Part shown: positions 1-64,000 of the stretch, piece by piece
How positions within the stretch are numbered: the first letter of the stretch is position 1
How the letters are laid out: each line of letters starts with the position of its first letter
Source of the DNA: Loxodes magnus
Taxonomy: Eukaryota > Ciliophora > Karyorelictea > Loxodida > Loxodidae
Length of the DNA: 64,000 nucleotides
Reading direction: 5' to 3'
Assembly: GCA_946699065.1 (NCBI GenBank)
Contig: CAMPDV010000004.1
Span: 1,116,001 to 1,180,000, forward strand
Notes under the pieces: generated by a model
Seen by the model: only the letters and a program-made list of their open reading frames with translations
Told to the model about the DNA's origin: nothing
Databases searched by the model: none
Made by a program: the position numbers and the translations under genes

Positions 1-910
1 TAGTTTATAATCCCAAGCATCATATATTAAAATAATAGTTTCAATAACTATTCATTAATAGTTACAGTTACCTTTGCTTTAATTTCTAACTAACTTATTC
101 TTTATTTATTTCTCATAAGCACTTCTATTAATGACGCTTACTTTACTTGCCTCATTCAAATCTAATTATTAAATACCACTTATAAGCACTTTAGCCATGT
201 ATAATGTTTATATCTATCTACTAGTCTGAAATATTTTAAGCTAGTCAAAAAATATGCCTATAAGATTTATTTTAAATGAAATGATCATAGTAATAAATAA
301 AAAAGAATCTACTTAAGCTATTTGCAAGATGCTAAGTTAATAGCACTTAAATAATAAGATTATCTCATCCTTTTTAATTTTAATTATAATTTTGCTTTTT
401 ATCGAACTATCTATCTAAGTTCTAATTCACACCACGAAATATTATAACTTAGATTAGCAAACTGCTATTAGAAAAAATTAAACATTTTAGAGTAAAATCC
501 AGATTATCAAAGATTATATAGGAAGATTGCCACTTATGGATGTAAGTTTAATTTAAGAGGGGGATTATAAGCTATTTTAATTGATAAAAGAGATAAGCGA
601 AATATAAACTTTAAATGAGATTTTTGATTATAAGTAAATACTTAGCAATATTAACCCAAATTATTTATCCTAACTAGATTATTTTAAGAAATGCTTATTT
701 AAACCTCAAATGGATATCTACTTTCTATCTACTTCATAATAGCAAAAACTAATAAATTATATATATGTAAGTCTATTATTTAAAGCTTTAGCTTCTTCAG
801 GGTAAATTCTTTATTTACTAGTCTCATTCTTTTCTATCACATTAAGCTATTTAATTGAATAGTAGAGATAGTAGTTTAATTAAAAATACGCATAAGGTAT
901 TTAAATAAAA
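1..910. other. AT-rich flank, no supported gene
   Basis: I recognise no gene. From the ATG at 536 one plus-strand frame stays free of TGA up to 910 and is in phase with the DHHC gene that follows. It could be an N-terminal extension. However, the three tandem DHHC paralogues all begin with the same kind of sequence at their own ATG (MEIKKFG, MKFQKIG, MKFTKFG), which argues that translation starts at 911. A GT-AG stretch typical of local introns lies at about 539-554. Confidence 0.4.
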
Positions 911-1714
911 ATGGAAATTAAGAAATTTGGAAATTGTTATTTTATATACTGTACAAAATTTTCCTTAAATCCTATTTTTTCAATAGGACCTGATTGATAG
1001 AGTTGTTGTGGTTTAATTTTAGCAATAAGTGGATTTGATGGTATTATAATTTATATGACAGATGGGATTTCTTAGCTTCTATTTATAATTTTTTTAATTT
1101 TATTCCTTTTATCCTTACTTTCAACTGCTCTTATAAATCCTTCCTATTAAATAAACCACTTTGAAGAAGAAAATCGTCCTTTACTTTATGGCAATGAGAA
1201 TAATTTGGATAATACAGTTAGTGAATTAAAGCCTTAGTAAGAAAGAATTAATGAGTCCTAAAATGTTTAAACTTGATGCTCGCGTTGTTAACTAAAAGTA
1301 AAAAACCTCGATCATCATTGCCTTTGATCTTCAAAATGCATAGGAAAATAAAATTTATGGTGTTTCTACATATTTATAGCAGTTTTGTTCAATAACTTAG
1401 TCTTTATTATGATAATGTTATTAAATTTCCTCATGATCTAAGCTCCCTTTGCATATGATTTAGTAAGAGATTCTGGTGATCCACTTTAAATATAACTATT
1501 TAACTATGCTTGGTTAATAATCTTAAACTTATTATAATTTAAGCTTTAATTTAAAAGTAGGGCTTTATCAAACTTATGGACAACCTTCAATACATTTTAT
1601 TGGTCATTAATAAAAAGCTTGAGTATACTTAATTAATAGAAAGTACCTTAAAATTTCTCTATATTCAAAGTTTCTCTTTAATAAATTATTAAATCATTAG
1701 GTAAAGTAAAATGA
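911..1714 (+). CDS. DHHC-type palmitoyltransferase, tandem copy 1
   Basis: Predicted S-acyltransferase (zDHHC family) that transfers palmitate to cytosolic Cys residues from a membrane. Read with TAA/TAG=Gln and TGA=Trp it gives 267 residues. Two N-terminal membrane segments lie at about 30-80, a CxxC pair (CSRC) near 118, and the catalytic DHHC at about 134-137 followed by Leu-Trp, where the Trp is a TGA codon. A CIGK segment and two more membrane segments follow, then LWTT, resembling the TTxE motif. The start is chosen because copies 2 and 3 begin with matching sequence. The TGA at 1712 is taken as stop: from about 1326 onward no other in-frame TGA occurs and Trp is written TGG. First of three tandem paralogues on this strand; the frame stays open into copy 2 if that TGA is read as Trp. 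Confidence 0.8.
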
Positions 1715-1969
1715 TCAAATACTAGCAAACCTCTATAATAGTTTTAGTTATACTCATTAAAGTATTCATATCCAGTAGATCTTTTATTAGATTAGACAAT
1801 GTGGTCTGATATGAACTATTCCTTAAATTAATATCTGACTTTAGCAATGCTAAGAAAATAATTGCTCATCTAATATTCTAGAATGCTACTCTTGCTAGTG
1901 ATACTACATATTCATCTGATAGCTAATTATAAGTGCTTTATTACTTCTAAATTGCTTTAAATTAAAAAA

Positions 1970-2572
1970 ATGAAATTTTAGAAGATTGGTAGTGTTTATT
2001 TCCTGCTGAGAGAAGATTAAAATAAAAAGCCAATTTTAAGTATCGGACCTAGCTGACATTATGCAGTAATTTTGCTATCCATTATCCTCTACTTAAATAT
2101 ATCAATAGTCAATAATGTTAACTTTGGGCTATGGAAGATTCTCACAATTATTACTACTATTTTTTTGTCCTTAACTTTAATATCAACAGCTTTGCTAAAT
2201 CCTCAGTACATAATTAGCTAAAATTATAACATAGACGAAGTTGAAGAAGGTGGATCAACTTAAATAGCAGATGAAATTTCAGTAATTTCAAAAACTAAAG
2301 ATGAAAAAGCTGAGCTCTTGCTAAAAAAGCAAAAAAAGAAAATTTAGCTTTTTCTATGTGATGAGTGCAAAATATAAGTTTTAAACTGAGATCATCACTG
2401 TATTTGAGTAGGGAAATGCATAGGAAAGGGAAATTTGATAAGTTTTAAGATGTTTGTATATAGTTTACAAGTGGATTTGGTATTAATACTGATAGGTTAT
2501 ATGATGATAATTTATTAGACTTCTTCTTGACTTTAAATTAATTTAAAATTATTATATTTTATCTTAAAATGA
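1970..2572 (+). CDS. DHHC-type palmitoyltransferase, tandem copy 2, short C-terminus
   Basis: Paralogue of the neighbours: M-K-F-Q-K-I-G start, SIGPSW at the first membrane segment (Trp is TGA), a second membrane segment ending in TALLNPQY, a Lys-rich loop, CDEC, then DHHC at about 141-144 followed by Ile-Trp (TGA) and GKCIGKGN. One hydrophobic segment follows and the frame reaches TGA at 2570-2572, giving 200 residues. This copy lacks the fourth membrane segment and the TTxE-like region seen in copies 1 and 3, so it looks C-terminally truncated, or it ends through an exon I did not find. Another in-frame TGA at 2528 could be Trp or an even earlier stop. The last TGA overlaps the ATG of copy 3 (ATGA at 2569-2572), an unusually tight join for a nuclear gene. 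Confidence 0.65.
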
Positions 2573-3539
2573 AATTTACTAAGTTTGGAAATGTCTATTT
2601 CTTTCTAAGTGAAAAAACTCTTTAACCCATAATGAGTATTGGACCCCATTGATATTTCACATTAGGACTATTTTTTGTTATTGTCGTTTTTAATGGAATA
2701 TTTGTTTTTTAGATTCAAAGTTCTGATTATTATATTTATGGGTTAGTGTTGACTTTCTTATTAGTTATATCCTAATTGACGACAAGTTTATCTAATACTC
2801 AATATATAATATAAAGTGGCGAATCTGATTACTTAGAGTTGAATGGTGGCCCTCTTATAAATAATGAAAACTAGTCTCATAATTTCTAGCCTGAATACTA
2901 GAGAGAAAGCTAAATTAGATAACAATCTTAAATGAATAGTAATGACTACCATTAATAATAGAAGATTGATGAATAGTCTATCTAATAATTCTAAAAAAGG
3001 AAATTGGAAAAAGTAATAGAAACTACTTAATACAATCCTAGCAATCAATATTAGAATGATCAAAATATAGATATACATGAAACGAATTTGGAGTAGGGAA
3101 ATTATTAGGGAGAAAGAATAATTTTTTGTAAACATTGTGATTTATATGTAAGAGAATTAGATCATCATTGTCCTTGAATAGGAAAATGCATCAGCAAAAA
3201 TAATATAATTTATTTCTATGTATTTCTCACTCTTTTAGCTATAGATTTTTACTTTATGATGATAGTATTTATGATGCAAGGTTCCAAAGCTAACTAAAGT
3301 TGAGAAGAGTCAATTTGAAGAAACTTATTTTATAATTTCTATTTGGATTTAATTGAAGTAAGTACTTTTATAAGCTGGTTAAGATAATAAATCTTTATTT
3401 GTTTAAATTGTAAGTTTATATTAATATCATGCTTTTACTATAGCTAGCAGATAACATCTCTTTCTAAATTTATACAACTATTCAAAATAGCAATATTATC
3501 ATCCATATCTTTAGTTATTTCAATCAAAGTATATTATGA
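2569..3539 (+). CDS. DHHC-type palmitoyltransferase, tandem copy 3
   Basis: Third zDHHC paralogue, 317 residues over two exons (2569-3357 and 3375-3539). The inferred 17-nt intron GTAAGTACTTTTATAAG restores a C-terminal membrane segment followed by an IYTTIQN motif (TTxE-like), as in copy 1. Order: M-K-F-T-K-F-G start, SIGPHW (Trp=TGA), two membrane segments, a Gln/Asn-rich linker of about 110 residues (many TAA/TAG) absent from the other copies, CKHC, then DHHC at 198-201 followed by Pro-Trp (Trp=TGA at 3175-3177) and GKCISKNN. The DHHCPW hexapeptide is the clearest proof in this window that TGA is read as Trp. Without the intron the frame ends at TGA 3712-3714 instead, without the TT motif. 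Confidence 0.78.
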
Positions 3540-4825
3540 AAGTAGACTTAGACTCTAAATAGCACTAATAATCTTAAGATTTTTGTATTTGTTATTAGAG
3601 TTAATTTTGCATTTGATGATATAATATTGCATTATTTAATAAGTAAGCATCTCTCTCATATTACTAATTTAATACTTTTATAAGTAATGCAGTTAAATAA
3701 TAATTAAGTATTGACATAAGATGATTTATGGAGTCTACTATCCTTTTTAACTTTTTTATTTAATTTATGCAGGCTTAATTAAATTTAATCACTATAGAGC
3801 AATTTTTATTCTTAAATTTTAAATTAAAATAATCTTATTAATGTTAGTTAAAGTATTGTTTAAATAATAATTCCAAGATCTTTTAAGAGGAAGCAGAACT
3901 AAATTATTAGATATAAAATATTAATTTTTTCAAATAGGCAAAGGAATATATAAGCGATATTTAAATCACTAAAAATCTTAAATTTTATATATTTTTGATA
4001 TTAATTTATTAATCAAAAATAAGTTCTTTGCAAACCTTGAAGATATTAGATTTAGTTACAGCTTTATAAATAAAATGTTACCAAAAGTTGTTTTTATAGT
4101 TATAGATATTGCTATTATTTCAATTTTGCTAGTTATCAAGATATAGGATATCATAAATGTTGGCTTTAGTATAATCTAGAACATTAAATTTGATCTTTGT
4201 TAGTAGGGTTTAGATATTTCCAAGAGCTAATAAATTATATTATCTAAAGTAATTTAAAATAAATATTTATCTTACGAAGGATATTATAACAGGAACTCTT
4301 TCTTTTATGTTCCATGTATTATCAAGAATCTTAGATTTAACTTGATTAAATTACTTTTTAATTAACGATACTTTTAGAAAAAAATTAAATGCTCTTTCCT
4401 TAAATTTTAAATTAGACTTAAATTAAGAAACTTAAAGTCTAAAAGTATGAAGCAGACAGTAACATTAAAAGAATTGATTAGTTACAGCATTTTTTATAGC
4501 TAGGGGATTATAAATAGATAAATAAAGAAACTAAGCATTAATAAAATAGCCTTAAAAATAATCTTAGTTAACATTTCTCGTTATTCAAGTTAAAATTTAT
4601 ATTTAGAAACAGTAAAGCATATCTCTACTAATCCATATATACAAGTAAAAAAATTAACTTTCAATTTATACTTTGTAATCAATAAATTTAAATCCTTTAA
4701 TTAGAACTTGAAGCATTACTTAAATAAGATAATTAGATATTTGCATAATTACTAAATTATTTTTAAAGTAGCTAAATAAGAAAATATATAGGGGATTGAA
4801 TTAATAATATTGACAAATTTTTTAT
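3540..4825. other. Spacer between convergent genes
   Basis: No recognisable gene. One plus-strand frame lacks TGA from 3715 to 4833, but it contains no Trp codon in about 370 codons and no family motif, so I treat its openness as a consequence of TAA/TAG being sense codons in AT-rich DNA. Confidence 0.4.
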
Positions 4826-6760
4826 TCAATTCGTGAAATTTCCATTTGCTATAAAGTTTGAAAGTGTAAAGAGCATACTTCCAAATAAAGCGGCTATTTT
4901 AGAGAGGAAATCATTGTTAGTAACAGCTCCCAGAATTTTGATAGGTTATGTTTTCTCATCTATATCTAACTTTTTGATAAGTGTACCAATAGTAGACTAA
5001 ATCTGCTTTAACTAGGTACTAATCTCTTTACAGTTGGATTATTTCTGATATTCTATTATTTGAGTTCTTATTTCAAACTAAATGTTAAGTAATAAATTTT
5101 AATGCTCTTAAAACATTTAATTTAAGTCTACTGCAACCAAAACTATTCTAAACAAAATTATCATTACAACCACCAATAAAAATCCAATCTTCATTATTGA
5201 CTAAGTTCAGATTCCTGTTATGATGTCATACATTACAAGGAAAAAAATGACTACTACAATAGATTAAATTGCTAGTACAATACTTACATATATGAATACT
5301 CTGCTTGTGAGTCTTCTTCCAAAATCCAGAAAAATTACTCTTAGTCAATACCAAGATAGAGCAGTCTATTAATCAAACATATTTAAATTAGGAAGGAATC
5401 AATTGTTTGCCATCTTATTCTACTATTTTGTAGAAATTAACCCTGAAAGATAATTGAGCAAAAACTTCTTCCTTGCAAAGTCATAATACCCAACATCTAC
5501 TAAATCTATAATATGCATAGTAACAAAATAAATGTAAAAGGCTCCAAAAGAATAGTATACTATCTCATAATTATCTAAATTTGATAATTATCCACTTATA
5601 CCTTTAAATATTATAGGTATTAGTCCATAAAATATTGAGATTATTTAGATTGTTATTTTTTTTAATTTCGGTTTAGAAACAAAGCAAAACGCTAACCTAA
5701 TAAGTTCTTAAGCAAGTAGCTCTCCTGAAATCTAGTGAAAGTTAGAATTTAAATCAAGAAATTGTCCTTCCTTTTTATATTTCTTAAACATATATTGCCA
5801 TTTCTCATTCGTTATGCTTAAAAATTATAAGACAAATTGATTTTCATAAATTTGGTTTCTTACAATAGTATTTGTTAATTCCTTTTCGCAATATTTAGAA
5901 TCATAATTTTATCACAAGCTAAGCAATCTTTCGTCTGAAAAGCTGATTTTTTATTTTTTTATAATTTCAAATCTTTAAGAAGAAAAGTTCCCATATTTAG
6001 CTGAGAGAAGTACAGATCTTTTTAATAGAATTCCCATTGATATAATAAGTATGTCTCAATGCTAGTTTAAGTCTTTACAAAGAGCCATAAAAATTATTGT
6101 AAAGATAACAAATGTTCAATTAACAAATTCCATATAAAAGCCAAAAGTTCTACCAATAAAACCCATATTTCATAAGAATTAGTAACCATATATCTATATA
6201 AATATAAGAGAAGACACTGGACCAAATATAGCGAATAAGCAGTGAATCATTAATGAAATTAAGAACTAATTTCATGCAAAATGAACTTCTTAATTCGATT
6301 CTTCTTCTCTTATACTAATACTATGCTGTATCTTGACATAATTCTATCCAAAAAAATCAGAAAATCATTAAGGTTTTTTAACCTTTATTTATTAAACAAA
6401 CTAATGCTCTAAGTTTCCTAATGCGCTATTTGATGACTTTTCTTTTTCTTAATCTTCCTTATCAAGATATTCAACGTTAGCCGTAGTTTTTTATTCTTAT
6501 AATTCTTCTTATTAATTCTGTTTGGTAGTCTCATACTCAGCTCTACTTGAAAATGAATTTGGATAATAATTAAAGCAAGTACTTTTGTAATCATTTTCAG
6601 AATTCAAGTTATTTTCTTCTTATTTGGTAGTATTCTGTTAATTCTACGAATGAAAGATGCTCTCTTTACTATTAATAGAAGGTAAATTTATTTGTTGCTT
6701 ATAACTTTAAGAAATTTCTTTATCTTCAGGCTAAACTTTGAACTTAATGTTTTCTTCCAT
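4826..6760 (-). CDS. Polytopic membrane protein of unknown function
   Basis: 644 residues in one exon. About 145 residues of hydrophilic, Gln/Glu-rich N-terminus precede a region with about 7-8 predicted membrane segments, starting near HFAWNQFLISLMIHCLF. A soluble loop rich in charged residues sits mid-protein and precedes further hydrophobic stretches (for example SIVVVIFFLVMYDII). A motif FDQQTALSWYWLRVIFLDFG lies before the last pair of segments, and the C-terminal 100 residues form a coiled-coil-like Gln/Lys/Ile-rich tail with a final hydrophobic helix. At least eight in-frame TGA codons are read as Trp, but none in the last 380 nt before the TGA stop at 4826-4828. Family not recognised; the layout would suit a channel or transporter but nothing diagnostic is visible. 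Transcribed toward the DHHC cluster. Confidence 0.75.
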
Positions 6761-8847
6761 TTTTAGTCCAAATTTGAACTAAAAGTTTAACAATTAATAG
6801 TCTTTTCAAATTATCTTAATTTAATTAAAATCACATAAATTTGATTAACCTTTACATTATTTTATATTCTCTATTCCTTATCTATACTTTAAGTTATTCT
6901 ATATATAGCCTTCAGTTTACTTTTATTCTATGCTTATATACTTCCTAATTGCTTAATATTAGTATCAAGAACTTTCATCTTTTAATTAATTATTTCTATT
7001 TATTACTTTGAGGGCATTAACTTACTCTTTAGCTTCAACCAGCCCTGCTGTTTTACATGTTATATAGTTCAAATAGCCATTTTTTATACCTTACTTTCCC
7101 TTTTATTTTAGCACTTTTTCAATACCTTTAATTCTAGTTTTTAGATTAAAGAAAGATAGATTGGAAAAAAGGCATAATTATATCAAAAAGCTGTAAATTT
7201 AATTTATCCAATGTTCAAAACAACTAATTTAGAACTAAGAGTGAAATATTAGGAAAAAGTAGCAGTTAGTAAACTAAGTAATAGCTATATTTATAGTTAG
7301 CTATAATGTTTACTATTTAAGTTATTTTATATTTTCGCTTCTTAGCTACCTTTTATATAAATAAAACTTAAATTAATAAAGATGAGAGAGTGCTGGAGTA
7401 AATAGCGTTTATCTACACTTTATAAATATTTTAGAAGTTTGAAATTAGAAAATAGCTTATTATTTATGATAGATATATAAGAGTAATTATCAAAGCTCTA
7501 TATTAAAATGTAAAGGAGCTAAATAAAAGTAATGCAAATACTGATTTGTAAAGAGAGATTATTCATTTGTAAATGCAAAGTTAAAAGACTTCACAGAGTA
7601 AACAATTTCTATCTTTCGCAGAAATTAGCGAAATAAACATAATCCAAATAGCAAAATCTCTTACAAGCAGATTTAGATAGGGAAATGTAATTTTAAATAA
7701 ATTTTAACTTATAACAAGATAAACAATAAAGGATTATGTTCATATAAAATAGTATAAAAGAACTACCTAATATATTAATAAATACTTGATACTTTAATTT
7801 ATGTAATTAACTATGGCTGCTTTTAATTTTATATATAGAACTACTATTAAAATTAATATGTGAATAAGGATTAATTATTACTATTTTTAGATAACTAAGC
7901 TATATTATATAAGATTACTATATTAATTATATTTCAGGTTATTATGCTCTTTTATACATGGAACTCAACGGAAATTGAAATGAAAATCTTAAAGTGTAGC
8001 TAAAGCAAATGAAGTATAAAAGAGAGTTTAAGGATTTAATTTTAAAATAAATGAAAGTATATTAATTTATATAGATATATATTTATTTCAAATAGGTTTC
8101 ACCATCAAATATTCCTTATAAATAAGTCTAAGATTGACTTTCCAGAATTTATCTAACCATATCATTAAAAATGCTAATTAATAAAAATTTTCAATATTTG
8201 TAAAAATTAAATGGCTTTGAATTACCTTCCTATTTCTGGTTTTATTAGTAATAATTTGCTTTAATAAAAGCATACTTATGCTTACATTTAGCAGAATAGA
8301 CTTAACTATGTATTGAGAAAAATTTAAGAACTTAAAAGTTGAGTTAATCTAAAATAAGTAAGCAAGAGCTATATAGTAATTTTTATTATTAAGCAGCAAG
8401 ATCTAATTTTTGTAATTTGGGGAAATTATAAAAGCTTATCTATAAAAGGTAAAATGAGCGTAGTCTTCACTTCCTTCCTCTTCAATGTCTTAATAAAACA
8501 TCACCTGCTTTATTTGGAAAAACACCCTTTAACTATCATTTTATTCAAAGTTATTTTCTTTCATAATTCTTTTAATATTGATTTAAACTTAAAGTTTAAA
8601 GATGGAGTAATGGCTTCCTAAGTTAAAGCTATAGATAAAAAGAGGAAGCTTAATTGATAAAGAACAGAACTAGAAGTGTAGAAGCGCTCTGTAAGTTATA
8701 ATAGAGTGGTAGTATAATATTTAATGTGGTTAAATATGCTAAAAGCGAAGCTTAATAGTTGTTAGTATTTAAAGTTTAAATTTAAGTTGATTTAATGCTT
8801 TAATTATTTAGCTATTTAGTCTTCAATTAAACTAATTTATTTATAAT
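6761..8847. other. Long AT-rich intergenic region
   Basis: About 2 kb upstream of both the membrane protein (-) and eL36 (+), so it should hold both promoters. I see no motif I can name. Two TGA-bounded open frames (7382-7789 and one from the ATG near 8456) have no recognisable homology and weak codon character. Confidence 0.4.
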
Positions 8848-9168
8848 ATGTCTAAGCCTAGAAAAGCTCCAAAGCGTGCCAAATAACTAACAAAGGGACA
8901 TCAAAGAACTAAATTAGACAAATATGAAAAACCTTCTTGGAAGAAAGGAAAGATCACCAAAAGGATGGAGAGGTGCAGATAGGTTGTCAGAGAAGTCTGC
9001 GGATTTGCACCTTATGAGAAGAAAATGTTAGACTTTTTAAGATCTGGTGGAGCTGCAGAAGCTAAAAAGGCATTGAAATTAGCTAAAAGAAGATTAGGAA
9101 CTCACAGAAGAGGAATGTTGAAACGTTCTTACTTAGAAGAAATAGTTTAGAAAGAGAGATCAAAGTGA
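8848..9168 (+). CDS. RPL36: 60S ribosomal protein eL36
   Basis: Structural protein of the large cytosolic ribosomal subunit. The single-exon frame gives 106 residues, the usual eL36 length. The diagnostic block CGFAPYEKKMLDFLRSG is followed by KKALKLAKRRLGTHRRG and a short charged C-terminal helix ending ...VQKERSK. Three Gln are written TAA or TAG, and the only Trp (PSWKKG) is TGG. The ORF ends at TGA where the family normally ends, which is good evidence that TGA is the working stop. The N-terminus is Lys/Arg-rich, as expected for an rRNA-binding protein. Confidence 0.95.
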
Positions 9169-10021
9169 GGAACTTAATAAACTAATAATTTAATTTCTAA
9201 TTACATTTATTTCTTATTTTACTTTAACTATAAAGCAAACCTGCTCTATTGCTATAGGCTTACTTTATATCAGCAGCATTTTATTTCTATGGAAATAAAA
9301 TTTAGAATAACGAGGCATGTTTCTAGTTAAGGAAAGCTGTATATATAAAACTTAGACTATATAGAGCAAAACTCTAATAACTAATGAGTTCAATCTTGTA
9401 CCTAATTAGAAAAAATGATAAAGATGCCTGATATCTAAAATCTAAAGCAAATATAGTAAAATACTTCTAATTAATTAATTTAAAATGCTTACACTTTTAT
9501 AGCTTTATTTTATGTAATTAGCTCTTTAAGTTATTTTCAGCTTATATCAATTACCTTTAATTATTTCAGGCCTTTCCTCTAATTTTGACATATATAAATA
9601 TGAGATGGTATGCAATAAGCAACATATTTAAAACATTAGAGTTTTGAATTATTTAAGTAATGATAATAAATATCCTAGCAATCCTAACTATATGGGAATC
9701 TTAAAGCAGTAATAAGTATCTAATCAATAATATGAATTACCAGGCCTGCAGCCTTTAGTCACTAAATATTATCTAAAGATAAGAAATTTCTTAAATTCTG
9801 ATTTTTCTAAATGGTAATTTATTCTTACATAGACAAAGCTATTTTTAGATGTAATTATCTAATTTAACTTAATAAAAAGTGACTGGATACATTTAGTGTA
9901 GTTAGTGAAAAAGTTTGGTAATAAACTAAATTTAGTTTATATAATACAGATTAAATCCATAAATTAAAAAGGCAAGCTAGTAGTTATTATAAGGGTAAAT
10001 TAAATTAAATTAATATCCAAA
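9169..10021. other. Intergenic region, promoter side of PARN
   Basis: AT-rich, about 850 bp between two plus-strand genes. No gene or regulatory motif recognised. Confidence 0.4.
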
Positions 10022-11591
10022 ATGTAAATATTAAGGTCTAATTTTAAATAGCTGCTTCCTAAAGTTTATTAATCAATAGAAAAAAGCGCTTTTATTGGTA
10101 TAGACTTAGAGTTCACAGGTTTGGTATCTCATCCTGATTTGAGTAACTCTAATTTAGATAGTATATAAACAAGATACTGGAAGGAAAAACAGAATGTTCA
10201 GAATTTTATTCCATTATAAGTAGGATTATGCTGCTTCGAATTTAAAGATAACTAAATATACGCAGAGCCATACACTTTTCATCTTTATCCTACAGTGCTT
10301 GAACCTTAAGTGGATCTAGTTTTTACTGTCCAAGCTTCTAGTCTTTTGTTCTTAAGTTAATACGCTTTCGATTTTAATAAGAATTTATATGATGGTGTCA
10401 GTTGGCTAAATCCCCATGAATTAGAAAAGATAAAATAAAACAAGTAGTTAGATAGTTTAAAGGCTAAGTACTTACAAACTCTAAGGGATTAATTGACTCC
10501 TGATGGATACGCTCTTTATAAGCAGATAAGAGATTAGGCTTATTAAAAAATAGAAGTAGAAAAGTGAGAAAACTTGAAATGGGACATCAAATTTACTAAA
10601 AGAAGCGCAATTAGATACATAATAAAAAACCTTTAAGATTAGAACTATGACTGCAGAATCGATAATGATGAACTAGTTGTATTTAAAAAGGAAGGCAACT
10701 AAGTTATCTCTCCTATAGAAATAGAAGAAAAAGTGGAAGTCACCGATGATGATTTGTTGGGATTTTCTAAAATAATATAAAGCATAAGTAGCTTAAAGAA
10801 ACCTATAGTCCTACATAATTCGCGTTTGGATATTTTCTACTTATAAGATAAGTTCTTATAACCGCTACCTGCTACTTTGACACAATTTCAACATTCTTTT
10901 AATGAGTTTTTTCCAACTCTATATGATACAAGATATATTCTTTAAACGAGTAACGTACTAAAGAAAATGATAACAGATAAGAATAAGCTTAGCGATATTT
11001 TCCAATAAGTACAGAACTAAGTAACCATTTAGGTTGATAATAAATCACTAAAAGAAGCAGAACATGAAGCAGGATATGACGCTTATATGACTGGAGTTAT
11101 ATTTTTGTGGACACTTAAATATCTGGGAATTTCTCTTCCAGAAATGATAAATTCAAGCAACTTAAAATTAAATTATTTCAAGAACAAAGTTCCATTAAGT
11201 GGAGGTAGATTTCCAATGGCTTTAGGAAAGGATTTATAAATTGACGATTCAGCTGATAAGTAGAAGTGAGTATTTGTTTTGTCTAAATATAAAGGATAAG
11301 TAATTGAGTTATAAGAGCAACTATAAAAGATATTTGGTGATGATATACTAATATCAACGCTTTATTGGTCTAATGAAATGTTTTATTTAATACCTGGATC
11401 ACTATAAACGGTAATATTTTTTACATTAGCTAGAAAAAATAAAGAAGGTGATGGAAGACAAAGCGATATATGAGTTATAACTTAAAAATAATGCAATAAT
11501 AATTCATACTTTCGAAGGATATAGTGATAGGATAAAAAACAAACTTAGCAAAAAGAATAAAATGCCAGAAATATTGGAGTTGCTTAACTGA
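10022..11591 (+). CDS. PARN: Poly(A)-specific ribonuclease PARN (CAF1-type DEDD deadenylase)
   Basis: 3'-exonuclease that shortens poly(A) tails; 516 residues. The N-terminus MQILRSNFKQLLPKVYQSIE matches PARN closely and places the metal-binding acids at D28 and E30 (GIDLEFTGL). The third acid is in LHNSRLDIFYL and the last motif is HEAGYDAYMTG. A C-terminal RRM-like region follows (ISTLYWSNEMFYLIPGS). An inferred 19-nt intron at 11411-11429 (GTAATATTTTTTACATTAG) is needed to join this to the final exon, which reads LEKIKKVMEDKAIYELQLKN and continues to TGA at 11589. Trp appears both as TGG and TGA (for example VEKWENL, KQKWVF). All four DEDD positions are present, so it should be active. Confidence 0.93.
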
Positions 11592-12020
11592 TAATATAAT
11601 TTTTCCAACTTTTAAATTATTTAATAAGCTTAATTGTACAAAAGCTATCTGGCTAATTATATCTTCCAGCCTTTTATTATTAATTAAATCCTTATCTTTT
11701 AGTTTCATCTACAAATTGTATTTGCAAAACTTGTAATAAAATAGGATTTAAAATTTTGTTTAGTAATAAATTAGTCATCAATGATTGTATTATATAGGCA
11801 GATTAATATCTTTTGAATATAATAGATATCTATAAATCATATTTATATCTTAATAGCTTACTTAAAATATAGATACTTTATTCTATTTAGTTTCCTCTAT
11901 ATCTAGCAGTATTATCTATTAGATTATTAATAACTATTTTAAGCTCGTTAAGATATATTAAAACATTAATAAAGGTATAAGTTATTTTAGAAGGCTAAGT
12001 AAATTTTACAAATTAGTTTA
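11592..12020. other. Spacer downstream of PARN
   Basis: AT-rich DNA, no feature recognised. Probably carries the PARN 3' end and the promoter of the next small gene. Confidence 0.4.
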
Positions 12021-12542
12021 ATGAATTTAAATAATAACACTCAGGCTAATTAAATAAAGTTAGGTATTATATAGAAAGAATCTAATTAATTATTAATAGG
12101 CGAAAGTTAGTCTTTTATACATGTATAGAACTAAATATAGAATAAGGAGGAAAATATTAGGAATATAACATGTTAAAGAAATGTTCTGCATTATTAAGGA
12201 ATAAAGTTAAGAGTTATTATTGTATTTCTTTCAGTCAATTTCTACTGGTATTTATTATTTATTTATCCTATTAAAAGTCAAATAAGTTCATTAAAGAATT
12301 GCTAAATCATTATAGTTAATAGTTATAATGTAAGTTCTTAGTTAAATCTATAAACTTTAAAATTATTTAGTCTTGAGAAACTAGCAACTATGCTAATTAG
12401 GTAGAATATCAGCTCATCTTTAAAACGATAAGTGCTTATTTCTTCCTTTAATGAGAGTAATTTATATTTGCATATTTTTGATGAAGAAGAAATAGAAGAA
12501 TATTTTAATGGATTTATTGGTTTATGGCACATAAGAAAGTAA
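12021..12542 (+). CDS. Small single-pass membrane protein, unknown
   Basis: Continuous frame from ATG 12021. A hydrophilic N-terminus of about 65 residues (Asn/Gln-rich, many TAA/TAG) is followed by one hydrophobic segment (LRVIIVFLSVNFYWYLLFIY, about 67-86). An acidic, clearly protein-like stretch comes near the end (YLHIFDEEEIEEYFNGFIGL). No TGA occurs in this frame before it runs into antisense of the Rab gene. The coding character fades at the TAA-TAG pair at 12540-12545, which I use as a provisional end (173 residues). Under a TGA-only rule the true end is unresolved and a small 3' intron may be missing. Family unknown. Convergent with the Rab gene. Confidence 0.4.
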
Positions 12543-12618
12543 TAGGGTAATAAATCACATAAAGATAAAGAAGTTTAACTTTATTAAAAGCTAATTAAAA
12601 TTTAAATAATTTACTATT

Positions 12619-13275
12619 TTAACAGCATGAGTTTGTATGTAAGCAACTTTCTCTAAATGACTATTTTAAATATCTTACTTTAGTATTACCTTTATTATTG
12701 CTCTTTAAGGTTAGATTTTGAAGTGATATATTTGAACTCTACGGTATTTTAGAGGCAAGATATTCAAATATCTATGTTACATTTATGTTTTCCTTTGCTG
12801 AAGCTTCGAAAAAAGTTAAGTCATTATTTTGAGAATAGACTTTACATTCTGATAAATTCACTTGAAATTGATCTGAGGATTTTTCTTAGTTCTTAATAAG
12901 ATCTATTTTATTAGCTACAAGAACTATTATCATATGCTAGCCAAGTTTCTCTTTTAACTCATTAACTCATCTTTATGCACCTTTATAACTTTCATATGAA
13001 CCCATATCAAAAACTACTACAGCGCCTACTGCATTTTTATAATAAATAGGAGCCAAAGCATGAAATCTTTCCTAGCCTGCTGTATCCCATAATTCCAATT
13101 CAACAATCTATTATTATTCAGGAATTTAAACCTTTTTGGCATAATAACATGCACCTATAGTAGATTCGCTAATGGTTTAGAATTATTAGAAAATAAAGCG
13201 AGATACAATTGATGATTTACCAACTCCAGAATCTCCAAGCATTACGATTTTGTTGTTATCCTTAGGAAAACTCAT
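12619..13275 (-). CDS. Rab5-like small GTPase
   Basis: Small GTPase of the Rab family, most like Rab5/22, which act in early endosome trafficking. P-loop GDSGVGKSS (about 14-22), switch I STIGACYY, WDTAGQERFHALAPIYYK, NKIDL and EASAKENINV are all intact. 'TAGQERF' fixes TAG as Gln. A TGA codes Trp in GAQRWVNEL. The protein ends ...SCLHTNSCC, a double-Cys geranylgeranylation motif at residue 218, the expected Rab length, but the next codon is TAA. The frame then continues to TGA at 12409-12411, which would add 70 unlikely residues after the prenylation site. I place the end at the TAA and flag it as possible TAA termination. An in-frame 18-nt GT-AG stretch near the 3' end may be an intron. Confidence 0.88.
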
Positions 13276-15834
13276 ATATGTTAAATATTTAATTAAACCT
13301 TGCTATTTAAACTTAACTTCATATATCTATTTATAGTCTAATCAAATCACTAGTGCATAAGCATAATTTTATACTCTTAGTTTTAATATTTCATAGTTAA
13401 TAAAAATATTCTTACTAAAGAATTTATTTAATAAGTTTGTTTAGCTCTTAATAGGTATATTAGGGGAGTTGCATTTTAGCCAAATAATTTATACCTAGTT
13501 TAAATATTTTGCATTTAAATATTAATGTTAAACTAAGCTTATTTCCTTATGATATGATAAAGCTTCTATATACTTTAGCAGATTATAGATTTTATTAATT
13601 TAAATACTTCTTATAAACTAGAAGTTTCCTATGCTAAGCTATTATTCAACCTTTATAAATACTTATTTATTTAGACTATCAAAGCAAATTAACTCAAATT
13701 ATATTGATCTTTTATTAATACATCTTCTACTTAATTAAAGAGTTACTAATAGATTAATAAAGATATTTATGAATTATACGAAATCAAGAATTGCTAAAGG
13801 AGTAAACTAGAGATTTACTAGAATTTGAAGAAGAAAGTTATTCTTAATTTAAGATAAACAAGAAACTGCTTCTTATAATAAATAACACTTAAGGGATTCT
13901 TTAGAGATACCTAATATTCTTAGTCTATAATATTCTTTAAAATATCTTATTGTGTCCAGCTAATAAGGCTTTTATAGAAACTATAAAACAGCTATTAATA
14001 GTAATGCAAATCAATCTAATATTTAATGATAGTAATTTAAGAGCATGCTTTACTAAATAATAAGGATATATATGCACTCTACTATTATTTGGGCTAATAA
14101 GTTATTTTATACTTATTAAGTCATAAAAGCTAGTCATTGCTATATGCTAATTTCTTATTATATAATTTAGATTTTAGTAATAGAATTTATTTACAATGAA
14201 GGCTCTAAAAACACCATTTTCTTTAGAGAAAAGGCAAAAATAATTAATACGAGATCTATTTACAGATGCAGGTAAAATAAGCTATATTATATTAAATTAT
14301 CAGACTTTTATATTTAAATGCAAAAGGATTTGGCTAAGTTAATATCAAATAATTTGATTATTTCTAAACTAAAATGTAGAAGTTAGTAATTAAATCTGCT
14401 TCTTCATATCCTTTAATTTATATTTTATTTAGAATTTAAGATTATAAAATGATAAACAATGGAATTATAACATTGATAATTAAAAGATGCTTAAGTTTCA
14501 TATTTAAATTTAAATTTACTTTGAGGTTAAAATTAGAAATTACTATATTAAGAGAAGCTAGTTTGCTGGTGTATTTTATATATCTAATTCAGAATTTTCC
14601 AAATTACTTATTATATTTGTTTAAACTTTACCTTTTTAGTATTATATCAGAAAAAAGAGCAGTTAGACAAAGTAGCATCAGTCTTTTCGGCTTGGGTAAG
14701 TTATGCTAAACAATAATATTTAAAATAAAAAACCATTTTCATAGTTTTTCTTTAGCTTTTTAGTTTGTTAGAAATATATTATTTTTATAGTTATATTTTC
14801 AAATTTTATACAACTTAAAATTTACTCTCCAATACTAATAAAAGTTTTTATTAGTGAAGAATATTTAGTGTTATAAAATATATTCTAGATAGAACTTTTA
14901 TATTTTAATTAGCATATACTCCAATAGCCTAAAGTTTTAGTAATTCTCTTTTTAATTTTTAATTACCAGCTCATTACATGTTAACTTTTTCCTAGGTTAG
15001 AATTAAAATTACTAGTAAACTTTTTGTGTTACTTTGTCTTGGACAATTATTTTTGAATTTATGTTTCTAATTTAGCTAAAAAACAAGCAATCTCCATAAA
15101 AGTTTTAATTAATCTTAAAGATGCCTACTTCCTTCTTCGGATAAGCACGAAGTATTAACTTTTCCTAATGAACTACTATATTTTATACGATTCCAACAAT
15201 TTAATTAATTATGCATATAACGATTTCTCTCAGTGATATCATAAATAAGTTAACTGCATTAAGTTAGTTTTATTTCTTAGAAATATGCTTCAATCAATAA
15301 TTTTTGAAAAAGCTTAATTTTATTACTTTAGACTAATTGTTAGCTGCTACATTAGGAAAGTTGTTAGAGTTAGAGTAAATATAATTAAGTTGTTTATTAG
15401 GTAACTTAATAGTTACTGATTCTATTTTGCTTAATTAGTATTTAAAGATATTCAAGATAATCTTATTTTTCGGTTTATAAATTTTAAGTTCAAAGAGAGT
15501 GCTTTTGAATTAATTTAACAGCTATGTCTTACTTTTTTAGTATGTTCTGGATTATTAATATGATACAAAATCTTAGGAACCCACTTTATAAATTAAATTC
15601 TATTAACTAGTCAATAGCTCTATGAGGATTAAAAGCGACTAATAAAGCTAGATAATATAATTTTAGCACACAGCTTAGACTTAATGGATAAAACTGAATT
15701 AGCGTATAAAGTATAAAAGATGAAGGCTGTAATCTACATAAGCATAAAGTTTCATATTTAAGATAGTATAAAAGATAAAATTGCAATTAATAAATAAATT
15801 TTGACTCTCTTCATAGAAAGTTATAAATAAGCAA
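13276..15834. other. Long intergenic region between divergent genes
   Basis: About 2.6 kb holding the promoters of the Rab gene (-) and the coiled-coil gene (+). Several TGA-free frames exist, for example from the ATG at 14449 and around 13680-13950, but none shows a family motif or clear coding character. Confidence 0.4.
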
Positions 15835-17052
15835 ATGTCGTCTTTAAGAAGCTTATAGCTTTAACTAGAAACTAATCTTAAAAATTTTGAGAAGGAAAGA
15901 TAGAACTTGATGCTTTTAGAGGAGGATATTTAAGATTTAGAGTTTTAGTTATAGAATAAGAAAAAGAAATTGCCTTAAATGCCTTCTAACAAAAAGATTA
16001 AATTTCTAGAAAAAGAAATAAATCATTGAGCTTAGCTAATAAACTAACTTGAAGAGAAAAACAAATAACTAAGAGATAAAATTACAGCAGCTAGGAAGAA
16101 TAGGAATAATTGCCAAAAATAAATCATTGTATGCTCATAAGAAGTTGAAAGAACAGAAGCTATTTTTTAAGCCAATAGTAATGAGTTAAAAAGAAGCATA
16201 TAAAAGGACAATAAAAACGTTAACTCAATATTAGAGCTTCACAGTACAAGCTAGAAGGATTTGTCATAACTTAACAATGAAATTAATAAACTTGAAAAGA
16301 ATATAATGAATGATCAGCAATAGGTAAAAAATTACATTCGATAAATTAACTAAATTATACCTTCTAGCAATGAGTAGGTTAGTTCTATTTAATCAAGATA
16401 ACTAACTGACTTAAGGAATAAAAAATGAAAATAATAAGTCTTGTCAAAGTAGCAGCAAATTCAGAAATTTTAGTACTAAATAAATACGATTCAGAAGTTA
16501 TTCGATGATATGGGATCAGACAGATCTCATATAGAGCTCGTATAGAGTATGATATCATGAAATAATGACTTTATCAAATTACAAACCTATAACGGAACTC
16601 TAACTAATGAGATAGATAGTTTAGAAAGAGAATAAATTTAGTTAAAGTAGCAATGCTAGCCTCTTAAAAAAGAATTAAATATAGAGTATTGACGTAAACT
16701 TTAAAAGAACGTGAATAATAAAGTTTTTAATTTAAAAAATGAAATAGAAACATGCTAGAAATACTTAGAAAAATTGAATAATCCTATATAGCAATTAATT
16801 AATTAATTAGATATTTGCCATGAAGAAAGAACAGCAGATATCTCAGCTAACTGAATTAATATTTTTGATTTCTTGGATGCAATTGAAAAAAAATTTTAGT
16901 TAGAGTTTAAACCAAAATTTCCAAAAATATCCAGTTAAAGATAGAGTCCTAATTTGAGTTTGCTTGAAAGTAAAGAGGACAATACAGAAGATTTTCTTGA
17001 TTTGAAATGCTTTTAGTAGAAAGCCAAAGAAAAGTTAAAGATCGTTCTTTGA
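15835..17052 (+). CDS. Coiled-coil protein, possibly ciliary
   Basis: 405 residues, single exon. Nearly the whole protein is heptad-rich coiled coil dense in Glu, Lys, Gln, Asn and Leu: KKIKFLEKEINHWAQLINQL near 65-85, then EEKNKQLRDKITAARKNR. A short Pro/Ser-containing C-terminal region (KFPKISSQRQSPNLSLLES) follows. Gln is mostly TAA/TAG. About six in-frame TGA read as Trp, the last about 200 nt before the stop TGA. The arrangement recalls axonemal docking or CCDC proteins of ciliates, but no diagnostic motif is visible, so the ciliary role is inference. Confidence 0.75.
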
Positions 17053-18099
17053 TTAGATTGTTCTTATTTTAATCTATAAATTATAGCTTATTCTTTTATC
17101 TTAAGTTATTTGCTACTGCTATTTTATAGTTCATTCATATAACTAAACTTAAATTACATACCTTGAAAAGCTGCCAATCAGATCTAGCAATCTATAAAAA
17201 TTCTTTCTTAAAGCGTTTATGAATCTTAAAGGCTACATTTTATTAATTATTTCATTTAATAGAAAGAGTCGGCTTGAAAACAGATATAACACAAAACTTA
17301 AATTCCCAGTTTCTTTAAATATTGTATGATCTTATAAAATAAATGAGGAGCTTTATTATTAATAATTGCATGCAATCTTTAAAGATACTAGAAGCTATTG
17401 CTATAATTTTAAAGCTTTAAAATAATATAGATAATAATCTTAAATAATACAATCTTAGACTATTTTAGATTAAATTATAAAATCTTATACTTATATAAAA
17501 TTAATTTCCTCTTTGCTTTTTTTCTAATTAATGCTATGAAACTTAAGTAGTTTTAGGATTTATGTAAATTTAATTAATACAGAAGAGAAAAATTATTTTA
17601 ATAGATATAAAATAATATTTTTATACCAAAATCTCTCAATATAACTATTATATCTAATATTTTATAATTCTATATAATTTATATTTGAATCTCAATCTTT
17701 TTCTCATATTTTCGTAAAGCATCTAGCCAAATAAACCAAAACTAAAATTAAATTAAAGTTCAATCTTTCCATTTATTCTTTAAGATTCTATATGATTATA
17801 ATAAGCTCTTGGATAGTATAATTTATCAAAGCTTACTAGTAAATTTATGAGTTATATAATTCTTTTTAATAATCTTCCCTTAAGACTAATAGTTAATAGA
17901 TTAAATAGTTTAAAATAATCAAATAATTGCATTATTTATAATTTCAGATTAGTAACTCTAAGACAAAACCAAAAAATTAATCAATTAATAAATGTAAATT
18001 AGATAGTAATTTATGTGGCTTTTCTTAGAAGCTTTATAGTTAAAAATATGTAGAAAAGTCTTAAAGCTGAAAGTTAATAAGCATTCAGCGTAATGCAAA
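17053..18099. other. Intergenic AT-rich DNA
   Basis: No gene, RNA or repeat recognised. Confidence 0.4.
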
Positions 18100-18636
18100 T
18101 CAAAATTATTTTAATAGGATAAGCTATTTATTGAGATATAAGTTTAGTTAATTGCTTTATATTAATTTTTGATCTACTGCTTTAATAACTTTAACTTAAT
18201 ATAATTAATATACTACCAGATAACTTTAAGTCTTTAATTTATAAATATGCTAATTCTCATTTGTTAAGTTAGTTATAAACTTAGTAATGGTTAAGTAGCT
18301 TAAGTATATATCCTAAGTATGATTTTTAATTTTCCTTATTAAAACCTAAAACTAATTTTCTTCTTGTTCTTTAAATTTTATTTTCTACTTATTAAGAATA
18401 TTATTAGATTAAGACTCATAATCATCATAATTTAAATAGATCATTAATTATGACTATAATTCTCTCTCTTCATCATATTCTATGTTGTGCTTATTTCAAC
18501 ATTTTAAATTTAATAGATGCTTTCTATTAAGATAATTTTATATCCTTCAGTTTTAATTTTAGCTTTCAACTATGAACTTGTTATTTACTTATCCTTATGC
18601 ATTAATTCACTTTATGTTTAAGACAAAATAACTCAT
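18100..18636 (-). CDS. Possible small protein, unknown
   Basis: ATG at 18636 opens a 178-codon frame ending in TGA. It starts MSYFVLNIKWINAQGQVNNK and has an acidic patch (NIEYDEERELQSQLMIYLNY) and a Lys/Gln/Glu-rich middle (NKQKIKFKEQEENQFQVL). Three TGA fall in the first 60 codons and would be Trp. No family recognised. The charged stretches suggest coding, but the second half looks like plain AT-rich DNA. Confidence 0.3.
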
Positions 18637-19447
18637 TGTTGGTAATTTTTATAGCGAAATTAACTTATTTTTAAAGAGAGGGAAACCTTTGATTTCTGCT
18701 AATTTTTTTAACTAAAATCTATTTACTTTCTCTTTATCTCTGTTTAGAGTATCTATCTTTAATAATATAATAGTTAAGCTTTATAATTTTAATTTCTTAG
18801 AGTTGCAAATTTATTATTAATAATAGTTTTAGTAGGAGGAAAGGATGTAAATTTGATGGAATGTAAAATAGAATAATGAAGTAAAGTTAAAAAGAAATGA
18901 AAATAAGTAAACTTATTAATAAAATAGTAGTTAAGCAGAATCTTTGTCTTATTTTAAGAATAAGTTTTATACTATATTAAGTATAAACTATCCTTAAAGA
19001 GGTTATTTTCCTTTAAAAACTTCCTCTAGTTAAAGCTGATTTAATTAAAGAAATTTAATAAAGCTTATTTCTACTTTAGCAATCTAGTCGGAATGGCTAG
19101 TTTATAAAGTTCTTCATATAGTGATATCGCTGTAGGTATCATTTAAGCAATATTTAAGAAATTGCTAGTTTGATTAAACTTAATTAGCTCTATTGAGTTT
19201 GTTAAGAAATAAAGATAGATAATTATAAAAATGTATTTGAAATTTTATTGAAAGATGTTTTGAATATGAAGAGATAAGAACATTTAGTATATTCCGTTTC
19301 ATTATTGCATAAGTATAATTAATCTTAATATATAGTTTAATTGTAATCTAACCAATAGCAGTTTCTAGTTTTTTGCTAGAGATTTAAAAATTAAACGGCT
19401 AATCTCAGTAAGTTGGCATTTAAATTCTTTAATGTAACTAATCTAAA
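18637..19447. other. Upstream region of transketolase
   Basis: About 800 bp of AT-rich DNA presumed to contain the transketolase promoter; no motif identified. Confidence 0.4.
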
Positions 19448-21394
19448 ATGGAAACAGTTTTAGAAGAATAGATGAAGCAAATAGATGAGGTTATTTTTCT
19501 TAACTTTTAAAAAGAATCTTCATATAGAATGCTATATTTAGATGGTATGGCTAATAAACTACGTCTGGAAGCTCTTATGGCTGTTGAAGCAGCTGGATCT
19601 GGACATGCTACTACTGCAAGTTCTATCTGTGAAATTCTTTCAGTATTATTTTTTGATCCTTTTGTTGGTATTAAAACTTCATTAAAAGATCCAAGAAATG
19701 TTGCATGTGATAAAGTTATCTTATCTAAAGGACATGCAGCTCCTGCCTACTATGCTGCTTGGGCTAATTTAGGTCTTTTTCCTTTAGAAGAATTGAAGCA
19801 CTTACGAGAATTTGGCAATGATTTGGAAGGTCATCCTACTCCAAGATTAAACTTCGTTGATGTAGCTACAGGATCACTTGGATAAGGATTAGGAGCAGCG
19901 TGTGGAATGGCATACAGTAACAAACTAAATAAAATAGGAAGTAAAGTTTACTGCATCTGTGGAGATGGCGAAATAGCTGAAGGCAGTATATGGGAAGCTT
20001 TAGCATTTGCAAGCAAATATAATTTAAGCAATTTGATGCTTTTTGTAGATGTAAACAAAATGGGATAGTCAGTAGTTACTCTACATGGTCATGATTTAAA
20101 TACTTTGAAAGCTAAATTTACAGCTTTTGGATGGACAACATTTTGCATAGATGGTCATGATGTATCAAAAATTATTGAATGCTTAGAAGAATAGAAAAAA
20201 GAATAAATTCAAACACCAATTTGTGTGTTGGCTAAAACAATTAAAGGAAAAGGGTTTGGCTAAAACGTTGAAGATAAGATGGGATTCCATGGAAGATTAA
20301 TTGGCAGAGAAAATGTACAATTTGCAATCGCAAATTTGAACAATAAAAACATCAAACAACTTCCTCCACCCAGGACGTTACCAGAACTTGAATTAATCCC
20401 AAAATAAGTAGATATAATTTATACTTTGGGAGCTTCACCTTTCAGAATTGATTAAATTTCGTCGGGACGTGATGGATATGGTTAAGGCTTAGTTGCATTA
20501 GGAAAATAAGATCAAGATCATACCTAAATAATAGTACTTGATGCAGATATGAAAAATAGTACATTCTCTTAAGAATTTGAAAAGGCTTTTCCGTAGTATT
20601 ACCTTGAGTGCTACATATGTGAATAGAATATGATTAGTGCTGCTTTAGGATTGTGTTGCTAAGGTAAAATTCCGTTTATTTCTACTTTCTCTTCATTTTT
20701 ATCTAGAGCCTTCGATTAACTTAGAATGGCAGCTATTTCAATGGGAAATATTAAAATTTATGGTTCTCATGGAGGATGTTCAATTGGTCCTGATGGTCCA
20801 AGCAATATGGGTTTAGAAGATATTGCAATGTTTACTTCGATTCCTAATTTTGTAGTATTATATCCATCTGATGCCTATTCAACCTTTAAATGTGTTGAAC
20901 TTGCAGTAAATTGGAAAGGAAATGTTTATATTAGAGGAACTAAAGCAGAAACTAAAGTAATTTATTCAAATGAAACCTAATTTGAAATAGGAAAAGCTTA
21001 AGTGTTAAGAGAATCACCTTAAGATGTTATAGCAATAATAACTTGTGGAGTTACTTTGCAGGAGTCTTTAGATGCAGCTGATATCTTATAAGAAAAGTAC
21101 AGTATTAAAGTATAAGTCATTGATCTATTTTCAGTAAAGCCTATTGATGTTAATGTCTTAAGAAAAGCTGCTGATGTAGGTAATATTCTTGTAATTGAGG
21201 ATCACTATGCATAGGGAGGAATTTATTCAGCAGTAATTTCTGCTTTAGGAGGAAAAGTTATATAAACTTAATAATTGGCGGTCACTTCAATTCCAAGATC
21301 AGGAAATCCTAAAGATTTGATGAGCTTTTATGGTTTTACATCAGATAAAATAGTTATGAAAGTTCTGGAAATGTTGGAAGCCAAAAAAGAATGA
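19448..21394 (+). CDS. TKT: Transketolase
   Basis: Thiamine-diphosphate enzyme of the pentose phosphate pathway that moves two-carbon ketol units between sugar phosphates. Single exon, 648 residues. Seen in order: [20 protein letters not shown] (substrate/ThDP His), [14 protein letters not shown], the ThDP motif [13 protein letters not shown] near 173, DVNKMGQS (Gln=TAG), KGKGFG, then in the pyrimidine domain the catalytic Glu in [14 protein letters not shown], and [20 protein letters not shown] (animal-type His-Gly region). The C-terminal domain has [11 protein letters not shown] and a final helix ending ...LEAKKE before TGA. The spacing and motifs fit the animal/protist TKT type. All four Trp I located are TGG; no in-frame TGA before the stop. 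Confidence 0.96.
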
Positions 21395-22779
21395 GGATCT
21401 ACTTTAAAACTCTCAAAACACTGATAAAAATAATTAGTAATAATCAAAAGCAAATAACTTTAAAACCCCATTATAAGATATAAATTACTGCCATTATTAT
21501 ACAAAAATATTATAAAGCTGCAGTTAAAATCGTTATTCATAGTCATTAACTTTATATCTAAATTATCATAAACCTAAAAATGTTTATTCTATATCACATA
21601 CTAGATTTAAAAATTCATTTTCTTAAATTAAAAATAAGGTTTTTAAATTATAATGTTTCTAGTTTAAAACTGATTAAAAATAGATCTAAATTCCTTTGAA
21701 ATTGTATTTCTATATTGTTTATGTTTCTAAATTAATATATAGAATTTTAAATAAAAAATATAAAAATAGACTATTCCTTCTCCTGCTTTCTTTTATATAT
21801 AATTAAGGCTTGAAAACTTGTAAAATATGCATTTAATTAATTATAGGATTTGTTTTTGACATAAATATAATATTTTGCTTAATTATTTAAATAAAGTTAA
21901 AAAGGACATTTTAGAATGGTTTGTTTCTAAGCATATATAATATCCTAGTACTTTTATTTATTTTTAAAATACTAGAATTCTTTATTTAATTAGATATTTA
22001 GTAATCTTTAAATTAATTTAAAGGATTTCTTAATTTATCCTGGATTGCACTCTTAGTTTAGCAATTTAGATTTTATTTTATTTTTTTAATTTAATTTCTT
22101 TTTATATCAACTATCTAAATATCATATTTTTGATAAATATACTTAGCCTAATTTATATTAATAAAACTATATAATATTCTTTTAATTTTTCCTGTATATT
22201 AGTCTATTTCTATCTTTAGACTCTAATTATTTATGTCCTTTCTATTCTTTTAATAGTGGCACTAATCACTATATTCACTATCTTAGTTACTTAAATATTT
22301 ATTTTTGGTAAAAATGCTTCATAAAATCAAATCTATGAACTAAGGCATGGTTTAATATCAAATTACAGTCTTTATTGATTCTAATTAAGAACTTATAATT
22401 TTGGCTATTTTAAACTATAATATTACTATTTAACTAAATGTCTTCAGCTTCTAAATTAGTTTGAATGCTTAACTAGCCTCTTAATAGAATAATTAAAGAA
22501 TTTCTAGCTTACTAAGCTAAAGTCTATTGATGTATTTAATATTTTTAGAATCATGTAAGTTCTACAGTTAATCCTAGTTTCTTAGATATAAGCTACTTCT
22601 AAATCTTTACTCTAGATTTAAGGATATTTTAATTAGATTAAGCTTCTTATTTCTAAAGGATCTAGATTTGCTAATAAAGAAATAAACTAGTATGTTAATT
22701 AAAATATGTGAGTCTATATTTTAATAATGGAGAGCAGATTTAAACAATATAATTGATTAAAATAATTATTAATTTTTCT
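21395..22779. other. Intergenic AT-rich DNA
   Basis: No gene or repeat recognised in about 1.4 kb. Confidence 0.4.
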
Positions 22780-23388
22780 ATGCTTTACTCCTTCTATTAC
22801 CTAGTTCAAACAACTCTACTTCAGTCTATTTTCTTTAATTATATTTATTAGAAAATTCGCTGCAGAGGAACAAGAGGATTTCTGTCCAATCAGTTAGCTA
22901 ATAATCATAGAGTTATGATTTTGAAATGATGCTTGTGTACTAAGAATAAATCTGCTAATATAATAGATTTCTAATCTCCATTCACTTTATCTTGCTTTCA
23001 GTCTTTTCTAATTTAATATTACACTTCACTGGTTTAGCAAGTTCAAAGCTAAAGATGCCTTTCTTCCTATAAACTAATAGATAAATAGACAATACTCAAA
23101 GAAGTTTAAAAATAAGAGCTAATAGATAAATAAAAGCTTCTATTTGATGGTTAATTAGTTTAAAATAGACCTTTTAGATCTAATAAATCAGATTTGGAAG
23201 ATAATAATTAATACTAGTAAATAACTACATAGATTGCCCTTAATCATAATGCATACCTATCTATATAAAAACTTCACTAGAGAATCTAATTAAAACTAAC
23301 TTTTGAAGTAGCAGAATAAAATAAGGTTTTAGGTTTGTAAATAGAGTTAAATTATAATTAATAAAGTAAGCCAGTTTCAAATAAATGA
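22780..23388 (+). CDS. Gln-rich hypothetical protein
   Basis: Frame of 202 codons ending in TGA at 23386-23388. The second half is clearly protein-like: two repeats of LIDKQ (at about 94 and 109), NRPFRSNKSDLEDNNQYQQ, then IALNHNAYLSIQKLHQRIQL and KLTFEVAEQNKVLGLQIELN. One Trp is TGA (LKWCLC). The start is uncertain: ATG 22780 gives a hydrophobic N-terminus, and ATG 22915 is a later choice. No family recognised. The stop lies only 26 bp before the ATG of the GH47-like gene on the same strand. Confidence 0.42.
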
Positions 23389-23414
23389 AATAAATAGCAT
23401 CTAAATAAATAAAA

Positions 23415-25172
23415 ATGTTGATTTGGATAGTTTTTATTTTAAAGTTTCTTATGTCGAATTGTTAATTCTAGCCTATTATAACAGACGCTGGAGCTGAACT
23501 TTCTAAAAAGATTCTTTGAGCAATAGAACATGATTATTTTCATGAGAGATCTTGCACTTTACCTAGTGCATATGATAGAGTTATATCTTATGATATCTAA
23601 AACATAAAATGCATTAAGCCAGATCAACACTACTTTGTTTATAACGAGTTTTTACTCAGAAATTAAATTCTGACAAAGAGAATAGAAGAAGTGTTCAAAT
23701 GAATGTATTCCAATTATAAACTAAAAGCCTTTGGTCATGATTATATAGATCCAATTTCGGGATTCGGTAAAGATCTCCCTTTTATGAAAATTGGATATTT
23801 CCTACTTATAAACTTTGATACAATTTACCTTCTTGGTTCTTAATAATGATTTGAGGAATCGCTTGTATGGCTATCTAAATAAGATTTTAACTTTTCTAAA
23901 TCAAAAAAGAATGTAGTTCTAAATTATTAAGATGTGGTTTTGATACTTAATAGTATGATAAGTGCTTACGATATTACTTAATAAGAAGTTTTAAAAATTA
24001 AGACTTTGGAGATCTGCAGTGAACTCATTCCAGGATTATTCAGATATAACGGTACACACATATAGTCAAATATACCTCAGTAATCTTACTCTTTTTTAAC
24101 CAAGTATACTACTCTTTGGTAAGAAGTTGATATTGAAGAAATATCTAATTTTCTTCTCATTCTTTATAAGCTAAGTATTTGAGACTAACAGTATGACAAA
24201 TTTCTTAAACATTTTGTTCAGTGATTCACTTAATTTAAAGGAGGAGAGCTATTGGGAAAATTTAACTATATAAGCAGTAATTTTTCAGATGATCTTAGGA
24301 AAACTTCTCCCGTTTATTATACAAACTGGTTAAAATTTATCCACTTAACTTAAGATAACGAAGCAATAAGTAATATGTATTCTCTAGGTTTCAACAAGAC
24401 TTTTCAATTGATTTATTTTACAAAATCAAGCGTTAGTATTGCTCAATGAAATGATAAGAAAAAGGAGCTTCTTGGAATCTTTACAGATGACATTTGCAGC
24501 TTTCCAGCTTGACTTGCACAGCATTGCATTTATAAGGATTATAAAGCCAATTTAATTCTAAATGCCAATTTAGTTCTGGACACTTGCTTACACTTGCAGT
24601 ATGTTACTAAAATGAAATTACTTCCTAAAAAATTGATCTTAAATTAAGATGATAGAATTGCTGTCTTGGACGCAAATCATACTTTTTAACCCTTTATAGC
24701 TTAAAGTCTCTTCTACCTTTGAAGTCTTACTCATAATGATAAGTACTTGAAGGCTCCTCCAGTTCTTCTTAATTATATAATTTAAGGCGCAAGGACAAAA
24801 TGAGGATTTATTAATATAAAAGACTTAGAAAATGAGGAAAAGAGCAGAAACTATGCGTTTGCTATAACTTAAACTTTGAAGTTCTTAAGTTACATTTACA
24901 TTCCACGAGACTATATAAACTTGGATAAATTTATAATTACAAATTAGGGTAATTTAATCCTAATAAAAGAATCAGAGACGGAAAACGAATAGAAGTAACT
25001 TTCTTTTATTTAAATTTATATTTTTCAAATCTACGTTCTCATCAATACGATCTTTATGAATTATAGTTCCATTTTGTTTCAATTAGTAATTAAGAGATAG
25101 AAGTATAATATTTAATTCTTTTTATCTGATTAAGTTTTTAAAAATTAACAAAATTTTAAATTTTTACGTTGA
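23415..25172 (+). CDS. GH47 (class I alpha-mannosidase/EDEM)-like protein, probably inactive
   Basis: 585 residues, N-terminal signal-like segment MLIWIVFILKFLMSNC. GH47 enzymes trim mannose from N-glycans in ER/Golgi or act in ERAD (EDEM). Fold markers: FGHDYIDPISGFGKD (family GHDELKP), LLINFDTIYLLGSQQWFEE (VDALDTLYIMG), then FQPFIAQSLFYLWSLT (RPExxESLFYLWRLT), AITQTLKFLSYIY (AETLKYLYLLF) and DKFIITNQGN (DKYVFNTEAHP). Catalytic-site residues are replaced: Glu of GHDE by Tyr, the Arg-Pro-Glu by Gln-Pro-Phe, the ETLKYL Glu by Gln, and the NTEAH Thr/Glu by Asn-Gln. A lectin-like or ERAD scaffold role is inference. TGA=Trp many times, last about 370 nt before the double TGA end. Confidence 0.75.
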
Positions 25173-25362
25173 TGATAGCTTTTGATTTTAATGCTAATTA
25201 TTATTTCTATAGATAGAATCATTTGGTTTTGCTACTTTTTTAGTTACAATGTTTATAGTTTAATTTTATAATGGTTCTTCAAGAACTAGACAAAAATAAT
25301 TTCGTTTTAATCTATACATAGTAAATTAATATGCTTTAAACTTAAACTTCTCTATTAAGATT

Positions 25363-26128
25363 TCATCTTTAATTACAATCATTTTTTCGTTTTGATCTAA
25401 ATTACGTACTTTATTTTTGTCTAAATTTTTCTTTTTCAAAAGTAAACTCTTTATTTTTCTTTTCTTACTTTATCTTCCAAAATAAATTTACCTTCTTAAT
25501 TTTTTCTCTTTTCCATCATTCTATTATTTCCTTTTACTTTTATTTTAACGTTCGTCTTGTTGCATATAACTCTTCAGAAATTCTTCCTTTTTCTTATATC
25601 ATAACTTTCTTTCCTAACTATACAAGAACTTATTTACGAAATTACTTAATCAAATTAATGTAATTCTTTATTTATTTAGTCAATAAAATCATTGAAAGAG
25701 TTTAATTTATGAGTTCTTATAATCTAAACTGTTAAAAGTATTTTTGCAACTTTAGATAATTTCCAGAAGCATAGTATTCAATTTTCTAGTCTTACTAATA
25801 TCTATTTTTATATCATTTTTATATTAACTATTTCATTACAATTATTAAAGAAACTTACCTTCTACAGATAGTAAGCTTCAATTAAGATCTTGAGTATTTT
25901 TGCTATAGTTATAAGATTGACCATAGATATTTTAAATACTTATATCTCCCTACTTATTGTCTTCTCCATTAATCACATTTGCTTATAAGTTAAATATGAT
26001 TTTCCTATTTCTCTGCATATTATTTTGTAGTTTACTTCTAATAAATCTTTATATACAGGCTTGTAAAACTTATAGTATTAATCTATTCTAGTTGCAGGAA
26101 AAGATTGTTAAATAAATGTTTTAGTCAT
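25363..26128 (-). CDS. Hypothetical basic helical protein
   Basis: Two exons (26128-25859 and 25827-25363) joined by an inferred 31-nt GT-AG intron, giving 244 residues. Starts MTKTFIQQSFPATRIDQYYK. The middle reads EAYYLQK then LIQKWYKNRYQQDQKIEYYA across the splice, with an IQ-like IQKWYKNRY. The C-terminal half is strongly basic and helical (GRISEELYATRRTLKQKQKE, IIEWWKREKIKK), ending KRKNDCNQR before TGA. Consistent protein character on both sides of the splice supports a real gene. No family recognised; short Arg/Trp/Glu-rich helices of this kind occur in axonemal proteins, but that is speculation. Convergent with the GH47-like gene. Confidence 0.6.
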
Positions 26129-27576
26129 TGTTATTTAGATTTTATAGAAGCTAAATTATTCCTTAGTTTTTAGCTTTGATATCCTTCTTAGCTATTATTT
26201 TGGTTGCTCTTTCAGTTGAATTTAAAATTGTTAGGTTTTTTACTTTCAAATTGGAAAATTTCTAATGAACTTTGGATCTGAATATATTTGGATGCTATAA
26301 ATATAAATTCTAAAGAATTAACTTACTTAAATAGCGCTAGTTTGAAAACCTTCCTAGCTACTAAGCGTAAGAGTATAAGTTTAATTTATAAGGAGTTTGT
26401 GCTATTTTAATATTTCAAGTAGCAAGCCGTCCCATATTCTAATAAAGAGAGCTAAAAACTACTCAAAAGTTTTAAAACTCCAGAAACCCTTATTTTAAAC
26501 CTTGCAAGCAAAGCTCATATTTCTTGACATAGGTATATAAGTTTAGGATATAATTTTAAACTAGTTAATTAAATAACCAATAAATTCTAATAAATGATAA
26601 TGATTTCTTACTCTAAAATTTTGATTAATACCAATCCAACATCTAATTATCATCTTTATATTTATTTCTTTTAAAGAGTAAATATTACACTTGTAGAGTC
26701 AAGGTGTCAAAAGTTACAATTTACATTCTATTCAAATCATTTAATTTTTGTTAATTATTTTAAAATCTAAATAGCAGATTCTTGCATCTATCTACCTCTT
26801 TATAAGGGTATTAATAAAATATTTATTTTAATCCATTAATAATATTTTTCTTTTAGTACTCTTGTTCAAACTATCTGAGATTTTAATAATGTACAATAAG
26901 ATAAAAAGCTAGGTATTTTAAAAAGCGTTTATTGAAATTATTATGATTTAGAGTCTTTTATTAAAACTTTACTTATTTCAAAGCCCAACTTTAGCTATGC
27001 TTCATATATAAATATACTTGCTGGTGACTTAGATTTTATAGATTAGGTATTTAAATAAAGCCTTGGATATTACTTGCTTAAAATAGTAGAAGCTAAGCAA
27101 ATCTAGCTCCATTATGAATTATATTCTGGTTAAGGATTTTATTATAAATGTGGTATTTAGACTATATTACTTATTATAGCTATATACTCTTCTTCATTAT
27201 ATAAGCAAAGCTTGTATTTTAAAATATCTCTTTAAGCATTTTCAAATATATTTAAGATAATAATCAAAGATTCCTTAACTAGTTGATTTATTAATTTTTA
27301 TTAGTGATTCATTTCTAGTTTAATTATCTTAAAGTCTTCTACTCTTTTATTAATCACTATATTTACTATTTTCAGAATTAATACTTTATACTAGAATTTA
27401 GATTACCATCTGGTAATTTTATAGTTCAAAAAATTTAAATCAAACTTCAATTATGACGCTTTCGTTTTATCTTTAAAGACTTATTTAACAATTCTTAAAC
27501 ACTTTTATAGAATTAATACTTCTTCAAGCCTGCTAAAATAAAGTGAATAATAAAATACTTAAAGGAGGATACTAGT
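26129..27576. other. Intergenic AT-rich DNA
   Basis: Upstream of the minus-strand hypothetical gene; no gene or motif recognised. Confidence 0.4.
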
Positions 27577-27981
27577 ATGTCTCTATCATTAGCCTTTTAC
27601 TAGTTATTATCAAATTATTTTGTTTTTTTTGGTTTTCTATTTTAGGTATTTATTGAATTAGACTTCACTCTTTTTTAGATATCAAGGTTAAATAAGAATG
27701 ACAGATTAAAGGATTAAAATAATTAGATTTTCTTATACAAATATTAATATAATCCTAGTGATATTAAGCGTAAAGTAATGAAGCTAAAACTATAACCTAT
27801 AAGCTATTATTATTACTACTATAGTATGACTTATTAAAGTCTCTCATTTCATATCTTCTTACTAGAAACTAAATTAGCTACTTCTTATTACCTGCTTTAT
27901 TTGCCTAAACTACTTTATAATGATGAGAAGTTTTATAACTAGTAGAATTTTCTTTAGTTTGATTAGTAAGTAAGAAAATGA
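27577..27981 (+). CDS. Possible small ORF, unknown
   Basis: ATG 27577 opens 134 codons to TGA, with a hydrophobic N-terminus (MSLSLAFYQLLSNYFVFFGF), a polar middle (ISRLNKNDRLKDQNNQIFLY) and a Tyr run from a TAT/TAC microsatellite. If the TGA is Trp the frame continues toward the AlkD-like gene end. No family. Could be chance openness. Confidence 0.25.
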
Positions 27982-28171
27982 TTCAATAGTTAAAGATATT
28001 TTTCAATTAGTAATAAATAAATTGATAAGTTATTTAGATAAAAAGCATAAAACTGATAAAGGTTTAAGATTCTTCAGTGAATGAAGTTAATTGCTATCTA
28101 TACGGTAAAAGAGAAAATATAACTAAAGGGTAATTTATTAATTTTAACTCATATTATAGTCAGTTAGATAT

Positions 28172-29299
28172 TCATTCAGTATTGGCTTTATTTATATAAT
28201 ATTCCCTCTGGGCTGGAGGCATCCATGAAACAGCTGTTTTAACCATTTATCTAGTCATCCCTCCTGCATAAGAATCTAAAAATTTCATACATTTAGACTT
28301 TTTGAATTTTCCTACTTTAAGCAAAACAAAAGAAACCATTGATTTGATATGTTTGTCTTTATCATATATGAGTTATTCACATACAGATATAACGAAATTC
28401 ACTTTATCTTTGTCTCTTGCTAATTTTTTAATGGCTCCCAAAGCTGATTTTTTAAGTCACTTGCTCTCTGATTTAGTTCATTTTGAAAGTTCATGTAGGT
28501 GACTATTAGATTTATTAACGATAGGAAAAATAATAATTTGAGTGAATTGTTCGTTTGAACGTAAGTCATTAAATAGATTTTTCTTTTCAATCCAATTTCT
28601 GATTGTATCCATTATAGTAACATTTTCTACTAAAAAGTTAAATCAACTCATCATAAAAAACATAGTGGTTCTATTTATACTCCCTTAATTTTCAGGGTTA
28701 AAGCTAATAAAAATTTGATCTGCAACTTCAATTACTTCGTTCAGAGATAAAGACGCGTATTTTTAATGTAATTATCTTCCTATCTCCCTCTCTCTTGAGA
28801 ATCCAACTGCTTTTTTAGAAGTTTTAAGATTTAGTTATTCTAACAGCTCGTTAATTACTTTTATTAGGTTAGGCTTAACGTTCTAGCTAATAATTAACTA
28901 TTAATAACTATTATAGTTGTTTCGCTACCTCCAGTATTCTTGTTTAGTCGATTAAGGATTTATATCTTTTACTTTTATTATTTTGGTATCATTTCCCATT
29001 ACATCAGTCAAGCTAATTATCTCCTTATTCAATTCTAACTTCAGTTTAGATCTCTAAACTTCTTATTCTTTTCTCTATTATGAAATATTCAAGTTTTTAT
29101 CTATTTAACAAACTCTTGAAGTTGAGTTTTTCAAACCTGTCTACTCTTAAGTTTATCTAATTGTGGTATTTTCACTCTTTATATTAAAACTAGGTTCAAT
29201 ATCTTCTATTAGTAAAGGAGAGTCGCAGACTTCTATTATTTCTACTGTTTAATTATTTGTTTTATTATACTTGGAAGTATTTCTATTAATCTGAGACAT
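28172..29299 (-). CDS. AlkD-like DNA alkylation repair / HEAT-repeat protein
   Basis: 375 residues, single exon. After a polar N-terminus of about 130 residues comes a block typical of the AlkD (DNA_alkylation) superhelix: KAVGFSREREIGRQLHQKYA, an SLNEVIEVADQIF helix pair, then HLHELSKWTKSESKWLKKSA, IKKLARDKDKVNFVISVCEQ, YDKDKHIKSMVSFVLLKVGK and KFLDSYAGGMTRQMVKTAVS. AlkD proteins excise N3/N7-alkylated bases by HEAT-like repeats; here the usual LRE of the active-site helix reads LLK, so glycosylase activity is uncertain. The Trp codons of the SKW repeats are TGA. Lies 187 bp downstream of RPN2 on the same strand. Confidence 0.7.
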
Positions 29300-29486
29300 G
29301 AAGGTTTTTATAAGTTTAAAATATTTATGCTATCTAAGTTTTAACTATAAATACAATTAAGAATTTATATATTTAATATCAGTAAAAGATGAGAATAAAG
29401 GTGAAGGCTAGTAATATGTGGATAGGGAAGCAGAGCAGTTTAATTTTGTAATCAATTATTATTTTAAAAAGTTATCAAATTTAAAA

Positions 29487-32336
29487 TCATCTAAAAGCTG
29501 CTTTCTACATTTCATCATCATAAATAAATTCTGGAGGACACTTCAAATCTTCGTCTTCTGTCTTTGCCAAATTAAAGTCAGTTTGCCAATCGACCATAAA
29601 AGATTGATATTATTCTCCTTGATTAGAATCGTTTAATAAAATTATTCCAGCTTTTCGATCGGATTCAAATGGAGTAAACCTTTACTCTAAATTGTACTGA
29701 ATGAATTGCTCTTATCTTGGTAAGACTTTGGAGGCATTTTCTTAGATGCAATGATTCTGTACTTCCTCTTTTTGATTTTGTTACTGTTCTGGTTTTTCTG
29801 GCTCTTATTTCTATTCTTCAGGCTTCTCAGGCTATTCTATTTCCATTTCGTCTCCCGTTTCCTTCTTTTTAGCAGCTGCTCTTACTTATGCCTTTTTGGT
29901 TGTAGATAAAACAGCAGTTTATATCTTTTTTTGCTTTGCATTTTCTGGTGGAACCATTTTTGGTGGATAAGCAAACAGAGCTGGCTTGGCATTGCTGATA
30001 AAGGTAAATTCTTTTGGTATAGATAAATCGGAAGTGAGTCCAATTAACGCTGTGGGCTTAATAACCATTGATACAAAGTTAAGTAAAGGATACCAATACC
30101 AGAATTGTAAAAACATGGTAATCCCTACAACTCCACAACTTCTAAGGGTATTCTATCTTGATATTATGTTTAAAGTTGAGTTTCCACCTGCTATATCAAT
30201 AATTCCTGAAGCTAAAATCGCACCAAATTTAGTCATGTCTTCTCCTCTTTTTTCTCCTGCTGTTTTTCTACATTATTCTCTAAATTTATTAGCTTGATCG
30301 CTATTATTTTACACCATAACTAATGAATTAGCTATGTAAGCTGCTTGACGTACGAAGTTTGACTAATCATTAAGCATTGGCTATAAAATTTTAATAGCTT
30401 AATGACAGTTTGGCATTCCCATACATGCTACTCCAATAGCCATTGCTGCGCCACATCTAGCAAATGGATTATAACTTTTAGCTAGTAATTGAACTAGATC
30501 GGGAACTCTTAATGGGTCTCTAATTAACAAAAAGCCAATACCAGTTACGGCAGCTCTTCTTACATCATAATCAGTATCATTGCAAGCATGATGTAACAAT
30601 CGCTGAATAGTAGGTTTATGGCCTGATCCAACGTATGCTAAAGCCATTGCATACATTCCTCCATATCTGAGTAAAGCATCTTTCTCATTAATTAGCTAAG
30701 TAATTAGTGCCTCTGCTTAGTTTCCTTTGTTATAAACTATTAGCGCAAGGCCAATAGAAAGAGCTCTTATTATTTTTTCATGTCTTGTTTCATGAGCATA
30801 AGTAATCATATCCTAGATTGAACGTTCATCATTACTACCTAGCATAATAAGACCCATTGCATAACCTGCAGCTTCTCCAGCAACCGCACTATCTGCAAAT
30901 AGAATATTTTTTAGTTCATCAAAAAGCTAAGGATTTCCTGAACCCATAGCAACTAATCCAAGTCCTAGAGCACTTCCATGCTAAATAATGTCAGCTTGCT
31001 GAGGATTTTATGTTCGTAAATGGTCAAGTAAAAATTAGACTATTTCTTGCTTTCCTGAATTAGCAAAGATTAAACCAAGGGCAAAGAGACTTCCTGACTC
31101 TTAATATGGATTATGATTTTATCCACCTACCTAAAAATATGGCTGAAGAATATCCATAGCCTATTTGTGGTTTCCTTTATGAATTACTCCTAATGAAGCA
31201 GTAGCACTAAACCTTGCCCAGTTTGTAGCTTTGGCAACCCAGTCTAAATTATTATGCAAAAATTAATCATTAGAAGTAGCACAATTATGGAAGCCATTGG
31301 AAATAATAGTTGATGAATGGGTAATTGAATTCTTTATGTCAATACTTTACTTAATAGTATCTATCACTAATTAATCTGCTTGTGATCTTTACTTCCAAAA
31401 ATGCAAATAAAGCTATGATGGGGTCTCTCCACTCAAGATGGTTTTTATTTTATTGATCATGATATCATTCTGAGGAAGTTTTTCGATTACTTAAATGAGG
31501 AAAAATTAATCTTCAGTCTCATATAAGTCAAAGCTTACTTGCAACGCATTCATTAACTGATTTTCTTAAACCATGTTTTAAAGCATTTCTGCAACAGTAT
31601 TAGAGTTTTTCAAATAGAAATGCATTTTACAGATATCAGTGAGGTTTAATGACTTTTTTATGTCTTATTATGTAACTAATTCTTAAACTACTTATCTACG
31701 GAACTCTAAATCCTCCACCTTGTCAAGTGTTAGTTATTATGTATACAAAATTAGTTCCCTTGGACTTCCTGCTTGAGTAATGCATAAAGTAATCATATCT
31801 AATCTTCTGGATTCTAAGGCTACTCCTATTGCTTACTTAAACTTTTTTTCTTCAAAGCAATGTCTGAACATTTTTTCTATTAGCTTTTCTAATTTAGGGT
31901 TTATTTAAACATTCTCTAATTCCATTGCTTCTTCTTCAGGTTTCTGTTCTTTCTCTTGGAATTTTTATTATTATTTTCTTTATGCAATGTACTAATCAAT
32001 TGACTTAGCTACGATTGTATCAACATATAATTCACGTTTTGTTACATCGAACCATTATTCAGCCTCAAGTGCCAATCTCAATGCTTCAGTATATTCTTCA
32101 AGATGATAGTACACCTTTGAAGCTATAAAAGCAGCTAAAGTTCTTTCTTAGAATTCCTAGTTTTCAAATAAAGCCTCTATTTCTTCCAAGTGATTTGCAA
32201 CTTCAGGCCAAAATGTGTCAACAATAGGCAGGAGACTATGAAGAGCGAATGCTTTTATCTAAAGTTCTGGTTCTTTGAAGAGAGATATTACTGAACTTGC
32301 TGATGTGATTTAGGGAGCAACTAATGCTTGAGCCAT
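29487..32336 (-). CDS. RPN2: 26S proteasome regulatory subunit RPN2/PSMD1
   Basis: Largest base scaffold of the 19S proteasome particle, binding the ubiquitin receptor Rpn13 and Rpn1/ATPases. Uninterrupted 949 residues, close to human PSMD1 (953). N-terminal helices [20 protein letters not shown], then the toroid of PC repeats ([76 protein letters not shown]), then [20 protein letters not shown], a Lys/Glu-rich insert, and a C-terminus with [11 protein letters not shown], matching the Rpn13-binding PPEPFxYxDD tail. A TAG follows DDEM and five more residues precede TGA. All Trp I checked are TGG; no TGA is used as Trp in this long gene. Confidence 0.96.
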
Positions 32337-32970
32337 TTTTGATCTTAGATTCTAAAATGGAATGTTAAATTTAAATTTATTTTATAATGTCTAAAGACTA
32401 TTCTTTGTCTCTTATAACCAGAATGCATTAGAACACATTAGAACACATTAGACACATTCTATTATCCCTACTGCTCTTCCATCATTTCTCTAATCCTCTC
32501 TTTAGCACTTACAGCCTTTCTTATTATATCTCTTTTAATCACATTAGTCTTTTATGCATCAAGACTTCTAAAGTTCACTAGATTGAGAAGAATCTTAATA
32601 TAAGTATATGACAGAAAGCTTAAAACTACTTGCTTATTTAGATTTAAATTCAAGCTAATATCATCAACAAGATGCATATCTGACCATATTAAGGATAATG
32701 CATAATGATATGTAGCTTATTTGTACTAGCATTGCTTATAGTACAATCTTAGTTACACTCCTTTAATAGCTTTAATGATTTAGCAGTAGAAGGTATTTTT
32801 AATTAATAAGGATAGATAAAAGTAAAAGATATATAAGTAACTGTAGCACAGTAAAGTATGAATAGAGAATGGCTTCTGTTAAGCATTAGCTACTTAATAG
32901 AAGTATTAAAGGTATTGCTAAAGAGTAATAAACAGTTAGTTAATATTCTTAAAGCTTAAGTTTAATAAAA
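32337..32970. other. Divergent promoter region RPN2 / CFAP97-like
   Basis: About 630 bp between two divergent starts; should hold both promoters. Contains the decamer repeat listed separately; otherwise no recognised motif. Confidence 0.45.
32421..32458 (+). repeat. Short decamer tandem repeat in the RPN2 upstream region
   Basis: Two perfect copies of GAACACATTA flanked by an imperfect copy on each side (GAATGCATTA before, GACACATTCT after), about 85-120 bp upstream of the RPN2 ATG. The 10-bp period equals a helical turn, so repeated factor sites are conceivable; it could equally be a chance microsatellite. Confidence 0.6.
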
Positions 32971-34987
32971 ATGTATAAAGCTATTCCATGTTCTAACAAA
33001 CTCTTGCAAAGAAAATGAAATGATAAAGATTACGAACTTCATAAAAATAAACTAGCAAACGTTCTTCCTCAAATTGATAGATCACCACCTGCTACTTTTA
33101 ATCATTTGAAAAATAGAGCTAAGAAAGAAGTAATTCTTGAAACTAAATATGCTGAAATAGAAAGGGAAAATAGGATTCTATTGGAAAAAATGTCAGCTAT
33201 TATGTAATAAAAACCTCCTAGAATACTAGTGGAAAATAAAAAGAGTATGAATAGAGAACTTAGAAAGAAGGAGTTGATTAGGATAACAGTAGAGAATTAA
33301 CAAATTTTAAAAAGGCTTTAAGAAAAGAAGCCAGTGCTTAAGCATACTAACTGAGAATTCTCTAGAAGAAATGCTGAAAAGATACTATATAATATATGTG
33401 AATATCCTTATTAATTCGGAGTCACTACAGTAAAAAGCCAGATTAATCGAAGCTTTATGACAAAATCTAAATATGAACCTAGTACAGTTTCAAAAAAGGA
33501 CCAAAATAATTCCTTTTAGGATTTTTCCAGTAATTGGTAATCTCCTACAGTTGAAGTAGAAAAATTAAGTCTATTTAAACTAGGAAAGTAAATAGGAAAT
33601 GCTTATTATAATGTAGAAATTTCTAAGAAAAATGGAGAAGTCCATATATCTGCCCAGGATGTAGCTAGTCCTGAGTCTTTTGTTAATATTTTATACGGAA
33701 AGCAAGCTACATAACTTTTGAAGCTCTATGAGAGTAACTTTGAAGAGCTGGCTTAAAAGTTATACATTTAATCTGGCAGACTTTTAATAAAGAACTTTAA
33801 GTAAGATGTAAGTTTTTAACCATTAGGAGTAGCTATCCAAATTTAAGTCCAGACTAAGGAAAGGCAAAGCTAGTAAAGGTAATAACAAACTTAACCTGTA
33901 AGATTAAAAGGTAAAAGATGAACTCAAGGAATTAGAAAAAAACTTAGACTAGAAATTTGATATTGTAAATGCAAATCTACAGAAAGAACAAGATTAAATA
34001 AAGAACTTACACATTGCTACTTCCACTACTCAGTAATCCATTCTATCAAAAAATGAAAGTGATAAAAAGCTATAACAAGAAGAGAAAAATCAGAATTCTG
34101 AAAGAGAAGCTAGTGTAGAACTACAGTTTGCTAGTGTGGAAGAAAACCTAGATAATAAAGAAATTGAAAGAAAGCAAAGTGCTGATGAAAAGAGCTTAGA
34201 GTATTCAAATGACTTTGATCAAAGTCTTGATTAAAATAAGAAGATACAAAAAGATCCAGAGACTGAGTAGAACAAACCAATTCAAATTAAAAGTAATAGT
34301 AAGGAATTAAAAAGATAGAAAAGTGAGGGAAAAAATAGTAACCAACATGTTGACACTTAATAATCAGACAAATATGAAAACACGTCAGATAAGTTTGAAA
34401 ATAGCTAAGAACTTGAAGAAAAAATAGTGCGATAAAGCTCAAATTCAAGTATAAAGTAAACAAATGACAATAAAAACTAAGAAAGTACATTGTAAGTAAT
34501 AAAAGAAGAAGTTTTCGAGGAAAGTGTACAGTAAAGGTATTAGTAATAAGAAAAAGCAATAGAAGATAAAAATGAAATTTAAACTGAAAATGAAAAAAAT
34601 AAAAATAATGTAGAAAATTAAGATTAGGTTAATTAAGTAAATGAAAGTGTTTAAGAATAAGACCAAAAAGACTTATAAGGAAATGAAAAGGAATAAAAAG
34701 AAAATGAAGAATATCTTGAAAAGAAAAACTCATAGGAGTAATCCTAAGAAATTTAAAAAGATTAATAAGCTATTGATAATAATGAAAAGGAGTAATAAAA
34801 GGAGAATAAAGAAGAAAATGAAAAGGAACAAAGAGAAGATAGAATTCAAGAAGATGAAGAGCTACAAAAAGAAGAAAAATAGAATAAAATATAAGAAAAA
34901 GAACAAGATCAATTATCTCTAAAAAATTCAGAAAAAGAAAAAGTCCAAACACAGGTAGAAGAAATTTAGGAAGATATTCCAACTTGA
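32971..34987 (+). CDS. CFAP97/Hemingway-domain axonemal protein with Glu/Gln-rich tail
   Basis: 665 residues from exons 32971-33807 and 33827-34987; the 19-nt intron GTAAGTTTTTAACCATTAG is inferred because it joins two well-formed frames. The N-terminal 110 residues carry the CFAP97 pattern: TFNHLKNRAKKEVILETKYA, IERENRILLEKMSAIM, then KKELIRITVENQQILKRLQE (paired 'xIxxENxxLLxxL'). Family members maintain sperm or ciliary axonemes. After a middle domain with coiled coil (VKDELKELEKNLDQKFD), the last 250 residues are low-complexity Glu/Lys/Gln/Asn, ending EEIQEDIPT before TGA. The tail has no TGA Trp and many TAA/TAG. Antisense ORFs over the tail are compositional shadows. Confidence 0.78.
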
Positions 34988-35388
34988 TTAATTGTAAAAT
35001 TACATTACATTTCATTTCATTTTATTTAAATATATCATTAACGGTTCTTAAAATAGCAGTGAAGTAGAATTTTTAGATCATTTTAGCAAGGCAGATAAAA
35101 AAGCGATAATAAATTTACCAGAAGAAAAACTGTATGTTGTGATATAGAAGTTAAATAAAACAGACTGAAAATAGACAAATAGTTTGATTATTTGCTATAG
35201 TTATTTATAGATTAAAATTAAATAATTAAAGGCAGCTAAAAGGAGAGAGTTATGTTAGATATGTAATCTTAATTAATTTATATATTTATGGAAGTCAAAG
35301 TTACTGTTGTGATCATAAAAATACTTCTTTTGCTATAACTAATTAGCTTAACATTTAAATTTAGTGCGCTATTTATTTCTTTTCTAAT
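34988..35388. other. Short spacer before the channel gene
   Basis: 400 bp, AT-rich, no feature recognised. Confidence 0.4.
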
Positions 35389-38300
35389 ATGTTGGATAAG
35401 TCTTTCTAAATTTAAAAGGATAAGGATATTCATAAAAACTTGCTTAGTACTAATGTAACGACTGCTCCTAGTTCTCCTACTACTGAAAGGAGTGATTTAG
35501 GAAGTAGTAGGGGAAAGCCTGAGGTTTATTACTTCAAGGTTAAAAAAGAAGTTGAAGAAGAGAAAATCTAATTAAATTAAGAGTATTAACCTAGTAAGTC
35601 TATTATAGAAGGAGATGAGGAAATTGAGAATATCGAAGAGACTAGAAATTAACTATAAAAGATCAAAATAATAGAGAAAATTAACCATAACTAAGAATGA
35701 ATATAATCAAGTCCTGATTGAACTTAAGACTTTCATATTTAAAATTTGAATAGTAAAAATTAAGAACACGAAAGCCTATTTCCATTTATAGAGCGTTAGA
35801 TATCTTTCTCTTAAAATGAGATTCCAAAAGATGTATTATTAAGAGGTCAAGGTACAGAAGAAGACAGCTTTTTTTAAGTAAAGTAAAAGGAAAAAGTGTT
35901 TAATATAAAGAGTCTAAACCATATTTTACATAGTTTGGATAAAACTTAAAACCAAAATGTCTCTGGATAATCCTAATTACTTTAGTTAGTTTAAATATCT
36001 GAGAAAGATAAAAATTTTCTATCAGAAACTAAGCAAAACATAGTAACAGAATCAACAGCAGAACAAACTTAACAGCCACCTATTCTTTTAACTAGAAAGA
36101 AAAAAAGATCAAGTACATAAATAGAGTAGCAAAAGTTATGAATGAAAGAACTAAATGATACTGGTGATAAATCACTGCTTATATAATTAGAAGGAGATTA
36201 AAATTTTTAATAGAATTTGTTTTATTTGCAGAATGGAAAGTTTTTCATTCATCCTGAAAGCGTATTTAATCTTCTTTGAAGCTTGGTAGTTCTACTTTGC
36301 TTAATAATTGTTATCATTTTTTCTCCGCTTCGTATTGCATTTGAAGACGAAGTGCCTTTATATTGGTAATTTATAGACATAATAATGGATTTTATTTTTT
36401 TAGTGGATATTATGCTAAATTTTATAATGGCATATTATGAACCTAAATCTAACAATTTGATCTCTAATAACAGATTAATTATTAAAAACTACCTGACAAG
36501 TTGATTTACTTTTGATATCATCTCAGGACTTCCTTTTTCTCTTATTTCATATTTTGATGGAAAAAATAATAACCAAACCAAGTAAGAATTTTATAAGCAG
36601 CTTTTAAAAGTTAGCAAAGCTACCAAAAATAGGAAGAATAATAAAGACTCTAAGAATTGTTAAATTAGCAAAGTTCTCCAAAATACGTTAACTTACATAG
36701 AACTATGCCTCACGATTTAATTTTTAAGGAGCAGTTGGAAGAATGCTAAAAGTGATCTTAGTTCTGATTGTTCTTATACACATAAACGCTTGCTTATTCC
36801 TTTCAATGCATTAATACTCTAGCGAAAATAAAGATTGGATACATAATTATGGTATCTAAGACGATTAAAATAGTTTGTAATATCTAAATTCAATATATTG
36901 GACAATTACTTGCTTTTTTACAATTGGCTTTGGGGATATTTCTCCTTAAAATAACTACGAAAAAATTTAAGGTATAGTATGAATGTCCTTCGGCTATCTG
37001 ACTTACTCATACCTCATCTCCAATGTAGCTTCTTTATTCTTAAACGTAGGCTAAAGAAAATCTCTTCTTAAGTAAAAGGAACAGCTTTTTCAGGATCTAG
37101 CTAACAAAATAAATATCCCTGAAGCTTTATATATGAAATGCATGGTTTCTTTGAGGTATAATGTTAAGAATAATATGCTTGCTTTTATTTAAAAAGATGA
37201 GTTCTTTTAAAAGCTTCCTGAAAGACTCTACAGAGAAATATACGATCATCTGTTTAGAGAAATTGTAAAAAAATGTGTCTTTTTATAGGTAAGCTTATTA
37301 CTCAGAACAAAAGCCCTTAGTTTATATTAGCAATCACACACGAACTAATTCCCATATATTTACATCCAGGTGATTATATCTATAAGGTTAACTAAGAACC
37401 TATTTGCATTTATTTCATTCTCAAAGGAATTGTTCTCATGACAAACGAATCTAATCTAGAAATTACCTCTTTTGTATCAGGCAGTATTGTAGGAGAGGTA
37501 GAGGTAGTACTTTAAATGAAAAGAATACTAAACGCGTAATTAAAAGAGAGCTGTACAGTGCTACAAATAGATGGGAAGAAGTTTATGTAGATAATAAAGA
37601 AATGACCAAAGGAGTATAAAGAAGTGCAAAGCATTGCTCAAAGAAAGTTCAAAACTACCTAATCTTTATTATAAAATGTTAACCAGGCTAAGAATTAATT
37701 AAAAGAAATGCAATCAGAGCAAAATAATACTACTGATTTTCTTAAGGGAAAAAGAAAACTACGTCTTACTCAAATCAATCGCTTTTATTAGTAATTTTGT
37801 TTTTAGAGAGCTAAAACTCAACTCGTTTAGAATCCAACTTCCAAATTATAATTAAGGTTCAAAAGATAATAAAGCTGTAAGAAATTATAGAGTACCTCAA
37901 AGGCAATTCACAATGCTAGAATATAGAAAATACTTTCGTAAATTAGGGGAGTCATTTATGAAGATATTGAGGAGTTATAAGCCGAAGAGACAACTTAGTA
38001 AGAGTCTTAAAAAATTTTTCTATCTAAAATTAATAATAAAAGTAGGGAATGTCTAAGTAACCAAAATCCTTATATAAATTAGATCAATGATTAAGATTAA
38101 AGCCTGAGTTCATAAGATATAACAGATTACTCAAGTTCAAGTGGATCTTCTAAGCAAGCTTAGAGTTTGATATAGTTAAAAGATAAAAATAATAAATTAT
38201 AGTACACTATTCTTCAGCTGCAATAATTAGAAGACCATTTCAAAAGCCTTTAAAAGCTAATAAGCAAAAACAAAATGGAAGAGGCTTTAGAAAGGATGAG

Positions 38301-38406
38301 AGTGTATGAAAAAGACTTAACTTATTAGCAATAAATTCTAACGAAATTACTAAACTACGTTTCATAGCTGAATATAGAGATATTATGTAAAGAACTAGTA
38401 GCTTAA
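35389..38406 (+). CDS. cNBD-containing voltage-gated K+ channel (CNG/EAG/HCN superfamily)
   Basis: Six-segment cation channel subunit. Three exons (35389-36581, 36598-37288, 37306-end) with inferred 16- and 17-nt introns (GTAAGAATTTTATAAG, GTAAGCTTATTACTCAG) that restore S4 and the cNBD. A disordered N-terminus of about 285 residues is followed by S1 (LLWSLVVLLCLIIVIIF), S2 (IIMDFIFLVDIMLNFIMAYY), S3, S4 (KIGRIIKTLRIVKLAKFSKI), S5, and the pore helix with the K+ filter TIGFGD near residue 505. A C-linker and a cyclic-nucleotide-binding fold (IYLHPGDYIYKVNQEP; SFVSGSIVGEVEVVLQ) follow; the ligand-contacting Arg is not obvious, so nucleotide binding is uncertain. A long coiled-coil tail follows. 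Coding character fades at TAA 38404, used here (994 residues); the first in-frame TGA is only at 38956. Confidence 0.82.
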
Positions 38407-39219
38407 TTTATTGTATAAATATATTTAATTATCGTATCATATTTGATTAATAAATAGAAGCATTATGCCTTCTTATAGCTTATAGTTATAAGTTTAAGAT
38501 ACACTTATATTAAGGTTTATATTATTTAAGGATTAGCTTATATTAAACTTTCTCTATTTCCTTTTAATTATTTACTATTAAAGATTTATATTAATCTAAA
38601 AATACCTACGTTCTATTTTTTATTTGATAACGCTTTAAAGAAACCAATTTTGTTTCTCAAGTATTGGCTATTAAAATTGAAATCGAATTAGATAAGGTGC
38701 TATTAAGAGCGTCATGTAATGAGAATAGAAAGCTTGGGAATATAATTTTTAGAGATTAAAGGAACTAAATAGTAACATAAGAACTTGGCTTCTACTATTC
38801 TTATATTCTATTAATATCTGCTATAGGCAAGTTCCAATAATAGCCAAATGATATATCTATATTAATTACCATAATTTTAATTGAAAAAAGTAATCTTCAT
38901 CTCATATCCATAATCTAGATTAGAATATCAGTTTCATAAGGTTGAAGATTTAACTTGATAATAAGGTAAATATATAACTTACCTCAAGTTAAACTACTAA
39001 TAAGAGATCCTATCATAAAGTAAATTTGGTATTAATTAATATCTAGTTTACTATCTATTCATAACATGTCTAATAACTAATTTTCATGTGGGAATATACT
39101 TCAAAAAGTGAAGAGTATATTGAAATAAATGAGTCTTAGAGCTATATCTGCTTGATATTTTTAGTTCATAATGCTATTATTTTGAATTATTTGAAAATTA
39201 TTTTCGTTAGGAATTTTAA
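38407..39219. other. Spacer after the channel gene
   Basis: The channel frame stays open to TGA 38956-38958, but codon character looks noncoding. Nothing else recognised. Confidence 0.4.
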
Positions 39220-39864
39220 ATGCAAATAGAGAGGGAAGAATTAGGAGAAATAAAAGGGAAGCTTTAGATGTGGAATTAATTGGAAATTTATGAAATGAAA
39301 AATGCATAGGAAGATTCATTACTATAGCCATTAAGTTTTGTGGAGTATTAAACTTTTCGATAAAATTAGGAGAATGACTACATTAAGAATGCTCAACAAA
39401 CAAATAGTTTCCAATAACTATTTAGTGAGTATATGCAAAGATTTATCAATAAGAAGGGAAGTGAACTTGAACATTTTATTTAATCTTAAAGGGCTATTGA
39501 AGATAGTAAGTTTAAGAATTGAATGATGCGAGAGGAAAATTAAAATTAGATAGTTAAGGGAAATTCTTAAATTTTAGCTAGGAGATAAGAAATGATTATT
39601 GAGTAAGATCCAACTACTGTTTAAATTGATATTTAGGATAACGCTAATAATCAGGCAGATGTTCTTTCTGAAGTTTAACTATAAAATTCCACAGTTATGG
39701 ATAAAATAGCTTATATGGAAAGGTTTAAGGTCTTTAACCAAGTGCATAATAATAACGAGCAATTATCAAGGAAATAAGTCTTCGAAACCACTGGCAACTT
39801 GCAAGCTAATAGTACAAAATTTTAGAGAAAAAGATAGGCAAAACGACCAAAGTAGAGAAATTGA
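39220..39864 (+). CDS. Hypothetical polar protein
   Basis: 214 residues, single exon: begins MQIEREELGEIKGKLQMWNQ and contains SEYMQRFINKKGSELEHFIQ, MDKIAYMERFKVFNQVHNNN and a basic C-terminus QRKRQAKRPKQRN before TGA; a second in-frame TGA follows 24 nt later. Rich in Gln (TAA/TAG), Glu and Asn, helix-forming, no membrane segment or signal peptide. One in-frame TGA mid-gene reads Trp (KNWMMREE). Codon character is clearly coding but I recognise no family. Confidence 0.65.
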
Positions 39865-40161
39865 AATCTGTTAAATTAATTAGAATGATACTCATATTTA
39901 AATCTTGCTAAAATCATAATAATTAACTTATCTTAGTCAATCACCTTTATCTTCTTTCCTTTTAACACTTTCAATCTTATAATTAAAAAATGATAATTAA
40001 GAATAATCTATTTATTATGCTTATATGACCAACATAATCACATAATCGAAAATAAGGTTTTATAATACTGTTATTTTTAACTTTATATTATATAGTACTA
40101 TATTATAAGGCTTTGATTATAAGAAAATAGTAGATTTTATATTACTAGATAAGAGATAAAA

Positions 40162-40920
40162 TCAAGGCATTTAAACCAATCTAGTTTATCTTTAATTTTA
40201 AAATTAGTTTTTAAGAGGCAATTCAAAAATAATTGGAGAGTTCGTAGGCTTATAGCTATAGTTTAGTAAAGAAGCATTTATAAATGTTGTTCCTATACTT
40301 TCGTCTTTGAATGTTCCATATGCTTCATGAATGTGACCGAAAATATGAAATTTAGGTTTAACTCTCTGATAAATATGTTCCTTTAATATAGGACATCCTG
40401 CTAAGAATTAGCTCACACATCTATCTAAAATGCCATAAGGTGGACCGTGAGTTATTAAAACATCAGTATCTGCCGGGATTTGATTTCATATTTATTCTGC
40501 TTCTTCTTTATTTTCAGTAGCAAATGCCCAATTACAAAATTCAGGACTCCATGGACTTCCATAAAATTTATAGCCCATAAGTTCTACAGACTAATCTTCT
40601 AAATAAATACAACTTTAAGCTAATATTTACTTAAACTCTTCGCTATTTTATTAAGTTTTATAGAAATTAAGTTTGTTTTAGCAGGTCTTTTTAGACTCCA
40701 GAGTAAGATCATGATTTCCTGCTATCACTATCTTATATTTTATTTACTTTTAAGCTGCTAAATACTTAGAGATAGATATTATATCCTTCTTTTCTCCAAT
40801 GTTGGTTAAATCTCCAGCATGTATCAAAATATCTGCTTCTGGTAATTAAAAATAAGAATGTTTGCTGTGAGTGTCGGAAATACAAACTACTTTGATAGAA
40901 GTTTGAGGAATAGACTGCAT
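40162..40920 (-). CDS. Calcineurin-like metallophosphoesterase (MPPED type)
   Basis: 252 residues. Two-metal phosphoesterase fold with all canonical motifs: VVCISDTHSKH (DxH), LIHAGDLTNIG (GDxx), IVIAGNHDLTLE (GNHD), VLITHGPPYG (H), HIFGHIHEAYG (GHxH). Arrangement and the GSPWSPEFCNWAF and NSPIIFELP segments resemble the MPPED1/2 (239FB) subgroup, nucleotide phosphodiesterases in animals; the substrate here is unknown. One Trp is TGA (QIWNQIPAD). The family's usual end ...FELPLKN is followed by TAA and 13 further Gln-rich codons before TGA at 40162-40164; whether the tail is real or TAA stops translation is open. Confidence 0.9.
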
Positions 40921-41546
40921 AATTAATAATTCTGTAATATCTAAAGCCTTTTAACTTATATTTAAATCTGATATATTCTTATGCTTTTACTTTCTGCCTT
41001 TATTTTAAATCTTTTTTTAAGCTTAAATTCTTAAAAATTGCTTTCATTATTACCAGAATACCTCTTAGAAGGTCTAAGATTTTACTAATCTTATCACCTT
41101 GCCAAATATATTAAGTTATGATAAGAGACTTCATTTATAGAATATTGCGAAAAATGGAAAAAGTAGCTTAAGGCTAAGAGGAATTTGGATATACTATTAC
41201 CTAAATAAACTTTTGACTTTCAAATAATCAATAATTATTTATAGGATTTGGAGTTGATATTCTATAAAATGAAGTACTTACAGCTAAAAATCTAAAATGC
41301 ATATATTGGTATAAATATCTTTACTTCGAGGTTAATAATTAAAGGTTAAAGTAGAGTATACTTCAAAGTACTTAGCAGTTAACTTTAAATTTTATCATTA
41401 AAGAGTGAAATTAATTTAAATTAAAATGTATAATCTAGATAATGTTAAAAATAAGGAAGAATGGAGACTTCTAATGTTGAATATTGCTTATTTAAACGTT
41501 ATTTTAAAGTAAAAGCTAATCTTAGTACATTAAAACATAGAATACT
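40921..41546. other. Spacer upstream of the phosphoesterase gene
   Basis: AT-rich, presumably its promoter; nothing recognised. Confidence 0.4.
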
Positions 41547-41837
41547 ATGAAATACAATTTAAAGAATAAATATTTAGATTTATATTCAGCTTATTATAAT
41601 AAGACTGAGAGCGTCAAACTGATTACTTAGAAGTTTCATGCATTTATCTATTATATTATGATTATGTAGAAGACATTGAAAATATAGCTAAGAATTTATT
41701 ACCATTAGAAATATTAAGCAATTATAAAGGAAATTAAAGAATAAAACTGCTTAAATATCAATTACTAAGAGTTCTTTAACTCTTAAGATAGAATAGTAGA
41801 AAGAGGCTACTGGTATATAATGAATGATATGAAATGA
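41547..41837 (+). CDS. Possible 96-residue protein
   Basis: ATG 41547 to TGA 41835-41837: starts MKYNLKNKYLDLYSAYYNKT and ends QDRIVERGYWYIMNDMK. Polar and Tyr/Lys/Asn-rich. Convergent with the RING gene, 68 bp from its end. No family; moderate coding character only. Confidence 0.3.
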
Positions 41838-41905
41838 AATTATAAATTGAGCCAATTTAAGTTCTAATTTACATTAAATCGCAATGTTAATACTTGAATT
41901 ATAAA

Positions 41906-44092
41906 TCATTACTGATTGATTATCTGATTTAAACCTTTCATTACATTCTAAGCATAAGTTAATTTTACGTACATTTCATTTAGAGTTTTATTCTGTACTA
42001 CATAGTCAGTTGGTCTGTTGCATTAAATACACATATATTTACCTTTTGTCTTTTTTTACTCAGCACATGTTGAACAAAAAACATGTCCACATTAAGTAAA
42101 TAGCATAGAATATTCTAGTGGACCAAGACAATTACCGCAAGTCATAGTATTTTCGAAATTTTGCATTGATTAATTTAAATTTTTTCATGCTATTTATAAT
42201 TCTTCACTAGCAAAAACAGTTTTCTATTATTATTTCAAAGCAGTTATCTCTTCTTTTAACTCAATAGCTTATTACTGAAGATTTTTCTTCTCAGCTATTC
42301 ATTTTTTTTGCTCTTCAGAAATAAAATCTTTCTATTTTTTTATTTCTGAGTTGAATTTATTCCTTTCTTCTTCATTTTACTTCTAAGCTGCTTAAAGAGT
42401 TTTATTTTTTTCTTAATAAGATAAACTTAAGTTTTCTCAATTTTACTTAAGTAAAACATTCTCATCAGTAAGTTTCTAAATTTCTTTTTAAACTTTCTAA
42501 GCTTCCCCTTACAGACCTCCTTAATTTTTCTCAGTTTATTTCAGCTAAGAGATATTTTTATCAAGTTCTTTTTTTAACTTAGAAATCATCTTCAAATTTT
42601 ATTCAAGATTTCTATCATTTTGGCTATTATTTATCTTAGCTTACAATTCTTATATTTTTCCTTCTAAAGTTTATATAGTTTAAGATTGCTTTTATATCAG
42701 TTCTAATTATTTTAGATTCTAAGTGTCCTTTTGAAGTACTTCTTATTATAATTTTTTAACTAAATCTTCATTTTCTTGAACTTTCGCCTTTTATTTTTCA
42801 ATAGACCCTTAAAAATTATCAAGTTAATTGGTTTTATTAATTAACTTCTCTTTTTGTGAGTTAAGCTCCTAAGTAATTTCCTGTATCTTTTAGTCTTTGA
42901 TTGCTTTTTCTTTTTCACATTCTTAGCACTTTTGTATCATATCTTACATTTCAATTTCAAGTTTATGTATTTCCTCATCTTTCGCCGTTAATCCTTTTTT
43001 ATATTTTTCTATCTAAGAGTTTATTTAGCGTATGATTTCCTTTTTTTAGTTATTAAGTTCTTTTATTGTTTAATTTAAATTGGAAACTTAGTTCTACATT
43101 TCAATTTTACTGTCTTAAGCTTATTTTTCAATATCCTTTGCTTAGTTTTAATAATACTCCTTCATTTTCTATATTTCGCCTTCTGCATTACAATTTAGGT
43201 TTTTTAAAGACTGAATTAAGTTTTATGCTTCTTAATAATGTTCTTTGTAGTAATTTAAATCAGTTTCTATGGTTTTTTTCTGATTAGATACATCTTAAAC
43301 TTATTCTTCGTATTCTTTAAATTCTTATTAGGTAGCAAAAAACTCCTGTCTTAGTTATAAGAATTAATTAGCAACTTATTGACCTTTTTATTCGCTTTCT
43401 TAAATCTTTTTTTCTGTTTGGCTTATTTTAAAATCCTTTAACTAGCTTTCATCCTTAACATTTTTATACTCAAAACTGTTTTAGCTACTTGCTTGTTAGA
43501 TTTAGAGTATAGTTTGGTTCAGACTAGTTATCTGCTAATTTAATTCATTTGTTTGCATGTTATGAATCTAGTTCTGCTTATGTATTGCAAGTCGCATTTC
43601 CTTTAATTCGTTTTAAGACTAAGATAGTTAGATTTCAAGTCTATTAGCCTTGGAATCGTTTTGAAAGCCACTTAATTATTTTTTTTACGTGGTTTGCTAG
43701 ACTTCATTTTTATAGTTATCAATCTATATTTTCAAGTGTTCTTGAATATTTTTGCTCATATTAAGTTCTTAATACAATGAATGAAGTTTTTACTCAAGTG
43801 CTTTAATCCTTTCTTCATCTTGCTTTTTAATCTATCTTAGTTAATCAAGCTCTTATCTTTCCTTTTTGCCTATTTAAGTTAAGTCTTCAAAATTTCTTTA
43901 CAAACTTAGGATTTTCTGATTTCTCTACTCAAGTTCATTTCTCGACTCTTATAATCTCTTATGCAGAGTGATAGCTACTTGCTTTTCATCTTCCTAGACA
44001 CCTTCTTCAGTCTTCAGTTTTTAAGACTGTTAATTCTGAATGATATTATTAGCACTTTTCAAGAGAGGAGATTGCTCTCTAAATTATCTCAT
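41906..44092 (-). CDS. Coiled-coil protein with C-terminal RING finger
   Basis: 728 residues, single exon. About 640 residues of almost uninterrupted coiled coil (Glu, Lys, Gln, Leu heptads, for example KLKTEEGVQEDEKQVAITLH, LTQIGKKERQELDQLRQIKK) are followed by a RING: MTCGNCLGPL, FTQCGHVFCSTCAE and YMCIQCNRPTDY, i.e. C-x2-C, C-x-H-x2-C-x2-C, C-x2-C spacing. The layout suggests an E3 ubiquitin ligase of the Bre1 (RNF20/40) kind, which places a RING at the end of a long coiled coil, but the RING alone does not prove orthology. Ends INQQ then TGA. Nearly every Gln in the coil is TAA/TAG and I saw no TGA read as Trp. Confidence 0.8.
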
Positions 44093-45038
44093 AGTGAAAA
44101 ATACTATTTCAAATATTAAACTAAACAGCTATAATAAACATACTTAGCCAGTCTTTATTTTAGCTTACTTTAGTTTAATCATCATACTTCATAGTAACTA
44201 AATTACTAAGCTATTAATAAGATTCCAACTAACTTGCTTATACCTTCATATAAGATACAATTTATGCTTTAAGGCACAAAACTAGCTAAATCAACTGTAT
44301 TTAAATATATAATAATGCTTCTTATACATTTCACTGTTTCTATGCTTATGAGTAATTATAATGGGCTTTAAACACTTTTCGATGCGTCATTAAGTTTAGA
44401 ATAATTAAGAGATAATGCAAAAATAAAAGAAGTATATGCTAAAAGATTTTGGTAGGTAGACTTATCAAATTAAAATCTTTAAACTACATAAACAGAAACA
44501 GCTTAACAAAAAGAATGGAAACGATAAAGAGAAAATAAAGCTTTAATATTAAATTGATATAGTTATAAAAGATATACTACAATAATAGTATTTAACAACT
44601 CTCAAAATCTATCATTTACTAAATAAGTTGAAAATATCTAATTTTCATCACTTAACTAGAGTTTCTTTCTTAACCTTTCATCAAAACACTTCATAATTAA
44701 ATTTAGTTTCAATTAAATAATTTAATTAGATAAGATAGTATCAGATTGATTAAGTGCTTTCAGATGTAATTATTAAATAACTTTTTTATTTCTCTTCTAT
44801 CTATTGCTTTAATATTAATCATTTGAATCATATAAGAATATAAAATTTAATTTAAGTAAGGCAAGATAATGGTTATATCGATGAAATCTATACTAGAACT
44901 TAGATTTATAAATAAAGTAAAGCTATTGATTATTAGGTTCGCTTTTGGTGATTTCAATAATCTAAGATTTTATTAAAATGAAGAATTGAGATAGCTAAAA
45001 TAAGTATTTTAGAAATTAATTTAATTTAAAATATTATT
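44093..45038. other. Spacer between tandem minus-strand genes
   Basis: About 950 bp, AT-rich. Holds the RING gene promoter and the 3' end of the large TPR/IQ gene; nothing else recognised. Confidence 0.4.
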
Positions 45039-48000
45039 TCATGTTTTAATTTTCAGTTTAACTAAACTCTTGCCAATATCAAAATCAACTGATCTTCTTG
45101 ATTATTAAATTACACTCAGATTTGCCTATTTTACAGCATTGCTAAATAACCAATTGTTAGTCTTTCTTACCTAGACTCTCCTTTTATAATTTTTTTTGTT
45201 TTCAAAGTTAAGCCAACTAGCTATAAGTAGATTTTCTCTATACTAGTTCAAAACTCTTTTTCCTACTATTTATCCAATTCCTTGCTTAATTAACTTCTTT
45301 CAGTTGTCAATTTAGAGCTTAGAACTCCTCAAAACTAGTCCATTTTTCCAAATTTTGAAGATCATTACTTAATTCTCAAGGTTATAGAACACTCCCCCAA
45401 CAGTTAGAGGTTTATAGCTCATTATTTCTTTATAAAGCAATTAATCGCCTTCTTAACAAAAGATTTCAGACTTTTCCAAATAAAAGTTTCCAAAGCTTTC
45501 ATCGCTTGATTCATCACTTTCTAAATTCAATTTAAGTAGATTTTCCTCTTTCTAAAACTAGTTAAATTACCGGTGAACTACATTTGAAGCTATTATTTAG
45601 ACTATATCTTTTAACTTGCTGTATTTATGCTTTAGTTATAAAATCTGGTTATTGAAGTGACCTTAAATAAGTTGGTCAGTAATTCATTGCTTTAAAGTGT
45701 TTGTCTCTGAAGCTCATTAGCCATTATAAAGAGAGAAAGATCTCACTTAAATAGTGATTTGCTCATCTATAAAGATAGGAGTAAAGACTGTGTGTATTGA
45801 TTCAGATGTCTTACTTTTAATTCTCACATCACAATAGCAAGCTGTTTTTTACAATTGATGCGCTAAATTTTCAAAATTTTAACTAGTTTCCTATAGAAAC
45901 TGCAAAGTTTAGACTTAGCTTTATGTATCCATTGTAATATAGTTCCAGTATAAAATTTCCACTATTTCGCTTTTAACGCTTGCTATTTATAGGAATATTT
46001 CATTATCTTGTCCCTAATAGAACGTGCATTGAGCTAATACTATATCTCAAAATCTTCATTTACTATTATGAAGAAAATTAGCTACATGAGTGATTTCAAA
46101 TTACACCTCTAAAGTTCTTTCATCCATTTAATAGAAATCACTGTCATGGATTACTGTTTAATATCTTTTTCTAACTCTTGTGAAGTCAAAAGTTAGAATA
46201 AAAGAACCCATTTTTTCGTGTCTTATAACGGTAATGATAGCTCATTCCCCTAATACCTTCTTGATTTTTTACATGATAATAGTGTATTAAGAAACCTTTT
46301 CAATCATTTTTCCAGTCATAGTCATTTACTTAATATCAAAAATACTGCCATGCTATTTATTTTACTTCTAGGGAATCATGTATTCTAGCTTATTCCCTAA
46401 ATAGCTCCTGCTAAGCTTTAAATTCTTTACAATTTCTAGCTTCTCATTTATCTATGGAAAATCATGAATTGAAGCTGCAAAAATGAACTCTCTTTGTCGC
46501 TTATAATCATACAAAGTAATTTTCCTAAAATTCATGAACTCTGAGTAAGTGAAAAGGCATGAAGATAAGTTATTAATTTAAGGATTTAGCTTTACTATTT
46601 GCTAGTACTTTACATTTCATTCTATCATTATCACTTAATAAAAAAAACGAATTTCCATTCGAGAGGTTGTTACAAAGTCCTTTTAGTCTTCAATCTAATC
46701 CTTAGTTCTATATTCTTTTATCTAGTAATAACTCTGCTAGATGGCTCTGGAAAAAGCTACCTTCTTTCCTGTTTAGCATCTAATAATTTATATTCCACTT
46801 CTTAAAAGAGATCCTTAGTTTTATTCAATGGATGTAATACCGAACTTGATTATCTCTACTGAATAAAGGATATCCTAATCATACAGGTTCACTAATAATT
46901 AGAATAATTTTTCTGAGTTTATCTAAATGAGCATTAGTTTAAAATGCTTGCTTGTGCAGCTTATCTTAGCATGAAATTAAGATCTATCAATATTTATATT
47001 TAACTCTGTAAACTATACACTATTATGGTCGTAATGCTTACAGTTCTGCAAGTGCTTCTCAAATTTCAAAGATTTTTCTTTATCTTAATATTAAAAAGCT
47101 TTAAGACTGTTAACGTTAAAAATCCAAGTTGTTAGCTAATCGATTTTAGTTATGCTCTTTTCATGTATAAACATTTATTCTGGGATGGGCATGGAATTTA
47201 GTTCTTATAATTTAACTGTCTCCAGTTTTTTTCTGGAGACTAGTTGTGAAGAATCAATTTTTATCTTACCAGATACAATGTTAATGGTAAAAGGTAAGTA
47301 TTAGTATAGCAGTTATCGGGCTTATATGTTTAGTTTTCTGCTGAACATTATTTGTATCAAATGAAAATCAAAATCCAGCCTCTAGAAAAATTCTGTTACA
47401 TCTTCCCATGTTATTTTTGCTACATCTTTTCAACTTTGAGATTCTAAAACTATATCAATGCATGAGTTGAAGATTGTGAGCTGTAAACTGCTTACTGCCT
47501 GAAAGTTTCAGCTTCTTGGTATAACTATTTCTCCAATACAAAGAGTCATAATAAAATACTTGCTTTGTAACTTAATGGTTCCTTTTTCCATTATTGTACC
47601 TATTAACCTCTTTTCAAGATTATCGAAATCATCGTTTGAATACTATTTTGTATACTTGTATTTTTCAACTTTTCTTTCTTACTTTCCAAAAGACTCAGAC
47701 ATGTTACTTTCACTAGAACTTTCATATTCTTCTTTTTCTATATTTTTTAAATGTTATTGAAACAACTAAACCGTTTTAATTCAACCTTCTTGCAGTTTAC
47801 CAAATTCCTTTGGCATCTCAGCCCTACTAGGTATAATTTCTATTTAGTCTGATTTTCACGTTTATCAAAATGTGTTATAGAAAGCTTTTTTTCTTTTAAC
47901 CATCAGCATTTCATATTCTGGTGATTGTTCATATTCCTATCTGCTCACTAGAACTTTTCCTAAAATTCCCATCTTAACACCATATTCATTTAGAATCGAT

Positions 48001-51000
48001 ATTAGTTTAAGTTTAACTAACTAATGAGAAAATTCATCTACTTCAGTTTAGAACTGATGGCTACTTTTAGTAAATGATGACCCATCTATCAAATTTTTGA
48101 AATCGTTATAATATTGAAGCTTCGAATCCTCGTATGAAATAAACAAAGGCCAAGGGCTTTTATAAGCCAATGGTTTTCAAAGCCTTCAATCATCTAACTC
48201 ATCATACATGATAATAAACTGTAAATCACTTACAAGTGAGTTGCTCTTATATCACATATTTCCTACTAACCTCAAACTAACATTTAATTTTTTATTTGAT
48301 TACACTTAGTAATTTAAAATGGTTACTTTTCAACTAATGTAGCTCAGTTCTCCTTATATTCTTCTCTGAAACTTAAGTTATGAAGTTCAATCTATTTAAG
48401 TTATTAACTCTTCGAAGGAAATATGTTTTATTTCCTAATTTAGTTATGATCCTTCTTCAGTTTTTTGCATACTTATTTTCCTTAAGTTATTGTTAATTAG
48501 GTTCTTGCCATTTTTTATTTGATCTCTAAAGGAAAGATAAAATGAGGAAGCTTATCTATGTTCTTTGATCTCTACTCGATCCGTCTACGTTTCCATTTCT
48601 TTTTTTTCAGCTTTGGACTATTAAATTTATTATAATTTCATTATATTCCCAGCTTACTTTTAAAATGCTTGCAAATCTATTGATTATCTAGCTCTTACAG
48701 CTTTTTGCTTCAATTTCTCTGCGAACTTAGCACTTATTACTCTTGCCTAGTGATGAGCTACTTACTTAAATCTAAACTGGAATAACTTTTTTCTAAGAAA
48801 CCTTTAGATCTTAACTATCGCTTATATCTCTAAATCTCTAAATTCTTCTATCTTTTACTTATGCTGCCTTATTTCTTTTTCTAGCATAGTTTTCTAGGAA
48901 TCTATTGAATATTTGTAGGAAACTGCGTTAAGATCTTTAATCGTTGTTTCAGATAAAAGTTACTTTGGCTGAATTTCAATTTGATTTTTTTAATCTTCGT
49001 TCTATTTTGAAATATTATCTACTATTTTCTCTATTTACTTATATTGGGATTGATCAGAAATTTACTGTTTATGCAAATTTAGATCTCTTAAATTTTTTCT
49101 TCTTTTTCCAACTTTTCCAACTTTTCCTGAATTTCTTCTATTTTTGAAGTTATACTACAAAGAATAGTCATTATAATAACTATCTTAAGGTGCTTGTTGA
49201 TTGGCACTCTTTAAGTTAGATTTTGGAGTTTATCATCTCTTTCTTAAGATCTTTTTATCATTAGACTTTTAATGGCTGAGCTCTGGCTATTTGCTAGGTG
49301 TTTAGAATATTTTAAAGTTAAACTATCCTTTTTAAATGCTTTTAACTGCTATTAATCCTTTAAATTGATTCCATCCTCCTACCTTCTGATGCTAAGAGGT
49401 TTATTAATCTAACCTTTCATTTTTAATTTTTACTTCACGCATCGAATTTTTTCTTAGGTCTAGAGCTTGATCAGGTTCCACTGTTTTATTTTATAGATTC
49501 TTACTTTCTTTATCTTTCACCTTAGAAGCATTAGAGACACTTTATTTTCTAACCTATTGCTAGCCTTCAGCAGGTTTTGTTGATATATTAAATATTTCTT
49601 ATTAATTTTCAGGCTAAGATAAGTTTTATTAGTCGGTGGATTATTCATAAGTAGAAAATTTCCTTATACTTTGACAGGAAGTCTTTAATCTAGATAAATT
49701 CTACCTTTTTTATTAAGTTCTGAATGAACTTCTTTAATTAAATTTTGATCTTTCACGAACTGTGTTAAATCCTTCTTCCATGGTTTTTAAAATTGACTAA
49801 GACCTTGTTTCTTGTCCTCTATAACTTCGAAGCTAGAAATCTGTAGGTCCACTCATCGAAGAATTTCTTGACATTAAGCGAGTGTGATGTCCTGGAGAAT
49901 CTCTTCTTGTAGTGGCTTGAGTTGACTATTTAGTAGAGATTAGTTCTTGAGATATATTAAGCAAGTCAAAAATTTCCATTTTTCTAGAAGTTAAGGCTTG
50001 CTTTAGTTGCTAGTTCATTAGATTAAGACTCTATTTTTTTGTCAATTAATTTGGATATTTTGAAGTTATTTCTGGCTCAGTTACAATATGGGTCTCTTTT
50101 ACTACTTTCTTTTGCTTAGTGTACTTTAAATTATTTTCCATTTTGGCTCTTAAATCTTCATCTCGAATATATTTATAACTTAAAGTTACTGCATCTTTTA
50201 GGTAAATCTATGCTTTATCGGTTTTCTTAAGCTTAATATACAAAAGGCCTTGATTATGGTAAGCCAAGCATAGCTATTACATTTTAAGTTCATAAAGCTG
50301 AATACCTTTCTTAGTATTAAAAGGGCAAATGTTAGCATCAATAGGTATTTCTTTATTAATTTGTAGTTGCCTTTCTATGCTATAAACTGCTTTATCTCCA
50401 TATTATACTGCTTTGCTATGCTATCCTAGTTAGCCATATCATTATGATAACTTCATTAGTATATTCTAATCATTTTCTTCCATAGAAAGCGAAAGGACAT
50501 TTTCGAGACATGCTACACATAGATTTATCTCGTTTTTGCTCTCATAAACCTAAGCCATCTGTATCCAGATTTTAGACTTTAACTGATTCAGGCCAAATAT
50601 TGGAAATTTTACATCTTGTCTATCTTTAGGTTCTTTAAGCAATTTAATGGCCTCTTTAAGAATTAAATCAGCTTCTGAAAGCTATTTAGTAGCCATGAAA
50701 TCTTGCGACACCTGAATGCTTATTTCCCCAATATCTCTAGTAACTTATCACAATTCAGTTTATTGCATTTCCTAGATTTCTAACATCTCTTTTCTATATT
50801 TTTTGAGAAGTGCTAAGGCATCTTAATGCTGCTTCTCTTTAATAAGACTCTTTAGCTTTCTTTGAATTTAGCTAAAGCTGGTTTTTTCCACAAAATTCTC
50901 CTAGTTTTCTTATTAATTTTCTTCTATAGACTAAAGTTAAGCTGAAAGCCTTTTATGAGTCTTAACTCTAAAAATGTTTTAATTAGGCTGTTTTCTATTT

Positions 51001-51005
51001 TCCAT
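45039..51005 (-). CDS. Very large TPR-like/IQ-motif protein
   Basis: One frame of 1,988 codons from ATG 51005 to TGA 45039-45041; I checked phase at both ends and at four internal points. The N-terminal about 350 residues form TPR-like helical pairs (ALALLKKYRKEMLEIQEMQQ, CLAYHNQGLLYIKLKKTDKA, QIYLKDAVTLSYKYI). A long Ser/Gln/Lys-rich disordered region follows, then an IQ calmodulin-binding segment near 750 (AIVKIQRFLRKKLFQFRFKQ). The C-terminal half has repeated beta-like units (KMGSFILTFDFTRVRKRYQ, MEKGTIKLQSKQVFYY) that I cannot assign. Trp uses TGA and TGG. Ciliate TPR/IQ proteins are often cytoskeletal or ciliary, an inference only. Introns of 3n length could be hidden inside. Confidence 0.72.
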
Positions 51006-51630
51006 TTAATAACGACTAAGTGCTATCTAATTACTTAAGTACCTTATTTGCTTTAAATGGAACTTATTTTAATGATTAGTTCAGAGTAAGATGCTTCTAG
51101 GCTAGAAAGCTAAGTAAGTTAATAAGGCTAACTTCTGCAATATTTAACTACCAGTATGATATGTAAAGATCGTTTTAGCAGACTAAGCTGTTCATAAGAA
51201 GAAGATTTGGACCTATAAGTAAAGACACCTATAATTTATCTCTTAGCATTTATATTTTAATAATTGCTTCTTACTACGAAGCATAACTGAAAAGCAGTAA
51301 GGATATGATGAAGGTTTCATTTATAGACTTAATTCAGTATCATTATTTAAATATATTAACTAATGGCTTATAAATAGGCATTTAAACTTACTTTATGGCA
51401 TAAGCTAAAATAAGGCTAGATACTTGCTAGTACTATTCCTGTAATCTAATCCATCCTATCTTATTTATACCTTTTCACCTTTGTACTTATAAACTTTTAT
51501 TCTATCTATAGCTTTAATATCCAAACTGTTATGCTTCTAAATAGAGCTTCTGTAAATAAGTAAAGTTTTGCCAAGCATAAGTAAAAGGACAAGTAATTAA
51601 TAGTAAGGATAAAATAAGAAAAGCTGAAAG
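51006..51630. other. Divergent promoter region
   Basis: 625 bp between divergent starts of the TPR/IQ gene and the next plus-strand gene. No motif identified. Confidence 0.4.
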
Positions 51631-53310
51631 ATGGATGAATATTACAATAAGTTGCTTAAGAAATCATTTAAATAACTGGTTCTTTATGATTAGTATATTC
51701 CAAGGTCTTTTAACCTACTCAAGACTAATTAAAATACTATTACTAGAACCAATTCTCTACAGGGATAATTGAACTTTGAAAATACCAAGTCTAGCTGTTT
51801 AACTGGATATGAAATACTAACTCTTAGCAAACTTCGTCCTAGTTAGATCTCTAGAAGAAAGAGTTGCAAATGTAGATCTTGCAATGGAAAGTGAGTGCAG
51901 AAAAGTGAAAGGCTAATGGGTTTGATTATACTACCATGAAATGCAAGTAAAATGAAGAGTAAGAGTCAGATTATAGTAAGCAAGGATGAAATGTATAGGA
52001 AAATGAGTGTTACTGATTATAATCCTAATCTTTTGTAAATTCCTTAGCTAGTTAAAAAAAAAACTTCTAAGAGCTTAGCATTAGAATAAAAAAGAATGGT
52101 GAAGCAAATTGAAAAAATGAAAACTGAAATATAGAAACATCCTAAAGCACAGCGGTATAAAAACGTCTAAGAGATGCAATCTTCCCTATCTGCTTATAAC
52201 ATAAATAAAAGGTTCTAGTAAAAGTATTAAAATGAAGAAAGTGAAACTAGTTTGAACATCACTACAAGTATTAATAATGAAATAGAAATAGAAGAAGAAA
52301 TATGAACTCCTTCTAAGTATTAAAATAACCTAATTAATATTCCTAAACCTAAGGCTATCCTTTCTTAAAAAATTATGAGCGAATATCTTCCAAAGAAAAG
52401 ACTGAACATTGAACTTTTACAAGCCAGCTTCTCAAACTTAAAAACTCCAAAAAGTAAAAAATAGACTTATAGATGGAAAACTAACGAGCTAATGCCTAGT
52501 ATTAAAGGAAAAATTTAGTTAAGATAAAATTTACTAAATAAGTAATAATTAAATCAAAAGTTTAAACTTAATTTTCCGAGTTTGAAAAACACTCCTATGA
52601 GCTATACAAGTAGTAAAAAGTAATCACTTGATTCTTCTATTAATCAAGAAAGTAATAGTCAAAATCAAGTCAAGCAGAGAGATAAAATCAGACATTCCAA
52701 TCTCAGCTTATTTAGCTCCCCATCCCATCAATTTAAAATGTTTGATATAAAATAGAATGAATAATTGATAATAGATAAGCTCTAATAGTTAAAAATTTCA
52801 GATGCAAATAAGAAAAGAAATTAGAAATAAAAAAAATAAAAACTGTAGGCGATGCAAGCAAGGAAAAGTCAAAATAAGATACATAGTATTTATAAAAATG
52901 ACTGCTTGTTACAATTTCAAAATCGGAGACTGTTTACCAACACATTTTTTAACGAAAAAAAATTCTTACAGGCTTAAAAAAAGCCCTTTGACTTAATTTC
53001 CCCTAAGAGTGTAGGTTATTTTAATTAGCTTTACTTAGATTCTCAGTTTAGATAAATCTCATTAACAAGAAACTCATCAAAATAGAATTTTAAACTTCCA
53101 TAATCGAATAAAAGTTCTCCAAAGAGTATAAAAGTAGATAGTACAAAAGTAAAGCAGAATTTTCCAAGTAATGTTTTCTCTTTTGATTACAAGCACTGCA
53201 AATCTTAATTTTAACTTTTGCTTATTAACCATCTTCTTTAACTTTTGCTAATTTATTCCTCCTACTGTATTCAACTTTTACTAATTATTTCCTTTGTATA
53301 TTAAGATTGA
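51631..53310 (+). CDS. Basic, Ser/Gln/Lys-rich hypothetical protein
   Basis: 559 codons in one frame. Starts MDEYYNKLLKKSFKQLVLYD; a Cys-rich basic patch CKCRSCNGKW near 95; helical Lys/Glu segment ALEQKRMVKQIEKMKTEIQK; acidic NEIEIEEEIWTPSK; then low-complexity Ser/Asn/Lys/Gln with many SP/TP sites (PSLKNTPMSY, SSPKSIKV). Three in-frame TGA are Trp. Coding character fades after FSFDYKHCKS, where a TAA occurs; the remaining 33 codons before TGA are Leu/Ile-rich and may be 3' UTR-like. No family recognised; mostly disordered. Confidence 0.6.
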
Positions 53311-54758
53311 TAAAATATTATTAACATCTAGAATTCCTTATATTTGAATCAATCTTAATACAAAAATACTCAAAGCAAATAAATAGGGTAATGTGTATTT
53401 ATTGGTATTCTATAGGGTTTGTAAATATAGCATTTTATACTTTTTAATGGTTTAAGCAATATTTACTTTTAACCTATAAACATTTTGTTACCATCCTTAA
53501 CTTTAATGCAATCAGGACTTTTTACTCATTATTTTACCTGAAATAAATAAGACCTAAAAAAACTTTAATTAAGAGAAAAGTTATTAGATCTGTCCTTTCA
53601 AGATTGCCTAGCATAGTTTATTATATTATAATTAACTAAACTAGCTTAAGATAAATAATACCACAAACTTGAACATTAAAGGATAAACAAGAAATACACT
53701 AGAGTAATCTTTAGAAGTGATCTCATTTTTTACTTAATTATAGATGTATATATTTTAAAACTATTTTTAGTATTTATCTTTCTACCCAATGTAAAATAAA
53801 GAAAGGTGTTAGCTTTATGTATAGTATAGAAAATAATTACTAAGTATTTATGCATTCAATATAGTTTATAGTTCCTAGAGCAAAAAGCTTTATAATGTAA
53901 ATTAATTATCCTAATGATGCTTATACTTTATTTATTTCACTGTACATTAAATTCTTAGCTTTTTATGTGATGACAATAGAGTGGTAACATGCTAAATTAG
54001 TCTATGCAATTGCATACTGTGAGTTTCCCTTTCTATTACTCTTATAAATAACAATTATCATCAAAATCTAAATCTATCAAAACCTTTTTCTTTTCTAAAT
54101 AGCATAATCTATAAGATATAAGGGAACTTAGTCTAGAAATTAAATAGATGCTAAGGAATTAAAGTTATCATATCAAAGTATTAAAGGAAAATTAAACATT
54201 CGCATAAACAAATTTGCTCAATTAGTAATTTTCTAATGATTATAGTAGACATAAATACCTGATAGAAGGTTAACTAGGTACTTTTAAAATTAGCTTTTAA
54301 TAAAATGAATACTTTATTTAGTAAAGTACTAAGTATACTCTTAATGTTATTATTTAAAATCACTTTTAAACTAATCCTTGCATAATTAACCTTCTATTCG
54401 CTTTAATTTGCAATGTCAATACCCGATTATTATAATTCTGGAGTAATCCTTAACCTTTAAAATTTTTTGATTTTTATATAAAAGTAATTGATTAAAATAG
54501 GTTTAAGATTAATACTTTTATGGTAAGTTTGTTGAATTATATTGAAAAGGACTAATTTAAAGCAGTACAAATTAGATATTTGAGCATAAGAATAAGATAC
54601 AGTTACTAAGTAGATAATTAATAAATCAGCTTAAAATATTAGTTCATAATCTATATGCAAATGGCGATTGGACTGAAAATATCTAATTAGTTAGCGTAAT
54701 GAAGGAATATCTCTCAAGGTAAGTTAAGATAAGTATATAAAATAAAATGAAAAAGTTT
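53311..54758. other. Spacer between convergent genes
   Basis: About 1.4 kb of AT-rich DNA downstream of both neighbours; no gene, repeat or RNA recognised. Confidence 0.4.
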
Positions 54759-56793
54759 TCAGTTTTTTTACTTTGTACGTTTGACCTGTTTTCCGTTTTC
54801 CCAAGTTCCTTCCATTTTCATTTTACCACCTACACTATAGTAAACACCCTTTCCGTGCTATTTTCCATTTCTCCAGAAGCCTTCATATTTTCTACCTATA
54901 TAAAAAGATTAATTAAATACCATCAGGTCAAGATAAAATTCCGTATCCATGTTTCTTATCTTCGTAAAATTCTCCATAATAAGCTTTTCCATCAGGATAA
55001 ATACAAATTCCTTAGCCGTGCATTTTACCTCTTTGCATTTAACCTTCATATCTTTTACCATCTTTTCATGAGAAAATCCCTTTACCAAAAATTTGATTTT
55101 CCTGGAATTCTCCCTCATAATAATTTCCATTAGCCCATATAAATAACCCTTTACCTTATTTTTTGCCATTTATGTAATTTCCTTTATACTAAGCTTTATC
55201 AACCCAAGTTTCAATTCCATATCCATGCTTCTTGTCATTTAAAAAATCTCCTTAATATACAGTACCATCATGTAATATCATTTTACCTTTCCCATGTTAT
55301 TTGTTATCCAAATAGTTTCCTTCATAAACATCGCCATCAGAAAAAATTCTTCTACCTTAACCATTTGCTTTATCATTCTTCCAGTTTCCAATATACTTAC
55401 TTCCATCAGGCCATATTTAGATTCCTTACCCATGTCTTTTTGCCAATTCATTTCATTGTCCTACATAAATTGCTCCATTATGCAACTAGACTGGATCTAA
55501 TTCAGTTGCTTTTGTTGGAGAGTCAGACCTTTGTACAAATTCAAAAGCAAGAAGTTTTTCTTCTGCTTCTTTAACAAGATGGTTATTGAAATCAGGTAGA
55601 GGCTCTTTTACAAATTTCAAATAATCCATAGGAGTCTTTTCCAGCTCTCTCCTTTAGCCTGAACTTGCACTAGAATTAGTTTTATCTTATTAATTTTTAA
55701 ACCTTTATTAAATTGCCAGCTCTAGTAAAGCTTTATCTTGCTATCTTAGACTTTCTGGTATGCTTTCTCCCCAATTTTAATCCTCTTACTCATCTCTAGT
55801 GCGTTTTTCGCTTTGATACACCTTTTGAGGGTAGAAAGAAGTTCTACTTTTAGATTTTGCGGATGCAAGTTCATAAGTTAAAAAGGGAGATTTCTGCCTA
55901 AAGTGTTCATCTTATGTATCTGGATTTGATATTTAAGAAGGAGTATATGATTTGATATTTGATAACCTGGGAGACGAGCTTATAGACACTTTTTCTTCAC
56001 TGTCAAGTTTCTAGCCTGTTTTATCTAAGTCATCCTCATATTTTTCTTCATTTTTCATCTTTAAATTTGGATCATTTTCAAGTACAGGAGGTTTAATTCT
56101 TGGCTTAAACTAATTTAAAATTTCTCGTATTCCAAAAGAAGAAGTTCAGTCTTAAGGCTCTATAGATGAGGCAAAACTGGCTATATCAATAATGAATTGG
56201 GTTTTTGAGATTTCTTTTCTAGAAAATCTTGACAAAAACAGCCATTAGACTTACTAGAAATCTCAGCATTCTCTCATAAATTATTCAACTTCTGTTCGGC
56301 TAATAATTCCAGCATTAGACTTTGTTCCTACACATAAATAAGAAAGCTCAGATACAATAACAAAAATGTCACTAGTAAACTAGGTAAGCTTGCTTAAAAT
56401 AGTCTAGGCTCCTTCTATTTTTAAGTCATTGGGTGATATATAATAATCCCAAAACAAGCGAGCTCGTTCTTTAGGATTAGCAGGGCATAGCAAAATGGAA
56501 AGCAATATGATTTTCTATTTTGAGAAGTAATCTTCATTATCCAGAGCTCTGAATGAGCAATAAAATCTATATTTATTATCAGAAGGATTCAAATTTTATA
56601 TATTGGCTACCTTTGCTAACTTCAAATACTTTATCAAAGTGGATCTATCTACTTACTTTTATTCCAATAAATAATCCAAAGCTTCTTATAATTAATGTAT
56701 ATTCACTTTCTAAAACTGTAAATCTACTTCTACCTTTAGAATGTTCTAACAAATCTGATTTTTATGAACCTTTTTTGAACAATTGCATCCCAT
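54759..56793 (-). CDS. MORN-repeat protein with N-myristoylation motif
   Basis: 669 residues, two exons (56793-54921, 54895-54759) with a 25-nt intron at 54896-54920 that splits the last repeat; splicing restores SWPDG-RKYEGFWRNGKQHGKG. N-terminus MGCNCSKK fits N-myristoylation plus nearby Cys palmitoylation. A globular region of about 230 residues follows (AMP-like helical, EERARLFWDYY type; unassigned), then a disordered Ser/Pro/Lys linker, then about nine MORN repeats from residue 435 (GAIYVGQWNE, GSKYIGNWKNDKANGQGRRI, GDVYEGNYLDNKQHGKGKMI, KRYEGQMQRGKMHGQG). MORN arrays bind membranes or scaffold cytoskeleton. Trp in the repeats alternates TGG and TGA, the last TGA about 140 coding nt before the stop. 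Confidence 0.9.
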
Positions 56794-57384
56794 TTTTTTT
56801 TAATCTTATAACAATAAAAAATAATTTTAATTAACTTCAGATAGCATCAAGCCTATCCCTCCCTTATCTTCTCATTTTGCTAGAATTTATACTCTCTATT
56901 TCATTTAGCGAAACCATAATTTCTTAAAGCATTAATTTATATAAGATGAGATGGATATAAGCACATAGTCTCATAAGCATAGAGCTATATAAGAAACAGA
57001 TTAGTTGATAGATGATCATTGACGAAAGTTTTAATTCAAAAAAGAATATAAATATTCGTTAAAAATATAACTTAGGTTATTTTATTAGATTCATCGTTAA
57101 AGCTAACCTTAACATAACTCTTAACTATAAGAAAGAAATAATTATACTCAAATGATTTGCTTAACCAGTAAACTGTATGCTTAATGCTTTCAACTAACCC
57201 CTATAACCTATTTAATTAGCATCTACTCTAGCTTTGCTACTTATAGTTAATCATATCTTCTTATTTATTTGGCTTTAGTCTCTTAATTAAATAAAATTAT
57301 AAAGAAATTAAAAGAAAATTAGCTAGACAGATATTAGTATTTTAGCTAAGACTTTTATTGTCTTCTTATATGGAAAATTAATCA
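56794..57384. other. Spacer upstream of MORN gene
   Basis: About 590 bp, AT-rich. Contains the MORN gene promoter and the sequence after the PKG-frame continuation; nothing else recognised. Confidence 0.4.
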
Positions 57385-57681
57385 TCACAATTAATATGAA
57401 ATCTCATAACTATATGCAAATTTAACTTTTTCCATATGCTTTGCAATTTCTTTCCATTCATAAGGGTTATTATCTAAATTTTCTTAAGGATAAATGCTTT
57501 GTTGCGATAAGCGATAATTAAAAAAGAAATCAAATAGTTTTGAGGATCCTTCTCTTTATTCAAATGATGATCTAAAATATTAAGAGAGGGAATGGGAAAT
57601 TTTTGATACCTTATTGTCTTAGAGATTGTATTTATTTATAGTTTGAAATATCGAAAAAATAGACAAATTTTAGAATTTAAA
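57385..57681 (-). other. Protein-like in-frame continuation after the PKG stop
   Basis: Directly after the PKG TGA (57682-57684) the same frame stays open for 98 more codons to a double TGA at 57387-57382. From about the 33rd codon it looks strongly coding: KISHSLSQYFRSSFEQREGS, SKLFDFFFNYRLSQQSIYPQ and ENLDNNPYEWKEIAKHMEKV. It has no ATG before codon 83, so it is not an ordinary separate gene. It may be a C-terminal extension reached when the TGA is read as Trp, an alternatively spliced exon, or a gene whose start exon I failed to see. Confidence 0.4.
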
Positions 57682-60469
<2,788 letters not shown>

Positions 60470-60549
60470 ATTTAATAAATGATGGACTAAATATCAAGCT
60501 AATTTTTAGATGTAATCTATATTAAATTAAAAGTATTATAAAGGAAGTC

Positions 60550-62650
60550 TCATCTCCTCTGGTATGGCTCCTTCTTTCTGGCTTTGTATTTGCCTACTTT
60601 CTTTCTCTCAACCACTCTCGGATCTGTTCTATTTAAATTATCTATATATCATCAAATTACTTTCAGTGAACATCTGTTTTACTTCTGGATGTAACCCTTA
60701 AACTGCTCTTGCGATTGCTAGTCTACAGGCTGAACTTTATGAACTTAATCCACTACCTCTCACTATACATTTAATATCGTAATCAGCGTAAACTGCAGCA
60801 GCTCTCAAAGGCTGCAAAAGTTGATCTCTATGTCAGAATTTATAAAAGTAAACATTGATTGGCAGACCATTTACTGTGATTTTTCCGCAGCCTTTCGTAA
60901 GCCAGGCTTAGCATTTAGCAGATTTTCTCCATCCTCTTCCATATCCTGGATCATTAAGATTCTCTTTATATCCAAGATCTACTTTAAAATCTTCTATATT
61001 ATCTTTTTCCAGAAACTCTATTTCGCTTTCTGGATATACGTACTACCCTTCTTAAAGATGCTTCTTTTCAGCCCAGATTCTAAAATGGTTTTGAAGATGA
61101 TGCTGATAATAAGGATCATCTCTTAAGGAATGCAGAACTTGAATTTCGAAAACTTCATTTTTCTTAAGTTCTTTTTCCTTCTTTCAGATTTTTACTTTAA
61201 TGTCCTTCAAAACTTTGTAATGCTCCGGTTTCCTTCTAGGATCTATTTCTGTTAAAAACTCAGGCACCAAAGTTTCTCTGAGTCCATCCATATTGTAAAC
61301 AAAATCTGAAGGCAAATCTTCAGTTTTTACGTTTAAATATCTTGGAGTGAAATAGTCAGAAATGAGAGCCCCTGATATTTCTAATTTTTAGAGTACTTAT
61401 TGAGGTAAGGTCACTAAAATTTCCTCAGCCTATTTTTCAAGCTAATCTTAGTTAAGTATCTTTGTCCCAAACTTGCTTCCAATTTCATTAAGTTCAGCTA
61501 ACTAAGCGCTTATCTATTTAGTTTCATTTGTAAAATTCTTATCGTAATAGCTGATTTTATACTAGCTAGTATCTACAACTTAGCCTTTTTGCTTCTCTTT
61601 CAGTTTCTTTTACCACTAAGAATACTTTCTTAGAATTTCTCTATCTCTTTGAATTTTAATCTTCAGTGCATATTACTTTAAGCTTTCAGGGTCCATTAGC
61701 TAAAAAATATGTTAATGGAAAGCTACTTTTATAGTTTTATCAACTCTATGTACCCATTTCATTTTTTCCCAAGTGCTTGTGATGGCGTAAGGAATTTTAG
61801 AATCAATACTATATTTAATTATTCTAACGGCCTTTTAAGGATCCTCAGTTTGCTCCAATTTTTTTTCAAGAGCTTAATCAAAGTTTTCATCCTATTGTAG
61901 GTTCTTTTAGAAAACGGATCTATCTTTAATATCATACTTTTTCATAACTTCGTCAATTTATGTCTGGCTTTAGTTTTGTATTTCTAAATCTCTTTAAGTT
62001 TTTATGATTTTGTCGAAACCCAGTCCATAAGGCATTTTAGTGATTTAATCTATATCTATACGTTCAGTCATTATATTATCAGGAGGAAGTAATTCTTCTT
62101 CTTGATAATATGAAGCTGGCTTTAATTTCTTTGGGTCTACTCTTTCGTTCATTTTCAATCGCATGTCCAAAGTATCTTCTGCCTGCATTTTTTTAAAAGT
62201 ATCAGGGATATATTTTCTAGCCTTAGCCTATTTTATAAGTCTAAGCTGCTATTTTATTTTTTACTGCTTTTCTTTTTCTATCTATTCTTCTTTCAAAATT
62301 ATATCTAAGAACGAGAATGGCTTCTAGCTCAGCTCGGGATAAATAGAAGTTGTTCTGAAGAGCTGGTGGATGCTTTTATCAGAAGGTTCTTCCTCAGGTT
62401 TCAAGTTGAGATTGAGGTTAATATTTCAATAGCTATTAGTAGCGAATTGGAGTTTCCTTAGCTTCCTTAAAAGCATGGAATTATAATGATAATAAAGATG
62501 TTAATTATTTAATCCCTTATATATAAGACGCTTATCTTCATACCTTACTAAACTCCTATTCATTATAAAATCATCTTGCAGATACAAATCTACTATCTCA
62601 ATACCTTAAGTTTCAATATAATCTTTTCTGAGATGAAGCATGATATTCAT
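60550..62650 (-). CDS. Mitochondrial ribosomal protein uS9m with long N-terminal extension
   Basis: 693 residues, exons 62650-60661 and 60641-60550. The 19-nt intron GTAATTTGATGATATATAG restores the canonical S9 end TDPRVVERKKVGKYKARKKE-PYQRR before TGA. The last about 140 residues form the uS9 domain (GWRKSAKCQAWLTKGCGKIT, VNGLPINVYF, QPLRAAAVYADYDIKCIVRG, GLSSQSSACRLAIARAVQGL). uS9 lies in the small-subunit head with its basic tail near P-site tRNA. About 550 extra residues, helical and Lys/Glu/Gln-rich, precede it. Large mitochondrion-specific extensions are known in ciliate mitoribosomes, so this is probably the mitochondrial version; no clear presequence is visible. Met-Asn-Ile-Met at the start gives two possible ATGs (62650, 62641). 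Confidence 0.88.
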
Positions 62651-62946
62651 GATGATTTAATAAGTTGTTAAGCAGTGAATTGTATCCAATTTACAATTTA
62701 TTTATCTAAAGACTTAATCAATTTAGTTTATCCTATAAAATACTCTAGTAAGGAATCAAATTAGTTTCTTAGTTAAAAGATATTGTCAAAAGGTTAAATT
62801 TTACTAAGTAGATATCTAATTATGCTTAAAGATGCAATTTGTTAATTATAGCTAATTAATTTCATTTAACAAATATCTATTCTTTGATTCCTGCAGAAGA
62901 AGCATAGACATTTATTTAATATAGTAGGAGTATTAATTAAAATAGC

Positions 62947-63120
62947 ATGAACAAGGAGTAAAATAGTTAGAATAATAGAATGTAATAAGATTGAAATGAA
63001 GAGTTTAAATGATTATAATAGATTTAAAATGAGGATATAATAGATAGTGTTATTATCTTAGAAAGGCTTTTAAGCGAAATTAATAGCTTTAGTAATATAT
63101 CAATATAGTCCAAATCATGA
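62947..63120 (+). CDS. Possible 57-residue protein
   Basis: ATG 62947 to TGA 63118-63120. MNKEQNSQNNRMQQDWNEEF continues KWLQQIQNEDIIDSVIILER and LLSEINSFSNISIQSKS; both Trp are TGA. The amphipathic acidic C-terminal helix and the charge pattern look protein-like. The frame is open further upstream without an ATG, so this may be the last exon of something longer. It overlaps the astacin gene end by six bases (palindrome TCATGA). Family unknown. Confidence 0.35.
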
Positions 63121-64000
63121 TAGAATTTCTATGCATTCTGGACACGATGGCCCGCTGTCTGGTCCACAATATCCATTGTGACTAACTTCTGCTACTCCGA
63201 AATACTTTCCGCAATATATCATTCCAGATCATCCTTATCATTTACCCAGTTTCTTTATTAATTCAGTCTTCGGAGTTTATAAAACTCTACAGGATGTACA
63301 GTTTGCTCATATATTTGGACCACAAAATCCATTAGTTAAATCCATAAAAGGTTAGTTATGATTTTTCATTACTTTGCGGCCACAGTAAAAAAGTCCACTT
63401 TTACCTATTATAGGATTGTAAGAAGGAGTTCTTACAGGATTAAATACAATATTGATCCCTATTTTATCAAGTTAGCTTAATTGTATTGGATATTAATTAT
63501 TTTGCTTTAGTTTTCAAACTGAATTATTATTCCTTTTCATATCTTAATTTTCTGGATAAAGCATAATGCTAAAAGGATCAAATCGTGTTAAATCAACACC
63601 TTCCTTTTCAATATCATATTACTCGTCTGCTTATTTTTTAACTTTAACATACTTGCCTCTATCATGTCTCTATTATTCATGCTAAAAGCCTAAAGTATGC
63701 ATTATTTCATGGATTTACGTTCCTTCTTTATTAGGCCATTTATTGTTAAAAAAAATTGTTGCCCCTTCTTCATCAAAGATAGTTCCAACAGCATAAGCTT
63801 CAATTTCTTCAGATACTTCTTTTTTAATTTCTATACTTCATTTTTAGTTTTTAGGTCTCTATCCATTTTAAATTTTTCATTTTATACCAGGAACAACTTC
63901 AGGAAATACTTTCGTGATTGCTTTATTTATACTCTTCTTTCATAGCTTGTTTAAGCCTTTATTAACGTATACTTATATTTCTTGCTATTATTGCCTAAGT
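63115..64000 (-). CDS. Astacin-type metalloprotease (M12A), 5' end beyond window
   Basis: Secreted-type zinc endopeptidase; the visible 294 codons include the C-terminus. Zinc motif HEIMHTLGFQHEQQRHDRG (HExxHxxGFxHExxRxD) and the Met-turn FDPFSIMLYP (family SxMHY, with the zinc-ligand Tyr) are intact. Two Cys-rich repeats follow the protease domain: YCGRKV...GFCGPN...CTSC and YCGKYF...GYCGPDSGPSCPEC; similar CGP..C..C modules occur in secreted ciliate proteins as far as I recall. Trp is TGA in NSVWKLK, PNIWANC and KWQGWSG. Ends CIEILS then TGA; 15 nt later a second in-frame TGA. N-terminal signal/propeptide lies outside the window. Confidence 0.85.

Follow-up and report, generated by a model that had tools for sequence, protein, structure and literature searches.

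Three readings of UGA in the nuclear code of Loxodes magnus: tryptophan, stop and very probably selenocysteine

The 64-kb stretch of Loxodes magnus DNA analysed here (the window, 64,000 nucleotides) is almost certainly macronuclear DNA read by the karyorelict nuclear code (NCBI table 27). In it, both UAA and UAG stand for Gln, while UGA encodes Trp, is the only terminator that was found and very probably stands for selenocysteine (Sec) in SECIS-bearing mRNAs. The assignment of UAA and UAG to Gln and of UGA to Trp, as well as UGA as the only stop found, is supported at the sequence level by masked alignments, by motif columns collected across the genome and by those gene ends that could be placed. 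The basic code is not new, as it is already in print for the same species. Table 27 is the karyorelict nuclear code of Loxodes and Parduczia (PMC11441545; Swart et al. 2016, Cell, PMC4967479), and the accessible text of Seah et al. (2024, PNAS, PMC11441545) states it for L. magnus itself, with UGA as the sole stop and as Trp if it is far from the poly(A) tail. For L. magnus, the same source reports that 3' UTRs are short, with a median of 41 nt, that introns are very small (mode 17 bp), that sense UGA and UAA are depleted ahead of the stop and that the macronuclear assembly comprises 706 Mbp. The present analysis adds to this a genome-level view of UGA in Loxodes as Trp, probably Sec, and stop. 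A preliminary description of the window had proposed that its code fits table 27, with UAR as Gln and UGA as Trp or stop, and was borne out in this by the alignments, motif columns and gene ends described below. The third reading of UGA, as Sec, was absent from its interpretation.

Translated with table 27, the range 911-3539 contained three tandem copies of a DHHC domain (Pfam), all on the forward strand. Only the core was present in copy 1 (911-1438, scanned as 911-1999, E = 1.2e-9) and copy 2 (1970-2566, E = 1.1e-13), with in-frame TGA codons at 995, 1274 and 1325 and at 2054, 2387, 2405 and 2528, respectively. Copy 3 (2569-4020, E = 3.1e-15) was the most complete and covered model positions 13-128 of 133. 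A TGA stands two codons past the DHHC in each copy, namely at 1325-1327, 2405-2407 and 3175-3177, and when TGA, TAA and TAG were masked as X, this codon was aligned opposite the Trp of ZDHHC9 in all three. The DHHCP-TGA that had been described earlier for copy 3 was thus found at 3175-3177. Copies 1 and 2, for which TGA at the same site had been claimed, do carry that codon, but DHHCP was read only in copy 3, and the other two have DHHCL and DHHCI. The other three aligned TGA codons of copies 1 and 2 were not opposite Trp: the one at 1274 (copy 1) was opposite His, 2387 (copy 2) opposite Phe and 2528 (copy 2) opposite Ser. Copy 2 may terminate at the last of these. TGA 995 (copy 1), TGA 2054 (copy 2) and four further TGA codons of copy 3 lie outside the aligned stretch.

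Further genes of the window were identified by Pfam: eL36 (8848-9168, forward strand; L36e, E = 1.8e-25), the reading frame, as scanned, of a PARN/CAF1-type nuclease (10118-11884, forward; CAF1, E = 1.1e-61), a Rab-type GTPase domain (12742-13275, reverse; Ras, E = 8.3e-47), a transketolase (19448-21394, forward), the TAA/TAG-rich 26S proteasome subunit RPN2 (29487-32306, reverse; RPN2_N, E = 3.4e-81) and a cGMP-dependent protein kinase (PKG; 57682-60388 from query start to stop, reverse). PKG, transketolase and RPN2 were aligned to solved structures (PDB), among them PKG 9p74, which we take to be Plasmodium PKG, and transketolase 6rjb. TGA, TAA and TAG were masked as X in the window alignments so that the answer was not assumed, and codons were counted in the best-scoring alignment per protein only. 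All three aligned TGA codons of PKG were opposite Trp of 9p74 (59909-59911, 58823-58825 and 58181-58183), the last one in ADI-TGA-SLG, where the preliminary description had read ADIW-SLG. In total, six of the nine aligned TGA codons in the window were opposite Trp (PKG 3/3, DHHC-x-W 3/3, other DHHC 0/3); as a control, TGG was opposite Trp in 9 of 13 cases.

TAA was most often aligned with Gln in PKG, transketolase and RPN2 (16 of 75 non-gap positions). The control codons CAA and CAG were opposite Gln in 6 of 25 non-gap positions and in 1 of 14, respectively, and Gln made up 4.3% of the subject residues in the window alignments before the two last RPN2 blocks were included. TAG was opposite Glu in 8 of 26 cases and opposite Gln in 3 of 26 in the same three proteins, which counts against TAG as Gln. 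Its assignment to Gln therefore rests on the genome-wide Rab column and not on the window alone. Single conserved sites in the window do show TAG in place of Gln as described earlier, that is, in the WDTAGQE motif of the Rab-type domain (WDTAG-TAG-E, TAG at 13072-13074) and in the NKMGQS motif of transketolase (NKMG-TAG-S, TAG at 20066-20068).

The genome-wide searches covered the whole assembly (7,843 contigs, 705,730,643 bases). One query was a Rab/Ras motif, RTN-NNN-GAY-ACN-GCN-GGN-NNN-GAR, in which any codon was allowed at the Trp and Gln sites; it gave 118 matches compared to one match for the reversed-pattern control, and the 100 matches listed comprised 96 distinct 24-mers. Among these 100 of 118, the Trp site was occupied by TGA in 56 and by TGG in 37 cases, followed by TAT with two and TAC, ACA, TTT, TTA and TGC with one each. 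The Gln site was TAA in 59, TAG in 21, CAA in 13, CAG in 4 and ATG in 3 of them. UGA is thus commoner than UGG at this conserved Trp site among the matches listed. The preliminary description had named genome-wide columns not favouring Trp and Gln as evidence that would speak against its reading; among the listed matches, the Rab columns favour Trp at the one site (TGA 56 and TGG 37) and Gln at the other. A kinase motif was used as a side check only and gave 268 matches compared to four for the control. Phe and Tyr kinases prevailed among these; the aromatic site among 100 listed matches was Phe in 51, Tyr in 24, TGA in 12, TGG in 11 and another codon in two, and neither TGT nor TGC was found there among the 100 of 268. 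Given these columns of the Rab and kinase motifs, the readings of UGA as Trp and of UAR as Gln are secure.

Gene ends could be placed for 13 genes, a small and hand-picked set chosen by alignability, and TGA was the terminator in all of them. Four are in the window (eL36, transketolase, RPN2 and PKG) and nine elsewhere, belonging to two glutathione-reductase-like genes, five thioredoxin-reductase-type genes (TXNRD) and two genes of selenophosphate synthetase (SPS2). No UAA or UAG terminator was found among the 13. That eL36, transketolase and PKG end at TGA had been noted before, and the stops were located at 9166-9168, 21392-21394 and 57682-57684, respectively. In eL36, a TAG six codons ahead of the TGA falls within the Pfam match (residue 199; match 110-202) and is therefore read through. 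RPN2 most likely ends at the TGA at 29487-29489, but it also has a TAG six codons earlier, which is beyond the Pfam match and makes this end the least certain of the 13. PKG ends with NWDEDF-TGA, which we take to be the family ending, but this end and the kinase domain are in different frames, and a short intron presumably lies between them. The two reductases with placed ends are presumably glutathione-reductase-like, a name given by their C-terminus, and score below the TXNRD cut-off. Among the sub-cut-off reductase matches, ends were sought for those on C46, C86 and C23, while C5 and C128 were left out; the end of the C46 reductase was sought and not found.

ARAGORN and Rfam (gathering threshold) detected no tRNA and no RNA family on the 64-kb window, and the decoding machinery was therefore sought in the whole genome. 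A tRNA-Gln with the anticodon UUA is present in multiple copies: a pattern search gave 372 matches at ≤3 mismatches, the 100 matches listed were all exact with a UUA anticodon, and one gene was read fully as a cloverleaf. For tRNA-Trp, the anticodon was CCA in all matches listed, namely, in 100 listed of 177 for one pattern and in 76 of 76 for the other. No tRNA-Trp(UCA) was found among them, though both patterns permitted UCA. The tRNA-Trp genes differ in their anticodon stem. An array on C67 accounts for 48 of the 100 listed matches, and its genes (30 overlapping loci were read) have a broken top pair in the anticodon stem, A27.C43, leaving a 4-bp stem. Another array on C148 with 72 copies has a 4-bp stem with U27.C43. 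C110 contains three copies with a normal 5-bp anticodon stem (one read fully and two over 25 bases), and one divergent copy is located on C7736. Work on other organisms has demonstrated that tRNA-Trp(CCA) with a 4-bp stem reads UGA, and this form has already been published for Loxodes (as cited in PMC13092985 and PMC12005148). The accessible text of these two papers does not mention that 4-bp and 5-bp forms coexist in Loxodes. In an Rfam tRNA search in which 63 of 42,786 candidates were scored, the 30 loci examined were all tRNA-Lys, some of them adjoined by tRNA-Ala.

The release factor eRF1 is encoded by two close paralogues on C196. One of them (L048) was compared to chain 4crn_X, which we take to be yeast eRF1. 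It has RAQNIKS in place of TASNIKS, with the Gln encoded by a UAR codon, and Phe in place of the Tyr of YxCxxxF. Ala was found at Ser67 of the chain, which presumably corresponds to human Ser70 in the residue numbering of human eRF1, and also at the position of human Glu55. Ala at residue 70 may weaken the recognition of UGA in Loxodes. In Blastocrithidia, residue 70 of eRF1 is Gly according to the available part of PMC12153298. Another match to the eRF1_1 domain (L047) was set aside due to the absence of the motif; by eye, it looks like a relative of the Pelota type.

In Loxodes, Sec is very probably a further meaning of UGA, judging from the genes and flanking sequences that follow. For tRNA-Sec(UCA), three loci exceeded the cut-off of Rfam. 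SepSecS had one match in the genome, and in the X-masked alignment it carries UGA at a conserved Trp. Five TXNRD genes were found over the TIGR01438 cut-off, and all five end with GC-UGA-GG-UGA. In one of them (L082), two internal UGA codons were opposite Trp in the X-masked alignment, and the penultimate UGA was opposite a Cys of TXNRD2 1zdl. We take 1zdl to be a mouse-type TXNRD2 in which this Cys corresponds to Sec in the natural enzyme. A second gene (L083) was read fully and has two internal UGA codons placed as in L082, 407 and 397 codons ahead of the Sec codon. Both SPS2 genes over the cut-off have UGA at the Sec site in the context GMKG-UGA-GCKVP. This UGA was not opposite Trp; it was aligned with Thr in SPS1 3fd5 and with Cys in the selenophosphate synthetase 5l16. 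In one SPS2 gene (L091), it lies 335 codons ahead of the stop, and the three other Trp codons of this gene are all UGG.

A hairpin that resembles a SECIS element, with UGA, a helix, AA at the apex and NGA, was located 35-37 nt past the stop in all five TXNRD genes and 24 nt past the stop in SPS2 L091. The letters of the helix differ between genes but stay paired, and MAFFT aligned the hairpins poorly. With a self-made scan, written after the hairpins had been seen, these six flanks scored 7.5 to 8.5, and 0, 0, 2, 2, 5 and 2 of 200 dinucleotide shuffles were as good; 4 of 160 window segments reached ≥7.5. L082 and L085 share the same element, so the TXNRD flanks represent four independent sequences and not five. 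The Rfam SECIS model had no match in the TXNRD flanks, and the SECIS call thus rests on the self-made scan. For the second SPS2 gene, a partial flank has letters that resemble the hairpin and was left unscored.

UGA would therefore very likely have three meanings at high frequency in this genome. Single TXNRD genes appear to use it twice as Trp and a third time as Sec, two codons ahead of a fourth UGA, which is the stop. In SPS2, where a UGA lies 335 codons ahead of the stop and would by default be Trp, it appears to be Sec. The SECIS element would accordingly have to prevail over Trp insertion in one gene and over termination in another, and yet spare the Trp-UGAs of its own mRNA. UGA "codon triality" has already been named for C. 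magnum and Parduczia (Swart 2016, PMC4967479, Fig. 6 legend, in the text available), and a literature search found no statement on selenium or Sec for Loxodes in the sources as far as they were accessible.

It is improbable that UGA means Trp and stop only, with the UGA codons at the Sec sites of TXNRD and SPS2 being read as Trp or stop and no Sec being made. The Rfam SECIS model, unmatched in the TXNRD flanks, would agree with such a reading; it is opposed by tRNA-Sec at three loci over the cut-off, by SepSecS, by the UGA that both SPS2 genes carry at the catalytic site and by GC-UGA-GG-UGA together with the hairpin in five of five TXNRD genes. There is a negligible chance that the genes containing TGA are pseudogenes or misassemblies and that UGA is only a stop. 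DHHC copies 1 and 2 do look truncated, but TGA occupies the Trp site in 56 of the 100 listed Rab motifs, and in PKG and in SepSecS, with its one genome match, TGA falls precisely on Trp sites. Pseudogenes and assembly errors were rejected for the code as a whole on the Rab column.

A Condylostoma-type code (table 28), in which each of the three codons has a sense meaning and can act as a terminator, too, is very improbable as well, even if several observations resemble it. Loxodes shares with Condylostoma the use of UAA, UAG and UGA as sense codons and the type of solution for tRNA-Trp, and RPN2, taken alone, could end at the TAG that lies six codons ahead of its TGA. However, TGA was found at every one of the placed ends in the small, hand-picked set (four in the window, nine elsewhere), and the TAG near the end of eL36 is within the domain match and so read through. 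Termination at UAA or UAG was rejected, given that no such end occurred among the 13. The karyorelict code with UGA as Trp, stop and very probably Sec is preferred.

Under this code, UAA would be decoded as Gln by the multicopy suppressor tRNA-Gln(UUA), and UAG is read as Gln, too. The default reading of UGA as Trp would be provided by tRNA-Trp(CCA) with its 4-bp anticodon stem. Near the 3' end of an mRNA, eRF1 would outcompete the tRNA with the aid of the nearby poly(A) tail, as in the published model, and in SECIS-bearing mRNAs tRNA-Sec(UCA) would win the UGA for Sec. In mammalian TXNRD1, the action of the SECIS is reported to be confined to the natural position (PMC3737529, in the part accessible). 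A position-limited action of this kind would explain how a TXNRD mRNA keeps its Trp-UGAs unaffected.

In comparison with table 27 as described for Loxodes and Parduczia, nothing differs in the basic code: UAA and UAG are Gln, UGA is Trp or stop, and UGA is the sole stop. Added here are the counts for the Trp column (TGA 56 and TGG 37 of 100 listed), the coexistence of tRNA-Trp with 4-bp and 5-bp stems, the change at eRF1 residue 70 and the Sec genes. Condylostoma magnum (table 28) is reported to have the three sense codons, UGA as Trp, stop and Sec, and in TXNRD a Sec codon followed closely by the SECIS, all of which would, on the reading given here, be shared by Loxodes, whereas Loxodes had no UAA or UAG stop among the 13 ends. 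Both SPS2 genes of Loxodes have a putative Sec UGA early in the frame, which in the gene measured lies 335 codons ahead of the stop; the available text of PMC4967479 on the triality of Condylostoma and Parduczia does not mention such genes.

The code of Blastocrithidia, with UAR as Glu, UGA as Trp and UAA as stop (mBio 2025, PMC12153298, as far as accessible), resembles that of Loxodes in the 4-bp-stem tRNA-Trp(CCA), in an eRF1 changed at Ser70 and in the Sec toolkit, which was kept; UGA is Trp and Sec there. Unlike Blastocrithidia, Loxodes reads UAR as Gln, stops at UGA instead of UAA, has Ala and not Gly at eRF1 residue 70 and contains 5-bp tRNA-Trp genes, too. Amoebophrya sp. ex Karlodinium veneficum, a dinoflagellate relative, also has three sense codons, with UAR mostly Gln and UGA Trp, and a tRNA-Sec and a few Sec-UGA genes have been reported; it differs from Loxodes in that tRNAs and eRF1 are both presumed to recognise each of the three codons (PMC6394959 and PMC12005148, in the parts available). 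One of its seven tRNA-Trp(CCA) has a 4-bp stem, and both stem types coexist there as in Loxodes (PMC12005148). The proportions differ, as Loxodes has many 4-bp and few 5-bp genes. Condylostoma and Blastocrithidia are stated to have the 4-bp form exclusively (PMC13092985, accessible text).

The coexistence of tRNA-Trp with 4-bp and 5-bp stems makes Loxodes a natural comparison. Its genome has UGA more often than UGG at a conserved Trp site and, on the reading given here, Trp-, Sec- and stop-UGAs within one gene. The choice among a near-cognate tRNA, tRNA-Sec and eRF1 could thus be examined in one Loxodes mRNA.

On the minus strand of the window, a Ribosomal_S9 match (60620-60934; Pfam E 3.5e-21) lies upstream of the cGMP-dependent protein kinase gene PKG and in the same frame. 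With TGA read as Trp throughout, Ribosomal_S9 and PKG merge into one reading frame; if they are separate genes, an intervening TGA must therefore be a stop. Several in-frame TGA codons were found within an astacin-type peptidase (62827-63999, minus strand; Pfam E 7.7e-12). At the window start, DHHC copies 1 and 2 (911-2566) retained the DHHC core and covered the family length only partly, while the frame changes between copies 2 and 3. Copies 1 and 2 appear to be tandem duplicates that are truncated or in decay.

In the whole L. magnus assembly, tRNA-Trp genes with a 4-bp anticodon stem, the top pair being broken, form tandem arrays on contigs C67 (482321-491201, among the matches listed) and C148 (155454-209570). 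The repeat units of the tRNA-Trp arrays measure approx. 187 and 241 bp, and two 4-bp-stem types occur among the arrayed genes. Contig C110 carries three tRNA-Trp genes with the normal 5-bp stem. Several gene copies were also present for tRNA-Lys, tRNA-Ala and tRNA-Gln.

Two close eRF1 paralogues, L048 and L049, are located approx. 35 kb apart on the same contig (C196:19713 and C196:54613) and, when compared by eye, carry identical substitutions in the stop-reading motifs.

Within one selenophosphate synthetase (SPS2) gene, L091, all three Trp codons are UGG, the Sec UGA excluded, whereas Trp is frequently written UGA in other genes. Although the pattern comprises only three codons, it may mean that UGA is avoided as a Trp codon when the SECIS of the same mRNA would act far upstream.
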